This document shows positions 1-64,000 of a stretch of DNA of 64,000 nucleotides, one piece after another; the stretch's first letter is position 1; every line of letters begins with the position of its first letter. The stretch is taken from assembly GCF_004011505.1 (NCBI RefSeq), contig NZ_SAUN01000001.1, forward strand, positions 2,604,001 to 2,668,000. The letters are read 5' to 3'. Both the position numbers and the translations under genes were made by a program. This stretch comes from Nonomuraea polychroma (lineage in GTDB: Bacteria; Actinomycetota; Actinomycetes; Streptosporangiales; Streptosporangiaceae). Under the pieces are notes generated by a model. That model was not told where the DNA came from. It saw only the letters and a program-made list of their open reading frames with translations, and searched no databases.

Positions 1-1698
1 GATCTGGGCTGAGTCATTCAGCATGCCCTCGATGTCGGCGCGGACGATGCTCTGGTAGGCGATGATGAAGCGCAGCTCGAACGGTATGCGCTCGGCCCGG
101 TCCGGCATCCGGTAGGTGAGCGTGGTCACGGCGTCACCCTCGAGGATCAGGCGGAAGGCGTGGGTGAACGTGCGCACCACAGCGGCCAGCCCGTCGCCGT
201 CCGGGCACAGTTCCTCGGTACGGCGGGCCAGCGCGAGCTGGTCGGGGTGGGACGCGCTGGCCCAGGTGTAGAAGCCCGCCAGGCTGAGCAGCGAGAGCTT
301 GGCGGGCAGGTCATCGATCGCCTCGGCGCCCTCGAGCAGCAGGCGGACGCCCTCCAGAGGCCGGCCCGCCTCGATTTCCAGCTTCGCTCTCACCTGGGCC
401 AGGCCGTGCAGCGCAGACTCGGCTCCCAGGCGCCGCGCCCTGTCGACCAGCTCACGAGCACGCTGCCACAGGCCTGCCTCGGCCGCCGCCTCGGCTGCGG
501 CCGTCCACCTGCGTGCGGCCTCGGCAGGATCGGCGGACAGCTCTGCCGCGCGTGCGTAGGCCGCCGACACCGTCGTCTGCCCACCGCGCTGCCGGGCGCG
601 CAGCGCCAGGCTCTCCATCCTCCCGGCCACCTCCTCGTCGGGCTGCAGGGTGACGGCCGCCAGGTGCCAGGCTCGCCGGTCGTCGCCGACGGTCTCGGCC
701 AGCGACCGGTGCGCGGCCATCCGGGCGGCGATGTCACAGACCAGCAGCACAGCGGTACGCACCAGCGGGTGATGGAAGGCCACGCCCCCTAAGCCCACCC
801 GGACCAGGCCGGCTCGCTCGGCTTCGGCGAAGTCGGCCAGCGATGCTCCGAGCAGGCCGACGGCGCGCGCGAGCACGTCGAGCTCGTCGTGGTGATCGAG
901 GGCCGCCACCAGCAAGCAGGAGCGGGTGGCGTCGGGCAGCGCCGCGATCCGGTCGCGGAAACCGGTCAGCACCCTGTCGGTCACCGGCTGCGCTGTACCG
1001 AGGGAGAAGGAAAGCGGGACGAAGGCGCCCTTGCGCTGCTCCGGGGTGAGCATGCGGGGCAGCTCGACCAGCGCCAGCGGGTTGCCCCCGGCTTCGGCCA
1101 CCAGCTGGTCGCGTACGACAGGCGGCAGATCCGCCGCCTGCTCGGCGAGAAGCTTCTGAGCGGCCTTGATGTCCAGCTTGCTCAGCCGCAGCTCGGGCAG
1201 ACCCCGCGTGGGGAACTCGCCCTCACGCGCGGCGAACAGGACGACGACGGGCTCGTCATGCAGGCGGCGTGCGGCGAACAGCAGCGCGTCGGCCGACTCA
1301 CCGTCCAGCCACTGCGCGTCGTCGACCAGGCACACTACCGGGCCTGTCGCCGACAGCTCCACAAGCAGGCTGAGCGTCGCCAGCCCGACAAGGAAGCGGT
1401 CTCCCCGGGTGGCGCCGCCGAGGCCGAGCGCGCCACGTAACGCCTCCGCCTGCTGCGGCGGAAGCGCCTCGATGTGATCGACGACCGGGCGCAGCAGCAG
1501 GTGCAAGGCAGCGAACGGCAGATCCGCCTCGGACTCGACCCCGGACACCCGCAGCACCCGCACCCGCGCGTTCGCCGCGGCGCACTCCAGAAGGGCCGAC
1601 TTGCCGATGCCCGCCTCGCCGCGCACCACCAGAGCGCCGCACCGGCCCTCCAGCAACTCGCCGATGACCGACTGCTCCGCCTGACGCCCGTACAACAT
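1..1698 (-). CDS. LuxR-family ATPase transcriptional regulator, 3' end outside window
   Basis: The frame is open from the ATG at 1698 to the window edge (566 codons, no stop), so the C-terminus is missing. The product begins MLYGRQAEQ and has a Walker A motif GEAGIGKS (residues 27-34) and a Walker B-like CLVDDAQWLD (about 123-132), followed by LVAEAGGNPLALVELP, typical of the AAA/STAND module of large MalT/LuxR-type (LAL) regulators. In that family a LuxR DNA-binding helix-turn-helix follows at the C-terminus; here it would lie beyond base 1. Such proteins are cytoplasmic activators of catabolic or secondary-metabolite genes. A GGAG ribosome site lies about five bases before the start. The gene follows the hydrolase on the same strand after 229 bases, which probably hold its own promoter. 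The ATPase assignment is firm; the missing HTH is assumed. Confidence 0.85.
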   Translation of the reverse strand, partial: MLYGRQAEQSVIGELLEGRCGALVVRGEAGIGKSALLECAAANARVRVLRVSGVESEADLPFAALHLLLRPVVDHIEALPPQQAEALRGALGLGGATRGDRFLVGLATLSLLVELSATGPVVCLVDDAQWLDGESADALLFAARRLHDEPVVVLFAAREGEFPTRGLPELRLSKLDIKAAQKLLAEQAADLPPVVRDQLVAEAGGNPLALVELPRMLTPEQRKGAFVPLSFSLGTAQPVTDRVLTGFRDRIAALPDATRSCLLVAALDHHDELDVLARAVGLLGASLADFAEAERAGLVRVGLGGVAFHHPLVRTAVLLVCDIAARMAAHRSLAETVGDDRRAWHLAAVTLQPDEEVAGRMESLALRARQRGGQTTVSAAYARAAELSADPAEAARRWTAAAEAAAEAGLWQRARELVDRARRLGAESALHGLAQVRAKLEIEAGRPLEGVRLLLEGAEAIDDLPAKLSLLSLAGFYTWASASHPDQLALARRTEELCPDGDGLAAVVRTFTHAFRLILEGDAVTTLTYRMPDRAERIPFELRFIIAYQSIVRADIEGMLNDSAQI

Positions 1699-1927
1699 GG
1701 CACTCCAAGAAAACGGTTGTCCGTAATTGTGACGTATGAGGTACGTAGCGCCTGCCGATGGCTACGCGCCGCGAGCCGGAAACCTCACGATCCGCCGTCG
1801 GTCGGTCGTGCGGGCAGGGCGGCAGGAGCAGCTCGAAGCAGCCCGCGCGAGCAGGATCATCCGGATCAGCTTCAGCCGGGTCGGCAACCGCCGGCGATCC
1901 GGCGCGCGCCCTCGCGGACGGCGGATG

Positions 1928-2827
1928 TCAACTCGCGGGAAGGTGGCGCCGAAGGAAGGCGATTTGGTCGGTGAGCACGTGTTCCCTGGTCTCGGGGTCG
2001 TTGTAGAAGCTGAAATGAGTGCCAGGGTAGATCCGCAGCTCACCGTGCGGCGCGCGATCGGCCAGTGCTCGTGTCGTTTCTTGCGGCGTCTCCCGGTCAT
2101 CGGCGGCTATGCAGACGAGTAGCGGCATGCTCAGCCGCTCGGCCGCATCGCCTGGCCGGTAGCGCGCCATGTCGAGGAACGCCCTGGGAGCCACGCTGTT
2201 GCGCCAGAGGGTGGTGCCGTGCTCGCCGGTGAGGGTCCTGATGTGCTGGTCCGCTTCTGCGGTGGCGGTGACGGCGAGCTCGCCCGGCTTTCCCACCATG
2301 GGGATGTAGTAGGGCGACAGGCCGAGCTTGCCGCGTACGGCGTCCCAGAGGATGGCGGCCTGGAGGCGGAGGGTCTGCCCCACGGAGCGGCCCTCGACTC
2401 TTTTGGGGAATCCGTTGAACGGGATCTGCGCGACCACGGCGACGATCGCGGGATCGTCGGCTGCCACGGACACGGCGTGGCCTCCACCGAGTGAATTGCC
2501 CCAGATCATCACCTGGCCGGGGTCGACGTGCTCATGGCCGCGGGCGAAGGCGACAGCGGCGCGCAGGTCGTCCTGCTGGCCCTCGATGTCGACGAGCTGC
2601 CGCGGCTCACCGTCGCTCTCGCCGAAATTGCGATAGTCGAACACCAAGGCCGCAATCCCTTCAGCGGCGAACCGCTCGGCGTACGGGAACAGGCGGTCCA
2701 TCGTCCCGCTGAACCCGTGGCAGAGCACCACGCACGGCATCCGTCCTGGACGGCCGGCGGGCAGGTAAAGATAGCCTGCGCAGCGGGTGCCTGCCGAAGA
2801 GAAGGACACCTTGACTCGTTCAAACAT
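1928..2827 (-). CDS. alpha/beta hydrolase (dienelactone hydrolase/peptidase S9-like)
   Basis: A 299-residue cytoplasmic alpha/beta-hydrolase. After an N-terminal beta-rich section it shows the oxyanion strand VVLCHGFSGT, the nucleophile elbow GNSLGGG (catalytic Ser), an acid in CIAADDRE and a histidine in PGTHFSFY near the C-terminus, so the Ser-Asp-His triad looks complete. The substrate is unknown; the family hydrolyses esters, amides or thioesters. I chose ATG 2827 because GGGGTG lies about eight bases upstream; a GTG at 2836 would add three residues. It diverges from a TetR gene, and the 83-base gap holds paired repeats that overlap its probable promoter, so it is very likely the regulator's target. 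Confidence 0.85.
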   Translation of the reverse strand: MFERVKVSFSSAGTRCAGYLYLPAGRPGRMPCVVLCHGFSGTMDRLFPYAERFAAEGIAALVFDYRNFGESDGEPRQLVDIEGQQDDLRAAVAFARGHEHVDPGQVMIWGNSLGGGHAVSVAADDPAIVAVVAQIPFNGFPKRVEGRSVGQTLRLQAAILWDAVRGKLGLSPYYIPMVGKPGELAVTATAEADQHIRTLTGEHGTTLWRNSVAPRAFLDMARYRPGDAAERLSMPLLVCIAADDRETPQETTRALADRAPHGELRIYPGTHFSFYNDPETREHVLTDQIAFLRRHLPAS

Positions 2828-2850
2828 CCCGATCACCCCAAGGCATAAAT

Positions 2851-2896
2851 TGACCCTGGGTAAGTAGCGTAGCCGATCACCTGACCAAAGGTAAGT
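2851..2896. promoter_or_regulatory. Twin TetR operators and hydrolase promoter
   Basis: Two copies of TGACC-N3-GGTAAGT occur at 2851-2865 and 2882-2896, 31 bases apart (three helical turns). Each is also an imperfect palindrome, TGACC-N3-GGTAA. On the minus strand TTACCT (2894-2889), a 17-base spacer and TACGCT (2871-2866) form a plausible -35/-10 for the hydrolase gene, so the upstream operator covers its -35. Binding by the adjacent TetR protein is inferred from position and symmetry. Confidence 0.6.
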
Positions 2897-2910
2897 CCTA
2901 GAGGAGTGTT

Positions 2911-3645
2911 ATGAGCGCTACTGACTCCGCCGAGGCGACCCCCCAGCGGATCCTCGCGGCCGCTCGCACGCTGTTCGCCACCGGCGGCTACCGCGCCACG
3001 TCCATGCAGGCCATCGCGGATCGGGTGGGCATCACCAAGGCTGCCCTCTACTACCACTTCGCCTCCAAGGACGAGATCCTGCACCGCCTTACCCTGCCCC
3101 TGCTGGACGAGCTCGAAGGGGCGCTCTCCGAGGCGGAGTCGCACGGCGATCCGGAGACCGTGCGCTGGCGGGCGATCGAGGGCTACGTCGACGTCCACCT
3201 ACGCCACCGGGAGACGCTCACCATGCTGGTCAAGGACATGACGCTGCTGGTCCAAGCGCCGGTGGCGGATCGGTTCCGCGCTGCGATCGCGCTGGCGAAC
3301 GACCTGGTCGCCGGCCCGGAGCGCGGCCTCGAACATCGTGTGCGCGCCTCGCAGGTGGTGGCGGGCCTGGCCGACCCTGTCGTGCTCTTCCGCGACGTGC
3401 CCGCCGACCGGCTCAAGCAGCTCATCCTTGACGGAGCCAGGGCCCTCCTCGGATCCGGGGCACTCCCGCCCCCCTCCCGCGGGCGAGCGCGCGGACGGAG
3501 CGGCGGCCGCCCTGCCGCCCTCAGTGAGGAGCAAGCGGCCCATGCCAGGCGCATGTACGCGTCAGGGCATGGCGTCGAGGAGATCGCCCGCCGCTTCGAC
3601 GTCTCCCGCGCGACGATCTATCGCTGTCTCAAAAACGAGATTTAG
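2911..3645 (+). CDS. TetR-family regulator with extra C-terminal resolvase-type HTH
   Basis: A 244-residue regulator with GAGGAG before the ATG. Residues about 10-58 are a standard TetR DNA-binding domain (ILAAARTLFATGGYRATSM, then ITKAALYYHF). A helical ligand-binding region runs to about 180. After a basic linker (RGRARGRSGGRP), residues about 195-244 form a second helix-turn-helix (LSEEQAAHARRMYASGHGVEEIA, RFDVSRATIYRCL) of the HTH_7 kind found at the end of Hin/resolvase recombinases. TetR proteins usually end near 190-210 residues, so this is a two-HTH architecture. It probably represses the divergent hydrolase and itself through the repeats between them. Confidence 0.88.
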   Translation: MSATDSAEATPQRILAAARTLFATGGYRATSMQAIADRVGITKAALYYHFASKDEILHRLTLPLLDELEGALSEAESHGDPETVRWRAIEGYVDVHLRHRETLTMLVKDMTLLVQAPVADRFRAAIALANDLVAGPERGLEHRVRASQVVAGLADPVVLFRDVPADRLKQLILDGARALLGSGALPPPSRGRARGRSGGRPAALSEEQAAHARRMYASGHGVEEIARRFDVSRATIYRCLKNEI

Positions 3646-4027
3646 AGATTTTGATTTCGAAACTAGGTGATCGGCGAACGCCTCGGGCCGCCACCGACGA
3701 GCAACTCGACGCCCCTCAGCTCCCCGCTGACCGGAGTGGACCTTCGTCCGCATCACCCTCGGCGTTCCCGAGATGGACACCCGGTCCCTCATCCAGGCCC
3801 CTCATCGCGGCGTTCCTGCCGTCAGAGGGTAGGAGTGAACGTAAGGCACCTCCCTGGTCCGTCCCGGCGGGGGAGAGGCCGACAGTCGGCGGGAGCACCG
3901 CTGAAAACCAGGCCAGCGGCGCAGCGGGCAGGATCGCACATCGGAAACGTGCTTTCTGTGACTGGTTGGATGAGGACGGCTGCTGTCCTCATCCAACCGG
4001 CTGTCTCGGATAAACGAGCACACTTGC
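3646..4027. other. Non-coding stretch between convergent genes
   Basis: These 382 bases separate a rightward regulator and a leftward small gene. No frame has recognisable protein motifs. The only clear structure is the hairpin listed at 3964-3998. Confidence 0.5.
3964..3998. terminator. Bidirectional hairpin terminator
   Basis: A perfect 14-base inverted repeat (GGTTGGATGAGGAC and its complement) with a 7-base loop sits just past the stop of the leftward SnoaL-like gene and about 320 bases past the TetR stop. No T-run follows, as is common in actinomycete terminators. Its place between convergent genes supports a role in both directions. Confidence 0.7.
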
Positions 4028-4456
4028 TCACATGTCTGGCGGGAACCAAGCTTGAAGGTTCTCCGGATTAATCGGCAGAGAGATGTGTTCGTGGGTGATC
4101 AGCCACGTGCCGCTCATCCGTCGGCAGCAAACGGTCGATCGTGCCCATATCGCGCTCTTAACCCCGTTTGTGCGCTTCCCGGTGTCCAGGTGAAGCATGT
4201 GCGCGAAGGCGACATCTTCGCTTATCGCAATGGCGAGGTCGTGCGTTTTCAGGCTGATGGGCCCGTCGTATCCATCGAACCACCGCACAAAGTTGCGGCG
4301 GACTTCTTCGGTCCCGATGAACTGGAGAGGGGGTACGACATCGTAGTAAACGATGTCGGAAGAATAGAGTGACATGAGTGCATTGATGTCCTTTTCCTGG
4401 CTGGCATCGACTCGACTCTCCAAGAGCGCTCTAACTTCGGAATCGTTCGAAGTCAT
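4028..4456 (-). CDS. SnoaL-like / NTF2-fold polyketide cyclase-type protein
   Basis: A 142-residue single-domain protein resembling the SnoaL/SgcJ (DUF4440) group: N-terminal helix with VRALLESRVDASQEKDI, then LMSLYSSDIVYYDVVPP, a mid-domain WFDGYDGP and a late TWLITHEHIS strand. The family is a cone-shaped fold used by cyclases, isomerases and small binding proteins; function here is unknown. ATG 4456 is chosen because GGAGG lies five bases before it; an in-frame ATG at 4468 lies within that ribosome site. Base composition is visibly less GC-rich than the neighbours and an IS relic lies upstream, which suggests acquisition by transfer. Confidence 0.75.
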   Translation of the reverse strand: MTSNDSEVRALLESRVDASQEKDINALMSLYSSDIVYYDVVPPLQFIGTEEVRRNFVRWFDGYDGPISLKTHDLAIAISEDVAFAHMLHLDTGKRTNGVKSAIWARSTVCCRRMSGTWLITHEHISLPINPENLQAWFPPDM

Positions 4457-4557
4457 TGCATCCTCCATTCAACAATTTCTGACCGCAGAGCGGCCTTTGT
4501 GGTTCCAGTAGTCCCGACGACGCAGCCCTGCAGAATGTGAGGTGCCACGCTGGATCA

Positions 4558-4797
4558 GGCGGTGCGGCCGGCCTTGAGGGCGGCCGCGATGTCGACGACG
4601 CGGCGGGCCTGGTGACGTGCCGCCGCCCAGGTCACCGTCGAGCCCTTCCTGCTTGAGGATCTTCCAGACAGTGGAGGGCGCGACTGTGATGCCGAGCGTG
4701 GCGAGCTCTTCGTGCACCCGCCGATATCCCCAGCCCGGGTTCTCCCGGAGCAGGTGCAGGATGAGAGCGCGGATGGAACGGACCGTGGGTGGACGTC
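4558..4797 (-). pseudogene. IS3/IS481-type transposase relic
   Basis: Reading leftward from 4797 the frame gives ALILHLLRENPGWGYRRVH, then EELATLGITVAPSTVWKIL and KQEGLD, the HTH_21 region that precedes the integrase core in IS3/IS481-type transposases. After KQEGLD the match moves to another frame (STVTWAAARHQARR, like the family's SVTWAAFLRSQA) and then stops. No catalytic DDE core or terminal repeats remain, so this is a dead fragment of about 80 codons. Confidence 0.75.
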
Positions 4798-5160
4798 CAG
4801 GTCGCTTCGGCCGGCAGTTACGGGAGCCTGGTCATCGCCGGCTCCACTGTGCAGGAGCAGGTGGCGAACCTGCACGAACTCATCGCCATCGCGCACGCCA
4901 AGGGGTTCCAGGTCGGTACGCACGCCACCGGGGACGTCACCATCGACGCGGTCGTCGCGGGATACGTGAAGGCGATGGGACGGCGTGGCGGGGACCCGCG
5001 CCACGCCGTCATCCACGGTGACCTCACTCCCGAGGCGACGTTGCGGACGATGGCCCCGCCGCGGCATCGGCGTGAACATGAACGCGACGATCAAGTATCT
5101 GCTGGGCCGCACACTCGATCCCGTCCTCGGCACCGCCCGCACTGCCCAGCTCGGCGGTCG
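4790..5160 (+). pseudogene. Amidohydrolase (YtcJ-like) fragment, frameshifted
   Basis: The plus strand carries an internal piece of a metal-dependent amidohydrolase: VQEQVANLHELIAIAHAKG, FQVGTHATGDVTIDAVVAGY and HAVIHGDLTPEATLRTMA. The HATGD and VIH motifs match metal-binding or substrate strands of the YtcJ/amidohydrolase_3 type. After LRTMA the reading shifts one frame into GIGVNMNATIKYLLGRTLDP. Both the N-terminal HxH site and the C-terminus are missing. Its left edge abuts the transposase relic, so an insertion event probably truncated it. Confidence 0.65.
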
Positions 5161-5260
5161 AGGTCACCGCCAGCTCGAGCTCGCAAGCGCGGGGCGATCA
5201 TGGGACGGAGCAGTTTTGGGCACGGTCCGCTCACCTGCCCACGCCAACGCCTCGCGTGGT

Positions 5261-5643
5261 TCAGGCAGTGTCGTCAGCGTGTACGGCTGCTGCCGTAGCG
5301 GAACGGCGGCGTGTGTCGACCGCAGGTGCCAGGAAGGCGACGGAGGCGACGAAGGCGAGCACCACCAGCATGGCTGAGCGCAGGCCCCAGTGCTCGCCGA
5401 GGAAGCCGAGGCCGGGTGGGCCGACGAGGAAGGCGACGTAGCCGATGGTGGCCACCAGGCTGACGCGGGCGGTCTGTTCCGGTCCGGTTTCTCCCGCGGC
5501 CGGCAGCGCGACGGGGAAGCCCAGTGATGCACCGAGTCCTCAGACCAGAACAGCCGCTCCGGCCGGCACGGCGTTGTCCGAGAAGATCATCAGGATCAGG
5601 CCCAGCGCTCCCGAGACGGCGCTGGACGAGCGGTCCGGCCCGT
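5261..5643 (-). pseudogene. MFS transporter C-terminal fragment with nonsense codon
   Basis: The minus strand encodes the last helices of a major facilitator carrier: ALGLILMIFSDNAVPAG, a stop, [37 protein letters not shown] and [19 protein letters not shown]. The internal stop at 5540-5542 is TGA where related carriers read TGG in LVWGLGASLG, a single-base nonsense change. The N-terminal half is absent. It is unrelated in strand and frame to the intact MFS gene downstream. Confidence 0.75.
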
Positions 5644-5713
5644 GGTCGTCCGTGAACGCGCTTCCTCCTGAGCCTCGTGCTCACACGCCCACGTAGTCCC
5701 GACGGTGGCATGG

Positions 5714-5754
5714 GGCCGGTCGTCTTGGGTGGAAGCCCAGGGAGACCGGCCTTT
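5714..5754 (+). terminator. Hairpin with short T tail upstream of MFS gene
   Basis: GGCCGGTC (5714-5721) pairs with GACCGGCC (5744-5751), with an inner CTTGGG/CCCAG extension, and TTT follows directly. It may be an old terminator of a degraded gene or an attenuator in the long leader of the efflux gene that starts at 5915. Confidence 0.45.
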
Positions 5755-5914
5755 CCATACTCGCCGAGTCCAAGCGACGGCTGAACCGGAGACCTCGCGG
5801 GCTCACCAGACGTCGTCACGGCGACGGTTGCGTCTGAAACGTGCCAGTGCCTGCTGCTTCATCCCTGCTTGGCTGAGTGCCTGCACGCCACGCGCACCTG
5901 CCCGAACGGAAACC

Positions 5915-7129
5915 ATGTCAGCCACCACGCTCACCCGGCCACGCTCGCCCCTCATCAACTGGCTCGCGGTCACGTCGCTCATGCTGGGCATCTTCGCCAT
6001 CGTCACCAGCGAAATCCTGCCCATCGGCCTGCTGACGGCCATCGGCGCCGACTTCGGAATCTCCGACGGCATCACAGGGCTGACCATGACCCTGCCCGGC
6101 ATCGTCGCCGCGATCGCCGCACCCGCCGTCACACTGACCACCGCGCGCCTGGACCGCCGCGTGATGCTGGGCGTCCTCATGGCGGTGCTCGCCGTGGCCG
6201 ACGTGCTGGCTGCCGTGGCGACCTCCTACTGGGTCATGCTGATCTCCAGGGTGCTGGTCGGCCTCACGATCGGCGGCTTCTGGTCCATCGGGGCCGGGCT
6301 GGCCGGCCGTCTCATGCCGCCGCACGCCGTCGGCACCGCCACCGCTGTGATCTTCTCCGCCGTGCCGCTGGGCTCCGTGCTCGGCGTACCGGCCGGAACC
6401 CTCATCGGCCAGCTCGCCGGCTGGCGAACCGCCTTCCTGGTCCTCGCCGCGCTGGCCGCCCTGGTCCTGGTAGCTCTGCTGATGCTGTTGCCGCCGCTGC
6501 CCGCTCACCAGGTCACCAGCCCTCGCGTCCTGCTCGGCCTGCTGCGTACCCGGGGCGCCAAAACCGCCCTGCTGGCTACCTTTCTCATCGTCTTGGCCCA
6601 TTTCGGCACCTACACCTACGTCACGCCCTTCCTCCAGGACGTCACCGGCCTGCATCCCGCCGCCGTCAGCGCCGTCCTGCTGGCGTACGGCATCGCAGGA
6701 ATCGCCGGCAACTTCCTGGCCGGCAAGGCCGCTGCCACGCGCCTGCGAGCCGTCTTCGCTACCTGCGGCGGCCTGATCGCGGCCACCACCCTGCTGCTGC
6801 CCTCGGTCGGCGGCACAACCATCGGGGCCTTGGTGTTGCTCGTGGTCTGGGGCCTGGCCTATGGAGGCGTGCCCGTCTGCTCGCAGGCATCGTTCATCAC
6901 CGCCGCCCCTCACGCGCCCGAAGCCGCCACGGTCGTCTTCACCTCCTCCTTCCAGGCGACCTTCGCTCTCGGCGCGTTCCTCGGCGGCCGCGTCGTCGAC
7001 GCTTTCTCGGTCTCCACCGTGATGATCTGCGGAGGGCTGGCCGCGCTGCTCATGGCCGCCTCCCTATGGTCATCCAGCCTTGCATCCCCGCAGCGTGAAC
7101 ATCGGACCCGCAGAGCACCCTCGTCATAG
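5915..7129 (+). CDS. MFS drug-efflux transporter (DHA1, CmlA/AraJ-like)
   Basis: A 404-residue, roughly 12-helix inner-membrane antiporter. It begins MSATTLTRPRSP followed by helix 1 (LAVTSLMLGIFAIVTSEILP), whose FxxVTSEILPIGLL signature is typical of the CmlA/AraJ/YdhP drug:H+ and sugar-efflux DHA1 group. Helix 4-5 shows RVLVGLTIGGFWSI and GVPAGTLIGQ, the antiporter-type glycine/proline-rich motif. The open frame extends 70 codons upstream, but that section has no helices or homology, so the ATG at 5915 is preferred. The substrate cannot be told from sequence. A hairpin lies about 160 bases upstream. Confidence 0.85.
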   Translation: MSATTLTRPRSPLINWLAVTSLMLGIFAIVTSEILPIGLLTAIGADFGISDGITGLTMTLPGIVAAIAAPAVTLTTARLDRRVMLGVLMAVLAVADVLAAVATSYWVMLISRVLVGLTIGGFWSIGAGLAGRLMPPHAVGTATAVIFSAVPLGSVLGVPAGTLIGQLAGWRTAFLVLAALAALVLVALLMLLPPLPAHQVTSPRVLLGLLRTRGAKTALLATFLIVLAHFGTYTYVTPFLQDVTGLHPAAVSAVLLAYGIAGIAGNFLAGKAAATRLRAVFATCGGLIAATTLLLPSVGGTTIGALVLLVVWGLAYGGVPVCSQASFITAAPHAPEAATVVFTSSFQATFALGAFLGGRVVDAFSVSTVMICGGLAALLMAASLWSSSLASPQREHRTRRAPSS

Positions 7130-7156
7130 CCAGGTACCGTCCCCGAGAGGTCACCC

Positions 7157-7375
7157 ATGCCGGATCTTGACGGCCCGACCGCCACGTTCCAGGAGTTCGA
7201 CCGCGACGGGGACGGATACATCACGCGCGAGGAGTTCGCGCTCGCCATGAACGCGCGCGGCGAGGAAGTCACCGCCGCCGAGCTCGACTCGATCTTCAAG
7301 GCCTCGGACGAGCACGATGGGGATGTGGACGGGCGCATCTCGCTGACGGAGTTCCTGGTGGCCTGGAAGAAGTGA
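7157..7375 (+). CDS. Small two-EF-hand calcium-binding protein
   Basis: A 72-residue cytoplasmic protein made almost only of two EF-hands. Loop 1 is DRDGDGYITREE and loop 2 is DGDVDGRISLTE; both have acidic residues at positions 1, 3, 5 and 12 and Gly at 6, so both should bind Ca2+. Similar small calmodulin-like proteins are widespread in actinomycetes, where most have no defined partner. GAGAGG precedes the ATG. It follows the MFS gene by 27 bases on the same strand and may be co-transcribed with it. Confidence 0.88.
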   Translation: MPDLDGPTATFQEFDRDGDGYITREEFALAMNARGEEVTAAELDSIFKASDEHDGDVDGRISLTEFLVAWKK

Positions 7376-7489
7376 CGGCGCGCGTGCGCGCTCGTTACCC
7401 CGAAACTCCCGGGGCGGGCCCTAGCCTTTGGCCACGTAAAGGCGGCCCGTCGACCTACGGAACCCGGGCCGGCAGGGCGCGGCGGGGTC

Positions 7490-7915
7490 TAGCCACGTTC
7501 AGCGGTGCAGCCCTGATGATGGCCCTCGGGCCGCTCTGGTCGATGCTGGTGGCCTGACGGCTGGGCCGAGGGCCTCGGAGCGGCTCTGATGATTCCGTCA
7601 GCACTGGCGCTACTGCTGAGCCACGATGATGAGCGGCGCCGTCGCCGTGCCGTGGCGCTGTGGGATCGGCCACTGGTGCGGGTGGACTGGTCATGCATGC
7701 CTTGGGTGGACTGATGGTGGACGCCTATGGCTGGCGAGTGCTGTATCTGCCCTCGGACTGGCCGCCACGGCGCTGTTGCTGCTGGTCGCGGTCCTCTCCC
7801 CGGACGGACACCGCACCGGATGACGGCCGACTTGGTCGGGATGCCGCTGCTCCCGTCAGCGATCGCGGCACTGGTGCTGCTCCTTACCTATGCGGTGGAG
7901 GGTGGGGGTGATCAG
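7490..7915 (+). pseudogene. MFS transporter (EmrB/QacA-like) relic, several frameshifts
   Basis: Pieces of a drug-resistance MFS protein can be read by changing frame: EGLGAALMIPSALALLLSHD, then GSATGAGGLVMHALGGLMVD, AYGWRVLYLP, LGLAATALLLLVAVLSPDG and a final hydrophobic piece. These match transmembrane helices 4-7 of EmrB/QacA carriers. At least three frame changes make it non-functional, and both ends are missing. Confidence 0.65.
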
Positions 7916-8290
7916 TCAGGCGAGTTCCGCTTGGAACATCCAGTAGTGCTTTTCGAAGACCGCGGGCCGCCGCCAACAGCGCGTCCTGCGAACCGGGCCG
8001 GCGTCGGCCGTGGCGGAGATCGCGCTGCGCGGCGTGGCATGACGGCGGCCAGGGTGTCACAGAAGAACTTGACGACATCCCGATCGTTGAGCGGGCCGAG
8101 CGGCACGACAGGCAGGCGGTCGCTGGTGGCCACGGTGGCCGCGCGCCCGTCCGGGACGCCGCCGATGGTGAGCGCCCGTTCCGCGATCACGTCGGACCGC
8201 TCTCGGGCCGCGTCGGCCGGCTCGTCGAGCTGCCGGTGCAAAGGTGAGGAAGGACGGCCCGAGGAGGTTCCCGTGGGCCTGCTGGGCTAA
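7916..8290 (-). pseudogene. Dps/ferritin-like protein relic, frameshifted
   Basis: Reading leftward from the end of the GntR gene gives LAQQAHGNLLGPSF, then after a frameshift LHRQLDEPADAARERSDVIA, ERALTIGGVPDGRAATVA and LPVVPLGPLNDRDVVKFF, the core of Dps-family miniferritins (compare HWNLLGPNF and the LGGxPDGR turn). A C-terminal-like piece appears in a third frame. The first metal-ligand helix is missing. The relic starts on top of the GntR stop codon, so that gene's end marks a recombination joint. Confidence 0.65.
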
Positions 8291-8934
8291 TCGGCCGAGG
8301 GGATGCGGGACATCATGCGCGCCATGCCATTGACCCAATTGTCGCGCAGGGCCTGTGCGGCCTTGGGAAGGTCTCCGGCGATGAGCAGTTCGGCCACCCG
8401 GCGATGCTCGGTCGCCTCCCGCTCCAGTGGGGTGTCGTCGCCCGCCAGCAGGTGGGCGTAGCGCCGCATCCCCGCCTTGACGCTGGTGATGAGGTCGAGC
8501 AGCCGCTCGTTGCGGCAGCCGCTCAGCAGCAGGTCGTGCCACTCGTCGTCGTGACGCTCTATCTCCTGCTGCTCCGCGATCCGGTCGGGGAACTCCTGGG
8601 CCATCGTCAGCAGCTTGGGCGCGATGCGGCGCAGGTGGGCGGGGTCGGAGCAGTCGAGTGCCAGCGACTCCAGCGCCGCGACGATCTCGCACAGCTCGCG
8701 GAACTCCTTGCGGGTCACTGGCGCGAACCTGAAGCCGCGACCCTGGTTGCTCTCCAGCACGCCCTCGCCCGCGAGGGTGATGAGCGCCTCGCGCAGGGGT
8801 GTGCGGCTGACGCCCAACTCCGCCGCGAGTGCGGCCTCGTTGATGTCGGTGCCCGCGGCGAAGTCGCCCCGGTCGAGCCTGGTCAGTAGCTCTTCCCTGA
8901 TCTGCTCGCGCAGCGGTCGCCGCTCGATGGGCAT
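8287..8934 (-). CDS. GntR-family regulator, FCD (FadR) subfamily
   Basis: A 215-residue regulator starting MPIERRPLREQIREELL. The winged HTH (about residues 8-70) includes TDINEAALAAELGVSRTPLR and a wing with NQGRGFRFAPVT; the rest is an all-helical FCD ligand domain with an ERHDDEWHDLLL metal/ligand helix and late HRRVAELL. FCD regulators usually sense organic acids or sugar acids and repress a divergent operon. Here the divergent operon encodes glycoside uptake and breakdown, and the shared promoter carries repeated ATACAWAATAC boxes. An upstream in-frame start at 9021 would put its N-terminus across that promoter and is rejected. Confidence 0.9.
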   Translation of the reverse strand: MPIERRPLREQIREELLTRLDRGDFAAGTDINEAALAAELGVSRTPLREALITLAGEGVLESNQGRGFRFAPVTRKEFRELCEIVAALESLALDCSDPAHLRRIAPKLLTMAQEFPDRIAEQQEIERHDDEWHDLLLSGCRNERLLDLITSVKAGMRRYAHLLAGDDTPLEREATEHRRVAELLIAGDLPKAAQALRDNWVNGMARMMSRIPSAD

Positions 8935-8972
8935 GACGCTCCTTCGCTGTTCGGCCGGGCCAAGCCTACCGC

Positions 8973-9019
8973 TTGACGCGATACAAAATACTGCACTATG
9001 AATTCTGAATACATAATAC
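8973..9019 (+). promoter_or_regulatory. Promoter of glycoside operon with GntR-type boxes
   Basis: TTGACG (8973-8978), an 18-base spacer and TATGAA (8997-9002) make a strong sigma-70-like promoter reading into the GH42 gene. ATACAAAATAC (8981-8991) lies between -35 and -10 and ATACATAATAC (9009-9019) at the likely transcription start, 28 bases apart. The second resembles the GTATnATAC pattern of FCD regulators. Repression by the divergent GntR protein is inferred. Confidence 0.65.
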
Positions 9020-9041
9020 ACCGTCTGACAAGGGAGCAGGA

Positions 9042-11012
9042 GTGAGCCTGACCCGCGTGCCCGGGCTGCTGTTCGGCGGCGACTACAACCCCGAGCAGTG
9101 GCCCGAGGAGGTCTGGGCCGAGGACATGCGGCTCATGTCCGAGGCCGGGGTCACCATGGTCACCGTCGCGGTCTTCTCGTGGTCGCGGCTGGAGCCGCGG
9201 CCGGGCGCGTACGACTTCGGCTGGCTCGACCGCGTCCTCGACCTGCTGCACGAGCATGGCATCGCGGCCGACCTCGCCACCGCGACCGCGACCCCACCTC
9301 CGTGGCTGGTCCGCGACCACCCAGAGGTCATGCCGGTCGACGCGCAGGGGGTGCGGCTGGAGTTCGGCTCGCGCCAGGGCTACTGCCCCAGTTCGCCGGT
9401 CTTCCGCGAGAACGCCGTGCGGCTGGCCACGGCCATGGCCGAGCGGTATGGCGGCCATCCCGCCCTGGCCATGTGGCACGTCGGCAACGAGTACGCCGAC
9501 CATACGCTGGAGTGCTTCTGCCCGGAGTCGGCCCGGCACTTCGGCGCCTGGCTGGAGGCCCGCTACGGCACGATCGAGTCGCTGAACGCCGCCTGGGGCA
9601 CGTCCTGCTGGGGCCAGCACTACACCGCGTTCGGCCACATCGAGCCGCCGCGCAAGGCGCCAGGCCCGATCAACCCGGCCCAGCTCCTCGACTGGCGCCG
9701 CTTCTGCAGCGACGCGCTCCTGGAGCTGTTCTCGGCCGAGCGTGACGTGCTGCGCGTGATGACCCCGGACGTTCCCGTCACCACGAATTTCATGAGCATC
9801 CTGCACGGCCTCGACTACTGGGCGTGGGCCGCGGCCGAGGATCTGGTGAGCGACGACGCCTATCCCGACCCGGCCGACGGGCAGTCGCACGTGGCGGTCG
9901 CGCTCAGCTACGACCTGATGCGCTCGCTCAAGGGGCGCCCCTGGCTGCTGCTGGAGTCGGCACCGTCGGCGGTGTCGTGGCGCGAGGTGAACGTCCCCAA
10001 ACCGCCCGGCATGATGCGGCTGCACAGCCTTCAGGCGGTGGCGCACGGCGCCGACGGCGTGATGTTCTTCCAGTGGCGTCAGGCCAAGTACGGCCCGGAG
10101 AAGTTCCACTCGGCCCTCCTCCCGCACGGCGGCACGCGCACGCGCGGCTGGCAGGACACCCTCCGCCTCGGCTCCGACCTGCGGCGGCTCGCGGAGGTCG
10201 CGGGCACGGGCACGCACGCCGAGGTGGCACTCGTCATTGGCTGGGACAGCTGGTGGGGCCTGGAGGCGCCGGAGTCGATGCCGTCCAACCGGCTCAAGCT
10301 CAAGGACCTGCTGCTCGCCTGGTACGCGCCGCTGCGCGCCCGCGGCATCACGGTCGATCTCGCGCCGCCAGACCGCGACCTGTCCGGCTACCGCGTGGTG
10401 ATCGTCCCGAATCTCTACCTGTGCACGCAGGAGCAGGCCGGGAGGCTGGCGTCCGTCACCGGCGATCTGGTGGTCGGCCCGTTCAGCGGCGTCGTGGACG
10501 CCGCCGACCGCGTCCACGACGGCGGCGCGCCCGGCCCGCTGCGCGACCTGCTCGGCGTCTCGATCGACGAGTTCTGGCCGCTCACCGACGACGCGATCCA
10601 GCCGGTGCGGTACGCGGGCGGCGCCACCGGCGTGGCCAGGACCTGGACGGAGTGGGTGCGCCTCGACGGCGACGATCCCGCGGCGGTGCTGGCCACGTAC
10701 GAGGGCGGCGACCTCGACGGCCTGCCCGCGATCACCCGCAAGGGCAACGCCACCTACGTCAGCTGCCTGCTCGACGACGTGACGCCCGTGCTCGGCGAGG
10801 TGCTCGGGGGCGTCGCGGCCGTTGAGGTGCCCGCGGGCGTGGAGGCCGTCCGCCGCCGGCGCCACCTCTTCCTGCTCAACCACACGACCACCCGGCAGCG
10901 GGTCATGCTGCCGCACCCCGGCACGGACCTGCTCACCCAGACCCGCCTGCGCGGCGACATCGAACTCGCCCCGCGTGACGCCGTAGTGCTCAGGATCGAA
11001 GGAGACACGTGA
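9042..11012 (+). CDS. GH42 beta-galactosidase-type glycosidase
   Basis: A 656-residue cytoplasmic glycoside hydrolase of family 42, the usual length. It opens LLFGGDYNPEQWP, the family's N-terminal barrel strand. The acid/base is Glu150 in WHVGNEY and the nucleophile Glu305 in LLLESAPS. A four-cysteine zinc-type site is only partly kept (CFCPES plus an isolated Cys). The middle part is the Rossmann-like trimerisation domain (VVIVPNLYL). GH42 enzymes remove beta-D-galactosyl or alpha-L-arabinosyl residues, so the exact sugar is open. GTG start with AGGGAGCAGG upstream; no signal peptide, consistent with action on imported oligosaccharides. It is the first gene of the operon and overlaps the next by GTGA. 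Confidence 0.93.
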   Translation: MSLTRVPGLLFGGDYNPEQWPEEVWAEDMRLMSEAGVTMVTVAVFSWSRLEPRPGAYDFGWLDRVLDLLHEHGIAADLATATATPPPWLVRDHPEVMPVDAQGVRLEFGSRQGYCPSSPVFRENAVRLATAMAERYGGHPALAMWHVGNEYADHTLECFCPESARHFGAWLEARYGTIESLNAAWGTSCWGQHYTAFGHIEPPRKAPGPINPAQLLDWRRFCSDALLELFSAERDVLRVMTPDVPVTTNFMSILHGLDYWAWAAAEDLVSDDAYPDPADGQSHVAVALSYDLMRSLKGRPWLLLESAPSAVSWREVNVPKPPGMMRLHSLQAVAHGADGVMFFQWRQAKYGPEKFHSALLPHGGTRTRGWQDTLRLGSDLRRLAEVAGTGTHAEVALVIGWDSWWGLEAPESMPSNRLKLKDLLLAWYAPLRARGITVDLAPPDRDLSGYRVVIVPNLYLCTQEQAGRLASVTGDLVVGPFSGVVDAADRVHDGGAPGPLRDLLGVSIDEFWPLTDDAIQPVRYAGGATGVARTWTEWVRLDGDDPAAVLATYEGGDLDGLPAITRKGNATYVSCLLDDVTPVLGEVLGGVAAVEVPAGVEAVRRRRHLFLLNHTTTRQRVMLPHPGTDLLTQTRLRGDIELAPRDAVVLRIEGDT

Positions 11013-12334
11013 CGCACCCGTACATACCGAACGCCGAATCCGGCGTGCGGGCCGAGATGCTCGCCGCGATCGGCGCGTCGAGCGTAGAGGACTTCTACGC
11101 CGACATTCCCGCGGAGCTGCGCCTGGCCCGGCCGCTAGATCTGCCCGCGCCGCTCACGGCGGAACACGACCTGGTACGCCACATGAAAGGTCTGCTGGAC
11201 CGCGTCACCGACACGGAGCAGGCGCTGAGCTTCCTCGGCCACGGCTGCTACCCGCACCACGTCCCGGCGGTGTGTGACGAGGTGAACGCGAGGAGCGAGT
11301 TCCTCACCGCGTACGCCGGCGAGCCGTACGAGGACCACGGCCGCTTCCAGGCCCTGTTCGAGTACGTCAGCATGATGGGCGAACTGCTGGAGATGGATGT
11401 CGTCAACGTCCCGACCTACGACGGCTTCCAGGCGGCCGGCACCGCCCTGCGCATGGCGTGCCGCTACACCGAGCGCTCGAAGGTCCTCCTCAGCGCCGCC
11501 GTCAGCGCCGACAAAATGAGCAAGCTGCGCGACTTCCTCGCCCCCGACATCGAGATCGTCCTGGCTCCAGTGGGGGAGGGCGGCGAGATCACGGTCGAGG
11601 CGTTCGATGACTCCTACGCCGCGATCTACCTGGAGACCCCGAACGTCTACGGCGTCGTCGAGACGCGCGGCCGCGAGCTGGCCGACCTGGCGCACGCGCA
11701 CGGCGCGCTGCTCGTGGTCGGTGCCGACCCGATCTCCCTCGGCGTGCTGGCACCGCCCGCCTCCTACCGCGCGGACATCGCCTGCGGCGACATCCAGTCG
11801 CTCGGTATGCATCAAAGCCACGGCGGCGGCCACGCCGGCTACATCGCCACCCAAGACCACGAGCCGCTGGTCGCGGAGTTCCCGTCCCGGCTGTTCGGCA
11901 TCGCACCCACGAAGGTGCCCGGCGAGTACGGCTTCGGCGACGTCTACTACGACCGCACCTCCTTCGCGCACCGCGAGGAGGGCAAGGAGTGGGTCGGTAC
12001 AGCCGCCGCCCTTTGGGGCATCACGGCCGGGGTCTATCTGGCGCTCATGGGCCCACAAGGCATCCGGGATCTGGGCGAGACGATCCTGGCCCGCACCCGA
12101 TACGCCATGGACGCCCTGGCCGCGTCGGTCACGGTGCTGCACCGCGACGCGATCCACTTCCGCGAGTTCGCCATCGAGGTGCCCTCCAGCGCTGCCCTGC
12201 TTGACGGGCTGCGCGAGCGCGGCATCTACGGCGGAGTCGCACTCGACGACCGTACGGTCCTGGTCTGTGTGACCGAACGCCACTCCATCGCCGACATCGA
12301 CCTGCTCGCCGCAGCCGTACAGGAGACGCTGTGA
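11009..12334 (+). CDS. GcvPA-like protein (glycine dehydrogenase subunit 1 homologue), divergent
   Basis: 441 residues, the normal length for the alpha subunit of two-subunit P-protein. Fold-wide similarity is clear: FLGHGCYPHHVPAV, TYDGFQAAGTALRMA, GALLVVGADPISLGVLAPP, SLGMHQSHGGGHAGYI. Canonical glycine decarboxylase instead has QAREQHIRREKATSNICT near here, replaced by SFAHREEGKEWVGTAA at about 317-332. GcvPA lacks the PLP lysine and works with GcvPB. The gene overlaps GH42 and gcvPB-like genes by GTGA, so it is co-translated with a glycosidase, not with gcvT/gcvH. A role other than classic glycine cleavage is likely; the substrate is unknown. Confidence 0.75.
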   Translation: MTHPYIPNAESGVRAEMLAAIGASSVEDFYADIPAELRLARPLDLPAPLTAEHDLVRHMKGLLDRVTDTEQALSFLGHGCYPHHVPAVCDEVNARSEFLTAYAGEPYEDHGRFQALFEYVSMMGELLEMDVVNVPTYDGFQAAGTALRMACRYTERSKVLLSAAVSADKMSKLRDFLAPDIEIVLAPVGEGGEITVEAFDDSYAAIYLETPNVYGVVETRGRELADLAHAHGALLVVGADPISLGVLAPPASYRADIACGDIQSLGMHQSHGGGHAGYIATQDHEPLVAEFPSRLFGIAPTKVPGEYGFGDVYYDRTSFAHREEGKEWVGTAAALWGITAGVYLALMGPQGIRDLGETILARTRYAMDALAASVTVLHRDAIHFREFAIEVPSSAALLDGLRERGIYGGVALDDRTVLVCVTERHSIADIDLLAAAVQETL

Positions 12335-13872
12335 ACACCACGGAGTCCTTCGGGGAGCTCCCCGTCACGCCGAAGCCGCCGCTGCGCCGCTTCCACCAGG
12401 CGCGCTGGGACGAGCCGATCATCTTCGAGCTGTCCGCGCCCGGCCGCCGAGGCATCGCCGTGCCCGAGCCCGGCGCGCCCCGCGTCGAGCTGCCCGACTC
12501 CGTGAGCCGCGCCCAGCCGCCGAAGCTGCCCGAGATGTCCCAGCTGCACGTGCTGCGACACTACCTGCGGCTGTCGCAGGAGAACCTGGGCGTCGACCTC
12601 AACATCGACGTCGGGCAGGGCACCTGCACGATGAAGTACAGCCCCAAGGTCAACGACAGGTTCGCCGCCGCCATCGCCGAGCTGCACCCGCTCCAGCACG
12701 AGGACACCGTGCAAGGCGTGCTGGAGATCTACTGGCGGCTCGAGCGCATGCTGGGGGAGATCTCCGGCATGGCGCGGGTCTCACTCCAGCCGGGCTCCGG
12801 GTCGGCAGCCATCTACGCCAACATCGCCATGATCCGCGCGTACCACGCGGCCCGCGGCGAGGCGCGCCGTGACCAGGTGATCACCACGATGTTCTCCCAC
12901 CCCTCGAACGCGGCCTGCGCCAAGACCGCGGGCTACGAGGTCATCACCCTGATGCCGGACGCCGAAGGCCTGCCCGACATCGAGGCGTTGCGCGCCGCCG
13001 TCGGCCCGCGCACCGCCGCACTGATGATCACCAACCCGGAGGACACCGGGATCTTCAACCCCCGGATCAGGGAGTTCGTGGACCTGGTGCACGCGGCAGG
13101 CGGCCTGGCCTGCTACGACCAGGCGAACGCCAACGGCATCCTCGGCATCACCCGCGCTCGCGACGCCGGATTCGACCTGTGCCACTTCAACCTGCACAAG
13201 ACGTTCTCCACGCCGCACGCCTGCGGCGGCCCCGCGGCGGGGGCGTGCGGCGTCTCGGAGGACCTGGCGCCGTTCCTGCCCGGCCCGGTCGTCGCCTTCG
13301 ACGGCGAGTCCTACCGCCTGGAGACGCCGCCCGCCTCCATCGGCAAGGTGCGGCCGTTCCTCGGCGTCACCCCGAACATCGTGCGCGCCTACGCCTGGAT
13401 CATGGCCCTCGGCGCCGAGGGCCTGCGGCAGGTCGCCGAGACGGCCGTACTCAACAACAACTACCTGATGCACAAGATCCTGCAGATCCCGGGCGCGTCC
13501 GCACCGTGGGACAGGCGCAGGGTCGAGCAGGTGCGCTACTCGTGGCAGGAGCTGTCGGAGCAGACCGGGGTGCATTCGGAGGAGATCGGCGTCAGAGCCG
13601 CCGACTTCGGGGTGCACTACTGGACCAGCCACCACCCGTACGTGGTGCCCGAGCCGTTCACGCTGGAGCCCACGGAGTCGTACTCGAAGGAGGACCTCGA
13701 CGAGTACGCGCTCATCCTGGCGCACGTGGCCGAAGAGGCGCGGCGCGATCCCGAGTTCGTCAAGGGGGCGCCGTACAACCAGACCGTCCACAAGATCGAC
13801 ATGACACCGCTCGACGACCCCAAGGAGTGGGCTCCCACCTGGCGCGCCTACGTCCGCAAGCACCTGTCATGA
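12331..13872 (+). CDS. GcvPB-like PLP enzyme (glycine dehydrogenase subunit 2 homologue), divergent
   Basis: 513 residues, a little longer than the usual 475-490. The PLP lysine is kept (Lys290 in NLHKTFSTPH). Motifs shared with GcvPB include TCTMKYSPK, ELHPLQ and PYVVPEPFTLEPTE. However, residues that are almost fixed in real P-proteins differ: AHGTNPA is SHPSNAA (189-195), YDGAN is YDQAN (262-266), and PHGGGGPG is PHACGGPA (296-303). These line the PLP/substrate site. With the preceding gene it should form a heterotetrameric PLP decarboxylase or lyase. GTG start, GTGA overlap upstream and ATGA overlap downstream. Confidence 0.75.
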   Translation: MNTTESFGELPVTPKPPLRRFHQARWDEPIIFELSAPGRRGIAVPEPGAPRVELPDSVSRAQPPKLPEMSQLHVLRHYLRLSQENLGVDLNIDVGQGTCTMKYSPKVNDRFAAAIAELHPLQHEDTVQGVLEIYWRLERMLGEISGMARVSLQPGSGSAAIYANIAMIRAYHAARGEARRDQVITTMFSHPSNAACAKTAGYEVITLMPDAEGLPDIEALRAAVGPRTAALMITNPEDTGIFNPRIREFVDLVHAAGGLACYDQANANGILGITRARDAGFDLCHFNLHKTFSTPHACGGPAAGACGVSEDLAPFLPGPVVAFDGESYRLETPPASIGKVRPFLGVTPNIVRAYAWIMALGAEGLRQVAETAVLNNNYLMHKILQIPGASAPWDRRRVEQVRYSWQELSEQTGVHSEEIGVRAADFGVHYWTSHHPYVVPEPFTLEPTESYSKEDLDEYALILAHVAEEARRDPEFVKGAPYNQTVHKIDMTPLDDPKEWAPTWRAYVRKHLS

Positions 13873-15098
13873 CGGGCGCGGCGGTGGTCGGGCTGGTCGT
13901 CAACCCCGTCGCCGGTCTCGGCGGCGCGGCCGGGCTCAAAGGCAGCGACGGCGTGGAGGTGCAGCGCGCGGCCCTGGCCAGGGGTGCCACGCCCCGGGCC
14001 GGCGAGCGGGCGGCGCGTGCTGTCCGCACGCTGATGGCCCGCTGTCCCGGCACCCGGGTGGTCACGGCGCCGGGCCCGATGGGCGAGGACAGCGCGCGCG
14101 CCTCCGGGGTCCCGTGCGGCCTGGTCCGGACACTGTCCGTTGACAGATCTGCCGGGGCGTCTTCCGGCTGGTCCGCCGCCGGGACGAGCGCGGAGGACAC
14201 GCGGCGCGCCGTGGCCGCGCTGGCAGGGGTGGACCTGCTGCTGTTCGCGGGCGGCGACGGGACGGCACGCGACGTGCTCGACGCGGTCCGCGCGCTCGGT
14301 GGCCAGGCGCCGCCCGTGTTGGGCGTCCCGGCCGGGGTGAAGGTGTACTCCGGCTGCTTTGCCGTCAGCCCGGCCGCCGCCGGATTCGTCGCGGCGGAGT
14401 TCGACCCGGCGCGCACGGCCGAGGCCGAGGTGGTGGATCTCGACGAGGACGCCTACCGCCGCGGCCTGGTCAGCCCCCGGCTGTACGGCAGCCTGCGCGT
14501 CCCCGCCGTCCGCGCCGCGCTGTCGGGGCGCAAGGCCGGGTCGTCCGGCGTGGCGCCCGCCACAGCCGAGGGCGTCGCACGGGAGGTCGTGGCCAGGATG
14601 TGGCCCGGCGTCCGTTACGTTCTCGGGCCGGGCGCGACCACGCGGGCCGTCGGCCGTGCGCTGGGCCTCGCCACCACGCTGCTCGGCGTGGACGTGGTCG
14701 AACGCGCGCCCGAGGGCGGTCGTGGCGGCCGTCTGGTGGCGGCGGACGTCGCGGAGACCGAGCTGTTCGGCCTGGTCAGCGGCAAGGAGTCGGTGCTGGT
14801 TCTGTCGGTCATCGGCGGGCAGGGGTTCGTGCTGGGGCGCGGGAATCAGCAGGTGTCGCCCCGGGTGCTGGACGCGGTGCTCAATGGGGGCCAGAAGGAC
14901 GGCTCCGGCTCGAGCGAGCGGCTGCTCGTCCTGGCCACCCAGCAGAAGCTCGCGGCGCTGAAGGGACGGCCGCTGCTGGCCGACAGCGGCGACGAGGACC
15001 TCGACAAGAAGCTCGGCGGGCACGTCCAGGTGATCACTGGATACCGCGAAAGCACGATTTATCGCATTTGTGCGGCAAGTGAGGAGTTCGACGGATGA
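13869..15098 (+). CDS. ATP-NAD kinase / AcoX-like kinase
   Basis: 409 residues of the AcoX/ATP-NAD kinase-like family. It starts with VVGLVVNPVAGLGG, carries the nucleotide-binding GGDGTARDVLDAV near residue 130-140, and later GVPAGVKVYSGCFAVSP and a long C-terminal lobe ending YRESTIYRI. AcoX proteins are named from acetoin-catabolism clusters; their reaction is poorly defined. In this operon it might phosphorylate a nucleotide or a small metabolite released by the preceding enzymes (inference). It overlaps both neighbours by ATGA, so strict co-expression is expected. A short Ala/Gly/Ser-rich insertion (about 90-120) is unusual. Confidence 0.8.
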   Translation: MTGAAVVGLVVNPVAGLGGAAGLKGSDGVEVQRAALARGATPRAGERAARAVRTLMARCPGTRVVTAPGPMGEDSARASGVPCGLVRTLSVDRSAGASSGWSAAGTSAEDTRRAVAALAGVDLLLFAGGDGTARDVLDAVRALGGQAPPVLGVPAGVKVYSGCFAVSPAAAGFVAAEFDPARTAEAEVVDLDEDAYRRGLVSPRLYGSLRVPAVRAALSGRKAGSSGVAPATAEGVAREVVARMWPGVRYVLGPGATTRAVGRALGLATTLLGVDVVERAPEGGRGGRLVAADVAETELFGLVSGKESVLVLSVIGGQGFVLGRGNQQVSPRVLDAVLNGGQKDGSGSSERLLVLATQQKLAALKGRPLLADSGDEDLDKKLGGHVQVITGYRESTIYRICAASEEFDG

Positions 15099-15856
15099 AG
15101 ACGCTCGAAGGCAAGGTTGCGATCGTCACGGGCGGCGCCTCGGGCATCGGGCGGGCCACCGCCCTGCTCTTCGCCAGGGAGGGCGCCCGGGTGGTGGTCG
15201 CTGACATCGATGCGGCCGGCGCGGACGCCACCGTGGCGCAGATCGTCGCCGAGACGGGAGACGCGACCGCTGTGGCGGTGCGGGCCGACGTTTCCGACCC
15301 CGAGGACTGCCGACGCGTCGTCGGCGCCGCCGTCGAGACCTTCGGCGGCCTGCACGTCCTGTTCAACAACGCGGGCATCATCCGCCGCACTACCGCGCTC
15401 GACCTCGACGTCGACGAGTGGGACCGCGTCATGGCGGTCAACGTCCGTTCGGTGTTCCTCATGTGCAAGCACGCCATCCCCGCGATGAGCCAGGGCGGCT
15501 CGATCGTGAACACAGGGTCGGGATGGGGCCTCAAAGGCGGCGGCAACGCCATCTCGTACTGCGCCTCCAAGGCGGCCGTGGTCAACATGACCCGCGCGCT
15601 CGCCATCGACCACGCCAAGGCGGGCATCCGGGTCAACTCCGTCAACCCCGGCGACACCGACACGCCCATGCTGCGCGACGAGGCCCGCCAGCTAGGTGAG
15701 GACTGGGCCGCCTTCAAGTCCGACGCGGCAGACCGGCCGATGGGTCGCGCGGGCACCCCGGACGAGATCGCCCAGGCCGTGCTCTTCCTGGCCAGTGACG
15801 CGGCCAGCTACATCACCGGGTCCGCCCTCGTCGTCGACGGCGGCGGGCTCGCCTGA
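15095..15856 (+). CDS. Short-chain dehydrogenase/reductase
   Basis: A classical 253-residue SDR: cofactor loop TGGASGIG (12-19), Asp at the end of beta-2 (VVVADIDAA), which favours NAD over NADP, NNAG in strand 4, Ser in VNTGSGWG, catalytic Tyr155 and Lys159 in YCASK, and C-terminal GSALVVDGGG. It resembles FabG/glucose-1-dehydrogenase-like enzymes that oxidise sugar or hydroxyacid alcohol groups. It overlaps the AcoX-like gene by ATGA and precedes the ABC importer by 57 bases, so it probably oxidises an intermediate of the imported glycoside. Confidence 0.9.
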   Translation: MKTLEGKVAIVTGGASGIGRATALLFAREGARVVVADIDAAGADATVAQIVAETGDATAVAVRADVSDPEDCRRVVGAAVETFGGLHVLFNNAGIIRRTTALDLDVDEWDRVMAVNVRSVFLMCKHAIPAMSQGGSIVNTGSGWGLKGGGNAISYCASKAAVVNMTRALAIDHAKAGIRVNSVNPGDTDTPMLRDEARQLGEDWAAFKSDAADRPMGRAGTPDEIAQAVLFLASDAASYITGSALVVDGGGLA

Positions 15857-15913
15857 CACTCCGATCCACCCGCCTCACCCACACCCCCCACGCAACCCCC
15901 GAAGGAGCCGACC

Positions 15914-17197
15914 ATGAACCGTGCCCTGGCAGTCCTGGGCATCCTCGCCGTCGCGACGACCGCGTGCAGCGGCAGTGGCGGGAACGTCCCGGGCATGAGC
16001 AGCGGATCGGGCCAGGTCACCATCCGCTGGTCCACATGGGGATCGGCCGAGGACATCAAGCTCTACGAGAAGTTCACCGAGAACTTCGAGAAGCGCCACC
16101 CCGACATCAAGCTCAAGCTGGAGCCGGTCGCCAAGTACGAGGACTACCACCCCAAACTGCTCGCCCAGCTCACCAGCAAGACCGCCCCCGACGTGTTCTT
16201 CGTGGGCGACGACAACATCGGCAAGTTCGTCTCCGCCGGGGTGCTCACACCGCTCAACGACAAGCTGGCCGGCCCCTCCTCCAAGAGCAAGCCCGAGGAC
16301 TTCTTCGAGGGCATCTACGGCGGCGCCAAGAAGGACGGCCAGATCTACGGTGTCCCCAACGACACCAACCCCGAGGTGCTCTGGTTCGACAAGAAGGCGC
16401 TCAAGGACGCCGGGATCACCGAGGACCCCGCCGCGCTCAACGAGGCCGGACGGTGGACCATGGCCACGTACCTCGACATGAACGCCAAGCTCAAGGCCGC
16501 GGGCAAGGCCGGGTCGATCTTCTGGAACTGGTACGGCTCCACGTACTCCATGATCAACGGCTTCGGCGGGAAGGTCTGGGACGGCGGCAAGTTCGTCGCC
16601 ACCACTGACCTCAAGGCACGCGCGGCCCTGCAGGCTCTGGCCAAGGGCTACCAGGACAAGACCTTCCTCAGCGCAGACCTGCTGCCCGACAGCAACGGCC
16701 CGAGCACGCAGTTCCTCAAGCACAAGGCCGGCTTCTACGCCGGCGGCCGGTGGATGATCGACTCCCTGAAGAAGGGCGGCGAGCTGGACGACTACGACAT
16801 CGTGCCGTTCCCCTCGCAGACCGGCCAACCCATGCCCGGCGCGGTGGCCGCCTCCTACCTGGCGCTCAACAAGGACACCAAGCTGCCCGAGCAGGCGTAC
16901 ACCTTCCTCACCGAGTTCGTCAGCAAGGATGGCCAGCTCATCAGGCTCAAGGACGGCGGTGCCGTGCCGTCCGTGAAGGGCGCCGAGCAGATCGTCCTCG
17001 CCGGCGGCTACCCCGCCCACGCCCAGACCTTCCTCGACGTGCGCGACACCGGCTTCGCGAACTACCCCGAGGAGGTCGCCGTGCCCGGCCTCACCGCCGA
17101 CATCAACGAGCACCTGATGAAGGTGTGGACCGGTAAGGTTGGCTTCGACGAGGGCATGACCCAGCTCCAGAAGCTCGTCGACGGCAAGCTGGGCTAG
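15914..17197 (+). CDS. Sugar ABC transporter substrate-binding lipoprotein
   Basis: 427 residues. The N-terminus MNRALAVLGILAVATTAC is a lipoprotein signal with the modified Cys18 (loose lipobox TTAC). The mature part is a family-1 extracellular solute-binding protein: VTIRWSTWGSAED, RHPDIKLKLEP, LLAQLTSKTAPDVFFVGDDN, GKYYGVPN-type QIYGVPNDTNPEVLWFDK, and FYAGGRWMID. It would capture an oligosaccharide outside the membrane and deliver it to the two permeases downstream. AGGAG precedes the ATG. No ATPase gene is present; many actinomycetes use a shared MsiK-type ATPase elsewhere (known of the family, not seen here). Confidence 0.92.
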   Translation: MNRALAVLGILAVATTACSGSGGNVPGMSSGSGQVTIRWSTWGSAEDIKLYEKFTENFEKRHPDIKLKLEPVAKYEDYHPKLLAQLTSKTAPDVFFVGDDNIGKFVSAGVLTPLNDKLAGPSSKSKPEDFFEGIYGGAKKDGQIYGVPNDTNPEVLWFDKKALKDAGITEDPAALNEAGRWTMATYLDMNAKLKAAGKAGSIFWNWYGSTYSMINGFGGKVWDGGKFVATTDLKARAALQALAKGYQDKTFLSADLLPDSNGPSTQFLKHKAGFYAGGRWMIDSLKKGGELDDYDIVPFPSQTGQPMPGAVAASYLALNKDTKLPEQAYTFLTEFVSKDGQLIRLKDGGAVPSVKGAEQIVLAGGYPAHAQTFLDVRDTGFANYPEEVAVPGLTADINEHLMKVWTGKVGFDEGMTQLQKLVDGKLG

Positions 17198-17199
17198 CC

Positions 17200-18126
17200 G
17201 TGACCGTCCTCACGCGGGCCCGGCCCCGCACGGTCCACCGGGCGCGGTCCGTGCGCAACCGCGACGGCTGGTGGGCCGCGTTCTTCCTCGCGCCGCAGGT
17301 CGCCGCGCTGCTGGTGTTCCTCGCCTTCCCACTCGGCTTCGCCGTTGTGCTGGCGTTCATGCGCTGGGACGGGCTCGGGCAGAAGGAATGGGTCGGCTTC
17401 GACAACTTCGCCGCCCAGCTCTCCGATCCCGAGTTCGGGCTGGCGGTCTGGAACACGGTCAAGCTGGCGCTGCTGACCGTGCCCTTCGGGCTCGGCCTCG
17501 CGCTGCTCATCGCGGTCGCGCTGAACAACGTCAAGGGCGGTGGCTTCTACCGGGTGCTGTACTTCCTCCCGGTGGTCACCAGTTCGGTGGCCGTCGCGCT
17601 GATGTGGCAGATCATCCTGGCCGGCGACGACTACGGCGTGCTGAACGCGTCGCTGGAGCGCTGGTTCGGCATCAGCGCCCCCGACTGGCTCGGCGGCCCC
17701 GGCTGGGTGATCGTGGCCGTCGCCGTCGTGACGATCTGGTCGTCGCTCGGCCTCAACGTGGTGATCTTCCTGGCCGGGCTCCAGACCATCCCGCCGCAGA
17801 TCGTCGAGGCCGCCCGCATGGACGGCGCGGGCAGCCTGCGGATCTTCCGCTCGGTCACGCTGCCGCTGCTCTCGCCGACGATCTTCTTCTCCACTGTCGT
17901 CGCGGTGATCAGCTCGTTCCAGGCCTTCGACCAGATCTACGTGCTGGTGGACCCGGCGGACAACGAGGGCGCGAGGACGATCGTCTACCAGGTCTACGAG
18001 CTGGGCTTCAAGGACTTCCGGTTCGGCATGAGCAGCGCGGCCGCGCTGATCCTCCTGGTCCTGACGCTGCTCGTGACGCTCGTCCAGTTCGCGGCGCAAA
18101 AGCGCCTCGTCCACTACGACTCGTGA
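17200..18126 (+). CDS. Sugar ABC transporter permease, MalF/UgpA type
   Basis: 308-residue inner-membrane permease with about six helices, a basic N-terminal cytoplasmic tail and the EAA loop EAARMDGAGSLRIFRSVTLP that docks the ATPase. Helix 1 (FFLAPQVAALLVFLAFPLGF) and the periplasmic FVGFDNF-like GFDNFAAQ segment are typical of carbohydrate importers of the CUT1 group. GTG start two bases after the binding-protein stop. Forms a heterodimer with the next gene product. Confidence 0.93.
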   Translation: MTVLTRARPRTVHRARSVRNRDGWWAAFFLAPQVAALLVFLAFPLGFAVVLAFMRWDGLGQKEWVGFDNFAAQLSDPEFGLAVWNTVKLALLTVPFGLGLALLIAVALNNVKGGGFYRVLYFLPVVTSSVAVALMWQIILAGDDYGVLNASLERWFGISAPDWLGGPGWVIVAVAVVTIWSSLGLNVVIFLAGLQTIPPQIVEAARMDGAGSLRIFRSVTLPLLSPTIFFSTVVAVISSFQAFDQIYVLVDPADNEGARTIVYQVYELGFKDFRFGMSSAAALILLVLTLLVTLVQFAAQKRLVHYDS

Positions 18127-18136
18127 GGGGGCCGGG

Positions 18137-18958
18137 ATGCGACCCAGGCAGGTAGCCCTGCACGCCGCGCTCTCTCTCGGCGGGCTGGCGATGCTGTTCC
18201 CGTTCGTCTGGATGCTGCTGACGTCGTTCAAGGGCGTGCGGCAGATGCTGAACAACCCGCTCGACTGGCTGCCCCACCCGTGGCGCTGGGAGAACTACCC
18301 CGACGCGCTCGGGGCGATGCCGTTCGGAACCGCGTACTGGAACAGCTTCTACATCGCCGTGCTGAACGTCACGCTCACGCTGCTGACCTCGGCCATGGCC
18401 GCCTACGCCTTCGCCCGGATCAGGTTCCGCGGCTCAGGTGCGCTGTTCGTGGTGTTCCTGGCCACCCAAATGGTGCCCGCGCAGGTGACGGTCGTGCCGC
18501 TCTACCTGATGCTGGCCAGGTTCGGCTGGATCGACTCGCACCTGTCGCTCATCGTGCCGACCATCGCGAACCCGTTCGCGGTGTTCCTGCTGCGCCAGTT
18601 CATCAGGGCCGTCCCCGTGGAACTGGAGGAGGCCGCCAGGATCGACGGGGCGAGCCGCTGGCGCTGCTTCTGGCACGTCGTGCTGCCGAACATCCGCCCC
18701 GGCCTTGGCGCACTCGGCATCATCGCCTTCCTGGCGTCCTGGAACGCCTTCTTCTTCCCGCTGATCTTCCTGAACTCGCCCGAGCTGGCCACGGTGCCGC
18801 TGCTGCTCAGCCAGTTCTCGGGCCAGCGCACGGCCGTGGACTACGGGCTCATCCTGGCCGCCTCCGCGATCGCCGTCGTGCCGACGCTCATCGCCTTCCT
18901 CGTCGGCCAGCGGAAGATCATCAACTCGATGGCCGCTTCCGGCCTGGGAGGTCGCTGA
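18137..18958 (+). CDS. Sugar ABC transporter permease, MalG/UgpE type
   Basis: 273 residues, six predicted helices. The CUT1 signatures are present: an early MLLTSFKG, WNSFYIAVLNVTLTLL, AYAFARIRFRG, and the EAA loop EEAARIDGASRWRCFWHVVLP. It partners the MalF-type permease ten bases upstream. The stop overlaps the next start (TGATG), tying the importer directly to a cytoplasmic glycosidase. Confidence 0.93.
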   Translation: MRPRQVALHAALSLGGLAMLFPFVWMLLTSFKGVRQMLNNPLDWLPHPWRWENYPDALGAMPFGTAYWNSFYIAVLNVTLTLLTSAMAAYAFARIRFRGSGALFVVFLATQMVPAQVTVVPLYLMLARFGWIDSHLSLIVPTIANPFAVFLLRQFIRAVPVELEEAARIDGASRWRCFWHVVLPNIRPGLGALGIIAFLASWNAFFFPLIFLNSPELATVPLLLSQFSGQRTAVDYGLILAASAIAVVPTLIAFLVGQRKIINSMAASGLGGR

Positions 18959-20493
18959 TGCCGGACCTTCGCGAACGCCCGTTCACCGACTGCGGCTCGC
19001 GGCTGCTGGTGATGGCGGCGGACGACGGCTCGCTCTGGATCGCCAGAGCCCTGTACGAGACCAGGCTCGCCGACGCGACCGTGCTCACCGGCCTGCGGAT
19101 CCTGTCGGGGAGCGGCGAGCTGCCGGTGCTGCGGGTGCTGCCGGACCGCGTGGAGTTCGCGGCCGGCGTGGCCATGGCCTTCGCGGGACCGGACACGCTC
19201 GTCCTGACCGGTGCGGGCGCGCGGGCCGTGTGGGACGGCGGCGAGGCCGACATCGACGGCTGCGTCACCCTCGTCGGCCCGGATCGGGCGACGCACGACG
19301 CGGCGGCGGTGCTCGGCGCGGCCGCCGCACGGTGGCGTGACTGGTTCTCCCGCATGCCCGCCGTGCCCGCGGACCTGCGCGAACGAGCGGAGGACGCGTG
19401 GTGGACGCTGGCGGTGAACGTGGTGCGGATCCAGGACCGAGAGGCACTCGTCCCCTCCAAGAACGGCTACGTCGGCCTGTGGAACTGGGACTCCTACTTC
19501 CACGCCATCGCGCTCCGGCACGCCGACCCCGTTTTGGCCAGGGAGCAGATCCGCATCCTGCTCGACAACCAGCGCCCCGACGGTCTGATCCCCGACGTGG
19601 TCCACGACCACGGCGTACTGGCCGAGACCACCGACCTGCCCCGCTCCGACCTCGTCAGGTTGGCCGCCCACGTGGGCGGCGAGCCGATCGGGGACGTCGT
19701 CCCCGTCACCAAGCCGCCGCTCACCGCCTGGGCGGTGTGGAAGATCCACGAGGTGAACCCCGACCCCGCCTTCCTCGCCGAGGTCTACGAGCCGCTGGCC
19801 CGCTCCCAGGAGTGGTGGTTCAGGCACTCCGACCCGGACGGCGACGGCCTGGCCGAGTACCTGCACCCGTACTCGTCCGGCCTGGACGACAGCCCCATCT
19901 GGGACGCCGGCCCCCGCGCCGAGCCGCCCGACCTGAACGCCTACCTCGCTCTCCAGTACGACCGCCTGGGCGATATCGCGCAGGCGCTCGGCAAGGATGC
20001 CGTACCGTGGCGAGCCAGGGCGCAGGCGCTGGTGGACCGCGTGATCGCGCGCCGGTGGAACGGCACGAGGTTCGCCACCGTGGTCGGCGGGCGCGAGGCG
20101 GGCGTGCGCACCCCGCTGGAGTTGATGCCGCTCTTCACCGGGAGGCTCCCCGCAGGGATCGCGGACCGGCTCGTCGCCGACCTACGCTCGCCCAGCTTCT
20201 GGGCCGAGCACCCGGTACCGACCGTCGCCTTCGACGACCCGAGATTCGACCCCGAGGCCATGTGGCGCGGACCGGTCTGGCTGAACGTCAACTACCTGCT
20301 CATCGACGGCCTGCGCCGCTCGGGGCATCAGGGGACGGCCGCCGAATTACGCGAGCGCACGCTGGCCATGGTCCGCGACGGTGGCGGTCTCCACGAATAC
20401 TGGAACTCGCTGACCGGCCGCCGCGCGGGCCGTGCGACGACCGCCTTCGGCTGGTCGGCCGCCCTCTTCCTGGACCTCGCCCAGGAGGGCTGA
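18958..20493 (+). CDS. GH63/MGH1-like glycoside hydrolase
   Basis: 511-residue (alpha/alpha)6-barrel glycosidase. Key segments are GLWNWDSYFHAIALRHADP, EYLHPYSSGLDDSPIWD (acidic residues of the active site), PPDLNAYLALQYDRL, MWRGPVWLNVNYLLIDGL and a final EYWNSLTGRRAGRATTAFG, the pattern of GH63 and the mannosylglycerate-hydrolase-like MGH1 domain. Members cleave alpha-glucosidic or alpha-mannosidic bonds, including glucosyl- and mannosylglycerate. No signal peptide. Being last in the operon, it should act with GH42 on the imported substrate, suggesting a compound with at least two glycosidic linkages (inference). Confidence 0.85.
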   Translation: MPDLRERPFTDCGSRLLVMAADDGSLWIARALYETRLADATVLTGLRILSGSGELPVLRVLPDRVEFAAGVAMAFAGPDTLVLTGAGARAVWDGGEADIDGCVTLVGPDRATHDAAAVLGAAAARWRDWFSRMPAVPADLRERAEDAWWTLAVNVVRIQDREALVPSKNGYVGLWNWDSYFHAIALRHADPVLAREQIRILLDNQRPDGLIPDVVHDHGVLAETTDLPRSDLVRLAAHVGGEPIGDVVPVTKPPLTAWAVWKIHEVNPDPAFLAEVYEPLARSQEWWFRHSDPDGDGLAEYLHPYSSGLDDSPIWDAGPRAEPPDLNAYLALQYDRLGDIAQALGKDAVPWRARAQALVDRVIARRWNGTRFATVVGGREAGVRTPLELMPLFTGRLPAGIADRLVADLRSPSFWAEHPVPTVAFDDPRFDPEAMWRGPVWLNVNYLLIDGLRRSGHQGTAAELRERTLAMVRDGGGLHEYWNSLTGRRAGRATTAFGWSAALFLDLAQEG

Positions 20494-20520
20494 CCGGATC
20501 CCACCACAGGGCGTCGGCGA

Positions 20521-20564
20521 TTGCCATATCAATGCAACCACAGTTACTGTAACCAGGGTTGCAT
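20521..20564 (+). promoter_or_regulatory. 33-bp palindromic operator and promoter of the chromate operon
   Basis: ATGCAACC (20532-20539) mirrors GGTTGCAT (20557-20564), and inside it GTTAC (20543-20547) mirrors GTAAC (20549-20553) around a central T at 20548. TTGCCA (20521-20526), an 18-base spacer and TACTGT (20545-20550) give a possible promoter whose -10 lies inside the palindrome. The right arm ends 15 bases before the first gene's start. ChrB has been described as a chromate-responsive regulator in other bacteria, so self-binding is a natural hypothesis. Confidence 0.65.
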
Positions 20565-20579
20565 GAAGGAGGGGTCGTC

Positions 20580-21077
20580 GTGGAGGACACCGCAGCGAGA
20601 GACACGGCAGGGCAGTGGGTGCTGCTGGCCTACCGGATTCCGCGCCAGCCGTCGACGTTGCGCATCACGATCTGGCGCAAGCTGGACCGGCTCGGCGTGG
20701 CGCGGCTCGGTGATGGGCTGGTGGCGCTGCCGGCCGACGCCCGTACCCGGGAGCAGCTGGAGTGGATCGCCGAGGAGATCGGCGAGGTCGGCGGCTCCTC
20801 GACCGTCTGGCTGGCCACGGCCGGCAACGTCGCGCAGGAGAAGGCCCTCGCGGCCGAGATGCGGCGGGCGCGCGCCGCCGAGTACCGGTCCGTGATCGAA
20901 CAGGCCGAGGACGCCGCTCAGGCCCGCCCCGGTGAGCGCAGCCGGGTGGTCAAGCGGCTGCAGGCCGAGCTGCGCAGGATCGGCCGCCGCGACTACTTCC
21001 CGCCCGCCGAACGGGACGCGGCGCAGCGGGCGGTGCGGGCCCTGGCCGACGCTGTCGCATCGGAGGCCGTGCGATGA
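20580..21077 (+). CDS. chrB: ChrB N-terminal-domain protein (chromate resistance)
   Basis: 165 residues matching the N-terminal half of ChrB: WVLLAYRIPRQPSTLRITIWRKLDRLGVARL, LPADARTREQLEWIAEEI and a helical RIGRRDYFPP region. This half resembles a winged-helix module and is thought to take part in chromate-dependent regulation. GTG 20580 is chosen because AAGGAGGGG lies five bases before it; a TTG at 20559 would sit inside the palindromic operator. It overlaps the gene for the C-terminal half by ATGA, so the usual single ChrB polypeptide is here two co-translated proteins. Confidence 0.82.
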   Translation: MEDTAARDTAGQWVLLAYRIPRQPSTLRITIWRKLDRLGVARLGDGLVALPADARTREQLEWIAEEIGEVGGSSTVWLATAGNVAQEKALAAEMRRARAAEYRSVIEQAEDAAQARPGERSRVVKRLQAELRRIGRRDYFPPAERDAAQRAVRALADAVASEAVR

Positions 21078-21505
21078 GGTGGGCCACCCGCGCCGGCGTA
21101 CACATCGACCGGGCGGCCTGTGCCTGGCTGATCCGCCGCCACATCGACCCTGAGCCCGAGTTCGTGTTCGTCGACGACCCGGCATTGGTGCCCGCCGATG
21201 CGACCGCGTTCGACATGCGCGGGGCTGAGCTGTCGCACCACGGTGACGACTGCAGCTTCGAGACGATCCTGCGCCGCTACGAGCTTGACGATCCGGTGCT
21301 GTGGAAGCTCGCCGAGATCGTGCACGAGGCCGACATCGACGATGAGCGCTATGACGCGCCCGAGGCGCGCGGCCTGGACGTGGTGCTGCGGGGCCTGTCG
21401 ATGATCTGCGGCGACGAGCGCGTCCTGGAGATCTCCGGGCCCATCTTCGACGGGCTGTATGAGTTCCACCGGCGGGCGCTGCTGCTGGGGCGAGAGCCGG
21501 CATGA
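21074..21505 (+). CDS. ChrB C-terminal-domain protein
   Basis: 143 residues equal to the C-terminal domain of ChrB: TRAGVHIDRAACAWLIRRHIDP, FDMRGAELSHHGDDCSFETIL, LAEIVHEADIDDERYDAPEA. The HH-D-C cluster and conserved acids look like a metal or oxyanion site. In fused ChrB proteins this follows the winged-helix half; here it is a separate cistron, in a strand-matched operon just before the chromate transporter. Function in chromate sensing or handling is inferred from the family. Confidence 0.85.
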   Translation: MRWATRAGVHIDRAACAWLIRRHIDPEPEFVFVDDPALVPADATAFDMRGAELSHHGDDCSFETILRRYELDDPVLWKLAEIVHEADIDDERYDAPEARGLDVVLRGLSMICGDERVLEISGPIFDGLYEFHRRALLLGREPA

Positions 21506-21548
21506 CCCAGACCGGCCCACTGGCCACCATTCCCCTGATGAGGCCCAG

Positions 21549-22904
21549 ATGACGACTGACGTGTCACGCGATGTGATCCCGTTCCGGCAAGCCGTACGCG
21601 CCTGGTTTCTGATCTCGCTGCAGACCTTCGGCGGCCCGGCCGGGCAGATCGCCGTCATGCAGCGCACGCTCGTGGAAGAGAAGCGCTGGATCGGTCAGCA
21701 GCGCTTCAACCACGCCTTGAACTACTGCATGCTGCTGCCCGGCCCAGAGGCCCAGCAACTGGCCATCTACGTGGGCTGGCTGCTGAACGGCACCCGCGGC
21801 GGCCTGGTGGCGGGCACCCTGTTCGTCCTGCCCGGCATGCTTGCGCTGCTGGCCCTGTCGGCCGTCTACGTCATCTGGCGGGACACCGCCGTGGTGACGG
21901 CGCTGTTCGCCGGGATCGCCCCGGCGGTCCTGGCCATTGTCGCGCAGGCCGTCATCCGGGTCGCGAAACGTTCGCTCACTCACCCGCTGTTCGTCGCCGT
22001 CGCGGTGGTCGCCTTCGCCGCGCTGGCGCTGTTCGGCGTGCCGTTCCCCGTCGTCATCGCCGTCGCCGCGGTCGTTGGCTGGACCGTGCACAGGCTGGCT
22101 CCCCACATCTTCACGAAAGGCAACGGGCACGGCGGCGAGGGCGGGCCCGCTCCGCTGATCTCCGATGACGCCCTGCACCACGCCCCGCCGAGCCGGCGCT
22201 CCGCGGGCAAGATCCTCGCGGTCGGTCTGGCCGCGTGGTGGCTGCCGGTGGCCGCCGTCGCCCTGCTGCTGGGAACCGACAGCGTCTTCACCACCCAAGG
22301 CCTGTTCTTCTCCGGCACCGCCCTGGTCACCTTCGGCGGCGCCTACGCGGTGCTCGCCTTCGTCGCCCAGCGGGCAGTCGAGACATATGCCTGGCTCACG
22401 CCCGGGGAGATGGTGCGTGGCCTGGCCCTGGCCGAGACCACACCAGGCCCGCTCATCATGGTGGTGCAGTTCGTCGCCTTCCTCGGCGCCTACCGTGACC
22501 CCGGCGCCCTGACCCCGTGGGCCGGTGCGCTGCTGGGCGCGCTGCTGACCACCTGGGTCACCTTCGTGCCCTGCTTCCTGTTCATCTTCCTCGGCGCCCC
22601 CTACGTGGAGCGGCTGCGCCACAACACCGCCATCAGCGCCGCCCTGACCGGCATCACCGCCGCCGTCGTCGGCGTCATCGCCAACCTGGCGCTGTACTTC
22701 GCCGAGCACACCCTGTTCGCCCGCACCTTCACCTGGGCGTGGGGGCCGTTCACGATCCAGCTCCCCGAGCTCGCCACCCTCAGCCCGATCGCCTTCACGA
22801 TCACCGTGGCCGCGCTCGTCATGACGTTTGTCCTCAAGTGGCCGATGCTGCGCATCCTGGGCATCTGCGCCGTGCTCGGCATGGCCACGGTCCTGCTCCC
22901 CTGA
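21549..22904 (+). CDS. chrA: Chromate transporter ChrA
   Basis: 451-residue long-chain CHR-family membrane protein with two homologous halves. Each half begins with the family signature: FLISLQTFGGPAGQIAVM in the first and ALVTFGGAYAVLAFVAQ in the second, followed by NYCMLLPGPEAQQLAIYVGW and LALAETTPGPLIMVVQF respectively. About ten to twelve helices are separated by a charged loop (HIFTKGNGHGGEGG). It exports chromate using the membrane potential. ATG 21549 is preferred over upstream starts inside the previous gene. Confidence 0.93.
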   Translation: MTTDVSRDVIPFRQAVRAWFLISLQTFGGPAGQIAVMQRTLVEEKRWIGQQRFNHALNYCMLLPGPEAQQLAIYVGWLLNGTRGGLVAGTLFVLPGMLALLALSAVYVIWRDTAVVTALFAGIAPAVLAIVAQAVIRVAKRSLTHPLFVAVAVVAFAALALFGVPFPVVIAVAAVVGWTVHRLAPHIFTKGNGHGGEGGPAPLISDDALHHAPPSRRSAGKILAVGLAAWWLPVAAVALLLGTDSVFTTQGLFFSGTALVTFGGAYAVLAFVAQRAVETYAWLTPGEMVRGLALAETTPGPLIMVVQFVAFLGAYRDPGALTPWAGALLGALLTTWVTFVPCFLFIFLGAPYVERLRHNTAISAALTGITAAVVGVIANLALYFAEHTLFARTFTWAWGPFTIQLPELATLSPIAFTITVAALVMTFVLKWPMLRILGICAVLGMATVLLP

Positions 22905-23006
22905 CCCGCCTTCGCACGATCATGAGCCGTTTGTTGATATCGAGCCGTGCGGCGCGGCGTTGTGCGTCGGAGCCCGGCAGGGTGGCCTTGCCGGCCTCGG
23001 CACAGG

Positions 23007-23396
23007 CTAAGCCGGGCTGCGCGGATCAAGCCAGCGCCCGAGCATCCGATCGAAAGCGATGCGGGTGAGCCAGCCCAGGCCGGCCGTGAAGAGCGGCGGC
23101 CACACGATCGGCCCGAGGGTGTAGCCGACCAGCACCACGAGCGGGATCCACACGCGGTTCACGGCCTGGTAGAGAGCGCCGGGCGGGCGGACCCCGGCGA
23201 GCCGCGTCAGATCGGGGAACACGAAGAACACCAGCGCGGCGGCCGTGGTCGGAAGGCCGTACTTCTGGCTCTCGAAAACGGCGAACGCGGCCAGGAACAG
23301 TGCGAGAGCGCCCCAGGCGATCCTCTTCGGCCGACTGCCCACGCCGGGGGTGCGCGACGACGCGGCGTCGCGCGCGGGTTCAGTAGTCACGTCCAC
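23007..23396 (-). CDS. DUF4260-like small membrane protein
   Basis: 129 residues with about three or four hydrophobic segments (WGALALFLAAFAVFESQKYG, AALVFFVFPDLTRLAGV, PLVVLVGYTLGPIVWPP) and a C-terminal LTRIAFDRMLGRWLDP. The FPDLTRLAG and IAFDRMLG motifs resemble DUF4260, a small inner-membrane family of unknown role. GTG 23396 is a best guess; GTG 23390 is also possible. It is separated from the upstream gene on the same strand by a terminator-like hairpin, so it is likely transcribed alone. Confidence 0.65.
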   Translation of the reverse strand: MDVTTEPARDAASSRTPGVGSRPKRIAWGALALFLAAFAVFESQKYGLPTTAAALVFFVFPDLTRLAGVRPPGALYQAVNRVWIPLVVLVGYTLGPIVWPPLFTAGLGWLTRIAFDRMLGRWLDPRSPA

Positions 23397-23415
23397 AGCG
23401 TACAGATGACCTTCG

Positions 23416-23445
23416 CCAGAACGCGAGCGAAGCCTCGCGTTCTGG
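23416..23445 (-). terminator. Perfect 12-bp hairpin terminator
   Basis: CCAGAACGCGAG and its exact complement flank a six-base loop. It lies about 80 bases after the stop of the leftward HhH-like gene and just before the DUF4260-like start, the position of an intrinsic terminator for the former. Confidence 0.7.
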
Positions 23446-23523
23446 GACGTTACCGAACAGGCCCTCGGCGATGATCGTGAATCCGCGCGTGGTCGTGCGC
23501 GTACGGTAGGAGTCCGGCGCCAT

Positions 23524-24174
23524 TCACCGACCGGCGAGGGCGCGGATCTCCTCGTGGCGGTGGTCCAGATCGATCTGGGCGAGCGCGCCGACCAGCCACC
23601 CGAACTGCTCGGACTCCTCATACTCCGCCAGCTCGGCCAGGTCTTCGGGGGTGCGGCCCAGCCCGAGCTTGCGCGCCGCGGACAGCGCCTGCGGATCGGC
23701 GAACGGCGACACCTCCTTCCACAGGATCTGGGCCTCGCGGAAGAACAGGTCCACGACCTTGCCGTCCACACCGGGGAGCTCCTCCAGCAGCGCCCGCTCC
23801 CGGACGGGGTCCCGCCGCGCTTCGGTACGCAGTCGGCGCAGGTCGCCCCGATAGCGGCCGGCCACGGTCTGGGCCAGCTCACCGAGGACCTCGGCGGTGC
23901 CCCGCCGCACGCCCTTGCCGAGGAGTTGGACCCGCTTCTCGTACGGCGAGGCCGCCAGCTTCTGCGCAGTGTCCCACCGGTCGCGCAGACGCTGGGCCGC
24001 CTCCACCGCCACGTGGTAGTCGTTGCTGCGGCGCAGCAATATCGACAGGTAGAGCAGCTGGAACAGCCGTCCCGGGCTGTTGGTCACCGGGAACCCGTGC
24101 GGCTCGGCGAAACCGCGTCCCACCTCGCGCAACAGCCCCCGGACCAGGCGGCGCTTCTCATCGACGTCCATCAT
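23524..24174 (-). CDS. HhH-GPD/endonuclease III-like protein
   Basis: 216 residues, all-helical. The order of segments follows the endonuclease III superfamily: LFQLLYLSILLRRSNDYHVAVEAA resembles the first helices, and ELPGVDGKVVDLFFREAQ resembles the helix-hairpin-helix LPGVGxKTA, including the lysine that is catalytic in Nth. The following helix has SPFADPQALSAARKLGLG where DNA glycosylases carry the catalytic Asp. No iron-sulfur Cys cluster is present. DNA glycosylase or lyase activity is possible but unproven. Starts at either of two adjacent ATG codons and diverges from the archease gene. Confidence 0.55.
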   Translation of the reverse strand: MMDVDEKRRLVRGLLREVGRGFAEPHGFPVTNSPGRLFQLLYLSILLRRSNDYHVAVEAAQRLRDRWDTAQKLAASPYEKRVQLLGKGVRRGTAEVLGELAQTVAGRYRGDLRRLRTEARRDPVRERALLEELPGVDGKVVDLFFREAQILWKEVSPFADPQALSAARKLGLGRTPEDLAELAEYEESEQFGWLVGALAQIDLDHRHEEIRALAGR

Positions 24175-24294
24175 GCCGTGCCGCCTACCCGCGGCCGATG
24201 CGGCAAACGCCCGTGCCGACTACGGGCCGAAACGAGGGGAACCCTTGACGGCGAGAGGATTCCCGGCACAGCGGCTTGCTGCTGGAGTGGCGAT

Positions 24295-24696
24295 ATGAGC
24301 GGAGGCCATCGCGCGATGCCGCACACCGCGGACATCGCGGTGGAGGCGTGGGCGGACAGCCGCGAGGAATGCCTGGCCGAGGCCGTGCGTGGCCTGGTCG
24401 AGAGCTTCGCCGACATCCGGGACGCGCCGCCGGGGGACGGCGTGGACGTCACGGTGACGGTGCAGAGTGACGAGGACCTGCTCGTCGAGGTGCTGCAAGA
24501 GGTGATCTACCAGATCGAGGTGCACGGCCGCCTGGTCGTGGACGTGTCGCCCGGCGCGGCCGGGCTGCGGCTGGCCACCGTCCCGGCGGAGTCGGTGGAG
24601 CAGGTCGGCGCCATGCCGAAGGCGGTGACCGCGCACGACGTGCGCTTCGGGGAGACGGACGGGACATGGCGGGCACACGTCGTGGTCGACGTCTAG
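24295..24696 (+). CDS. Archease (RtcB cofactor protein)
   Basis: 133 residues matching archease: HTADIAVEAWADSREECLAEAVRGLVESF, then a strand-rich C-terminal half with DLLVEVLQEVIYQIEV and KAVTAHDVRFG. Archease helps the RtcB RNA ligase become guanylylated and turn over. The RtcB gene lies directly downstream on the opposite strand with stops 26 bases apart, which supports a shared RNA-repair role although the two are not co-transcribed. The conserved acidic residues at the N-terminal HTAD and near the C-terminus appear intact. Confidence 0.9.
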   Translation: MSGGHRAMPHTADIAVEAWADSREECLAEAVRGLVESFADIRDAPPGDGVDVTVTVQSDEDLLVEVLQEVIYQIEVHGRLVVDVSPGAAGLRLATVPAESVEQVGAMPKAVTAHDVRFGETDGTWRAHVVVDV

Positions 24697-24722
24697 CCCC
24701 ACGGGACCTGCACGGTGAGCGG

Positions 24723-26147
24723 CTAGCCCTTCACGACGCCGACGGGCGCCAGCTTGGCCACTTTGCGCGCCAGGCCCGCCTGTACGCAGACCTCGACCAC
24801 CGCGTCCAGGTCCTTGTACGCCTGCGGCGTCTCCTCGGTCAGCCCGCGCGCCGACGCCCCGCGCACGGCGATCCCGGCACGCTCCAGCTCGGCCCTCAAG
24901 GTGGCCGCACTGGTGGTCTTGACCGCCTGGTGGCGGCTCAGCCGACGACCGGCCCCATGGCAGGCCGAAGCGAACGCCGGCCCGCCCGGCACTCCGGCCA
25001 GCACGTACGACCCCACCCCCATAGACCCAGGCACCAGCACCGGCTGCCCGACCGGCCGCAGGTCGGGCGGCAGGTCCGCGTGGCCGGGGGGCAGCGCCAG
25101 CGTCGCGCCCTTGCGGTGCACGCACAGCCGCCGCGTCCCGCCGTCCACCTGGTGGGTCTCCAGCTTGGCGAGGTTGTGCGACACGTCGTACAGCAGGGTC
25201 AGGTCGCCGTGGCCCGTGACGCGGTCGAAGGCCTGGCGCGCGGCCTGGCCGAGCAGTTGCCGGTTGGCCCTGCCGTAGTTGGCGGCCGCCGCCATCGCCG
25301 CGAGGTAGGCCCGTCCCTCGTGCGACTCGACCGGCGCACAGGCCAGCTGCCGGTCAGGCACGCTGATGCCGTACCTGGTCATCGCCGCCTGCATGGTCTT
25401 CACGGCGTCGGTGCAGATCTGGTGGCCCAGCCCGCGCGACCCCGTGTGGATCATCACGCACACCCGGCCCTGCCACAGCCCGTACGCCTCGGCGATCTCC
25501 TCGTCGTACACGTCGGCGACGGCCTCGACCTCCAGGAAATGGTTGCCCGAGCCGAGGCTGCCGACCTGCTGCAGGCCGCGCTCCCGCGCCCGGGAGCCGA
25601 TTCCGGCCGGATCGGCGTCGGCCACCGCGCCCCGGTCCTCGCAGCGCTCCAGGTCGCCGGGCTCGCCGTGGCCGCGCTCGACGGCGTACCGGGCGCCGCC
25701 GGCCAGGATGTTCTCCAGCTCGGCCTGGCTGTGCAGCCGCCACACCGCGCCCTTGCGCATGCCGCGCGGGACCGACACGTCGAGGGCGTCCATCAGCTTG
25801 TCCAGGCGTGGCCGCAGGTCGTCCACGTGCAGGTCGGCGAGCAGCAGCCGGACGCCGCAGGAGATGTCGAACCCCACCCCGCCCGGCGAGACCACCCCGC
25901 CCGCGGCCACGTCGGTGGCCGCCACGCCGCCGATCGGGAACCCGTACCCCCAGTGCATGTCGGGCATCGCGTAGGCGGCCTCCACGATCCCGCGCAGCGT
26001 CGCCACCGCCGCGACCTGGGCCAGCGCCTGATCCTCCGACGGGTCCGGCAGCAGCTCCCGGGTCGCGAAGACCACGCCCGGCACCCGCATGCCGCCCTCG
26101 GGCTCGATCCGCCACCGGTACGGCCGCTCCTCGACCAGTTGCACCAT
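24723..26147 (-). CDS. rtcB: RNA-splicing ligase RtcB
   Basis: 474 residues, the standard length. Manganese and GMP-site motifs are all present: [88 protein letters not shown] and [10 protein letters not shown], whose His is the residue guanylylated in the reaction. RtcB joins 2',3'-cyclic-phosphate or 3'-phosphate RNA to 5'-OH ends. ATG 26147 has AAGG eight bases upstream; the frame stays open far upstream but shows no homology there. Archease lies tail-to-tail. Confidence 0.95.
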
Positions 26148-26725
26148 CACAGTCACCTTGCCGTCTCGCCCTCCCGCCCCGCCTACCCACACACCCGCCG
26201 GAGAACGCCGCCGATGCCAGGTGAGCGTCTGCGATTCTCTGTGTTGACCTGAGGATTTCGGGCAAATCGGGTGGGCGCGGCCTGGCGGGCCGCCTGCGTA
26301 GTCTCCCAGGAGGAGTACGGGGGTGGCCGCGACGTGGTGGAAGCCGGTCCGGTGGTGAGGATCGCGTGCAAGACCTGTACGTTCCGCGGGTGGGCGGGTC
26401 GTCTGGGGTGCTTGGCCCGCCGGACGCTGTCCATTCCCGGTGGGGAGTGGGGCGGGCGCCGTGCGCCGGTCGGGCACACGGCTGGAGGTCTTTGAAGCGC
26501 GGGTGGGGCGTTTCGAGGTGGGCCGGTTCTTGGATCTGTCCCGCGTCTCTGGGCGGGGGTGCGGGTCGGTTCGGGTGCGGCGGGCGCGGCGGGCGGCCCG
26601 GGTCGCCTTGCGAGGGCGGCGGGCGGCTGGAGGCCCGCGACCGGCTCGGCGGATCCCCCGGCGGCGACGCCGATGGCTTGGCGGGATGTCGTGCGTAAGT
26701 CAGGGCGATTGGGGATGATCTCATC
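26148..26725. other. G-rich intergenic stretch
   Basis: 578 bases between divergent RtcB and the luciferase-like gene. Open frames exist only because of the extreme GC content; none has recognisable motifs. From about 26380 to 26650 the plus strand is strongly G-rich with many GGG/GGGG runs. Promoters for both flanking genes must lie here, but I cannot pick one with confidence. Confidence 0.5.
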
Positions 26726-27523
26726 ATGACGGTAATCGGCGCGATTTTTCGCCCCCAAAACCCGCCAGAGCGCTTGCGCTCTGTGGCCCGTGCGGCCGAT
26801 GAAGCGGGCCTGGAGGAGCTGTGGCTCTGGGAGGACTGCTTCCTGGAGAGCGGGATCGCCGCCGCGGCGGCCGCGCTGGCCTGGACCGACCGGTTGCGCG
26901 TCGGGATCGGGGTGTTGCCCGTGCCGCTGCGCAACGTCGCCCTGACGGCCATGGAGATCGCCACTTTGCACCGGCTTTTCCCTGGCCGGGTATCGGTGGG
27001 TGTCGGGCATGGGGTGCAGGACTGGATGGCGCAGGTGGGGGAGCGGGTGGAATCGCCGCTGACGCTCCTACGCGAGCATCTCGACGTGCTCGGTGCGCTG
27101 CTGCGTGGCCAGGAGGTCACCACGCGGGGCCGGTACGTTCAGCTCGACGCGGTTGCCCTCGGCTGGCCGCCGCCCACGCCGCCGCTGGTGCTCGCCGCCG
27201 CCTCGGGACCGCGCACGCTGCGGCTCGCCGGGGAGGCGGCCGATGGCACCATCCTGCACGCTGGCATGCCCCTTGACCTGGTACGGCAGGCGCGGCAGCT
27301 TGTGGACGAGGGCGCGGAGGCGTCGGGCCGTACGGAGCGGCACCTGTTGATCTCCTACGTCCAGATTCACGGCAACGACCGGGAAGCGGCCGTTGAGATG
27401 GCGCGGGAGCGGGCCCGGGCCGGCGCCGATCACGTGGTGCTCGAGCCTGCGCGCGATGAGCCCGACCCTGAGGGATTCGTACGGATGGCCGCCGAGGTCG
27501 GCTCCGTGGTCGGCAAGGATTGA
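26726..27523 (+). CDS. LLM-class flavin/F420-dependent oxidoreductase
   Basis: 265 residues of the bacterial luciferase-like fold. Typical pieces are a starting strand IGAIFRPQNPPERL, ADEAGLEELWLWEDCFLE, DRLRVGIGVLPVPLRNVALTAMEIATL, FPGRVSVGVGHGVQDWM and PPLVLAAASGPRTLRLAGEAADG. Members use FMNH2 or coenzyme F420 for monooxygenation or hydride transfer; the LGIGvlP...RnP type strand followed by an AASGP loop is common in F420 enzymes of actinomycetes. No operon partner, so the substrate is unknown. A hairpin follows the stop. Confidence 0.85.
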   Translation: MTVIGAIFRPQNPPERLRSVARAADEAGLEELWLWEDCFLESGIAAAAAALAWTDRLRVGIGVLPVPLRNVALTAMEIATLHRLFPGRVSVGVGHGVQDWMAQVGERVESPLTLLREHLDVLGALLRGQEVTTRGRYVQLDAVALGWPPPTPPLVLAAASGPRTLRLAGEAADGTILHAGMPLDLVRQARQLVDEGAEASGRTERHLLISYVQIHGNDREAAVEMARERARAGADHVVLEPARDEPDPEGFVRMAAEVGSVVGKD

Positions 27524-27538
27524 CGATCGCGCCCCGGA

Positions 27539-27558
27539 GGCCCCGGCGCGGCCGGGCC
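27539..27558 (+). terminator. GC hairpin after the LLM oxidoreductase gene
   Basis: GGCCCCGGC pairs with GCCGGGCC, with one unpaired base, across a three-base loop, 15 bases after the stop. No T-run. Position supports termination. Confidence 0.45.
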
Positions 27559-27674
27559 AACTGCGTAGAACGGTTGCCGACTCTCGTTGTCCAGGCCCAG
27601 CGCCAAGGGTGTGGGTGCCGAGAATTGCGTCGCCTGATTTGACGGGAGCTCTCTGAAAAGAGAACGATTGCTCG

Positions 27675-27941
27675 TTGAGCAAACGCGCCGTGCACCTATA
27701 TGACTACGTGCAGGATCTTGTTGTGCATGGGTGGACGTTAAGCCAAGCAGAACGACATGGCGAAGCCGTTACGCCTCTCGTCGAAGCGTTGGCTCTCGGC
27801 CAGGAACTCCCGGAGTACACGAGCGAGATATCCAAGAGTGTCGTTCCGTTGCTGTACGAGGCGCATCGGGCAAGCCTCGCAAGGTCGACCGGCCTCTCAG
27901 GCCCTGACAGGACGTCCATAGACGGTGAGATCGACGAATAG
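27675..27941 (+). CDS. Possible small TPR-like protein or fragment
   Basis: An 88-codon frame from a TTG at 27675 with lower GC than the surroundings. Residues about 15-45 (LVVHGWTLSQAERHGEAVTPLVEALALGQEL) resemble one tetratricopeptide-type helix pair; the rest is uncharacterised. There is no good ribosome site, so this may be the remnant of a longer TPR protein. Low confidence that it is expressed. Confidence 0.3.
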   Translation: MSKRAVHLYDYVQDLVVHGWTLSQAERHGEAVTPLVEALALGQELPEYTSEISKSVVPLLYEAHRASLARSTGLSGPDRTSIDGEIDE

Positions 27942-28452
27942 GCGGACTCTCCCCGAAACGGAGGAACAGTCGCGCTAGGCTCCGGCGCCGGCGTCGATCG
28001 TGTTGGCGGAGCCGGTCACGGCTCGTAGGTGGCGCGAAATGGTGCCGCCAGCCATGGTTGCCCGGCGTGATGCCGTCGTACAGAAGAGCCAGCATCTGCC
28101 TCGCGATGCATCCGCCGCCGAGCCGGTAGGAGCCGCTGCCTTCGATCCGCGTGTCCGCGGCGCAGTTGCGCCACGCCTTCATGGTGGTGACGCCTTCGGC
28201 GCTCAGTCCCGCGGATGATGTGGAAGCGGCGCCGATGTCATTGGCCGTCACCTTGGCCCCACCAGCCGCTGCGGCCCCCCGAAACCGGAAGTGCGTCGCC
28301 GATGGCTGATCGATGACCGCCCCAAGCCGGTCCATTTGCGGGATCAGGCTTCCGTGCCGACCCGGATTGATTTCATCGCGCCCGCTTGCCCTTGGTTCCG
28401 TTGTCGGCGAGACCGCCGGGGCTCGGCGTTTGCCTGCGCACCGTCCGCGCGG
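27942..28452. other. Unassigned stretch
   Basis: About 510 bases before the lysozyme terminator. A minus-strand frame covering 27769-28335 has somewhat protein-like composition in its first 100 codons, but I recognise no family and the end is Arg-rich shadow sequence. Probably degraded DNA. Confidence 0.35.
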
Positions 28453-28486
28453 CGACGCGCGGCACGGTGTGGCGTGCCGCGCGTCG
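28453..28486 (-). terminator. Perfect 13-bp hairpin terminator of the lysozyme gene
   Basis: CGACGCGCGGCAC and its exact complement flank an eight-base loop, starting about 12 bases after the lysozyme stop on the minus strand. The strength and place make an intrinsic terminator likely. Confidence 0.75.
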
Positions 28487-28497
28487 AAGGACTCTGG

Positions 28498-29238
28498 TTA
28501 CTTACGGCCCAGGGCGCGGAGCTGGTCCGAGTGAACAGCGGAGACGTTCTGGTCCACGGGGCTGTCGGTGTACTGATGGATGGTCCACCTCTTCCAAGGC
28601 GCGGGCGGCGTGACCGTGCCTTTGGCCTTGCCGTAGTGGGCGACCCACAACGGATACTGGCCGAGGCCTTGACCGTACGTATTGGCGAAGTTCCAACTGG
28701 AGTAGAACAGCGGGGTGATCCCGGTCTTGGCCTTCACTCGCTCCAGCCACTTCTTGGCCCAGGCGTTGACGTCGGCGACGGATTGGCCGTCGGTGGTCTC
28801 CAGGTCCAGGGCCAGGAGGTCACCTGGCTTGGCCGGCTGCTTGTTCACCACGGACAGGAAGAAGTCTGCCTCGACGATGGGGTCGTTGGCCGGATGGCCG
28901 TAGTGGTAGGCGCCGCGCACGATGTTCCGCTTGGCCATCTCGGTCCAGTGGCGGACGAAGGCGCGGTCGGTGAAATCGCTACCCTCGGTCGCCTTGACGA
29001 TGCCGAACTTGGCGCCGCTGGCGGCCCAGTCGTGCGTCGCCTGGTAGTTGGAGACGTCCTGACCGTAGGGGAGGTCGTTGGCGTGCGCGGGATCGGCGAC
29101 GGACGTAGCCGCTACGGCGGTGGTCATGGCCAGCAACGCCGTTGCCGCGAGCCTGCGCGGCATGCCCGGGGCGACCATATGGCTGGCCACTCGGGCGAAG
29201 TTGATTTTTGGGGTGGAGTTGAGACGATGATCGGCCAT
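28498..29238 (-). CDS. Secreted GH25 lysozyme (N-acetylmuramidase)
   Basis: 246 residues. A long basic N-terminus ends in a signal peptide (RRLAATALLAMTTAVAA, cleavage probably after AHA at about 53). The mature enzyme is a GH25 barrel: GQDVSNYQ with Asp61, FGIVKATEGSDFTD, GAYHYGHP, and the catalytic DxE pair Asp145/Glu147 in LALDLETTD, then PLFYSSWNFAN and WTIHQYTDS. It hydrolyses peptidoglycan between MurNAc and GlcNAc. AAGGAG lies 12 bases before the ATG. Upstream is a ydaO-type riboswitch, so expression should respond to c-di-AMP, as for many actinobacterial wall hydrolases. Confidence 0.93.
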   Translation of the reverse strand: MADHRLNSTPKINFARVASHMVAPGMPRRLAATALLAMTTAVAATSVADPAHANDLPYGQDVSNYQATHDWAASGAKFGIVKATEGSDFTDRAFVRHWTEMAKRNIVRGAYHYGHPANDPIVEADFFLSVVNKQPAKPGDLLALDLETTDGQSVADVNAWAKKWLERVKAKTGITPLFYSSWNFANTYGQGLGQYPLWVAHYGKAKGTVTPPAPWKRWTIHQYTDSPVDQNVSAVHSDQLRALGRK

Positions 29239-29254
29239 CGGTAGGGAGTTCTCC

Positions 29255-29392
29255 TTGCTTCCATACCGCTTACCGGGTTAGCTGACGGGTTCGGGCGTGG
29301 AAGCTGCCCTATGGCACGCCGGTGCCAATTCACCCCAAGGAAGTACGGTGGGTCCCCGGTTCCGCCCGTGGGCGGATTCAGCGGTCACAGAT
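29255..29392 (-). promoter_or_regulatory. ydaO/yuaA-type c-di-AMP riboswitch
   Basis: Read on the minus strand, the leader of the lysozyme gene has the ydaO consensus in order: CGCTGAATCCGCC with its hairpin partner GGGCGGAACCGGGG, then CTTGGGGTGAAT, a GGCAC/GTGCC hairpin followed by ATAGGGCAG, and CCCGAACCCGTCAGCTAACC before the ribosome site. These are the hallmark segments of this aptamer, which binds c-di-AMP and usually turns expression off. It ends within a few bases of AAGGAG, so either termination or translation control is possible. Confidence 0.88.
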
Positions 29393-29550
29393 GAGCCTGT
29401 GATGTCATGCGATGGTCAAAACAACGACCGGACAAACCGGACGTATGCGGCAAAAGATAACGCACTAACCAAAGGCGTGACAAGTTGGCAAACTTCTAGT
29501 CGGAGAGACTGTCTGCCGTGCGGCTGACTCCTTGGGTTCAAGGAGGATTT

Positions 29551-29607
29551 GTGAAGAACACTTCGCCGCTGCCCGACTCCATGACCGCGGATACACCGGG
29601 ACGGTAA
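29551..29607 (+). CDS. Possible 18-residue peptide with strong ribosome site
   Basis: AAGGAGGATTT directly precedes a GTG that opens 18 codons (MKNTSPLPDSMTADTPGR) and a TAA. The ribosome site is the best in this area and diverges from the riboswitch promoter. It may be a real short peptide, or the surviving start of the toxin-like relic that follows. No match to a known peptide class. Confidence 0.3.
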   Translation: MKNTSPLPDSMTADTPGR

Positions 29608-29718
29608 GCGAACATCCCTAACTCGGGGGCGTGCCGGCCAGGCTTCTCGACGTGGGTGAGAGGCCTCCGGCGTACGACGCGATAGACGTCAGGGTGCTGT
29701 CGCATACCGTTCATGGGT

Positions 29719-30206
29719 CGGAGTTACGCCGGCCCGAGCGACCCGTGCGTCAAGCCCAAGAGCGTCGCCTGCAAGGCCAAGCGCAAGCAGGAGGCAGAAG
29801 CCGCACTGACGAGCCGCGCAGGCGGAGGTGGATCGGCAACTCCAGCTCCTCATCGACGCGATTCCGGCCGTCGCGAAGATCTCCGCTGACGAGCTCGGTA
29901 TCACTGCGGGAATCCAGCGTTTCACCAGCGGCGATCTGGGTGCCTGCGGGGAGACCGCGCTGAACATCCTCGGCTCCCAGGCCGGTGGACCGGCGCTGAA
30001 CGCGGCGTGCCCCATCAGCCGTCCGAAGAGCAGAACCCATCGAAGAGGTCGACGTCGGCGATCGCGTCCTGGCCACCGACCCGGAAACCGGCCAGGTCCG
30101 AGCCGAACCGGTGACCGCGGTGATCACGAGCAAGGGCGCGAAGAACCTCGTCCGGATCACAGTGGACACCGACGGCGTGACTCGGCGTGCGATCATCCGG
30201 CCGTGA
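29719..30206 (+). pseudogene. Polymorphic toxin (pretoxin HINT domain) relic
   Basis: Three frames carry consecutive parts of one RHS-like C-terminus: DPCVKPKSVACKAKRKQEAE, then SGDLGACGETALNILGSQAG (a linker typical just before HINT), then from 30039 IEEVDVGDRVLATDPETGQ and KNLVRITVDTDG, the opening of a pretoxin HINT self-cleaving domain. The HINT catalytic Cys region (SFVPGT-like) is missing and a stop follows at 30204. Such proteins carry toxins in contact-dependent competition; this one is dead and its toxin and immunity genes are gone. Confidence 0.65.
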
Positions 30207-30302
30207 TGGAGGTGCTTGCAGCGTTCGTGCGCGAGCTTTCCCTCTCGCCCAAGTCAACACCCATGACAGTGACGGGCACGGGCAGGTCGAGAAGGCGGCG
30301 GC

Positions 30303-30450
30303 ATCGCTGAAGGCAACCTCACTCGCGCCCGCCTGGCGACCGCGGATCTGTCAGACGCGATCCTCGACGAGGCCAGGCTCACTGATGCGCTGATCACGGG
30401 GGCAGCCTTCGACCGCACAGAACTGGACGGTGTGCTTGACCTGCCTGACG
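30303..30450 (+). pseudogene. Pentapeptide-repeat protein fragment
   Basis: The frame starting at 30303 reads NLTRARLATADLSDAILDEA then RLTDALITGAAFDRTELDGV, about eight turns of the A(D/N)LxX pentapeptide repeat that forms a right-handed quadrilateral helix. There is no start codon with a ribosome site and the repeat stops after LDLP, so it is a fragment. It lies directly behind the toxin relic. Confidence 0.55.
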
Positions 30451-30567
30451 TGGCAGGAAGCCGACGCCATCAGGGCGACGGCCGCGACGACGATCAGCGA
30501 TCGTGGCGGCGCGGCGGCGGGTCGCCCTCGACAGCGTCCGGTTCGACCTCGTCCTACAGGATCGGGA

Positions 30568-31362
30568 TCAGGGGTTGCGTACCTTGCGAGCGGCAGTCAG
30601 GTAGGCAGCCGCCGCCCCGAAGACCAGCAGCGCGGTCCAGACGTTGAAGCGCAGCCCGAGGATGTGGGGGGCTGGATCGATGCGCAGCCACTCGATCCAG
30701 GCGCGACCTGCGGTGTAGGCCGCGACGTACAGCGCGAACGTCCGGCCGCGCTCGAGCTGGAAGCGCCGCTCGGCCCAGACGACGAAGCCGGCCACGCCCA
30801 GGTTCCACAGCGACTCGTAGAGGAAGGCCGGATGGTAGGTGGCCGTGGACTCCATGCCCGGCGGCCGGTGGGTGGGGTCGATCTCCAGCGCCCAAGGCAG
30901 TGTGGTCGGCCCGCCGTACAGCTCCTGGTTGAACCAGTTCCCCCAGCGGGCGATCGCCTGCCCGAGCGCGATCCCGGGTGCGGCGGCGTCGGCGAAGTCG
31001 CGCAGCGCGATGCCGCGCCGGCGGCAGGCCAGCCATGCGCCCACAGCGCCACCGGCGACGGCGCCCCAGATGCTGATTCCGCCCTCCCAGATCGCGAAAG
31101 CACGCAGGGGGTCCTTGCCGGGACCGAAGTACTGCTGCCAGTCGGTGGCCACGTGGTAGAGCCGGGCGCCGACGATGCCGAACGGCACGGCCCAGGTGGC
31201 GATGTCCCCGACCGCGCCGTGCCTGCCGCCGCGGGCGGACCAGCGGCGCTGGGTCACCCAGATGCCGACGGCGATGGCGAGCACCATCAGAAGGGAGTAA
31301 GCGCGGATAGGGAGCGGGCCGAGGTGCCAGACGGCTTGGGACGGGCTGGGGATGGCTGTCAC
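30568..31362 (-). CDS. lgt: Prolipoprotein diacylglyceryl transferase
   Basis: 264-residue, seven-helix membrane enzyme that moves diacylglycerol from phosphatidylglycerol onto the lipobox Cys of lipoproteins. Lgt signatures are clear: GPLPIRAYSLLMVLAI, GGISIWGAVAGG, ARWGNWFNQELYGGPT (compare GRxGNFxNxExxG) and YHPAFLYESLWN. The catalytic His/Arg pair region is intact. It lacks the long charged tail of many actinomycete Lgt proteins, so it could be a second copy. GTG start at 31362. Confidence 0.92.
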   Translation of the reverse strand: MTAIPSPSQAVWHLGPLPIRAYSLLMVLAIAVGIWVTQRRWSARGGRHGAVGDIATWAVPFGIVGARLYHVATDWQQYFGPGKDPLRAFAIWEGGISIWGAVAGGAVGAWLACRRRGIALRDFADAAAPGIALGQAIARWGNWFNQELYGGPTTLPWALEIDPTHRPPGMESTATYHPAFLYESLWNLGVAGFVVWAERRFQLERGRTFALYVAAYTAGRAWIEWLRIDPAPHILGLRFNVWTALLVFGAAAAYLTAARKVRNP

Positions 31363-31474
31363 GCCGTCGAGTCTGGTTTCCGTACGGCTGCGCGCACATC
31401 GAGCAGGACACCGATCGCAAGGTCAGTCGACTGGTTGATGCCGAGCCGACGGGCGGCTGATTATCGTCGGTGCC

Positions 31475-32602
31475 GTGGAGTCCTGGGAGCGGTCGCGGCG
31501 CCGGTGGCAGCACGCCTTCTTCGCCTCCTGGCTGGTGCTGACCTCGGCCGGACCTCTGATGGAGGTGGGTCAGGTCCTCCCGGTCTTGTTGGTGGGCGGC
31601 CTGGCCGCGTGGTACGCGGCGTGGTTCGTGCTGCGGACGCCGCCCTCGGGCGATGTGCCCCTGCCGTATGTGCTCGGCGGCGGGTTGCTCTGGCTGGGGC
31701 TGTTCGCCGTCGACTCCTCCTTCCTGGTGGTCTGCCTGAGCGTGCTCGTGCCGTACTGCATGGACGCCGTGCGCGTCGGGCTGGTCGCGGTGGTGTCGTG
31801 CGCCGGAGGCTGGTTGTGGCATCGCTACCACGAGAGCGGGTCGATCACCTGGACCGAGATCGCCATCACCGCGCTGATCGCGATCAGCGCGGCCACCGCG
31901 GTCGGGTACTTCTATTCGGTGGCCCGGCAGAGCGCCGAGCGCCAGCGGCTCATCGACCGGCTGCAGGCCGCGCAGGAGGCGCGGGCGGTGGCCGAGCGGC
32001 AGGCGGGCGTGGCAGCCGAGCGGCAGCGGTTGGCCCGCGACATCCACGACAGCCTGACCCAGGGGTTCGCCAGCGTGGTGATGCTGCTGGAGGCGGCGCA
32101 AGAGACGTCGCCGGACAACAAGCACCTGACCCAGGCGTTACGGGCGGCCAGGGAGAACCTTGCGGAAAGCCGCCGGGTGGTGCGGGCGCTGCGACCCGGC
32201 GAGCTCGACGAGGGCGGCCTGCCGGAGGCCCTGCGGCGGCTGTCCGGCCGCCTGGCCGACGAGACCGGCATCGAGGCGCACACCGTGATCACCGGGACGC
32301 TGCGGCCCCTGGACGCGCACGCCCAGGCGGAGCTGCTGCGCGTGGCGCAGGAGGCGGTCGCCAATGTTCGCCGCCATGCCCGCGCCGAGCAGGTTACGCT
32401 GACCCTGTCGTACATGGAGGACCTGGTCGTGCTGGATGTTCACGACGACGGCGACGGCTTCGATCCCGAGCGGGCCGCCTCCGGCCACGGCCTGTTGATC
32501 ATGCTCGAGCGGATGGAGCAACTCGGCGGCACGTTACTCGTGGAGAGCACATCGGGGGAGGGCACCACGGTCGTGGCCAGCCTCCCGGCGGTGGCGCGAT
32601 GA
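31475..32602 (+). CDS. Sensor histidine kinase (NarL-type two-component system)
   Basis: 375 residues. The first 150 contain about four to five membrane helices and no obvious sensor domain. After a coiled coil (ERQRLIDRLQAAQEARAVAE) comes a HisKA_3 dimerisation helix with the phospho-acceptor His191 in RLARDIHDSLTQGF, then an HATPase with VAQEAVANVRRHARA (N box), DVHDDGDGFDP (G1) and GHGLLIMLERMEQLGG. It should phosphorylate the response regulator encoded directly after it (ATGA overlap). GTG start. The lgt gene diverges from it. Confidence 0.92.
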   Translation: MESWERSRRRWQHAFFASWLVLTSAGPLMEVGQVLPVLLVGGLAAWYAAWFVLRTPPSGDVPLPYVLGGGLLWLGLFAVDSSFLVVCLSVLVPYCMDAVRVGLVAVVSCAGGWLWHRYHESGSITWTEIAITALIAISAATAVGYFYSVARQSAERQRLIDRLQAAQEARAVAERQAGVAAERQRLARDIHDSLTQGFASVVMLLEAAQETSPDNKHLTQALRAARENLAESRRVVRALRPGELDEGGLPEALRRLSGRLADETGIEAHTVITGTLRPLDAHAQAELLRVAQEAVANVRRHARAEQVTLTLSYMEDLVVLDVHDDGDGFDPERAASGHGLLIMLERMEQLGGTLLVESTSGEGTTVVASLPAVAR

Positions 32603-33231
32603 CCGTCCGCGTCCTGATCGCCGACGATCATCCGGTGGTCCGCGACGGCATCCGGGCGATGCTCGGCACTCAGGACGATCTGGAGGTGGTCGGCGAGGCG
32701 GTCTCAGGCACAGAAGCCGTACGGCTGGCGCGCGATCTGCGGCCCGACGTCACCCTGATGGACCTGCAGATGCCCGAGGTCGACGGCGCGACGGCGATCA
32801 GCCGGATCCGCCGGCACGACCCCGGTGCCAGAGTGATCGTCTTGACCACTTACGACACCGACGGCGACATCTCACGTGCCATCGACGCGGGAGCCATTGG
32901 CTACCTGCTCAAAGACACCCGCCGTGAGCAGCTGTTCGACGCCATCAGGGCGGCGGCCCGAGGGGAGAGCGCCCTCTCGCCCGCGATAGCGAGCCGGGTG
33001 TTGTCGTGGGCGCGTGCCGAAACGCCCGGCGCACTCAGCGGCCGGGAGATCGAGGTTCTCGGCGCGGTCGCCCAGGGAATGAGCAACAAGGCCATCGCCG
33101 CCCACCTGTGCATCAGCGAGGCCACGGTCAAGACTCACCTGCTGCACATCTTCGCCAAGCTCGGTGTCGATGACCGCACCGCTGCCGTGACCGTGGCGGC
33201 CACGCGGGGGATCATCCGGCTCCGTGGCTAA
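32599..33231 (+). CDS. NarL/FixJ-family response regulator
   Basis: 210 residues. Receiver domain with acidic pocket IADDH (Asp9-Asp10), phospho-acceptor Asp55 in LMDLQMPE, Thr in VLTTYDT and Lys in YLLKDT. C-terminal LuxR-type HTH: LSGREIEVLGAVAQGMSNKAIA and ISEATVKTHLLHIFAKL. Partner of the preceding kinase. Target genes are not apparent; the next operon begins 46 bases later with its own promoter. Confidence 0.94.
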   Translation: MTVRVLIADDHPVVRDGIRAMLGTQDDLEVVGEAVSGTEAVRLARDLRPDVTLMDLQMPEVDGATAISRIRRHDPGARVIVLTTYDTDGDISRAIDAGAIGYLLKDTRREQLFDAIRAAARGESALSPAIASRVLSWARAETPGALSGREIEVLGAVAQGMSNKAIAAHLCISEATVKTHLLHIFAKLGVDDRTAAVTVAATRGIIRLRG

Positions 33232-33277
33232 TACTTAGCCCTTGCGCTAACTATCGCGGGCCGCAATACTTAGCCTC
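33231..33277 (+). promoter_or_regulatory. Leaderless promoter and ArsR-type repeats
   Basis: AATACTTAGCC occurs at 33231-33241 and 33266-33276. TTAGC (33236-33240) and GCTAA (33247-33251) form an inverted pair. TTGCGC (33243-33248), a 17-base spacer and AATACT (33266-33271) would start transcription at or within a base of the ATG at 33278, and no ribosome site is visible, so the mRNA is probably leaderless. The repeats are candidate sites for the encoded ArsR protein. Confidence 0.55.
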
Positions 33278-33616
33278 ATGGCACAGTATTCGGCGACACT
33301 GGACGGCGTGTTCGTCACCCTCGCCGACCCGACTCGGCGCGCCGTCGTCCGGCGCCTGGGTCACGGGCCCGCGAGCGTCGGCGACCTGGCCCGCGAGTTC
33401 CCGATGACCCTCCCGTCGTTCATGAAGCACGTCCGGATGCTCGAATCGAACGGGCTCATCCGCACGGTCAAGTCCGGCCGGGTGCGCACGTGCGTGCTCA
33501 ACCGCGAGCGACTCGCCCTCGTCGACGACTGGCTGGCGGAGCAGCGCCGCATCTGGGAGGAGCGCACCGACCGCCTGGAGCGGTTCGTCACCGACCCGAA
33601 GGCGAACAGGCAGTGA
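33278..33616 (+). CDS. ArsR-family transcriptional regulator
   Basis: 112-residue winged-helix repressor: LADPTRRAVVRRLGHGPASVGDLAREF, then LPSFMKHVRMLESNGLIRT (recognition helix) and a wing KSGRVRTCVLN. It lacks the CxC metal site of classic ArsR and belongs to the group paired with SRPBCC/AHSA1 proteins (known genomic association). It overlaps the SRPBCC gene by GTGA and is likely autoregulated through the repeats around its start. Confidence 0.92.
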   Translation: MAQYSATLDGVFVTLADPTRRAVVRRLGHGPASVGDLAREFPMTLPSFMKHVRMLESNGLIRTVKSGRVRTCVLNRERLALVDDWLAEQRRIWEERTDRLERFVTDPKANRQ

Positions 33617-34089
33617 ACCCCGATCTCGACCTTGCTCTGGAGCGGGTCATCCGCGCCCCGCGCGCGACCGTGTGGCGGGCTTGGACGGATCCGTCCCGGC
33701 TCGAGCAGTGGTGGGTGCCGGCTCCGTCCCGCTGCCGGGTGGACCGTCTGGACCTGCGACCCGGGGGAGCGTTCGTGACGCGCTTGAGTGACGGCGGGGC
33801 CGAGTTCGTCCCGCATCTGGACGCGTGCTTCCTCGCCGTCGACGAACTCGAGCGGATCGTGTTCACCAATGCGATCACCAGCACGTGGCGTCCCGCGAAC
33901 CCCGCCCCGGTTGCGATGACCGCCACGATCACGCTGAACGATCACCCGGACGGCACGGACTACCGGATTCTCGTACGGCACGGCGACCCGGAATCCCGCG
34001 CCCACCACGAGAAGCTCGGCTTCGCCGAGGGCTGGGGCACGGTCGCCGGCCAGTTGGCCGCCTTCGCTGAGAGCACGGTCCCGCGATGA
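33613..34089 (+). CDS. SRPBCC/AHSA1-like protein
   Basis: 158 residues of the START-like AHSA1 group: LERVIRAPRATVWRAWTDPSRLEQWW at the N-terminus, a middle sheet (DLRPGGAFVTRL, AVDELERIVFTNAI) and a C-terminal helix HEKLGFAEGWGTVAGQLAAF. These proteins have a large hydrophobic pocket and are often encoded with ArsR repressors; ligands are mostly unknown. GTG start coupled to ArsR, ATGA coupled to the next gene. Confidence 0.9.
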   Translation: MNPDLDLALERVIRAPRATVWRAWTDPSRLEQWWVPAPSRCRVDRLDLRPGGAFVTRLSDGGAEFVPHLDACFLAVDELERIVFTNAITSTWRPANPAPVAMTATITLNDHPDGTDYRILVRHGDPESRAHHEKLGFAEGWGTVAGQLAAFAESTVPR

Positions 34090-34712
34090 GGATCACCCTC
34101 ACCGAGTTCGTCACGCTGGACGGGGTCAGCCAGGGACCTGGCTCTCCGGACGAGGACACCAGCGACGGCTTCGCCCTCGGCGGCTGGCTCGTGCCCCACA
34201 TAGACGCGACGTTCGTCCAGCGCGCCTCCGGCTGGCTCGACCTCGCCGGCGGTCTGCTGCTCGGCCGGCGCACCTACGAAGCGTTCGCGCGCGACTGGCC
34301 CAAGATCACCGACCCGGCCGATCCGTTCGCCGAACGGATGAACACGCTGCCGAAGTACGTCGTGTCCAACACCCTCACCGAGGGAACCTGGCATCCCACG
34401 ACCATGCTCGGAGGCGACCCGATCCAGGCGGTCACCGAGCTCAAGGCGCGGTCGGGACGAGAACTTCAGATCCACGGCAGCGCCCGCCTGGGGGACACGC
34501 TCCTGGCAGCGGGCCTGATCGACACGCTTCGCCTCGTGGTCGCGCCCGCAGTCCTCCGAGCCGGCCGCCGCCTGCTGGGCGGTCCGGGCACCACGTCCGG
34601 TCTCCGCCTGGTCCATCATGAGGCGACGCCGACCGGCCTGCTGCTCCTCGAGTACGAGACGTCAGGCCGAGCACCCCGAGGCGACTACGAGGGCGTCACC
34701 GCCTTCCTCTGA
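34086..34712 (+). CDS. Dihydrofolate reductase-like (RibD C-terminal) protein
   Basis: 208 residues. Opening RITLTEFVTLDGVSQGPGSPDED and GGLLLGRRTYEAFARDWP, then YVVSNTLTEGTW and ELQIHGSARLGDTLLAAGLIDTLRL match the RibD_C/DHFR-like family common in actinomycetes. These bind NADPH; few have a proven substrate. Third gene of the ArsR-SRPBCC operon (ATGA overlap). It is not the biosynthetic FolA, which is at 45972-46475. Confidence 0.9.
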   Translation: MRITLTEFVTLDGVSQGPGSPDEDTSDGFALGGWLVPHIDATFVQRASGWLDLAGGLLLGRRTYEAFARDWPKITDPADPFAERMNTLPKYVVSNTLTEGTWHPTTMLGGDPIQAVTELKARSGRELQIHGSARLGDTLLAAGLIDTLRLVVAPAVLRAGRRLLGGPGTTSGLRLVHHEATPTGLLLLEYETSGRAPRGDYEGVTAFL

Positions 34713-34739
34713 GGCAGGGATAACGATGCGGCGAGCCGC

Positions 34740-34860
34740 CTCGCCCCGCACCACACGATGTCTGCCCGGACCTGCGCGGCTACGGCCGCTCCGGCAAGCC
34801 GCCCACGACCTCCGGCTACGCGCCCTGCTCCAAGCGCGCGATGATCCGCTTGGGTCTTGA
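34740..34860 (+). pseudogene. Alpha/beta hydrolase fragment (haloacetate dehalogenase/epoxide hydrolase-like)
   Basis: A short frame reads CPDLRGYGRSGKPPTTSGYAP then CSKRAM, the segment after the oxyanion strand of haloacetate dehalogenase or epoxide hydrolase-like proteins. Nothing before or after it continues the fold. The remaining bases up to 35171 hold no recognisable gene. Confidence 0.55.
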
Positions 34861-35171
34861 TCGGATCTGGGACGGTACGCAGTGAGTCGCCCCGGGTCTG
34901 TTGGAGGCTCGATTCCCTGAGAGGATCGAGTCACGGGACGTCCGTCCCCCGACCCGCCCGAGCTTCGCGAGCGTGTGGTGGCGCATCGTCGCCGGGATCC
35001 GGCCGAACTAGCCGACGGAGTGCAGGTTGCCGATCTGGATCGAGGGTGAGTCCGGGAAGGTCACGAAGCTCCGCCCGGAGACGTCCGCCGACGACGGCGC
35101 CACCCGGCGGCCCGTCCGGGTGAAGGGGTGGCGTCGGTAGAGGTGGTTGAGCGGTGGCTTAGCATGCGGGC

Positions 35172-36017
35172 ATGCAGACTGCTGCGGGCGTTGTGCTTGC
35201 GGGCGGGCGCTCCACACGGATGGGGAAGCCGAAGGCCTGGCTGGAGTGGCATGGTTCCACGTTGTTGTATCGCGCCACCGCGGTGCTCGCCAGGACGGTC
35301 GGCGGCCCGGTCGTCGTGGTGGCCGCCCCTGGGCAGGAGTTGCCGCCACTGCCCTCGGGGGTCACCGTGGTCGAGGACCCTGTGGAAGGACTGGGCCCCA
35401 TGCAGGGCCTGGCCGTGGGGCTGGCAGCGGTGGCGGACCGGGCCGAGATCGCCTTCGTATGCTCCACCGACCTGCCGTTTCTCCATCCGGCTTTCGTCCG
35501 GTGCGTCCTGCGCGGCCTGGCCTCGGGGCCCGACGTCTTGCTGCCCGTGGCACGTGGTTTCCGGCAACCGCTGGCGGCCGGTTACCGGACCGCCCTGGCC
35601 GGGCTGGTCGCGGATCTCCTCGCCGAGGGCGACCTCCGGCCGGGCATGCTCTTCAAGCACTGCGAAGTGGCTCAACTGAGCGACGAGCAGCTGCTCGCGG
35701 ACACGGCAATCGCCCGGCATGATCCGATGCTGGAATCCGTGGTGAACGTCAACACCCCGGAGGACTATGCGGCGGCACGTGATCGGCTTCCACCGGAGAT
35801 CGTGGTCGAGTGTTTCGGGGCGCTGGCGAAGAAAGGCGGGCACCGGCCGAAAGGTGTCCGGGCCGCCACGCTTGGAGCCGCAGCCGCCTCGGTCGGGCTG
35901 GCGTTGGACCGCCATGTCATAGCCGCGGTCAACGGCGATCAGATCACCCGGGATGAGTTGCTGCCTCTGGTCGCGGGCGACATCGTTTCCTTCCTGTCCG
36001 CGGACGCCGGCGGATGA
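35172..36017 (+). CDS. mobA: MobA-MoaD fusion: molybdenum cofactor guanylyltransferase with ThiS-like tail
   Basis: 281 residues. The first about 205 are a MobA nucleotidyltransferase: GVVLAGGRSTRMGKPKAWLEW (GTP loop), DPVEGLGPMQGLAVGL and FVCSTDLPFLHP (Mg-binding Asp). Residues about 208-281 form a beta-grasp MoaD/ThiS-type domain (PEIVVECFGALAKKG, AAVNGDQITRDELLP, LVAGDIVSFLSADAGG) ending in Gly-Gly, the residues that become a thiocarboxylate sulfur donor in MoaD. MobA adds GMP to molybdopterin. The fusion joins an early and a late step of cofactor synthesis. TAGCAT lies six bases before the ATG, so the mRNA may be leaderless. The AOR gene follows after 16 bases. Confidence 0.82.
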   Translation: MQTAAGVVLAGGRSTRMGKPKAWLEWHGSTLLYRATAVLARTVGGPVVVVAAPGQELPPLPSGVTVVEDPVEGLGPMQGLAVGLAAVADRAEIAFVCSTDLPFLHPAFVRCVLRGLASGPDVLLPVARGFRQPLAAGYRTALAGLVADLLAEGDLRPGMLFKHCEVAQLSDEQLLADTAIARHDPMLESVVNVNTPEDYAAARDRLPPEIVVECFGALAKKGGHRPKGVRAATLGAAAASVGLALDRHVIAAVNGDQITRDELLPLVAGDIVSFLSADAGG

Positions 36018-36033
36018 GGCTTAGGGTCTGAAC

Positions 36034-37836
36034 ATGGCGCCTGGTGGTTTCTTCGGACGAGCGTTGCTCGTCGACGTCGGTGGCCGGGAGGCTACGGGCA
36101 CCCCCTTCGAGCTGACAGAGCGGGTGTTGCGGTCCTACTTGGGCGGGGTGGGGCTCGGCACATGGTTGCTGCATCGGCTGGCGCCTCCCGGTGTCGATCC
36201 GCTGGCTCCGGCGGCGCCGTTGGCCTTCGTCTTTTCCTCGTTGGTCGGGACTCCGTTGACGACCAGTGCGAAATTCGCGGTCGTGGCCAAGTCGCCGTTG
36301 ACCGGATTGCTGACCGATGCCCTCGCCTCCAGCCAGTTCGCCATCTCCGGCAAGCTCACCGGGCATGACGCGCTGGTGATCCGTGGTCGTGCCGACGAGC
36401 TCTCGGTGCTCTTGATCGACGGCGACGGCGTACGTCTCGAGCCGGCGCCGGACCTGGCGGGGCTGGCGGCCGGCGAGGCCGAGACCGCGGCGAAGTCGCG
36501 GTTCGGCCGTAACTGGCGCACTGCGGCCATCGGCGCCGCGGGCGAGCGAGGAGTGAGGTACGCGACGATCAGCCATGACGGCCGCCATGCCGGCCGGGGT
36601 GGCCTGGGCGCGGTGCTGGGAGCGAAGAACATCAAGGCCGTGCTGGTCAGGGCCGCGACCAAGGTGTCGGTCGCGGATCAGGCAGGCGTCCTCGCCGCTG
36701 CCCGTGACCTGCGTAAGCGCAGCTTCGGACCGGCCACCGCCAAGTACAGGGAACTGGGCACCCTGGCCAACCTCCTGGCTTTCAACGCCGTCAGCACGTT
36801 GCCCACGCGCAACTTCACCGCGGCGACGTTCGAGGGCGCGCCCCGATTGGCCGCCGAGGAACTGCACGAGCTGCGCGGGGTGGCGCGTAACAGTTGCGCG
36901 TCGTGCTCCATCGGCTGTGAGCACATCTACTCGCGCAAGGGCGGCGGCAGCCAGCGGATGGAGTACGAGAACGTCTTCGCGCTCGGCCCACTGTGCGGGG
37001 TGTCCGATCCCGATGACGTGTTCGCCGCCAGCGCGCGATGCGACGAACTGGGGATCGACACCATCTCCGCGGGCGGCACGATCGCCTGGGCCATGGAGTG
37101 TGTCGAGCGTGGTCTCATCGACGAGCCGTGGCTGCGGTTCGGCGACGGCAAGGCGGTGTTGCGGGCACTGGACGCGATCGGGACGCGCTCGCCCGGGCTG
37201 GGGGAGTTGCTGGCGCAGGGTTCGCGCCGGGCCGCCGAGGCGGTCGGCCACGGCTCGATCGACTTCGCGCCGCAGGTCAAGGGGATGGAGCTGCCCGGTT
37301 ACGAGCCGCGAAGCCTCCAGTCGATGGCGCTCGGGCTCGCGGTGAACGCCAGGGGGGCCGATCACAACCGGTCCGGCGCCTACGAGGCCGATCTGTCGGG
37401 CGAGCTCGACCGGTTCGACGGCGGCGCCGCCCATGTCGCGGCAGCGGTCGGCACCGAGGATCGAGCCGCTGTCATGGACTCGATGATCCTGTGCAAGTTC
37501 CTTCGCGGTGTCTTCGACGATCCCTTCACGGAGTGGGCCAGGTTGCTCGGGCTGGTCACCGGATGGCCGTTGGACGCCGACGAGCTACGCGGCGCCGCGC
37601 GGCGGATCGTCCGGGCGAAACGGGCTTTCAACGTGCGCGAGGGTGCCACCGCGGCCGATGACACGTTGCCGGCCCGGATGCTGGAAACGCCGCTTGAGCT
37701 CGGCTCCGGCCGCAGTGCCGTGCTTGACGCCGACCGCCTGCGGTCGATGATCGCCGGATACTATGCCGCACGCGGCCTGGACGAGGAGGGTCGCGTCGCG
37801 GCGGCCGATCTTGAAGATCTGCTGCTCGATGCTTGA
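36034..37836 (+). CDS. Aldehyde:ferredoxin oxidoreductase (tungsten enzyme) homologue
   Basis: 600 residues, the usual AOR length. N-terminal cofactor domain with a start FFGRALLVDVGGREATG and RSYLGGVGLGTWLL; AKFAVVAKSPLTGLLTDALASS and a GKLTGHDALVIRGRA strand follow. The [4Fe-4S] ligands are Cys288, Cys291, Cys295 (NSCASCSIGC) and Cys487 (MILCKF), as in archaeal AOR. EYENVFALGPLCGV and KGMELPGYEPRSLQSMALGLAVN match the pterin- and substrate-site loops. AORs carry tungsten on two pterins and oxidise aldehydes or reduce acids. It follows the MobA-MoaD gene and precedes a formate dehydrogenase operon. Which metal is used is inferred, not seen. Confidence 0.88.
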   Translation: MAPGGFFGRALLVDVGGREATGTPFELTERVLRSYLGGVGLGTWLLHRLAPPGVDPLAPAAPLAFVFSSLVGTPLTTSAKFAVVAKSPLTGLLTDALASSQFAISGKLTGHDALVIRGRADELSVLLIDGDGVRLEPAPDLAGLAAGEAETAAKSRFGRNWRTAAIGAAGERGVRYATISHDGRHAGRGGLGAVLGAKNIKAVLVRAATKVSVADQAGVLAAARDLRKRSFGPATAKYRELGTLANLLAFNAVSTLPTRNFTAATFEGAPRLAAEELHELRGVARNSCASCSIGCEHIYSRKGGGSQRMEYENVFALGPLCGVSDPDDVFAASARCDELGIDTISAGGTIAWAMECVERGLIDEPWLRFGDGKAVLRALDAIGTRSPGLGELLAQGSRRAAEAVGHGSIDFAPQVKGMELPGYEPRSLQSMALGLAVNARGADHNRSGAYEADLSGELDRFDGGAAHVAAAVGTEDRAAVMDSMILCKFLRGVFDDPFTEWARLLGLVTGWPLDADELRGAARRIVRAKRAFNVREGATAADDTLPARMLETPLELGSGRSAVLDADRLRSMIAGYYAARGLDEEGRVAAADLEDLLLDA

Positions 37837-37946
37837 CTCGGATACGGTGCATACGTTCACATAGCTCGACAATCCACCCATGTTCCCACTAACGCCGAAT
37901 TTCGTGAGAAATGGTGTCGAGCTCACACTTTAGACTGCATGGCGGA

Positions 37947-37983
37947 TTGTCAGTGCCAGATTGTATGCCGTATTCTGTATGCC
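37947..37983 (+). promoter_or_regulatory. Promoter of the formate dehydrogenase operon with TGTATGCC repeats
   Basis: TTGTCA (37947-37952), an 18-base spacer and TATTCT (37971-37976) give a good promoter 35 bases before the start codon. TGTATGCC occurs at 37962-37969 and 37976-37983, 14 bases apart and overlapping the -10. The whole 37840-38010 stretch is much more AT-rich than its surroundings. The repeats are a candidate activator or repressor site; the regulator is not identified. Confidence 0.55.
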
Positions 37984-38010
37984 AATAGCCGCTCGACTGA
38001 CGGAGTTGAG

Positions 38011-40971
38011 ATGACGACTCTCGAGGAGCCGGTAACGGCCGTCCGGACTGTGACGGCCGAGATCGACGGCCGTGCCGTGACCGTGCCCGAGGGCACCAGC
38101 ATCTACGATGCGGCCAAGCAGGTCGGCATCGACATCCCAGTGTTGTGCCACAACGAGCGCTATGACCCCGTGGGCGTGTGTCGCATGTGCGTGGTCGACA
38201 CGGGGGGCAGGGTTTTCGCCGCGGCGTGTGTGCGCCCCTGCGAGGACGGCATGCAGGTCAAGACGAGCACGCCGGAGCTGGAGCGCAACCGGGCCACCTT
38301 GACCGAGTTGCTGATCTCCGACCAGCCGCCGCGCGCGGAGGATCCGAAGCAGACGACCACCGGCGACAACCTGCTCCTCGACCTCGCCGATCGGTTCGAC
38401 GTGGCCAAGGAGACCACCGACCTGCCGTGCGGTTCCGGCCGGGGACTGGACTCGTCGAACCCGGTGATCGAGGTCAACCACGACGCGTGCATCCTCTGTG
38501 ACCGCTGTGTCCGGGCCTGCGACGACATCCAGGGCAACGACGTCATCGGCCGTTCGGGCAAGGGATACTCGACCAGGATCGCCTTCGACCTCAACGACCC
38601 GATGGGCGCCAGCTCGTGCGTGACCTGCGGCGAGTGCGTGCAGGCCTGTCCCACCGGCGCACTGACCAACAAGGCGATCAACGGCATCCCCATCCGGCCC
38701 CGCGAGGAGCTGGACGCGGTCGACAGCGTGTGCCCGTACTGCGGCGTCGGCTGTGCCCTCACCTACTACGTCGACCGGTCACGCGGCGCCATCGCCTTCG
38801 CCGAAGGTCGCGACCAGCCGGGCTCGAAGAGCCGGCTGTGCGTCAAGGGCCGGTACGGCTGGGACTACGCGGCCTCGCCGCAGCGGCTCACCGTGCCCCT
38901 GATCCGGAAGGAGTCGTCCTATCCCAAGGGTCCGCTGTCGGCGGACGTGCGCGGCGACGAGGACAACGACCGGGGGCGCGCCGGCGCCGGCGGCAACCGC
39001 AGTGGCGGCGGCCGCAGTGCCAAGCTGAGCAAGAACGGCAAGGACCGCCGGCGCAAGCCCGGCGGCCTGGTCGACTACGACGAAGTGCTGCCGCACTTCC
39101 GCGAGGCCACCTGGGAAGAGGCGCTCGACCTCGTCGCCCGGCGGCTGAGGGAGATCCACGCGGAGCAGGGTGCCGGCGCCATCGCGGGGTTCGGCTCCGC
39201 GAAGTGCTCCAACGAGGAGGCCTACCTCTTCCAGAAGCTGATCAGGGCCGGCTTCGGCACCAACAACGTCGACCACTGCACCCGGCTCTGCCACGCCTCG
39301 TCGGTGGCCGCACTGTTCGAGGGAGTCGGCTCCGGCGCGGTCTCGACCACGTACGGCGACGTCGCCAACGCCGAAGTGGTGATCATCACCGGGTCGAATC
39401 CGACGGCGAACCACCCCGTCGCGAGCTCCTTCTTCAAGCAGGCCCGTCGGCGCGGCACGAAGATCATCTATGTCGACCCCCGCGCCAGCACCGTGGCCGA
39501 GCACGCCGACTATTACTGCCAGGTCAAGCCCGGCACCGACGTGGCGTTCTACAACGCGGTCATGCACGAGGTGATCCGGCTGGGGCTGATCGACCGGGAG
39601 TTCATCAAGGCCCGGGTCTCCAACTTCGAGGAACTGGTCCGCACGGTCAACGACTACCCGCCGGAACGCGCCGCGCAGATCACCGGCGTCGACGCGGACC
39701 TGATCCGTACGGTCGCGCGAGTCTGGGGCGAGGCGAAGGCCGGAGTCATCTACTGGGGGATGGGCATCTCTCAGCACACCACCGGCACCGACAACGCCCG
39801 CTGCCTGATCGCGCTCTGCTCGATCACCGGCAACGTGGGCAGGCCAGGGACCGGCCTGCACCCGCTGCGCGGGCAGAACAACGTCCAGGGCGCCTCCGAC
39901 GCCGGACTGATCCCCATGTTCCTCCCCGACTACCAGGGTGTCGACCGGGAGGCCGCCCGACGGCGGTTCGAGGAGGCCTGGGGCGCCGAGCTGGACCCCA
40001 ACCGGGGTCTCACCGTCACCGAGATCATCGGGTCGGTGCTGAAGCCCGGCGGCGTGCGCGGCATGTACATGCTGGGCGAGAACCCGTTCCTGTCCGACCC
40101 CAACATCAACAAGGTGCGCAAGGCACTGTCGCAGCTGGACTTCCTGGTGGTGCAGGACATCTTCCTGACCGAGACCGCGGAGTTCGCCGACGTCATCCTG
40201 CCGGCGTCGTCGTACCTGGAGAAGGAGGGGAGCTACACCAACACCGATCGCCGGGTGCAGCTCGGCCGCAAGGTGATGGACCCGCCGGGCCAGGCACGGG
40301 TGGACTGGGAGATCATCCAGGACATCGCCCAGCGGATCGGGCTGGAGTGGTCGTACTCCTCGCCCAGCGAGGTGTTCGACGAGATGGTCGCGCTCATGCC
40401 GTCGTACGCGAACCTGCGCCACGCCAACCTCGGGCTGACCGGCAAGCTCTACCCCAACGAGGATCCCGAGCACTCCGACGGGACCGTGGTCCTGTTCGAC
40501 GAGCGGTTCAACACCGACGACGGCCTCGCCCATCTCGTCCCGGCGCACTGGCTGCCCGCGAAGGAGTTGCCGGATGCGGAGTACCCGCTGGTGCTCAACA
40601 CCGGCCGGCTCCTCGAACACTGGCACACCGGGTCGATGACGCGGCGGTCGTTCGCGCTGGACGCGATCTCGCCGATCGCCGAGGTGTACATGCATCCCAA
40701 GGACGCCGCCGACCGGGGGCTGTCGCACGGCCAGATGGCTCGGGTGCGTTCCCGGCGCGGGGCCATCACCCTGCAGGTACGCGTCTCCCACCGGGAGCAG
40801 CTGGGCAACTGCTTCATCCCGTTCCACTTCCGTGAGGCGGCGGCGAACCTGCTGACGATCGACGAGATCGACCCCTACGGCAAGATCCCCGAGTTCAAGT
40901 TCTGCGCGATTCAGGTCGAGGCGTTGAGCGTGGAAGACGCGGAGCCCCTCAGCAACATGGGAAGTGTCTAG
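38011..40971 (+). CDS. fdhA: NAD-linked formate dehydrogenase alpha subunit
   Basis: 986 residues. N-terminal NuoG-like part: a [2Fe-2S] ferredoxin domain (CHNERYDPVGVCRMCVVD, then VRPC), two 4Fe-4S repeats (CILCDRCVRACDD, CVTCGECVQACPTGAL), and the catalytic-domain cluster CPYCGVGC. The bis-MGD domain has Cys427 (DHCTRLCHASSV) where E. coli FdhF has selenocysteine, followed by the catalytic-site His. C-terminal TGRLLEHWHTGSMTRRS is typical of FdhA/FdsA. Residues about 301-355 form a Lys/Arg/Gly-rich insertion. It should oxidise formate and feed electrons to the NuoEF-like partner. ATG 38011 has GGAG upstream; the frame opens 24 codons earlier. Confidence 0.92.
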   Translation: MTTLEEPVTAVRTVTAEIDGRAVTVPEGTSIYDAAKQVGIDIPVLCHNERYDPVGVCRMCVVDTGGRVFAAACVRPCEDGMQVKTSTPELERNRATLTELLISDQPPRAEDPKQTTTGDNLLLDLADRFDVAKETTDLPCGSGRGLDSSNPVIEVNHDACILCDRCVRACDDIQGNDVIGRSGKGYSTRIAFDLNDPMGASSCVTCGECVQACPTGALTNKAINGIPIRPREELDAVDSVCPYCGVGCALTYYVDRSRGAIAFAEGRDQPGSKSRLCVKGRYGWDYAASPQRLTVPLIRKESSYPKGPLSADVRGDEDNDRGRAGAGGNRSGGGRSAKLSKNGKDRRRKPGGLVDYDEVLPHFREATWEEALDLVARRLREIHAEQGAGAIAGFGSAKCSNEEAYLFQKLIRAGFGTNNVDHCTRLCHASSVAALFEGVGSGAVSTTYGDVANAEVVIITGSNPTANHPVASSFFKQARRRGTKIIYVDPRASTVAEHADYYCQVKPGTDVAFYNAVMHEVIRLGLIDREFIKARVSNFEELVRTVNDYPPERAAQITGVDADLIRTVARVWGEAKAGVIYWGMGISQHTTGTDNARCLIALCSITGNVGRPGTGLHPLRGQNNVQGASDAGLIPMFLPDYQGVDREAARRRFEEAWGAELDPNRGLTVTEIIGSVLKPGGVRGMYMLGENPFLSDPNINKVRKALSQLDFLVVQDIFLTETAEFADVILPASSYLEKEGSYTNTDRRVQLGRKVMDPPGQARVDWEIIQDIAQRIGLEWSYSSPSEVFDEMVALMPSYANLRHANLGLTGKLYPNEDPEHSDGTVVLFDERFNTDDGLAHLVPAHWLPAKELPDAEYPLVLNTGRLLEHWHTGSMTRRSFALDAISPIAEVYMHPKDAADRGLSHGQMARVRSRRGAITLQVRVSHREQLGNCFIPFHFREAAANLLTIDEIDPYGKIPEFKFCAIQVEALSVEDAEPLSNMGSV

Positions 40972-42717
40972 ATGACCCTGAGTTTCGAGTTGGGACGTCC
41001 CCGGGTGCCGGGTGTGGAGGCACGGGCCGGGAAGTTCCCCGGGCCGTCGCTGATCCCGGCGCTCAACGCCATCCAGGCGCGGCTGGGCTGGTTGCCGCGA
41101 GAGGAGCTCGAAGAGCTGGCCCGCACCATGCGGCGGCCGCTCTACGAGATCGAGGGCCTCATCTCGTTCTACCCGCACTTCCGCACGACCCCGCCCGCCA
41201 GGGTGGCCGTCAACGTGTGCCACGACCTGTCGTGCTGGCTGCGCTCCGCGGACGACCGGATCGCCGAGGTGCGCGAACGCTACGGCGACGACACGGAGAT
41301 CGAGCTCGTCGAGGTGTCCTGCCTGGGCCGCTGCGACATCGCCCCCGCGCTGGCCGTGAACGAGCACCCGGCGCCGGTCGCCGACGTCGACTCCCTGGTC
41401 GGCGCCGCACGGGACGGAGAACTCGCCGAGGCCACGGTCACAGGACGGACCGAGCCCTGGCCCAACGATCCGTACCCGGCCGGATCGGATGTCTCGACCC
41501 GCTACGCGAGCCTGCGCGCGCTGCTGGCCGGCGAGATGAGCGCCGACAGCGTGGTGGCCACGCTGGAGGCCTCTGGGCTGCGCGGGATGGGCGGTGCCGG
41601 GTTCCCGACGGGCAAGAAGTGGAGCCTGGTCGCCTCCGCCGAGCCGGGCGGCGTCAAGTACGCGATCTGCAACGCCGACGAGTCCGAACCGGGCACGTTC
41701 AAGGACCGCCAGATCCTGACCGATCAGCCGCACCTGGTGATCGAAGGCCTCCTCCTCGGCATGGCCGTGGTCGGAGCCGAGCAGGGCTGGATCTTCATCC
41801 GGCACGAATACGGCCCCGAGGAGCGCGTGCTGCACGCGGAGATCACGGCACTACGCCAGGCCGGCGTGATCGGCGAGAACGCCTGCGGCAGCGGCCGGCG
41901 CCTCGAACTCGACATCTTCGTCTCGCCCGGCGGCTACATCCTCGGTGAGGAGACCGCGCTGCTGGAATGCATGGAGGGCCACCGCGGCGAGCCGCGCAAC
42001 AAGCCGCCCTTCCCGGGCAACTACGGGCTGCACGGCCGTCCGACGTTGATCAACTCGGTGGAGACCTTCGCCGACGTGCCGGTGATCCTGCAACGGGGCG
42101 CCGAATGGTGGGCCGAGCAGGGTGAGGGCGACTCCGTCGGCTGGAAGTTCTTCGCCGTCTCCGGGCACGTGGAGAGCCCCGGCGTCTATTGCGTGCCGAT
42201 GGGCACGACGGTGCGCCAGCTGATCGACATCGCCGGCGGCGTGCTCGGCGGCGCTCAAGTCGGCGCCGTGCAGCCCGGCGGAGCGTCCTCCAACTTCATC
42301 GGCCCCGACCAGCTGGACCTGGCGCTGGACTTCGGGACACTCGCCGAGGCGGGAACCATGCTGGGCTCCGGCGCCCTGGTGGTGCTCGCCGAGGGCACTG
42401 ATCTGCTGGCTGCCTCGACGAACGTGCTGCGCTTCTTCCGCAACGAGTCGTGCGGCAAATGCGTGCCCTGCCGAGTGGGGTCCACCAAGGCCCACGAGTT
42501 GCTGCGCGGCGTGCTGGACGCGGGCTCCTCGACCCTCGATGACGCGCAGAGCGGCCGTATCCTGCAGTTGGAGGAGACCATGCGCAAGACCTCGATCTGC
42601 GGGCTCGGACAGGTGGCACTGGGCCCGGTGGTGTCCGTGCTCGGGCTGAACAAGGGCGCCGCGACGGCTCGCCCGCAGCCCCGGCCCGAAGGCTCGAAGG
42701 AGCAACCGGACCGTTGA
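40972..42717 (+). CDS. NuoE-NuoF fusion, diaphorase subunit of formate dehydrogenase
   Basis: 581 residues, starting directly after the alpha-subunit stop. Residues 1-150 are NuoE-like, with a [2Fe-2S] thioredoxin-fold site CHDLSCWLR and CLGRCDIAP. The rest is NuoF-like: FMN/NADH site GLRGMGGAGFPTGKKWS, CNADESEPGTFKDR, GYILGEETALLECMEG, and a 4Fe-4S site SCGKCVPCRVGS with a later Cys in TSICGLGQ. It passes electrons from formate to NAD+ (or the reverse). Fused NuoEF is known in FdsB and some hydrogenases. Confidence 0.92.
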   Translation: MTLSFELGRPRVPGVEARAGKFPGPSLIPALNAIQARLGWLPREELEELARTMRRPLYEIEGLISFYPHFRTTPPARVAVNVCHDLSCWLRSADDRIAEVRERYGDDTEIELVEVSCLGRCDIAPALAVNEHPAPVADVDSLVGAARDGELAEATVTGRTEPWPNDPYPAGSDVSTRYASLRALLAGEMSADSVVATLEASGLRGMGGAGFPTGKKWSLVASAEPGGVKYAICNADESEPGTFKDRQILTDQPHLVIEGLLLGMAVVGAEQGWIFIRHEYGPEERVLHAEITALRQAGVIGENACGSGRRLELDIFVSPGGYILGEETALLECMEGHRGEPRNKPPFPGNYGLHGRPTLINSVETFADVPVILQRGAEWWAEQGEGDSVGWKFFAVSGHVESPGVYCVPMGTTVRQLIDIAGGVLGGAQVGAVQPGGASSNFIGPDQLDLALDFGTLAEAGTMLGSGALVVLAEGTDLLAASTNVLRFFRNESCGKCVPCRVGSTKAHELLRGVLDAGSSTLDDAQSGRILQLEETMRKTSICGLGQVALGPVVSVLGLNKGAATARPQPRPEGSKEQPDR

Positions 42718-43934
42718 GCGGCAGGGAGTTCTTCACCGCCCGCACCCTCGCCGAGGTCCGGTCCGGATTCCGGCCCGCGCATCGCACCCCCGCGGAGCGC
42801 GTCCCGCTGTCGGCGGCGCTGCACCGGGTGCCCGTCGCGGACATCACGGCGCCCGCCGCCCTGCCCGGCTTCGCACGTTCCACCGTGGACGGCTTCGCGG
42901 TCCGGGCGATGGACACCTACGGCGCCTCCGACGGGCTTCCGTCCTACCTCGACCTGATCGGCGCGGTGCGGATGGGCGCCGAGCCCACCGTGGCGGTCCG
43001 GGCCGGCGGATGCGTCGCGATGCCGACCGGGGGAGTGCTTCCGGCCGGCGCCGACGCGGTGGTGATGGTCGAGTACACCGCGGAGACCATGCCGGGCACG
43101 ATCGAGGTCACCCGGCCCGTCGCGCCGGGCGGCGGCATCGTCCGCGCGGACGAGGACGTGGCGGCCGGCGGCGTGCTGGCCCCCGGCGGCCGGCCGTTGC
43201 GCGCCCCGGACCTCGGCTTCCTCGCCGCCGCAGGGGTGACCACGGTCGCCGTGCACCGCCGCCCCCGGGTGGCGATCATCTCCACCGGGGACGAGGTGGT
43301 GCCGCCCGGCACGGTGGAGCTCGCACCCGGGCAGGTGCGCGACGCCACCGCCTCCGCGCTGGCCGGGCTGGTCGCCGACGCGGGCGGCGAGCCGGTGATC
43401 GCCGGCATCGTACCGGACGAGCCCGGCGCGCTCAAGGAGCGGCTGGTCGCGGCCGTGGCCGAGTCCGACCTGGTCGTCGTGTCGGCGGGCTCGTCGGTCG
43501 GGGCGAGGGACGAGACGGCGGGCGCGGTGGCCGCCATCGGTGAGATCTGGTGCCACGGCATCGCCGTCAAGCCGGGCAAGCCCACGCTGCTGGCCGAGTG
43601 CTCCGGGATCCCGCTCATCGGGCTGCCGGGCAACCCGCTGTCCGCGCTCGTCGTGTTCGGGCAGGTCGGGGTGCCGTTGCTGTGGCGTATCGCCGGGTGC
43701 GAGGCCCCGCCGCCGCAGCCGAGCACGCGTGTACGGCTCTCCCGCGACCTGGCCTCGGCGGCCGGCCGGCTCGACGTGGTCCAGGTCATGGTCCGGAACG
43801 GCGTGGCGGAGCCGATCTTCGGCCCGTCGGCGCTGCTGTCGGTCCTGACCCGCGCAGACGGATACGTGATCGTGCCCGAACCGGCCACCGGCCTGGACGC
43901 GGGCACCGAGGTAGAGGTCATCCTGTACCGATGA
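42714..43934 (+). CDS. moeA: Molybdopterin molybdenumtransferase MoeA
   Basis: 406 residues with the MoeA domain order: RVPLSAALHRVPVADITAP, PGFARSTVDGFAVRA, an MPTGGVLPAGADAVVMVE loop, the MoCF-like core VAIISTGDEVVPPG with SAGSSVGARDET, and GLPGNPLSALVVF, ending with a C-terminal beta-barrel. It inserts molybdate or tungstate into adenylylated pterin. TTG start with AAGGAG upstream, overlapping the diaphorase stop, and overlapping the next gene by ATGA. Confidence 0.92.
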   Translation: MSGREFFTARTLAEVRSGFRPAHRTPAERVPLSAALHRVPVADITAPAALPGFARSTVDGFAVRAMDTYGASDGLPSYLDLIGAVRMGAEPTVAVRAGGCVAMPTGGVLPAGADAVVMVEYTAETMPGTIEVTRPVAPGGGIVRADEDVAAGGVLAPGGRPLRAPDLGFLAAAGVTTVAVHRRPRVAIISTGDEVVPPGTVELAPGQVRDATASALAGLVADAGGEPVIAGIVPDEPGALKERLVAAVAESDLVVVSAGSSVGARDETAGAVAAIGEIWCHGIAVKPGKPTLLAECSGIPLIGLPGNPLSALVVFGQVGVPLLWRIAGCEAPPPQPSTRVRLSRDLASAAGRLDVVQVMVRNGVAEPIFGPSALLSVLTRADGYVIVPEPATGLDAGTEVEVILYR

Positions 43935-45850
43935 GCGCAGAGAGTCCCTTCGTCTCCGATGTCCCCGCGGCGCATGCCCTCGCCGTCTGGCGCGAGGCAC
44001 GTGCCGCGGCGGGGTGTCCCGCCCGGGTCGAGGCGGTCCGGGTAGCGGTCGGTGCCGCCGTGGGCCGGGTGACGGCCGAGCCGGTGTGGGCGCTGCGATC
44101 CTCACCCGCCTTCGACTCCGCAGCCATGGACGGCATCGCGGTACGCGCCGCCGACACCGTCGGCGCGGCCGAGACCAGCCCGGTGCTCCTGGCCGCCGGC
44201 GACTTCGAGGTCGTCGACACGGGCGACCCGCTGCCCGACGGGTACGACGCCGTGGTCATGCGTGAACACGTGCATCGCACCGCGGACGGCAGGGCGGAGC
44301 TCCGGGCCGCCGTTCCGCCCTACCAGCACGTCCGGTCCATCGGGGAGGACATCAGTGCCGGTGAGCTGCTGCTCCCGGAAGGCCACCGGCTACGCCCCGT
44401 TGACGTCGCCGCCTGCGCGGCGGCGGGAGCGGCCGAACTCGGTGTCCGCCGCGCGCCGCGCGTGGTGATCGTGCCGACCGGCGACGAGATCCGCCCGATC
44501 GGAGCGGAACTCGCCCCCGGTGACATCCTCGACACCAACTCGATGATGCTGGCCGCCCAGGCGAGGCAGGCCGGCTGCGAGACCCGGGTCACCGAGATCG
44601 TCCCCGACGACCCCGGGGCCATCACCGCAGTGCTCGAAGAGGCCACCCGCGACGCCGACCTGGTGCTGCTCATCGCGGGTTCGAGCGCCGGGCGGGACGA
44701 CTACACCGCTCGCGTGGTCGCCGCCGCCGGCGTCGTGGCGGTCCACGGGGTCGCCGTGCGACCCGGCCACCCGGTCGTCCTGGGCGCGGTCGCCGCGACA
44801 CCCGTGATCGGAGTCCCCGGCTATCCAGTGTCCGCGGCGCTGACCTTCGACATTTTCGCGGCTCCGATCCTCGCCGAGCTGGAGGGCGCCGCGCCGCGTG
44901 AACGCCCGTCCGCCATCGCACGCCTGGCGAGGAAGCTGCCGTCCGCCATCGGCATGGACGACTGGGTGCGGGTACGTCTCGGCCGGGTGCGCGATCAGCT
45001 CGTGGCCACCCCGCTGCCCCGGGGCGCCGGCGTGCTCACCTCCCTCGTACGCGCTGACGGCCTGCTCGTGGTGCCCTCCGGAGTGGAGGGCCACCACGCC
45101 GGTGAACAGGTCCGGGTCGAACTGCTGCGTGGCCTGTCCGAGATCGGCCGGACCATCGTCGCGATCGGCTCGCACGACCTGGTGCTCGATCTCGCGGCCT
45201 CCGCACTGCGTGCCGCCGACCCGCTGATCACGCTGGCGTCGTCGAATGTCGGGTCGCTGGGCGGCCTCGTGGCCCTGCGTGACGGACTGTGCCACATCGC
45301 GGGGTCGCACCTGCTGGACCCGTCGACCGGCGAGTACACGCTGCCGTATGTGGACAAGCTGCTGGGCCCGGCCGCGGACGTCGCCGTGGTCCGGCTGGTG
45401 CACCGGGATCAGGGACTGATCGTCGCACCTGGCAATCCTCTCGGCCTGACCGGGGTGAAGGACCTGACCCGGCCCGACCTGCGTTACGTGAACCGGCAGC
45501 GAGGCGCCGGCACGCGGGCGCTGCTGGACCACGAGCTGGCACGCCTCGGCATCGACGCGAGTGCGGTGCCCGGCTATTCGCGGGAGGAACACACCCACCT
45601 CGCGGTGGCCGCAGCCGTGGCCGCGGGCCGGGCGGACGCCGGCATGGGCATCCTCGCCGCCGCCCGCGCGTTCGGGCTCGACTTCATCCCGGTAGCTCAG
45701 GAACCCTACGACCTGGTACTCCGCAGCAGCGAGCTCGCCGAGGAACTGCTGGCTCCGCTGTGGGCGCTCTTGGAGCGTCCCGATTTCCGCGCCAGCGTGG
45801 AGGCGCTGGGCGGTTACTCCTGTGCCGAAACAGGGCGACGCATTCGCTGA
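43931..45850 (+). CDS. MoeA-PBP fusion: second MoeA paralogue with C-terminal binding-protein domain
   Basis: 639 residues. Residues 1-400 are a second MoeA: FDSAAMDGIAVRA, VVIVPTGDEIRPIG, IAGSSAGRDDYTA, GVPGYPVSAALTFD. Residues about 415-639 are a PBP-like domain (PF12727 type): IAIGSHDLVLDLAA, VGSLGGLVALRDGLCHIAGSHLLD, NPLGLTGVKDLTRPDL, NRQRGAGTRALLDHEL. The same fusion is known in archaea and anaerobes rich in Mo/W enzymes. The tail may sense molybdate, tungstate or pterin. Two MoeA copies beside both an AOR and an FDH suggest separate metal routes (inference). Confidence 0.9.
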   Translation: MSAESPFVSDVPAAHALAVWREARAAAGCPARVEAVRVAVGAAVGRVTAEPVWALRSSPAFDSAAMDGIAVRAADTVGAAETSPVLLAAGDFEVVDTGDPLPDGYDAVVMREHVHRTADGRAELRAAVPPYQHVRSIGEDISAGELLLPEGHRLRPVDVAACAAAGAAELGVRRAPRVVIVPTGDEIRPIGAELAPGDILDTNSMMLAAQARQAGCETRVTEIVPDDPGAITAVLEEATRDADLVLLIAGSSAGRDDYTARVVAAAGVVAVHGVAVRPGHPVVLGAVAATPVIGVPGYPVSAALTFDIFAAPILAELEGAAPRERPSAIARLARKLPSAIGMDDWVRVRLGRVRDQLVATPLPRGAGVLTSLVRADGLLVVPSGVEGHHAGEQVRVELLRGLSEIGRTIVAIGSHDLVLDLAASALRAADPLITLASSNVGSLGGLVALRDGLCHIAGSHLLDPSTGEYTLPYVDKLLGPAADVAVVRLVHRDQGLIVAPGNPLGLTGVKDLTRPDLRYVNRQRGAGTRALLDHELARLGIDASAVPGYSREEHTHLAVAAAVAAGRADAGMGILAAARAFGLDFIPVAQEPYDLVLRSSELAEELLAPLWALLERPDFRASVEALGGYSCAETGRRIR

Positions 45851-45971
45851 CTGGAACACCGTTCGCCTCTGCCCGGTGCCGCCGGTGCGAAGAACGCTCC
45901 TCCCCGCGCAACGAGGAAGCGGTCCGCAAGGAGCCGGCCGTCACGGCATCGGACAAGGAAGGGCTGCCGCA

Positions 45972-46475
45972 TCACCGCGTGTATCTGCGGATGCGGTAGC
46001 ACAGCCCGGACGACGAGGACTGCCAGCCTCTGTCCTCGGCGACTTCCCACCCCGGGTCCGGTATCGGGGCGTAGGTGTCGCCGTCCACCGTCGTATCGAC
46101 TTCAGTCACCCAGAGCGTCGTGGCATATGCCAAGGCCGCACGGTAGATCTCCCCGCCGCCGATCACCCATGCCGTAGCAGAGGCGGTCGGCTCCAACGGC
46201 TCGGTTGCGAGTTCCAGGGCCCTGGCGATGGACCCGGCACGTTCCGCGCCTTCGGCCACCCAATGCGGATCGCGAGTCACCACGATGTTGCGCCTGCCGG
46301 ATAGCGGGCGGAATCGCGAAGGCAGTGAATCCCACGTCTTGCGTCCCATCACCACTGAATGGCCGAGGGTGGTCGCCTTGAAATGCGCCATGTCCTCAGG
46401 CAGTCGCCACGGAATCGCGTTGTCCGCGCCGATCACGCCATCGAGTGTCTGCGCCCAGATCAGCCCGACGTTCAC
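45972..46475 (-). CDS. folA: Dihydrofolate reductase
   Basis: 167 residues with all FolA motifs: [27 protein letters not shown], Trp-Arg-Leu-Pro-Glu-Asp active site, [12 protein letters not shown] (NADPH), NIVVTRDP and [13 protein letters not shown]. It reduces dihydrofolate made by thymidylate synthase. GTG start overlaps the thyA stop by GTGA, forming the common thyA-folA operon. Confidence 0.95.
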
Positions 46476-47269
46476 ACCGCGACCGGAGCTTTGATGGCCG
46501 GATGGTGCTGGTAGCCGAGCACTTCCACATCGGAGTAGGCGTAGTCGAAAAGTGAGTCGGCTCGGCGCAGACGCAGCTCGGGGAACTCGAACGGCGTACG
46601 CGAGAGCTGCTCGGTCACCTGCTTGACGTGGTTGTCGTAGATGTGGCAGTCGCCGCCGGTCCAGATGAAGTCGCCCGGCTTGAGGCCGGACTGCTGCGCC
46701 ACCATGTGCGTGAGCAGGGCGTAGCTCGCGATGTTGAACGGCACGCCGAGGAACAGGTCCGCGCTGCGCTGGTACAACTGGCAGGAGAGCTTGCCGTCGG
46801 CGACGTAGAACTGGAAGAAGGCGTGACATGGCGCGAGTGCCATCTTGGTCAGCTCGGCGACGTTCCAAGCGGAGACGATCATCCGACGGGAGTCCGGGTC
46901 GCGGCGCAGAGTGTCGAGAACCTCGCTGATCTGGTCGATGTGCCCGCCGTCCGGGGTGGGCCAGCTGCGCCACTGCGCGCCGTAGATGGGCCCGAGTTCG
47001 CCGTTCGCGTCGGCCCATTCGTCCCAGATGGTGACGCCGTGTTCACGCAGCCAGCCGACGTTCGAGCTGCCGCTCAGGAACCACAGCAGCTCGTACACGA
47101 TGGACCTGAGGTGCACCTTTTTGGTGGTGACCAGCGGGAACCCCTGTGAGAGGTCGTAGCGTAGTTGGTGCCCGAAGACACTTCGGGTGCCGGTGCCGGT
47201 CCGATCGGCTTTGGCCGTCCCAGAGGTGAGTGCCAGCCGCAACAGGTCTTCGTACTGAGTGTCCGCCAC
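46472..47269 (-). CDS. thyA: Thymidylate synthase
   Basis: 265 residues. Catalytic Cys148 in [29 protein letters not shown] at the phosphate-binding start, [48 protein letters not shown] and HIYDNHVKQ. It methylates dUMP using methylene-folate. GTG 47269 gives a normal-length protein; the frame continues 24 codons upstream without homology. No ribosome site is clear. Overlaps folA. Confidence 0.95.
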
Positions 47270-47460
47270 GGCCGTCGAGTCTAGTGGCCACCCCCACGCC
47301 GGCGAACCCGAACCGGGACAGCACCATCGTGGACTCGACATGCTTGGAGCGATCGGCAGCGACTCAGCACCGTGCGCGATCAGTCCAAGGCCGTCTCGCT
47401 GTCCGCGAAACGATCAAGCCGGGTGGTGGCCGACGGCGGGCTGTGGCTGGTGAACGACGG

Positions 47461-48003
47461 TCAGCTGGTGGCCGGGTAGCGGATGAGCAGCGACGCGAGG
47501 ACCGGCTCGGCACCCACGGCCGCGTAGCCATGCGGCACGTCGGACCGCCAGCTGAGGTAGCCGCCGGGGCCCGCCACCAGCGGCGCGTCGAGCGGACCCG
47601 CGCTGAGCGTGCCGGAGAAGACGGTGATGTGCTCGGTCACGCCGTTGTGGTGGGCGGGTGACGTCTGCGTGGCGCCCGGCGGCACCCGTATCCGGTAGAG
47701 CTCGTAGGTCACGCCCGCGTCGTCGAACACCTCCAGCAGCGTGGCCTCGACCGCCGTGCCGCGCACCAGCACCGGCGCGGCGGGGCCGGTGTCGAGGACG
47801 GCCGCGATGGGCACGCCGAGCTGCGCCGTGACAGCCCACAGCGTCTCGAGGGTCGGGTTGCGGACACCCGTCTCCAGGCCGGACAGCGTGGCCTTGCCCA
47901 CTCCGGCTCGCCTGGCCAGTTCTGACAGCGAGATCCCACGCTCCTGCCGGAGCCGGCGCACCTTCCTGCCGACCTCACGCGGGTCACCGCTCACGGCTGT
48001 CAT
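47461..48003 (-). CDS. XRE-family regulator with C-terminal cupin
   Basis: 180 residues. N-terminal HTH: VGRKVRRLRQERGISLSELARRAGVGKATLSGLE. The C-terminal cupin (VPPGATQTSPAHHNGVTEHI, GPGGYLSWRSDVPHGY) binds a small ligand, possibly through the His cluster. XRE-cupin proteins often control a neighbouring transporter or catabolic gene. It diverges from BenE over a 36-base gap with a perfect palindrome, so it is probably autoregulated and represses the transporter. AGGATGG precedes the ATG. Confidence 0.92.
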   Translation of the reverse strand: MTAVSGDPREVGRKVRRLRQERGISLSELARRAGVGKATLSGLETGVRNPTLETLWAVTAQLGVPIAAVLDTGPAAPVLVRGTAVEATLLEVFDDAGVTYELYRIRVPPGATQTSPAHHNGVTEHITVFSGTLSAGPLDAPLVAGPGGYLSWRSDVPHGYAAVGAEPVLASLLIRYPATS

Positions 48004-48030
48004 GAGACCATCCTGCCCGATCCGTGTAGT

Positions 48031-48046
48031 GTTCCATATATGGAAC
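48031..48046. promoter_or_regulatory. Perfect 16-bp palindromic operator
   Basis: GTTCCATATATGGAAC is an exact palindrome in the gap between the XRE-cupin and BenE genes and includes the BenE start codon (48040-48042). TAGTGT at 48027-48032 could be a -10 that starts transcription at the ATG, making that mRNA leaderless and the operator lie on the start point. Confidence 0.7.
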
Positions 48047-49212
48047 GAACGCAGCCCATCATCGCCGGAGTGGTGACCGCGCTGGTCGGCTTCGCCAGCT
48101 CCTTCACCGTCGTCCTCGCCGGGTTACGGGCCGTCGGGGCCGACGAACGGCAGGCCGCCTCCGGGCTGATGGCGCTCTGCGTCGCCGTCGGGGCCGTCTC
48201 GATCGTGCTGGGCCTGCGGTACCGGATGCCCATCGCGATCGCGTGGTCCACTCCCGGTGCCGCGCTCCTGCTGACCGCGGACGCCCGGTTCGCAGAGGCG
48301 GTGGGCGCGTTCGTCGTCTGCGGGCTGCTCATCATGGCGGCGGGTCTGATCCCGTGGCTGAGCCGCGCCATCGCGGCGATCCCCGGCCCGATCGCCGCCG
48401 CGATGCTCGCCGGGGTGCTGCTCAAGCTGTGTCTCGCGCCGGTCCAAGCCATGCTCGACGTGCCGTACCTGGCCGGTCCGGTCATCCTGGTCTGGGCGCT
48501 GCTCTACCGCTTCGCCCGCACGTGGGCGGTGCCGGGGGCGCTGGCGACCGCGGCGGCGGTCATCGCGATCGCCTACTCTCCCGGAGACCTCAGCCTGGTG
48601 CCGGTGGTCGAGATCACACTGCCCGCCTTCAGCCTCTCCGCGGTGGTGGGCATCGGCGTGCCGCTGTTCCTGGTCACGATGGCCGCCCAGAACGTCCCCG
48701 GCATGGCCGTCCTTTCCGGGTACGGCTACCGCCCGCCGCTGCGCGGGGTGCTGCTGGCGACGGGGGCGGCCTCGGCGCTCGGCGGGCCCTTCGGCGGGCA
48801 CGCCATCAACCTGGCCGCCATCACCGCCGCGCTGGCCGCCTCACCCGAGGCGGCACCGGACCCCTCCCGCCGGTGGATCGCCTCGGTCACGGCGGGCGTC
48901 TCCATGATCGGTCTCGGCCTGCTGTCCAGCGCGGCCGCCGCCCTGGTCCTGCTGTCGCCGCCCGTCCTGGTGACCGCGGTGGCCGGGCTCGCCCTGTTCG
49001 GCGCGCTCGGCTCCGCGCTCTCGTCCGCCTTCACCGAGGCCCACGGCAGAGAGGGCGCGGTCGTCACCTTCGCGGTCACCGCCTCGGGCGTGAGCTGGCT
49101 GAGCGTCGGCTCGGCCTTCTGGGGCCTGGTGGCGGGCGGCCTCATGCACCTGCTGCTACGGCGGGCTCAGGCGGCCGGCTTGCGCTCCACCCTGCCGACC
49201 GACTCCAGGTAG
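48040..49212 (+). CDS. benE: Benzoate/H+ symporter family transporter BenE
   Basis: 390 residues with 11-12 helices. BenE features: a start PIIAGVVTALVGFASSFTVVLAGL, an early amphipathic WSTPGAALLL, IPGPIAAAMLAGVLLKLC and NVPGMAVLSGYGYRPPLRG with GGPFGGHAINLAAITAAL. The family imports benzoate or related aromatic acids by proton symport; substrate here is inferred. The ATG is within the palindromic operator and there is no leader, so expression likely depends on release of the XRE-cupin protein. Confidence 0.9.
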   Translation: MERTQPIIAGVVTALVGFASSFTVVLAGLRAVGADERQAASGLMALCVAVGAVSIVLGLRYRMPIAIAWSTPGAALLLTADARFAEAVGAFVVCGLLIMAAGLIPWLSRAIAAIPGPIAAAMLAGVLLKLCLAPVQAMLDVPYLAGPVILVWALLYRFARTWAVPGALATAAAVIAIAYSPGDLSLVPVVEITLPAFSLSAVVGIGVPLFLVTMAAQNVPGMAVLSGYGYRPPLRGVLLATGAASALGGPFGGHAINLAAITAALAASPEAAPDPSRRWIASVTAGVSMIGLGLLSSAAAALVLLSPPVLVTAVAGLALFGALGSALSSAFTEAHGREGAVVTFAVTASGVSWLSVGSAFWGLVAGGLMHLLLRRAQAAGLRSTLPTDSR

Positions 49213-49310
49213 CCGGGATCGGCATGGCGGCGGCCGTGCGCCTGTCACCTGCGGCAAAGGCTACGTCGCCCGCGCGCCGGCGTGCTGAGCGTCGCCCGTG
49301 GGCGCCCCGG

Positions 49311-49760
49311 TCACCGGCCGTAGGTGCCGACCAGCGTGCCGGAGGCCAGCACCTTTCCCTCGATCGCGCGCTGGAGGTCCGCGGTCGAGAAACCGTCCGC
49401 CAGGCCGGTCGGCTCGGACAGGGCGTAGAGGCGGAAGAAGTAACGATGGTCGTCGCCCGGCGGCGGATGCGGGCCGCCGTACCCCTGACTGCCGAAGTCA
49501 TTGCGGCCGGCGACGAACCCCTTCAGCTCGGCCCCCGCGTCCAGCTCCGTGGTGTCCGGCGGGATGCCGGCGACCAGCCAGTGGGTGAAGGTGCCGCCGG
49601 GGGCGTCCGGATCCTCACACAGCAACGCCAGCTCGGCCGTCCCGTCCGGTACGCCGGCCCACTGCAGATGCGGTGAGACGTCGCCGGCCTCGTGGGAATG
49701 CTCGTGCGGGATCACCGCGTGATCGTTGAAAGCCATGCTCCGTAGCGCTATCCCAGCCAT
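49311..49760 (-). CDS. YbhB/YbcL (PEBP) family protein
   Basis: 149 residues of the phosphatidylethanolamine-binding protein family: DHAVIPHEHSHEAGDVSPHLQW, LLCEDPDAPGGTFTHWLVAGIP and YGGPHPPPGDDHRYFFRLYAL, the CDPDAP and GPxPPxGxHRY boxes that line the anion pocket. Role in bacteria unclear. GGGGAG lies four bases before the ATG. Confidence 0.92.
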   Translation of the reverse strand: MAGIALRSMAFNDHAVIPHEHSHEAGDVSPHLQWAGVPDGTAELALLCEDPDAPGGTFTHWLVAGIPPDTTELDAGAELKGFVAGRNDFGSQGYGGPHPPPGDDHRYFFRLYALSEPTGLADGFSTADLQRAIEGKVLASGTLVGTYGR

Positions 49761-49918
49761 GCTCCCCTGCTGCCCCGCAGGTCCGGTTCGACACGTCCGG
49801 CTCATCCGAGGGTGTAGCTCTGTTGCAGTGAGTGTCTGACCTGGCCTTTGCGGACGTGACTGTTTGGTCCGGGAACCGCCTTTTACTGTGAGTGCAAAGG
49901 TGTGAGGCGGTGGTGACG

Positions 49919-50474
49919 ATGGGCTCGTTGCTGGGGGAACTGGCGCGGCGTGAAGCCGTGGTCCGGCAACGGATCAAGGAAACCCACGAGCAGATCGCCG
50001 CGCCGGCGTCACAGCTGGAGGACGAGCAGGACCGGTTGTCACGGCTGACGATCACGCGGGAGACCGTGGAGGAGATCTGGGCGAAGCAGCCCGGCCGCTC
50101 GATGAGCCCGAAGGACAGGCCGGCCTCGCCGGGGCGGGTGAAGCGCCGGTTCGGCCGCCGGTGCTGGGTGCGGTGACGGTGCCGCCGTGGCGGCGGGCAT
50201 GAAGGCGGGGGTGCTGCCGCGCGCCTGCCGGGACGTGGTGGAGATCATGGCCGATGCCGGTGCGGCGATGCGTGCCGGGCAGATCGCGGTGGCGATGGGA
50301 TTGCCGGATGAGGCTGCCAAGCGGGAGGGGCTGCGGTCCAAGCTGAAGCGGCTGGTGGAACGCGGCTGGGCGCGGGAAGAGGGGCCGGGATTGTTCACGG
50401 TGACCGATCCGGTGGCTCGCGAGGTGGCCGAGCAGGATGGCGCGGCGTCACGGGACGCAATCGCGCCGTCATGA
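49919..50474 (+). pseudogene. Coiled-coil/winged-helix protein common near actinomycete IS elements, frameshifted
   Basis: The first part (from 49919) reads MGSLLGELARREAVVRQRIK, a coiled coil up to TITRETVEEIW. A second frame from about 50195 reads VLPRACRDVVEIMADAGAAMR, AGQIAVAMGLPDEAAKREGL and KLKRLVERGWAREEGPGLFT, a winged-helix end. I recall whole proteins with both parts in Streptosporangiales-type genomes; here a shift near 50160-50190 separates them. Could be two small genes, but the joint has a stop and no ribosome site. Confidence 0.5.
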
Positions 50475-50751
50475 TGGTGCCCTTAGGTCGAAGTGAAGGG
50501 ATACACCCCGAAGGCGTTCCGCCTGTGTGCCATCCGCCGTGCCATCGTGTGTCGCGCCGAGGTGCCCGGATCCACGTCGCCTTCACTCTCGACGGAGGGG
50601 ATGCACGGCGCTGCGGGCCTCGACGCGGTAGGACCGATACCCGCAGTACCTGAGAGCTACATCCGGAAGTGGGCTCCACAGCGGGACGCTGATTACCTGC
50701 GCCTCTTCGTAACTTCCTGTCCAGGTCAACCTCTGGAAGGGAAGGTGCGAC

Positions 50752-51738
50752 ATGTGGATCCCAGGCCGCGGTACCCGGCTGTGGCGCGGTGCGCTGGCCG
50801 GGCTGGTGATCACCGCGCTGTGCGCACCGGTTTCGGCCGCGGCCCGGGCGGGCGTCCCGGCCCCCGTCCCGGCGATGCTGCCCGTCCTGTCGGCCGGCAC
50901 CCTCGAGACCCGGTACGCGGCAAACCGGGCCAACATCATCCAGGCCGCGCGCATGGCCGAGCAGGGCGGGGACCACCGGCGGGCAGAGGCCCTGCGGGCC
51001 ATGGCCGGCTCCGCCCGGACGTTCCTGTCCTTCGACGCCCGCGGCGAGGGCCGGGCCGTCGAGGTCCTGGGCGACCTGGCGACCGCCCGGCGGATATCGG
51101 TTCTGGTGCCCGGTTCGGACACCACCCTGGACACCTACGACGCCCGTACCCCGAAGCCGCACGCCAGGCTCGGCTGGGCGGCCCGCTCGCTGGAGGAGCA
51201 GATCCGCCGCCTGGACCCGGCCGCCGAGGTCGCCGTCGTGGCCTGGCTCGGCTACACACCACCCCGGCTGATCAGCACCGACGCGGTCACGACGGGCCGG
51301 GCAGAAGACGGCGCGCGTGCGCTGCGTGCGTTCGTCGTCTCGGTGCGCCGGGCGAACCCGGCCGCGCAGGTCTCGCTGCTGTGCCACTCCTACGGCTCGG
51401 TGGTGTGCGGCCGCGCCGCCGCCGGCCTGGCCGTCGCCGACATCGCCATGTTCGGCAGCCCCGGCACCGGCGCGGACACGGCGGCGGGATTGGGCACCGC
51501 CGCGCGGGTGTGGGCGGGGCGGGGAGCGCGGGACTGGATCGGCGGCGTGCCGCACCTGAGCCTGCCCGTTTTCGGCACGACCATCGGCTTCGGCGCCGAT
51601 CCGGTCTCGGGTGGCTTCGGCGCCCGGCTGTTCGCCGCGGGCGACGGCGGCCACGGCGACTATCTCGCGCCCGGCTCGGCATCGGTGGCGAACCTGGCGC
51701 GTATCGCCCTGGGGCACGACCGGGAGGTAACCCGGTGA
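50752..51738 (+). CDS. Secreted alpha/beta hydrolase (DUF1023-like)
   Basis: 328 residues. N-terminal signal (WRGALAGLVITALCAPVSAAARA, cleavage near residue 33). The hydrolase part has ISVLVPGSDTTLDTYD, a nucleophile elbow CHSYGSVVCGRAA and late GGHGDYLAP supplying His. DUF1023 proteins are actinobacterial and their substrates unknown. First gene of a four-gene operon with a membrane acyltransferase and a two-component pair; coupled to the next gene by GTGA. GGGAAGG precedes the start. Confidence 0.88.
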   Translation: MWIPGRGTRLWRGALAGLVITALCAPVSAAARAGVPAPVPAMLPVLSAGTLETRYAANRANIIQAARMAEQGGDHRRAEALRAMAGSARTFLSFDARGEGRAVEVLGDLATARRISVLVPGSDTTLDTYDARTPKPHARLGWAARSLEEQIRRLDPAAEVAVVAWLGYTPPRLISTDAVTTGRAEDGARALRAFVVSVRRANPAAQVSLLCHSYGSVVCGRAAAGLAVADIAMFGSPGTGADTAAGLGTAARVWAGRGARDWIGGVPHLSLPVFGTTIGFGADPVSGGFGARLFAAGDGGHGDYLAPGSASVANLARIALGHDREVTR

Positions 51739-52940
51739 CCGCCCAGTCGTATCGTCCCGTCCGAGCCGGTCGCCGCCCGATGCCGGGGTTGCGGGAACTG
51801 ACGCGGCGCGTCGACGCCCGGACCCCATCTGATCGCGACCGGGCCGTCGATGCTCTGCGAGCCCTGGCGATCCTCGGCGTGATATTCGGCCACTGGCTGG
51901 TCAGCGCCGTGGTCGAGGCCGGTCGGGGTTCTCTGCAGGGGGCGAGCCCGCTGCAGTACATGCCCTGGCTCGCCCCGCTCTCCTGGATCTTCCAGACCCT
52001 CGCCGTGTTCTTCCTGGTCGGCGGGCACGTCGCCGCGAAGGGCTACCAGGCCTCCCGCCGGCGCGGTGTGGGGTACGGCCGGTGGCTCGGCGGGCGGCTG
52101 GCCCGGTTGTTCCGGCCTGTCGTCGTGATCCTCGGTGTGTGGGCGGTGACGGCCGTCGTCATGCTCTTGTCCGGCACACCCCTTGAGACGGTGCGCACGC
52201 TGCTGACCCTGGTCCTGTCGCCCCTGTGGTTCCTGCTGGTGTTCGCACTGCTCACGGCTTTGACCCCGATGGTCTTACGGGTCGGCCCGCTGTGGCCGCT
52301 CGCCGTGGTCGCCGCTGTCGACGTGGTCCGCTTCGGTCTTGGAGGTCCGGCCTGGCTCGGCTGGGTGAACGTGGTGGCCGGCTGGCTGGTGCCGTACGCG
52401 CTGGGCGCGGCGTGGGCGCGGGGCCGGTTCGACACCCGCCGCTCGGGTCCGCTGCTGATCATCGGCGGGGTCGCCGCCGCAGGCCTCGTCATCTGGGGCG
52501 GATACCCGGCGTCCATGGTCGGGGTGCCCGGCGCGCCGGTCTCCAATCTCAACCCGCCCACCCTGGCGGCCGTCGCCTTCGGCCTGGCCCAATGCGGACT
52601 GGCTCTGCTGCTGCGCGAGCCGTTGCGCCGGATGATGACCCGGCCGATGGTCTGGGCGGCCGTGGCCGCGGCCAACCTCTCCGCCATGACGATCTTCCTC
52701 TGGCACCAGACGGCGATGCTCGCGGTCACCGCCATGGGGCTGTTGTCCGGCCCGCTGCCGGGCCTGCACACCAGGCCGGACGATCTCGGCTGGGTCCTGG
52801 CCCGGCTCGGCTGGCTGCCGGTCTTCGCGATCGCGCTGGCCGTGTGCCAGGCCGCGTTCGGCGCGGCCGAGCGCGGCCGGGCCGGCCGTCCCTCGAAGGG
52901 CGGAGCGCGAAACGCCTGCGAGGAGCCGTCCCATGTCTAG
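51735..52940 (+). CDS. Acyltransferase 3 family membrane protein
   Basis: 401 residues with about ten helices. Family features: RAVDALRALAILGVIFGHWL (with the His used for acyl transfer), FFLVGGHVAAKGYQASRR, GGRLARLFRPVVVI and a late helix TIFLWHQTAML. These enzymes O-acylate cell-surface glycans, lipids or antibiotics. GTG start overlapping the hydrolase stop. Overlaps the kinase gene by eight bases, so its function is probably linked to what the kinase senses. Confidence 0.9.
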   Translation: MTAQSYRPVRAGRRPMPGLRELTRRVDARTPSDRDRAVDALRALAILGVIFGHWLVSAVVEAGRGSLQGASPLQYMPWLAPLSWIFQTLAVFFLVGGHVAAKGYQASRRRGVGYGRWLGGRLARLFRPVVVILGVWAVTAVVMLLSGTPLETVRTLLTLVLSPLWFLLVFALLTALTPMVLRVGPLWPLAVVAAVDVVRFGLGGPAWLGWVNVVAGWLVPYALGAAWARGRFDTRRSGPLLIIGGVAAAGLVIWGGYPASMVGVPGAPVSNLNPPTLAAVAFGLAQCGLALLLREPLRRMMTRPMVWAAVAAANLSAMTIFLWHQTAMLAVTAMGLLSGPLPGLHTRPDDLGWVLARLGWLPVFAIALAVCQAAFGAAERGRAGRPSKGGARNACEEPSHV

Positions 52941-54192
52941 GATCGTCCACGTGGACAGGGCCGACGCGATGGGTGCCGTGCTGCGGGGCGTACGAGCGGA
53001 TCTGCTCACGTCGGCCCGCCAGCCGCTGCCGCCCATGGCCGGGCCGCGGCCGCTGAAATGGCTGCCACACGTGCTGATCGTGCTGGCCGCCGTCCTCCTC
53101 GCCGCGACAGCCGAGGGCACCGAGGCCGCGCCGTTCGCGATCGCCCACGCGGTGATCCTGGTGTCGGCACTGCGCTGGCCGGTGCCGGCGTGGTGGCTGT
53201 CGATGGCGTTCCTGGCCGGCACCGCCGCGACGCCCTACTCGCCCACGTTCATCGGCCAGCCGTGGCCATGGTTCGTCCATGCCGGGGTGCTGTTCCTGGT
53301 GGCGCTGCGCAACCGGCCCCGGGTCGCCGTCGAGACGCTGCTGCTCAGCGGCTTGCTGGCCGGCGGTATGCAATGGCCGGGCGGAGACCTGCTCTGGGAA
53401 GACCCGCTGACTCCCGCGGTGATTTTCGCGGTCGCCGTGTTCCTCGGCACCTCGGCACGCAGCCTCCGGGAGACACGGCAGCGGCTCCAGGAGCAGCAGG
53501 CGGCCACCATCGCGGAGAGGGGGCGCCGGGCCCTGCTGGAGGAGCGTGCCCGGATCGCGCGCGAACTGCATGATGTGGTCGCCCACCACATGTCCGTCAT
53601 CTCCATCCAGGCCGACGCCGCGCCCTACCGCGTCGAGGATCCCCCCGAAGAACTGGTCACCGCCTTCGCCGTCATCCGCCAGAACGCCCTCGAAGCCCTC
53701 ACCGAGCTGCGCCACGTCCTGGGGGTCCTGCGCGCGGAGAGCGCCGATGACTCCCTGCCGCCCGGCGGCCCCCAGCCCACCCTGCACCAGCTCGGCAACG
53801 TCGTCGACAACGTGCGCTCCGCCGGCCTGCGCGTTGAGCTGGACGTCTCGGGTACGGCCCGCCCGCTGCCACCGGGTGTGGAACTGTCGGGCTTCCGCAT
53901 CGTCCAGGAGGCTCTGAGCAATGCGCTGCGCCACGCGCCCGGCTCCACGGTCCGCGTCGAGATCGTCTACGCGCTCTCCACGCTGCGGCTGCGGGTGCTC
54001 AACGGCCCCTCCCGTGACAAGACCAAGCCCTCGCCCGGCGCCGGTCACGGCATCATGGGCATGCGTGAACGTGCCGCGATGCTCGGCGGCGAACTGGCCG
54101 CCGGTCCCACGCCCGGCGGTGGCTATGAGGTCTCCGTCCTGCTCCCGGTGCCCGTGGACACCGCCACGACCGCGAAGGAAGGCCACACGTGA
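52933..54192 (+). CDS. Sensor histidine kinase
   Basis: 419 residues. Four to five helices in the first 190 residues, a coiled coil (SLRETRQRLQEQQAATIAER), HisKA_3 with phospho-His213 in RIARELHDVVAHHMSVI, then HATPase: FRIVQEALSNALRHAPGS, GHGIMGMRERAAMLGGEL. The G1 box region is short (VLNGPSRDKTK), as in several actinomycete NarL-type kinases. Coupled to the response regulator by GTGA. Confidence 0.92.
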   Translation: MSRIVHVDRADAMGAVLRGVRADLLTSARQPLPPMAGPRPLKWLPHVLIVLAAVLLAATAEGTEAAPFAIAHAVILVSALRWPVPAWWLSMAFLAGTAATPYSPTFIGQPWPWFVHAGVLFLVALRNRPRVAVETLLLSGLLAGGMQWPGGDLLWEDPLTPAVIFAVAVFLGTSARSLRETRQRLQEQQAATIAERGRRALLEERARIARELHDVVAHHMSVISIQADAAPYRVEDPPEELVTAFAVIRQNALEALTELRHVLGVLRAESADDSLPPGGPQPTLHQLGNVVDNVRSAGLRVELDVSGTARPLPPGVELSGFRIVQEALSNALRHAPGSTVRVEIVYALSTLRLRVLNGPSRDKTKPSPGAGHGIMGMRERAAMLGGELAAGPTPGGGYEVSVLLPVPVDTATTAKEGHT

Positions 54193-54863
54193 CGATCCGC
54201 GTGCTCATCGCCGATGACCAGGCCATGGTCCGCGAGGGTTTCTCCGTCCTTCTCAACGCCCAGCCCGGCATCCAGGTCGTGGGCCTGGCCGAGGACGGCG
54301 CCGACGCCGTCGCCAAGGCCGCCGACCTGCACCCCGACGTGATCGTGATGGACATCCGGATGCCCGGGCTGAACGGCATCGAGGCCGCTCGCCGCATCAC
54401 CGCGGATCCCGGCCTCGCCACCAAGGTCCTCATCCTGACGACCTTCGACCTCGACGAATACGTGTACGAGGCGCTGCGGGCGGGCGCCAGCGGATTCCTG
54501 CTCAAGGACGCCTCGGGTGTCCAGCTCGCCGAGGCCGTACGCGTCGTGGCCGCGGGCGAGGCCCTGCTCTCCCCGAACATCACCAGGCGACTCATCGCGG
54601 AGTTCTCCCGGCTGGGCGGCACCCCGCGGCCCCCGGCCCAGGCCCGCGCCGGCGAGCTCACCGAACGCGAGACCGAGGTCGTCGCCCTCATCGCCCACGG
54701 CCTGTCGAACGCGGAGATCGCGGGCCGGCTCGTCCTCGCGGAACAGACCGTCAAGACTCACGTGGGCCGCATCCTGAACAAGCTCCAGCTGCGCGACCGC
54801 ACCCAAGTCGCCGTCTTCGCCTACGAGACGGGCCTGGTCAAACCGGGACACGCAAACGCGTGA
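54189..54863 (+). CDS. NarL/FixJ-family response regulator
   Basis: 224 residues. Receiver with IADDQ, Asp55 in VMDIRMPG, TTF and LLKDAS lysine; LuxR HTH with LTERETEVVALIAHGLSNAEIA and LAEQTVKTHVGRILNKL. GTG start. Pairs with the preceding kinase and probably controls this hydrolase-acyltransferase operon (inference). Confidence 0.94.
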   Translation: MTIRVLIADDQAMVREGFSVLLNAQPGIQVVGLAEDGADAVAKAADLHPDVIVMDIRMPGLNGIEAARRITADPGLATKVLILTTFDLDEYVYEALRAGASGFLLKDASGVQLAEAVRVVAAGEALLSPNITRRLIAEFSRLGGTPRPPAQARAGELTERETEVVALIAHGLSNAEIAGRLVLAEQTVKTHVGRILNKLQLRDRTQVAVFAYETGLVKPGHANA

Positions 54864-54866
54864 TCC

Positions 54867-55150
54867 CAGAGCCGCGTGCGTCGGGGGCGTGGAAGAAGCC
54901 CGGCCCGGCCCGCACCGGCCGCTCCCCGGTGCGCGCGCCCAGACTGATCACATCGTGCGGACGACGCGGGGCGGGGGCGGCGTCGTGGACCACCGCCAAG
55001 GTGGCCATGCGCTTACGGGCTTGCTTTTCACCCGAGGCCAGGCGGGTGCGGAAGGTATGCCGGTGGGCTGCGGCGGCCGTGCGGGGGCTGGGCGTAACGC
55101 CGCGGGCCGCATCACCACGCCCTTGCCGTCGAAGGTCAGCATCAACATCT
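54867..55150 (-). pseudogene. ISKra4-type transposase relic
   Basis: The minus strand reads LMLTFDGKGVVMRPAALRPA, then after a frameshift RMATLAVVHDAAPAPRRPHD and VISLGARTGERPVRAGP. ISKra4-family transposases have a DGKGxVMRPxALR strand followed by KRMAxVxAVYDxxPxPRTPxDI. Only this internal part survives. Confidence 0.6.
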
Positions 55151-55447
55151 CCTCGGCGCAGTCAGCTCGGCGACCAGAAGATCGAACAAATTCCTGGAGG
55201 TTGCAAACTCGTCAGCCCTGACGGCTTGGCGTGGCCAGCAACGGCGTGCGGGTGCAGGCCCGGCGCGGGGGTGCCCGGACACCTCCATATTGCGGGCGGC
55301 GGCCATGGCGGCGGCGCGCTACCACTCCAGGCCGACGACCTACCGCGCCAGCCGTCCCCGCATCCCGCCGATCACCTCGATCGGGCGGGTCTGTCGTTCC
55401 CGCGACGGGCTCGCTGATCAGATCGCGTTGGCCGGCGAAGAGAAACG

Positions 55448-55582
55448 TTCCGGCTGGTCGAGATCGGCGCCAACGGTCAGCCCGCGCTGGCCGCCTACCT
55501 GTCGGAGAAGACCGGCATCGACTGGCGGCATGTCGCGGCCGAGCGGACGCAGGAGCTACTGGCCGAACTTGCGAACGGGTAG
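55448..55582 (+). pseudogene. C-terminal protein fragment, perhaps sigma-factor SnoaL-like domain
   Basis: A frame ending at the TAG near 55582 reads FRLVEIGANGQPALAAYLSE and then KTGIDWRHVAAERTQELLA. The NGQPALAAYL phrase resembles the SnoaL-like tail of SigJ-type ECF sigma factors, but the match is short and the rest differs. No start or upstream homology. Confidence 0.3.
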
Positions 55583-55750
55583 CTCGTCAGTGTTCCAGGC
55601 GAGCGCGCAGGCGCGCGCCAGGTCGGCGGTGGTGCTCGCCCGCACCTGGCCGGCCAGCAGTGGCGTGGCCCAGCGGAAGAACCACCCCGGCTCACCTGCC
55701 GCGTGGATCGTGACCAGGGTGCCGTCCGGCAGGCGGGATCCAGGCGGCGA
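55556..55750 (-). pseudogene. SRPBCC-family C-terminal fragment
   Basis: Reading leftward: LPDGTLVTIHAAGEPGWFFRWA, then PLLAGQVRASTTADLARACA, the last strand and long helix of an SRPBCC/polyketide-cyclase-like domain (compare FFRLAEPL...DLARLKALLE). The N-terminal two-thirds is missing and the helicase gene begins just beyond. Confidence 0.5.
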
Positions 55751-55821
55751 ACAGATGCGGCAGAGGGAGTGCGTTTTCCGGCTGCGTCTGGAGGTAGGGG
55801 GCGCTGGAGGAGGCGCCGACG

Positions 55822-57510
55822 ATGACCTTGAACACGTCTGATGGTGCGTCGAGCTTCGCCGACCTGGGGCTGCGGCCCGAGCTTCTACGCGCGCTGTCCG
55901 ATCTGGGATACGAAGAGCCCACCCCGATCCAATGCGAGGCGATCCCGCCGTTGCTGGAGGGCCGCGACCTGCTCGGGCAGGCTGCGACCGGTACGGGGAA
56001 GACGGCGGCGTTCGCCCTGCCGGTGCTCCAGCGCATGCCCCAGACCACCGACGGTGAGCCGGTGGCGCTCGTGCTCGTGCCCACACGAGAGCTGGCCATC
56101 CAGGTTTCGGAGGCCTTTCATCGCTACGGCCGCAACATGGGCACCCGCGTCCTCCCGATCTACGGTGGGGCACCGATCGGCCGCCAACTGCAGGCGCTCA
56201 AACGCGGGATCGATGTCGTGGTCGCGACCCCTGGACGCGCACTCGACCACATCAGCCGGGAGACGCTTCGCCTGGGTGGCGTGCAGACCGTCGTGCTGGA
56301 CGAGGCGGACGAGATGCTCGACATGGGGTTCGCCGATGACATCGAGGCGATCTTCCAGGCGACTCCGGACGATCGCCAGACGGTGCTCTTCTCGGCGACG
56401 GTCCCGCCGCGCATCGCCGGGATCGCTCGCCGTCACCTGCACGACCCGGTACGGATCGAGATAGGGCGAGAGGCGGCGGCACGGGGAGAGCCACCGTTGG
56501 TGCGGCAGAGCGCCTATGTCGTCGCCCGGGCGCACAAGCCTGCGGCGCTCGGGCGCCTGCTGGATGTGGAAGCGCCCGCAGCCGCGATCGTCTTCTGCCG
56601 CACCCGTGAGGAGGTGGACCGGCTCAGTGAGACCTTGAACGGCCGCGGCTACCGTGCCGAGGGGCTGCACGGGGGGATGGACCAGGAGCAGCGCGATCGC
56701 GTGATGGGGCGGCTGCGGAGCGGGACGGCGGAGCTGCTCGTCGCGACCGATGTGGCCGCGCGTGGCCTCGACATCGAGCAACTCTCTCACGTCGTCAACT
56801 ACGACGTCCCCTCCGCACCCGAGTCGTACGTCCACCGCATCGGCAGGGTGGGCCGGGCCGGCCGGGAGGGGGTCGCTCTCACCCTGGCCGAGCCGCGTGA
56901 GCATCGAATGCTCAAGGCGATAGAGCGGGTGACGGGACAGCGGATCGGCGTGGAAAGGCTGCCGACCGTCGCCGACCTGCGCGCGCGCCGCCTGGAGCTG
57001 ACCCGGGCCGCCCTGGAGGAGAGCGTTCTCCAAGACGACCTGGAGCCCTTCCGCGTCGTGGTGGAGTCGCTCACGGATGAGTTCGAGATCATGGAGGTGG
57101 CCCTCGCCGCGGTGAAGCTCGCGCATGAGTCCGGTGGGGCCGTGGCGGACGAGGAGGAGATTCCCGAGGTCGTCCTGCGAACCGGGGCGGACAGGCAGGG
57201 ACGTCGTGAGGTGGCCGGAGGCCGGGAGCGGCGCGGCGGCATGCCCGCGAGGGGAATGACCCGCCTGTTCTTCGGTCTTGGTCGCGCGGCCGGAGTGCGG
57301 CCACAGGATCTGGTCGGTGCGATCGCGGGCGAATCCCGCATGAGTGGGCGTGACATCGGGACGATCGAGATCGCTGACCGTTTCTCTCTGGTCGAGGTGC
57401 CCGAAGACGCCGCCGACGAGGTGATCAGGGCTCTGCGGCGGAGCACCATCAAGGGAAGGAAGCCGACGGTCCGCCGAGAGCGCGATCGGCCCAGCAGATC
57501 ACCTCGGTGA
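55822..57510 (+). CDS. deaD: DEAD-box RNA helicase (CsdA/DeaD-like)
   Basis: 562 residues. All helicase motifs are visible: Q motif (GYEEPTPIQ), ATGTGKT, VPTRELA, TPGR, DEAD (LDEADEMLDMGF), SAT, then ATDVAARGLD and HRIGRVGRAG. After residue about 440, a basic linker leads to a DbpA-type RNA-binding domain (MTRLFFGLGRAAGVRPQDLV and RFSLVEVPEDAADEVIRAL). Such helicases unwind structured RNA in ribosome assembly and cold response. GGAGGAG lies upstream of the ATG. Flanked by relics on both sides. Confidence 0.95.
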   Translation: MTLNTSDGASSFADLGLRPELLRALSDLGYEEPTPIQCEAIPPLLEGRDLLGQAATGTGKTAAFALPVLQRMPQTTDGEPVALVLVPTRELAIQVSEAFHRYGRNMGTRVLPIYGGAPIGRQLQALKRGIDVVVATPGRALDHISRETLRLGGVQTVVLDEADEMLDMGFADDIEAIFQATPDDRQTVLFSATVPPRIAGIARRHLHDPVRIEIGREAAARGEPPLVRQSAYVVARAHKPAALGRLLDVEAPAAAIVFCRTREEVDRLSETLNGRGYRAEGLHGGMDQEQRDRVMGRLRSGTAELLVATDVAARGLDIEQLSHVVNYDVPSAPESYVHRIGRVGRAGREGVALTLAEPREHRMLKAIERVTGQRIGVERLPTVADLRARRLELTRAALEESVLQDDLEPFRVVVESLTDEFEIMEVALAAVKLAHESGGAVADEEEIPEVVLRTGADRQGRREVAGGRERRGGMPARGMTRLFFGLGRAAGVRPQDLVGAIAGESRMSGRDIGTIEIADRFSLVEVPEDAADEVIRALRRSTIKGRKPTVRRERDRPSRSPR

Positions 57511-57789
57511 GCGGAGCTGGAGTATCGCGCGGCCGTGACCTCCGCCGCGCTGGGCAGGTGCCGCCCACCTGCCACCATCGTTCCAGCAGGGGCTGCTCCG
57601 GCAGCTCGCGGGCAGGAGGCAGCGGCGGGAGGAGCTGCGGGCGCGTGTCGAGGTCCTGCTCGACGCGCTGCTGGTCCCCGGTTCCTGAGCGAAACCGGTG
57701 CGGTTACGGCCGCTACCGGCGGAGCCTGGCTCTGGCAGCCGCGGACACCACCGCATTCTTCTCGGCGGAGGTCATCAGCCCGGCACCGA

Positions 57790-58162
57790 TCCAGTCGTCC
57801 GCGGTGCGGGCCACCGCGGACTGCGCGCCCGCATCGAGGCCGTACGGGCGCGGGTCGCGGGCCGGCCCGCCAAGAACGTGCTCATCGCTTATCCCGGCAT
57901 GGCCATGATGAATGCCAACGGCCTGCCCGCCGTGATGACCGGCGGCATCTACGACGATGTGATCAAGGCCGCCGGCGGCGTCAACGCCTTCGCCGGGCAG
58001 GGCCCGCCCTTGGAGGTGCTGACGCCTGACTTCATCGAGGGGGTCTTCGGGGTACGCGCTCACGTCGGCCCGCATCCCTTGACCGGCCGCCCGCACATCG
58101 CCGTGGTCCCACGCCCCAGAGGAGGTGACGACGCCACGATCCAATCCGAGCCCGCCGCCTGA
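57790..58162 (+). pseudogene. Periplasmic metal/siderophore-binding protein C-terminal relic
   Basis: The frame gives LRARIEAVRARVAGRPAKN, VLIAYPGMAMMNANGLPAVM and GGIYDDVIKAAGGVNAFAGQ, the second lobe of a class III (FepB/BtuF-like) binding protein, ending in HIAVVPRPRGG. The first lobe and signal peptide are missing; the preceding 280 bases have no readable homologous frame. Confidence 0.55.
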
Positions 58163-58313
58163 CCGGACTGCCAGGGATGGCAGCACCGGCGACAACGCCG
58201 ACTGCCATCCCTGGCTCCACCACGTCCGGCCCGCAAGGCGTTCGGTGTGCCGACCGGCATCGACCGCCGGGGGATGGCGCTCGCAATCTGCTGTCCGACG
58301 TCCCGCAAGCTCT

Positions 58314-58365
58314 TCACAGTCAATGTTGACTGTGAGACGCTCCCCCTACAGTCAGAGCTGACGGT
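58314..58365. promoter_or_regulatory. Tandem palindromes before the crotonase relic
   Basis: A 22-base inverted repeat (TCACAGTCAA, TG, TTGACTGTGA) at 58314-58335 is followed at 58348-58365 by a weaker copy. Both fit ACAGTCA-N4-TGAC(T/G)GT, with centres 32 bases apart. The gene they served is now a relic, so the site may be an orphan operator. Confidence 0.55.
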
Positions 58366-58384
58366 GAATGGACGAGGTGACATG

Positions 58385-58745
58385 GTCAGCCGGGCGGTCG
58401 CCGGGGGCAGCGACATCGCCCTGTCGTGCGATCTGGTGGTGATGGCGGAGGTGACGCCCGGATCGGCTGCATGCCCGCGCGAGTGTGGGGCTGTCCGACG
58501 ACGGCGATGTGGGTGTACCGGCTGGGCGCCGAGCGCGCCAAGCGGACAACATGGGCCTGCACGGCACGCAGATCCTGGCCACGCTGTTCGACGGCATCAC
58601 CCGGCACTCGCCCGAAGGCCGCTGGTTCCAGGGGTTCGCCGCCACCCACGGCTTCCACGAAGCCGTCAAATGGCGCGACTCGGGCCGCTGGATCCCCGAC
58701 GGCGGCGGCCCGATTCCCGCCGCGGCCGGCCTCGCAGAGGGCTGA
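58385..58745 (+). pseudogene. Enoyl-CoA hydratase (crotonase) relic with internal deletion
   Basis: The first frame reads AVAGGSDIALSCDLVVMAE, the oxyanion-hole strand of a crotonase. A second frame gives RIGCMPARVWGCPTTAMWVY and RLGAERAKR. A third gives MGLHGTQILATLFDGITRHS and HEAVKWRDSGRWIPD, the C-terminal helices. The N-terminus and about 60 central codons are missing. Confidence 0.7.
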
Positions 58746-58938
58746 CTGCCATGCCCCTCCCACTGAAAGTGGACCTACTGGTCCTTCGACATCTCCCGCC
58801 CGGTGCTGGAGCTCACCGCCGGAGCCGACCCGCAATACGCCGTGTCCCGGTCGGCGGAAGGTTCGCCCCCGAGCGCATCTCCTCGTGACGTCAGCCCTGC
58901 CCTGCGCCCGCTCAGAGCTCGGCAACACAACAGTTGGG

Positions 58939-59532
58939 TCAAGGGGCCTTGAGCAGGGTGAGGAAACTGTCGAGCTGTGCGGTGAGGGTCTGGGCGGTCT
59001 CCGAGGTGGGCATGAGGGTCGCGGTGACCTGCGCGCCGAGCAGCGCGGTGAGCAGGTGCCCGATGATGTGTTCGTCGGAGATCGGGGTGCGCACCTCGCC
59101 GGCCTCTCGGGCTTCGATGAGGTAGCGCTGGAGTTGTTCGCGCCACTCCCGCATGGCGTGCTCGTGCCGTGCGGCCAGGAGGGGACTTGTGAGAGCTTTA
59201 TGCCAAAAAGGGATGACGATGCGGGCCTCGTCCCGGGTGGTTCCATCCAGTGGCAGGATCTCCTGGCAATAAGCGCGCAGGGCTGTCAGGCCGTGCTTGC
59301 CGGAAGTGGCCGCGGCCATGCGGCGGCCGGTCTGGACGTAGATGTGGTCGAAGGCGGCCGCAAACAGGTCGTCCTTGGTCGCGAAGTACGGTTTGAGCGC
59401 TCCGTTGGAGAAGCCGGCTTCGGCGGCGATGGCGGCCATGGTGGCCGAGTCCCATCCGGTGCGGGCGATGGTGCGCCAGGCGGCCTCGATGAATTCCACC
59501 CGGCGCCGGTCGTGGTCGACGACCTTCGGCAC
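58939..59532 (-). CDS. TetR-family regulator
   Basis: 197 residues. N-terminal HTH: RVEFIEAAWRTIARTGWDSATM, IAAEAGFSNGALKPYFATKDDL; helical ligand domain with a TetR_C-type WHKALTSPLLAARHEHAM. It lies 45 bases behind the PLP decarboxylase on the same strand, so the two are probably one transcript and the regulator may act at the AT-rich palindrome before the decarboxylase gene. Confidence 0.92.
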   Translation of the reverse strand: MPKVVDHDRRRVEFIEAAWRTIARTGWDSATMAAIAAEAGFSNGALKPYFATKDDLFAAAFDHIYVQTGRRMAAATSGKHGLTALRAYCQEILPLDGTTRDEARIVIPFWHKALTSPLLAARHEHAMREWREQLQRYLIEAREAGEVRTPISDEHIIGHLLTALLGAQVTATLMPTSETAQTLTAQLDSFLTLLKAP

Positions 59533-59577
59533 GACTGCTCCCTTCGTCGGTCGGCTGGGGATCTGTGCAGGCTGCTG

Positions 59578-61002
59578 CTAGGTGCCGCTGTCGGCCAGCA
59601 GGTCGAGGACGTGCTCGTGCAGGGACGGCACCTGCTGCTCGGTCTCGGGCTTCATCAGCACACTGCGGAGGATGCGGCCGTGCGGCACGTCGGCGGCCAC
59701 CCGGTGCCCGCGCGCGGCCAGCGCGGCGGCATCGACCGTGTAGGTCGCCACGAACAGCGACTGTGCCGGAGGCAGATGCATGCCCCGCGTCATGACGTGG
59801 GCGCTGGCCCGGTCCACCTCGGACAAGCGGTCACGGGTGGGGTAGTAGGTGAGGATGTCCAGCTGCGGGTGCTGGTACAGGCTCAGCTGCTCGCCGGCCC
59901 TGATGCGCTCGGCCCAGGCCAACGCCGCTCGCCTGCCGGGGCGCAGCGCCGCGCCCAGGCCGTCCGGTGTCAGCGGTAGCAGCCGCAATGTCAGCCACAG
60001 GGCGGCGGCCGCCGCGCCGGCGCGGGAGCACTCCAGGGAGATCTCACCCAGGTGCAGTTCCTCGGAGGTGAAGTAGGTGTAAGGCGACTCGTGCAGGTAA
60101 TGCCGCGCCGCGCCGGGGTCCTTGAACAGGACCGCGCCGCAGCCATAGGGCTGCAAGCCGTGCTTGTGCGGGTCGATGACGACCGAGTCGCACTCGGCGA
60201 CGGCGGCGAAGGGGGCGGCGGCCACACCGTCGGCGCTGTCGTCGGCGATGAGGCGGAAGAACCCGCCGTAGGCTGCGTCGACGTGCACCCTGGCCCCATA
60301 GTGCCGGCACAGCGCGACGATGTCGTGGACGGGGTCGATCGCTCCCAGTCCGGTCGTGCCGGTGGTGGCCACCACGGTGCCGACGGCCCCGGTGCGCAGC
60401 AGCTCCTCCAAGGCCTGCAGGTCCATCGTGCCGTCAGCGATCGTCGGGACCGCCGTGCCCTCCACACCCAGCAGGTGGCACATGCGGGAGTGGGTGTAGT
60501 GCGCGTCGGCGCTGTAGGCCACCGCCTTGCCCGGGTGCGTCTCGCGGGCGACGAACAGCGCCTCGAGGTTGGCGATGGTGCCGCTGCTGGTCAGGTGGCC
60601 CAGGTGCTGGTCGAAGCCGAACATGGTCGCCAGCTGTGCCACGACCTCCTTTTCCATCCGCGCGGTGGCCGGCCCGCCGTCGAGGGCATGGTTGTTCGGG
60701 TTGATCAGCATCGCGGTGACGTAGCCGATCACCGCTGCGGGGTGTGGTGGCTTGAGCATCTGCCCGACGTAGCGGGGGTGGAAGAACGGATAGTTGTCCC
60801 GCAACCGGGCGCGCAGCTCCTCGGTGGCCCGCTCCAGCCTGCCCACCTCGACGTCCAAGGAAGGATGCGGGCTGAAGTCCCCGTACTCGTCCATCCAGCG
60901 AGCCATCTCCACGACGGCGGTCTGCAGTTGCTCGGCCAGCGCCGCTGCACCGGCCGGGCCGCTGTGCAGCAGCGGGCTTGTGGTGTGAGGTGTCGTCGCC
61001 AC
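59578..61002 (-). CDS. Group II PLP-dependent decarboxylase
   Basis: 474 residues. PLP lysine is Lys280 in DPHKHGLQPYGCG; other family motifs are FHPRYVGQMLKPPHPAAVIGYV, NPNNHALDGGPATARMEKEV, HLTSSGTIANLEALFVARE and VHVDAAYGGFF. Similar to aromatic-L-amino-acid, tyrosine and diaminobutyrate decarboxylases; the His in ADAHYTHSRM stacks on PLP. The substrate cannot be fixed from sequence. GTG start with GGAGGGG seven bases upstream, and a 73-base leader from a consensus -10. Confidence 0.92.
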   Translation of the reverse strand: MATTPHTTSPLLHSGPAGAAALAEQLQTAVVEMARWMDEYGDFSPHPSLDVEVGRLERATEELRARLRDNYPFFHPRYVGQMLKPPHPAAVIGYVTAMLINPNNHALDGGPATARMEKEVVAQLATMFGFDQHLGHLTSSGTIANLEALFVARETHPGKAVAYSADAHYTHSRMCHLLGVEGTAVPTIADGTMDLQALEELLRTGAVGTVVATTGTTGLGAIDPVHDIVALCRHYGARVHVDAAYGGFFRLIADDSADGVAAAPFAAVAECDSVVIDPHKHGLQPYGCGAVLFKDPGAARHYLHESPYTYFTSEELHLGEISLECSRAGAAAAALWLTLRLLPLTPDGLGAALRPGRRAALAWAERIRAGEQLSLYQHPQLDILTYYPTRDRLSEVDRASAHVMTRGMHLPPAQSLFVATYTVDAAALAARGHRVAADVPHGRILRSVLMKPETEQQVPSLHEHVLDLLADSGT

Positions 61003-61071
61003 GTGGTTACCCCTCCAGTTGCGCCCTCACCGCCACCACACCAAGAGCGGGGAGGACGGAAACGGGGATCT

Positions 61072-61093
61072 TTTTTCTATGATTATAGAAAAA
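61072..61093 (-). promoter_or_regulatory. AT-rich palindrome with consensus -10 for the decarboxylase
   Basis: TTTTTCTAT (61072-61080) mirrors ATAGAAAAA (61085-61093). On the minus strand the centre contains a perfect TATAAT (61087-61082), but the -35 region is poor. In a 70% GC genome such an AT palindrome is distinctive and probably an operator for the co-encoded TetR protein. Confidence 0.6.
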
Positions 61094-61228
61094 CCGTGTC
61101 GACGCTAGCACCGGGAACGCCGGACGGTCAACGGTCGGCGCGCTGCATGCTCCGGCCTTGACCTGCACGATCCGGAGCTTGCGGCGATGAAGGCACCGCT
61201 CAGCGGTTCCTGCTCGTCGACCGGGATG

Positions 61229-61373
61229 TCCGGAGCCGACAAGGAGATCGCGGACCACCTGACGGTGAGCGCATCGGCGGTCAAGACCCATCCCAACCGG
61301 GGCCATGACGAAGCTCGGGCTGGTCCAGCCGCGCGCAGGCGGTGGTCTTCGCCTGCGAGCATGGCCTCATGAG
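61229..61373 (+). pseudogene. LuxR-type HTH fragment
   Basis: Three frames in turn read DKEIADHLTVSASAVKTHPNR, MTKLGLVQPRA and AQAVVFACEHGLMR, the C-terminal helix-turn-helix of a NarL-type response regulator. No receiver domain remains. Confidence 0.65.
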
Positions 61374-61400
61374 GGCTCGGCGGACGTTCTTGGGCGCCTT

Positions 61401-61526
61401 CTAGCTCGTGGGCACCTCGTGCCAGAGGTGGCCGAAGCCTTCTTCGGCGATGAGCATCCGCAGTCTGTCCACGCCTGAGCTGAGGAGCTTCTTGGTGTGC
61501 GCGACGACAGCCACGATGGAGGACAC
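61401..61526 (-). pseudogene. Diacylglycerol kinase N-terminal relic with nonsense codon
   Basis: The minus strand reads SSIVAVVAHTKKLLSSGVD, RLRMLIAEEGFG and HLWHEVPTS, the start of a DAGK-catalytic (YegS/BmrU-like) protein. A TAG at 61401-61403 interrupts it, with KAPKNVRRAL continuing in the same frame as in intact homologues; the GGDGT motif and all later parts are gone. Its old neighbours, the PAP2 genes, remain. Confidence 0.6.
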
Positions 61527-61600
61527 GCCTTCCGGACTACCCTCGGCGCCCGATTTCAGCCGGAGGAATCGATCCCCTCGTCCGGGGTAGCCGTGCGCAA

Positions 61601-62344
61601 ATGCGTAGCGGCAATGGGCGCCAAGGGCACGGCCACCGTGGACTGGGATTTCGGCTGACGGTCGCCGGCCTGGCGGCGGCACTGATCATGATCCCGTTCA
61701 GCCTGCTGCTCGTCGTGGCCAAGATGCCCGTCGACGGACTGGACGCGCAGGCCGCGCGGAATCTGCACGAATACGCGCTCGCCCATCCCGGCGTGACGTG
61801 GTTCCTCCTTGTGTGGACGGATCTGTTCGGGCCGTGGACGTGGCGATTCGCGGTCATCGCGTACGCCGCCTGGCTGCTGTACAAGGGCGCGCCGAGGCTG
61901 GCCGCCTGGGCGGTCACCACCGTGACCGTGGGCGGGCTGCTCGGCTTGGCGCTCAAGATCATCGTGGCCCGGGCCAGACCCCACCTGCCGGACCCCGTCG
62001 CGCTGGCGCCGGGCGACTCCTTCCCGTCGGGCCACACGGTGAACGTGACGCTCGGCGCGGGAGTGATCGTCCTTCTTGTCCTGCCCATGCTGCCTCGGTG
62101 GGGGCGGGTTGCGGCATGGGCTGTCGCCTGCTTCCTGGTGTTGTCGGTCGGCTACACGAGGATCGCGCTCGGCGTGCACTGGGTGAGCGATGTGGCCGCA
62201 GGGATCGTGCTGGGCGCGGCCGTGATCGCCGCGACGGCGGCGGCATTTGAGACGTGGCGGCGCGAGCAGGGACGCAGGCCCGCCTCGCCGCCGGTCGAGG
62301 GAGTGGAACCCGAGTTGGTGAAGGCCATCAATGAGCGGAACTGA
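61601..62344 (+). CDS. PAP2-family membrane phosphatase
   Basis: 247 residues, about six helices. The three phosphatase motifs are present: KIIVARARPHLPD, FPSGHTVN (general-acid His) and GYTRIALGVHWVSDV (nucleophile His). These enzymes dephosphorylate phosphatidic acid, PGP or undecaprenyl-PP on the outer face of the membrane. The ATG at 61601 is the first in frame; a later start is possible because the first 18 residues are not typical. It overlaps the next PAP2 gene by 14 bases. Confidence 0.9.
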   Translation: MRSGNGRQGHGHRGLGFRLTVAGLAAALIMIPFSLLLVVAKMPVDGLDAQAARNLHEYALAHPGVTWFLLVWTDLFGPWTWRFAVIAYAAWLLYKGAPRLAAWAVTTVTVGGLLGLALKIIVARARPHLPDPVALAPGDSFPSGHTVNVTLGAGVIVLLVLPMLPRWGRVAAWAVACFLVLSVGYTRIALGVHWVSDVAAGIVLGAAVIAATAAAFETWRREQGRRPASPPVEGVEPELVKAINERN

Positions 62345-62999
62345 GCACGTGAAGCACTACGCGTTATCGATCTTGCTGCCCATGCTCCTGATGGCCGGAG
62401 TGACGTACGGCGTGGGCAGGGCGATCCTCGCCTGGCCCACCCGTGAGACGTCGGTGAGCCGGAGCCTGGCCGCCGACCGGACCTCGCTGTGGAACACGCT
62501 CACCGATGTCGGCAGCAGCCTGTCGGACACCCCGTACATCGTGGCGCTCACAGTGATCGCCGCGATCGTCTTCAGACTGGTGTACCGGCGTCGGCGCGAA
62601 CCGATCTTCCTCATCGTGGCCGTCTGGAGCCAGTCCCTCATCTTCCTGGCGATCTCCGCGCCCGTCGGCCGGCACCGGCCGCCCGTGCCGCACATCGACC
62701 AGGCCCCGCCCACCTCCAGCTTCCCGTCCGGGCACGTCAGCGCCGCCGTCGCGTTCTACTGCGGGATGGCGCTCGTCCTGACCACGCATGTCCGCAACAG
62801 GGTGCTCCAGGTGCTGATCTGGGCGCTGGGAATCGCCGCTCCGGTCGCTGTCGGTTTCTCGCGCTTGTACCGCGGCATGCATTTCCTCACCGATGTGCTC
62901 TGGGGCGTGCTGCTCGGCGTCGGCTGCGTCGTCATGGCCGCCCGGGCGATCCTGTACCGGCGCGAGCGGCAGCGCTCAGAACTCGTTCGATCTGCGTAA
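62331..62999 (+). CDS. PAP2-family membrane phosphatase, second copy
   Basis: 222 residues, six helices. Motifs: GRHRPPVPHID (the usual leading Lys is replaced, with Arg kept), FPSGHVSAAVAF and GFSRLYRGMHFLTDVLWG. Divergent from the upstream copy, so not a recent duplication. Co-translated with it by overlap. Its end overlaps the convergent phospholipase D by 24 bases. Confidence 0.9.
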   Translation: MSGTEHVKHYALSILLPMLLMAGVTYGVGRAILAWPTRETSVSRSLAADRTSLWNTLTDVGSSLSDTPYIVALTVIAAIVFRLVYRRRREPIFLIVAVWSQSLIFLAISAPVGRHRPPVPHIDQAPPTSSFPSGHVSAAVAFYCGMALVLTTHVRNRVLQVLIWALGIAAPVAVGFSRLYRGMHFLTDVLWGVLLGVGCVVMAARAILYRRERQRSELVRSA

Positions 63000-64000
63000 A
63001 CGCGGGGGCCGCCCGTCGGGGTCCACGACGATCCGGTACAGCGGCATGGCCATCGCCCGGCGGACGCGGCCGAGACCGGGCCGTGGATGCGGGCGCAGCC
63101 GGCCCGGCGGGCGGGATCCCCGGCAGCCGCCCTGGTGCCAGGCCTCGAGCCGCGCGGCAGACTCGGCGAACGCCTCGAACGCGCTCTCCGGGTCGCACAG
63201 ATCGTCCATGTCGGCAGGGTCGCGGTCCAGGTGCTCGGCGGCGAGCGTGAGCCGGAGTTCCCTGGCGAACCTGCGGGCTCCCGAGGGCAGGCGCGGGTCG
63301 GGCTCCGCGTCGAGCACGGCGCAGCTCAGTTCGGAGTCGAACGTCCATGAGCGCAGGTTCACGTTGTCGGAGCCGACGTTCGCCCACACGTCGTCGACGA
63401 CGCAGACCTTGGCATGCACGTACACCGGCGTGCCCCGGTGGTTCTCCAGATCGTAGATCGCGACCCGGCCGTCACCCGCGTGCATCAGCCTGGCCAGCGC
63501 CTCCGACCTGCCGATCAAGCTGGCCGGGCCGGCCAGCCAGCCGTCCTGGTCGGGATGGCGCGGCACTACGATGATCATCCGGAGGTCCGGCTCCCGCTCC
63601 AGCGCCTCGGCGAACGGTTCGATCACCTCCGTGGACCACAGGTACTGGTCTTCCAGGTAGACCAGCGATCTCGCCCGCGCCAGCACTTTGTGGTACGCCC
63701 TGGCGACGCTGCGCTCGCCCTCCGGCGCGAACGGGTAGGCGTGGCGCAGGTGGGGATAGGTTCTGAGGAGCTGCACGGCATGCGTCCCGGCCGCCGGTGG
63801 CGGAGGGCCGGGCTCCGGTAACGGCGGCACGTCGGCCATCCGGGTCATGCGGTCGTGCAGCCGTCTGAGCGGCTGGCGGGTCTCGGGCGCGGGGTCCTCC
63901 CAGCGCTCGCAGAAGGTCTTCTCCACCTCGGCCACGGCCGGGCCGCTGATCGCCACCTGGACGTCGTGCCAGGGCGGGCGTTTGCCGTACACGCCCGGCA
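62976..64000 (-). CDS. Phospholipase D-family protein, 5' end outside window
   Basis: The frame runs from the stop at 62976 off the right edge, so the N-terminus with the first HKD site is not seen. Visible are GKRPPWHDVQVAISGPAVAEVE, YLEDQYLW, RMIIVVPRHPDQDG and the second HKD-type site VYVHAKVCVVDDVWANVGSDN (His-x-Lys, with Asp at DD). PLDs cleave phospholipids or related phosphodiesters; this cardiolipin-synthase-like group often lies near PAP2 and DAGK genes. Confidence 0.88.
   Translation of the reverse strand, partial: PGVYGKRPPWHDVQVAISGPAVAEVEKTFCERWEDPAPETRQPLRRLHDRMTRMADVPPLPEPGPPPPAAGTHAVQLLRTYPHLRHAYPFAPEGERSVARAYHKVLARARSLVYLEDQYLWSTEVIEPFAEALEREPDLRMIIVVPRHPDQDGWLAGPASLIGRSEALARLMHAGDGRVAIYDLENHRGTPVYVHAKVCVVDDVWANVGSDNVNLRSWTFDSELSCAVLDAEPDPRLPSGARRFARELRLTLAAEHLDRDPADMDDLCDPESAFEAFAESAARLEAWHQGGCRGSRPPGRLRPHPRPGLGRVRRAMAMPLYRIVVDPDGRPPRLRRSNEF

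What the first reader, a model, noticed from the sequence alone, without database searches (positions are those of the whole stretch)
9042..20493. Glycoside operon with a divergent GcvP-like enzyme pair, an AcoX-like kinase and an SDR
Nine genes, most joined by ATGA/GTGA overlaps, combine a GH42 and a GH63/MGH1-type glycosidase, a full CUT1 sugar importer, an SDR, an AcoX-type kinase homologue and a GcvPA/GcvPB-like pair. No gcvT, gcvH or lpd is near. The tight coupling means the PLP enzyme belongs to sugar catabolism. One reading is a pathway for a glycoside whose non-sugar part is an amino acid or amine.
Basis: partly seen in the sequence, partly recalled or inferred. Interest (0 to 1): 0.85.

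Follow-up and report, generated by a model that had tools for sequence, protein, structure and literature searches.

The report
Glycine-cleavage look-alike in sugar-amine regulon
A soil actinomycete carries a tightly coupled, dedicated gene set that seems to import a sugar-capped amino compound, strip its sugars and break down the amino part with an enzyme pair that databases call glycine dehydrogenase but that looks rebuilt for another, still unproven, substrate.

Summary
The nine-gene operon is real and conserved. Its core, a GcvPA/GcvPB-like pair with an AcoX-type kinase and usually an SDR, recurs in Actinomycetota, Chloroflexota, Pseudomonadota, Synergistota, Heimdallarchaeota and Bathyarchaeota. 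No gcvT or gcvH match was found in the stretches held of 80 related loci, and this genome has an ordinary gcvP, gcvT and gcvH elsewhere. The pair forms its own branch, keeps the PLP lysine, but lacks an active-site tyrosine and a motif that a published docking model places at the H-protein interface: probably not a glycine/H-protein enzyme. In actinobacteria one operator-like 15-mer, found at a single place in this genome, precedes the beta-galactosidase/PLP operon and, where it is separate, the importer/alpha-glycosidase operon (16 of 16 loci). Sugar removal and PLP chemistry therefore form one regulon. In several loci outside actinobacteria the core sits beside amino-acid or peptide importers and amide hydrolases, so the substrate core is probably an amino compound. 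My best specific guess is 5-hydroxylysine, taken up by actinobacteria as the collagen glycoside Glc-alpha1,2-Gal-hydroxylysine, with kinase plus PLP-lyase chemistry. That identity is inferred (about 0.35); the regulon and the non-canonical P-protein are well supported (about 0.8).

The parts
8287..8934 (-). GntR/FCD-family regulator, divergent
   Evidence: Pfam GntR 64.6 bits and FCD 48.7 bits (the query there began at 8940; start 8934 read from the sequence); matched in 44 of 44 actinobacterial loci with at least 7 kb up and 8 kb down
8999..9020 (.). operator-like site, two overlapping copies of TGWATWCWGAATACA
   Evidence: only place in the 11.5 Mb genome at up to 1 mismatch; 3 matches in window vs 0.01 expected; 50 of 51 divergent regions at up to 2 mismatches, 253 control windows all 4 or more
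9042..11012 (+). GH42 beta-galactosidase-type glycosidase
   Evidence: PF02449 499 bits; best solved relative 9ta3 beta-galactosidase LacZ, 574 bits
11009..12334 (+). GcvPA-like subunit, non-canonical
   Evidence: NF001696 438 bits, PF02347 203 bits; lacks the active-site loop tyrosine and most of the motif at the modelled H-protein interface
12331..13872 (+). GcvPB-like PLP subunit, non-canonical
   Evidence: NF003346 596 bits; PLP lysine K290 kept, many canonical invariants replaced; separate branch in tree
13869..15098 (+). AcoX-type (ATP-NAD kinase superfamily) kinase
   Evidence: PF01513 63 bits, PF20143 58.6 bits; invariant GGDGT and GRGN-Q motifs in 22 and 19 aligned rows; the only match to this protein in the genome at E 0.001
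15095..15856 (+). SDR oxidoreductase of the cassette
   Evidence: PF13561 239 bits; 46 of 47 actinobacterial and 12 of 18 other loci
15914..17197 (+). CUT1-type sugar/oligosaccharide binding protein
   Evidence: PF01547 115 bits; best solved relative an arabino-oligosaccharide-binding protein, 69.6 bits
17200..18126 (+). ABC permease 1
   Evidence: PF00528 77.5 bits
18137..18958 (+). ABC permease 2
   Evidence: PF00528 75 bits
18958..20493 (+). MGH1-like / GH63-type alpha-glycosidase
   Evidence: PF22422 258 bits; AlphaFold model pLDDT 91.9, best fold match 3w7w YgjK with Glc-alpha1,2-Gal; best sequence match 2z07 of Thermus, a mannosylglycerate hydrolase by its related entries

Best explanation
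The operon is a dedicated regulon for a small glycoside of an amino compound. Inferred steps: the binding protein and permeases import a sugar-capped amino compound; the MGH1-like enzyme removes an alpha-linked sugar and GH42 a beta-galactose; the freed hydroxy-amino compound is phosphorylated by the AcoX-type kinase; the GcvPA/GcvPB-like heteromer, a PLP enzyme of P-protein ancestry that no longer works with lipoyl H-protein, then cleaves the phosphorylated amino alcohol (phosphate and ammonia leave, giving an aldehyde); the SDR handles a neighbouring alcohol/ketone step. The most likely aglycone is 5-hydroxy-L-lysine, delivered as the collagen unit Glc-alpha1,2-Gal-beta-O-hydroxylysine. This would be a prokaryotic analogue, built from unrelated enzymes, of the animal hydroxylysine kinase plus phospholyase route. 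Shown by sequence: one conserved operon with a shared operator-like site, a non-canonical P-protein branch, kinase and SDR linkage, a beta-galactosidase-type plus an alpha-glycosidase-type enzyme, amino-compound importers in some other phyla. Inferred: the aglycone, the order of steps, H-protein independence and the PLP reaction.
For: Cassette PA-PB-AcoX(-SDR) conserved: 47 of 47 PB, 46 of 47 AcoX, 46 of 47 SDR in actinobacterial loci with at least 4.5 kb held downstream of PA, and 18, 15 and 12 of 18 in other phyla. No gcvT/gcvH match in the 1.44 Mb held of 80 loci. Ordinary gcvP, gcvH and gcvT elsewhere in the genome. 58 cassette PBs separate from 30 canonical on one branch, SH-aLRT 100. Y164-equivalent absent in 79 of 79 group I and 8 of 8 group II rows; motif at the modelled H-protein interface replaced at 10 positions (residue roles from passages of PMC7259800). 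Operator-like site before the GH42/PLP operon and, where it is separate and its start is held, before the importer/MGH operon in 16 of 16 loci. Ruania has a GH2 LacZ and no GH42 match, so beta-galactosidase activity rather than the family may be what is kept. The MGH model's best fold match is YgjK bound to 2-O-alpha-Glc-Gal, the disaccharide that collagen hydroxylysine carries (PMC8626586 passages). Some non-actinobacterial neighbours suit a basic amino acid; the names are the closest models, most below their cut-offs: Lys/Arg/Orn-type binding protein (L088, 213 vs 256 bits; and in the group II actinobacterial locus L142, 103 vs 256), HDAC-family and DoeB-like (128 vs 403) amide hydrolases with peptide-type importers (L089, L055), Xaa-Pro peptidase-like protein with an MGH1-like glycosidase (L090).
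Against: No assay. By sequence the MGH is nearer to the Thermus enzyme 2z07 (E 6e-30) than to YgjK (E 9e-21), so its alpha-glycoside is not fixed. The pair passes NCBIfam GcvPA/GcvPB cut-offs. The SDR has no clear role in a kinase/phospholyase scheme. The P-protein family is known for alpha-decarboxylation, not elimination (recalled). Group II contexts (class III aminotransferase, SSADH-like ALDH, 3-hydroxyacyl-CoA dehydrogenase-like protein, AMP-ligase, amine oxidase) could point to another substrate or to a decarboxylase. AcoX is missing within 5 kb in 4 of 65 loci, the SDR in 7 of 65. No collagenase or hydroxyproline genes were shown beside the cassette. The AcoX model has no PDB match at E 0.001; the top one (E 0.02) is a molybdenum-cofactor binding protein, with diacylglycerol and sphingosine kinases among the weak matches.
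Confidence: 0.35

Rival explanations
1. Same regulon and same non-canonical PLP pair, but the aglycone is another hydroxy-amino compound (for example a hydroxy amino acid of plant or bacterial glycosides, or another amino alcohol), not hydroxylysine.
For: Regulon and branch evidence as above; glycosidase specificities are not fixed; some group II loci have APC permeases, AMP-ligase and amine oxidase.
Against: The basic-amino-acid type importer in L088 (below cut-off) and the Glc-alpha1,2-Gal fold match favour hydroxylysine, but only weakly.
Confidence: 0.35
2. The pair is a plain or C-C-cleaving PLP enzyme: either an H-protein-free amino-acid decarboxylase, or an enzyme that cleaves an aminomethyl ketone made by the SDR (for hydroxylysine, 5-oxolysine to glutamate plus an aminomethyl unit, the same PLP intermediate as in glycine cleavage).
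For: P-protein chemistry makes an aminomethyl carbanion (recalled); the SDR is present in 58 of 65 loci; class III aminotransferase, amine oxidase and SSADH-like ALDH beside group II suit an amine product.
Against: Does not explain why a kinase accompanies the pair in 61 of 65 loci with enough sequence.
Confidence: 0.17
3. It is a bona fide second GcvPA/GcvPB that works with the housekeeping GcvH on glycine.
For: Passes both NCBIfam equivalog cut-offs; GcvH and GcvT exist in the genome.
Against: Separate branch, lost Tyr and modelled H-interface motif, no gcvT/H match in 80 loci, housekeeping GcvP present.
Confidence: 0.06
4. An ordinary sugar operon into which an unrelated amino-acid cassette was inserted; no shared pathway.
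For: The cassette occurs in other phyla in loci without GH42 or CUT1 matches.
Against: Same operator-like site on both operons where they are separate, in 16 of 16 loci; MGH1-like or YgjK-like glycosidases also near the cassette in L090 and L106.
Confidence: 0.07

Closest known systems
[quoted passage not shown]
   Same: Two-subunit PLP enzyme family, PLP lysine and several PLP-site residues kept, passes NCBIfam cut-offs
   Different: Separate branch; active-site loop and modelled H-protein-interface motif replaced; no gcvT/gcvH match; linked to AcoX kinase and SDR
AcoX of acetoin operons / ATP-NAD kinase superfamily (acetoin role recalled)
   Same: NAD_kinase N and C domains and GGDG motif
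   Different: Linked to the P-protein-like pair; substrate unknown
Animal hydroxylysine catabolism (hydroxylysine kinase and phospholyase PHYKPL; recalled, names seen only in the listing)
   Same: Would work alike in the proposed scheme: kinase then PLP lyase
   Different: Kinase and PLP enzyme belong to unrelated families; homology not met
E. coli YgjK and GH63 mannosylglycerate/glucosylglycerate hydrolases
   Same: Fold shared with the MGH; probable acid/base positions shared with a YgjK-type row
   Different: About 18-26% identity in the fold alignments; substrate of this enzyme unknown

Membership tests
GcvPA/GcvPB glycine dehydrogenase | Sequence above curated family cut-offs | tested here: met
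   438 vs 364 and 596 vs 441 bits
GcvPA/GcvPB glycine dehydrogenase | PLP lysine in the PB subunit | tested here: met
   K290 in 79 of 79 group I, 8 of 8 group II and 30 of 30 canonical rows; aligned to human K754
GcvPA/GcvPB glycine dehydrogenase | Active-site loop Tyr (human Y164) in the PA subunit | tested here: not met
   gap in 79 of 79 group I and 8 of 8 group II rows, Tyr in 29 of 29 canonical rows; alignment to human GLDC chain; 'active site' label from PMC7259800 passages. The neighbouring Y161 equivalent is kept in 79 of 79 group I rows but not in group II
GcvPA/GcvPB glycine dehydrogenase | Conserved motif at the modelled H-protein interface | tested here: not met
   10 PA columns between 314 and 328, 93-100% conserved in 29 canonical rows, have another commonest residue in group I; half of group II keep Lys at 324. 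The interface is a docking model in PMC7259800 (passages)
GcvPA/GcvPB glycine dehydrogenase | Linkage to gcvT/gcvH | tested here: not met
   0 of 80 loci, and 0 of 21 further cassette loci, at E 0.001 with two GcvT queries and one GcvH query. Same search on 29 canonical loci: 8 hits, but 27 of these loci hold only about 1.5 kb of flank; L122 has both genes, L123 is the source of two queries
GcvPA/GcvPB glycine dehydrogenase | Groups with canonical proteins in a tree | tested here: not met
   58 vs 30 split, SH-aLRT 100 (quick search, no bootstrap)
GcvPA/GcvPB glycine dehydrogenase | Glycine decarboxylation with H-protein | not testable with these tools
   needs purified protein
AcoX / ATP-NAD kinase superfamily | NAD-kinase N and C domains, GGDG motif | tested here: met
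AcoX / ATP-NAD kinase superfamily | Acetoin dehydrogenase genes nearby | not tested
   not searched for specifically
GH63/MGH1-like alpha-glycosidase | Family profile and fold | tested here: met
   PF22422 258 bits; fold match
GH63/MGH1-like alpha-glycosidase | Catalytic acid and base | tested here: inconclusive
   D309 and E479 invariant in 13 rows that include a YgjK-type protein; that they are the acid and base is inferred
Animal-type hydroxylysine pathway | Homologous kinase and phospholyase | tested here: not met
   kinase is NAD-kinase-like, PLP enzyme is GcvP-like; families of the animal enzymes recalled

The most novel reading that the evidence does not exclude
A widespread bacterial and archaeal pathway, named as glycine cleavage in annotation, in which an H-protein-free GcvP-derived PLP heteromer and an AcoX kinase degrade hydroxylysine (in actinobacteria taken up as the collagen glycoside Glc-Gal-hydroxylysine): an independent invention of the animal kinase/phospholyase route, and a definite role for an AcoX-type kinase.
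Probability: 0.3. Interest if true: 0.88.

Novelty: new variant of a known kind. Interest (0 to 1): 0.74.

Why it matters
The window's pair passes the cut-offs by which NCBI names GcvPA and GcvPB, and the annotated group II plasmid copies bear those names. Metabolic reconstructions, including those of the Heimdallarchaeota and Bathyarchaeota that carry relatives (annotation of these was not seen here), may therefore credit organisms with glycine cleavage on the strength of an enzyme that probably does something else. It would give AcoX-type kinases a testable role, define a new reaction type in the P-protein family, and, if the substrate is glycosylated hydroxylysine, supply a microbial route for a collagen component; none of the nine paper-search listings named in this report showed one by title or abstract opening.

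Tried and rejected
Considered and rejected or left open: a true second glycine cleavage P-protein; glucosylglycerate as the substrate (the MGH is below the glucosylglycerate hydrolase cut-off, 108 vs 550 bits; a beta-galactosidase-type enzyme accompanies it), not excluded; an NAD kinase (fold search gave only weak matches), not excluded; a hydroxyproline pathway in group II (DHDPS-like, SoxA/SoxB-like and ALDH genes looked suggestive, but NCBIfam gave no hydroxyproline enzyme among the names shown at E 1e-25); sphingosine-type kinase plus lyase (weak SphK1 fold match, but the importers suit soluble compounds). A 506-aa plus-strand ORF next to 12 Microbacterium cassettes has only weak SDR matches and its opposite strand has stops in the one frame read; not resolved.

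Led nowhere: papers on P-protein structure by DOI not held; literature searches for AcoX with GcvPA/GcvPB (33 papers hold two of three terms, 20 listed, AcoX in none of those; 2 papers, unrelated by title), for P-protein homologues (20 of 31 listed), for hydroxylysine catabolism (20 of 74 listed; 12 of 13; 10 of 18), for glucosylgalactosyl-hydroxylysine in bacteria (12 of 49), for YgjK (10 of 40; 4 of 4). These are search listings only, from an open-licence library; only passages were read from PMC7259800, PMC8626586, PMC7263609 and PMC9061262. PMC9061262 says YgjK has a high Km for nigerose and that its natural substrate is assumed to be another alpha-glucoside.

Limits: the 80 loci (best 80 of 81) came from six peptide patterns of the window's own GcvPA and are biased to its relatives; many are short, so absence claims hold only for the stretches held. 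Genome sampling was possible only in Actinomycetota; two other genomes of the same genus lack the cassette, as do 381 of 394 genomes of the class at E 1e-125, so it is patchy. The 'canonical' set is 27 best-scoring Actinomycetota proteins, this genome's fused GcvP and two plasmid copies; that they all cleave glycine is assumed. In some searches, duplicates, short and overlong rows were dropped before counting (117 of 120 PB and 116 of 121 PA rows used; the fused GcvP was cut to its first 450 residues for PA). One search used 88 of 117 PB rows, thinning Microbacterium, Agromyces and Nonomuraea. Searches use a motif read off part of the same divergent regions, so the first count is partly circular; the importer-operon hits are not. 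One of the four queries, meant as this genome's GcvH, turned out to be a longer neighbouring ORF, so GcvH was sought with the Sphingomonas protein alone.
Full report
Observation. The window lies in an 11.5 Mb single-contig genome whose closest named relatives at this locus are Nonomuraea. The nine genes reported are present with the stated order. Four junctions are 4-nt GTGA/ATGA overlaps and one is TGATG. A divergent GntR/FCD regulator precedes them. None of the nine is an ABC ATPase, so the importer is not complete on its own.

Not the genome's only P-protein. A fused GcvP in a 947-aa open frame lies at 3.37 Mb, and gcvT and gcvH lie side by side at 11.44 Mb. The AcoX-like protein has no other match in the genome.

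Conservation. One scan of named genomes with the GcvPA-like protein kept 80 loci. Among actinobacterial loci with at least 4.5 kb held downstream of PA, 47 of 47 have the PB gene, 46 of 47 AcoX and 46 of 47 the SDR; among loci from other phyla the numbers are 18, 15 and 12 of 18. These other loci include Chloroflexota, Heimdallarchaeota, Bathyarchaeota, Burkholderiales, Oceanospirillales and Synergistaceae. No gcvT or gcvH match was found in the 1.44 Mb held of the 80 loci, nor in 21 further cassette loci. The control is limited: the same search on 29 canonical loci gives 8 with a hit, but 27 of these hold only about 1.5 kb of flank; L122, with wide flanks, shows both genes, and L123 supplied two of the queries. 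In 44 actinobacterial loci with wide flanks, GH42 is matched in 43, MGH in 42, permease 1 in 43 and the regulator in 44. The second refutation criterion (order in this strain only) is not met. The cassette is patchy: 13 of 394 genomes of the class at E 1e-125, the window's own included, and not in the two other genomes of the same genus in that sample.

A second version. In plasmid records of Rhodococcus, Paracoccus, Gemmobacter, Roseicitreum, Antarctobacter, Sphingomonas and the haloarchaeon Natronosalvus, and in several sampled Actinomycetota, PB is about 45-50% identical and AcoX, where found, lies upstream of PA (group II). In Natronosalvus the AcoX homologue is not in this stretch; one search places one elsewhere on the same plasmid. 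Annotation of these records calls the genes gcvPA, gcvPB and ATP-NAD kinase or NAD kinase. In the tree group II is one branch nested among the other cassette rows (group I), so group I is not a clade.

The pair has been rebuilt. In that tree 58 cassette PBs (50 group I, 8 group II) separate from 30 canonical ones on one branch with SH-aLRT 100 and about 2 changes per site. The PLP lysine K290 and residues H190, D263 and H289 are kept in all 117 rows, but many positions that are invariant in the canonical set are replaced. In PA the canonical loop T-P-Y-Q-x-E-x-S-Q-G-x-L becomes, in group I, A-G-gap-E-x-Y-x-D-H-G-R-F. The missing Tyr (gap in 79 of 79 and 8 of 8 rows) aligns with human GLDC Y164 (alignment; the 43-residue offset between chain and paper numbering was checked by hand on K754, Y161 and Y164), which PMC7259800 lists as active-site (passages). 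Ten positions of the canonical Q-x-R-E-Q-H-I-R-R-x-K-A-x-S-N motif are changed in group I; it covers residues that the same paper assigns to the H-protein interface from a docking model (Q366, I372, R373, K376). In PB, canonical H-E-F-V becomes E-Q-V-R in group I, and the position of human W897 (Phe in 30 of 30 canonical rows) is His in 77 of 79 group I rows and Glu in 8 of 8 group II rows. A lipoyl-independent enzyme with a new substrate is the natural reading. Against it, both proteins still pass NCBIfam's GcvPA and GcvPB cut-offs.

One regulon. A 15-base operator-like sequence, TGWATWCWGAATACA, lies between regulator and GH42. It occurs at one place only in the whole genome at up to one mismatch. 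In 51 divergent regions of relatives 31 match exactly, 14 with one, 5 with two and 1 with three mismatches; 253 control windows of the same loci have four or more. In the Microbacteriaceae, Propionicimonas and Ruania loci the binding protein-permease-MGH genes form a separate unit. In all 16 loci where the start of that unit is held (L059, L060, L061, L064, L067, L068, L069, L071, L075, L077, L081, L082, L084, L085, L095, L104) the same sequence lies within 350 bases upstream with at most two mismatches; in two more the binding-protein gene is cut at its start. In the 1.04 Mb of actinobacterial loci there are 86 matches at up to two mismatches, 78 of them labelled by the script as lying before GH42, SBP or PA; of the other eight, two lie beside the regulator in L054, two before the SBP gene of L084, three before a second binding-protein gene and one near the GH2 gene of L104. 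The motif was derived from part of the divergent regions, so the importer-unit result is the independent one. The sugar genes and the PLP cassette therefore appear to belong to one regulon.

What the sugars look like. GH42 is closest to beta-galactosidases. Ruania has no GH42 match but has a GH2 LacZ-type beta-galactosidase beside the importer unit, so the activity may be what is kept. The MGH model (pLDDT 91.9) matches best E. coli YgjK E727A in complex with 2-O-alpha-glucosyl-galactose (E 2e-24), then GH63 mannosylglycerate and glucosylglycerate hydrolases; by sequence the Thermus enzyme 2z07 is nearer. An MGH1-like glycosidase also sits next to the cassette in L090, and a YgjK-type one near it in L106. 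Collagen hydroxylysine carries Glc-alpha1,2-Gal (PMC8626586 passages).

What the amino part looks like. In the non-actinobacterial loci whose neighbours I scanned, other genes stand beside the cassette; the names are closest models, most below their cut-offs: a Lys/Arg/Orn-type binding protein with HisP/HisQ-like partners (L088), a peptide-type importer with a histone-deacetylase-family protein (L089), a Dpp-type importer with a DoeB-like deacetylase and a BhcA-like aminotransferase (L055), an Xaa-Pro peptidase-like protein (L090), a NhaC-type transporter (L097), an MTTB-type methyltransferase (L065). The few neighbours of Heimdallarchaeota and Bathyarchaeota cassettes that I scanned gave no such importer pattern. 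Group II adds APC permeases, an AMP-ligase, ArgE/DapE deacylase, amine oxidase, class III aminotransferase, SSADH-like ALDH and polar amino-acid ABC genes. The common denominator is an amino compound whose cap (sugar, acyl) varies.

Mechanism. A kinase followed by a PLP enzyme is the animal solution for hydroxylysine (recalled; names seen only in the listing). Hydroxylysine explains a kinase, a PLP enzyme, basic amino-acid importers, amide hydrolases for N-acylated forms and, in soil actinobacteria, a beta-galactosidase plus alpha-glucosidase pair. I therefore commit to hydroxylysine glycoside catabolism by kinase and PLP lyase at about 0.35, to the same regulon with another hydroxy-amino aglycone at 0.35, and to decarboxylase or aminomethyl-ketone cleavage at 0.17. 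The SDR's role is not explained well by the first scheme; the third uses it better but leaves the kinase unexplained.

Novelty. Nine searches of an open-licence full-text library showed, in their listings, no paper that joins AcoX with GcvPA/GcvPB or describes bacterial catabolism of glycosylated hydroxylysine, judged by titles and abstract openings; most listings were capped and subscription papers are not covered. The family memberships are known; the combination and the remodelled P-protein branch appear undescribed as far as these searches go, so I rate it a new variant of a known kind.

Noticed in passing
L104:430-3666 (Ruania): GH2 LacZ-type beta-galactosidase beside the importer unit in the locus without a GH42 match: apparent replacement by an unrelated family; an operator-like match (2 mismatches) lies at 473.
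   Followed up: partly
L058 (Streptomyces silaceus): Variant locus: GH42 and a related importer diverge from the PA-PB pair; no AcoX or SDR match within 5 kb; one operator-like match (2 mismatches) between them.
   Followed up: no
L074, L087, L093 (Microbacterium): A second binding-protein/permease set between MGH and the regulator has its own operator-like match upstream, so the regulon may have two importers.
   Followed up: no
L065 (Anaerolineaceae) 151-1617: MTTB-family methyltransferase directly upstream of the pair, hinting at a methylated amine substrate there.
   Followed up: no
G000 3.37 Mb and 11.44 Mb: Housekeeping gcvP is unlinked from the gcvT-gcvH pair, and the genome has several further GcvT-domain matches.
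   Followed up: no
window 24.0-26.5 kb: ORFs that look like an archease/RtcB RNA-ligase pair (recognised by eye, not searched).
   Followed up: no
Heimdallarchaeota loci L072, L079, L086, L098, L100, L107, L114: An SDR gene directly precedes PA, with a second SDR gene beside it in all but L098 (on the other strand in L072 and L114); two SDRs of opposite handedness could invert a hydroxyl, untested.
   Followed up: no
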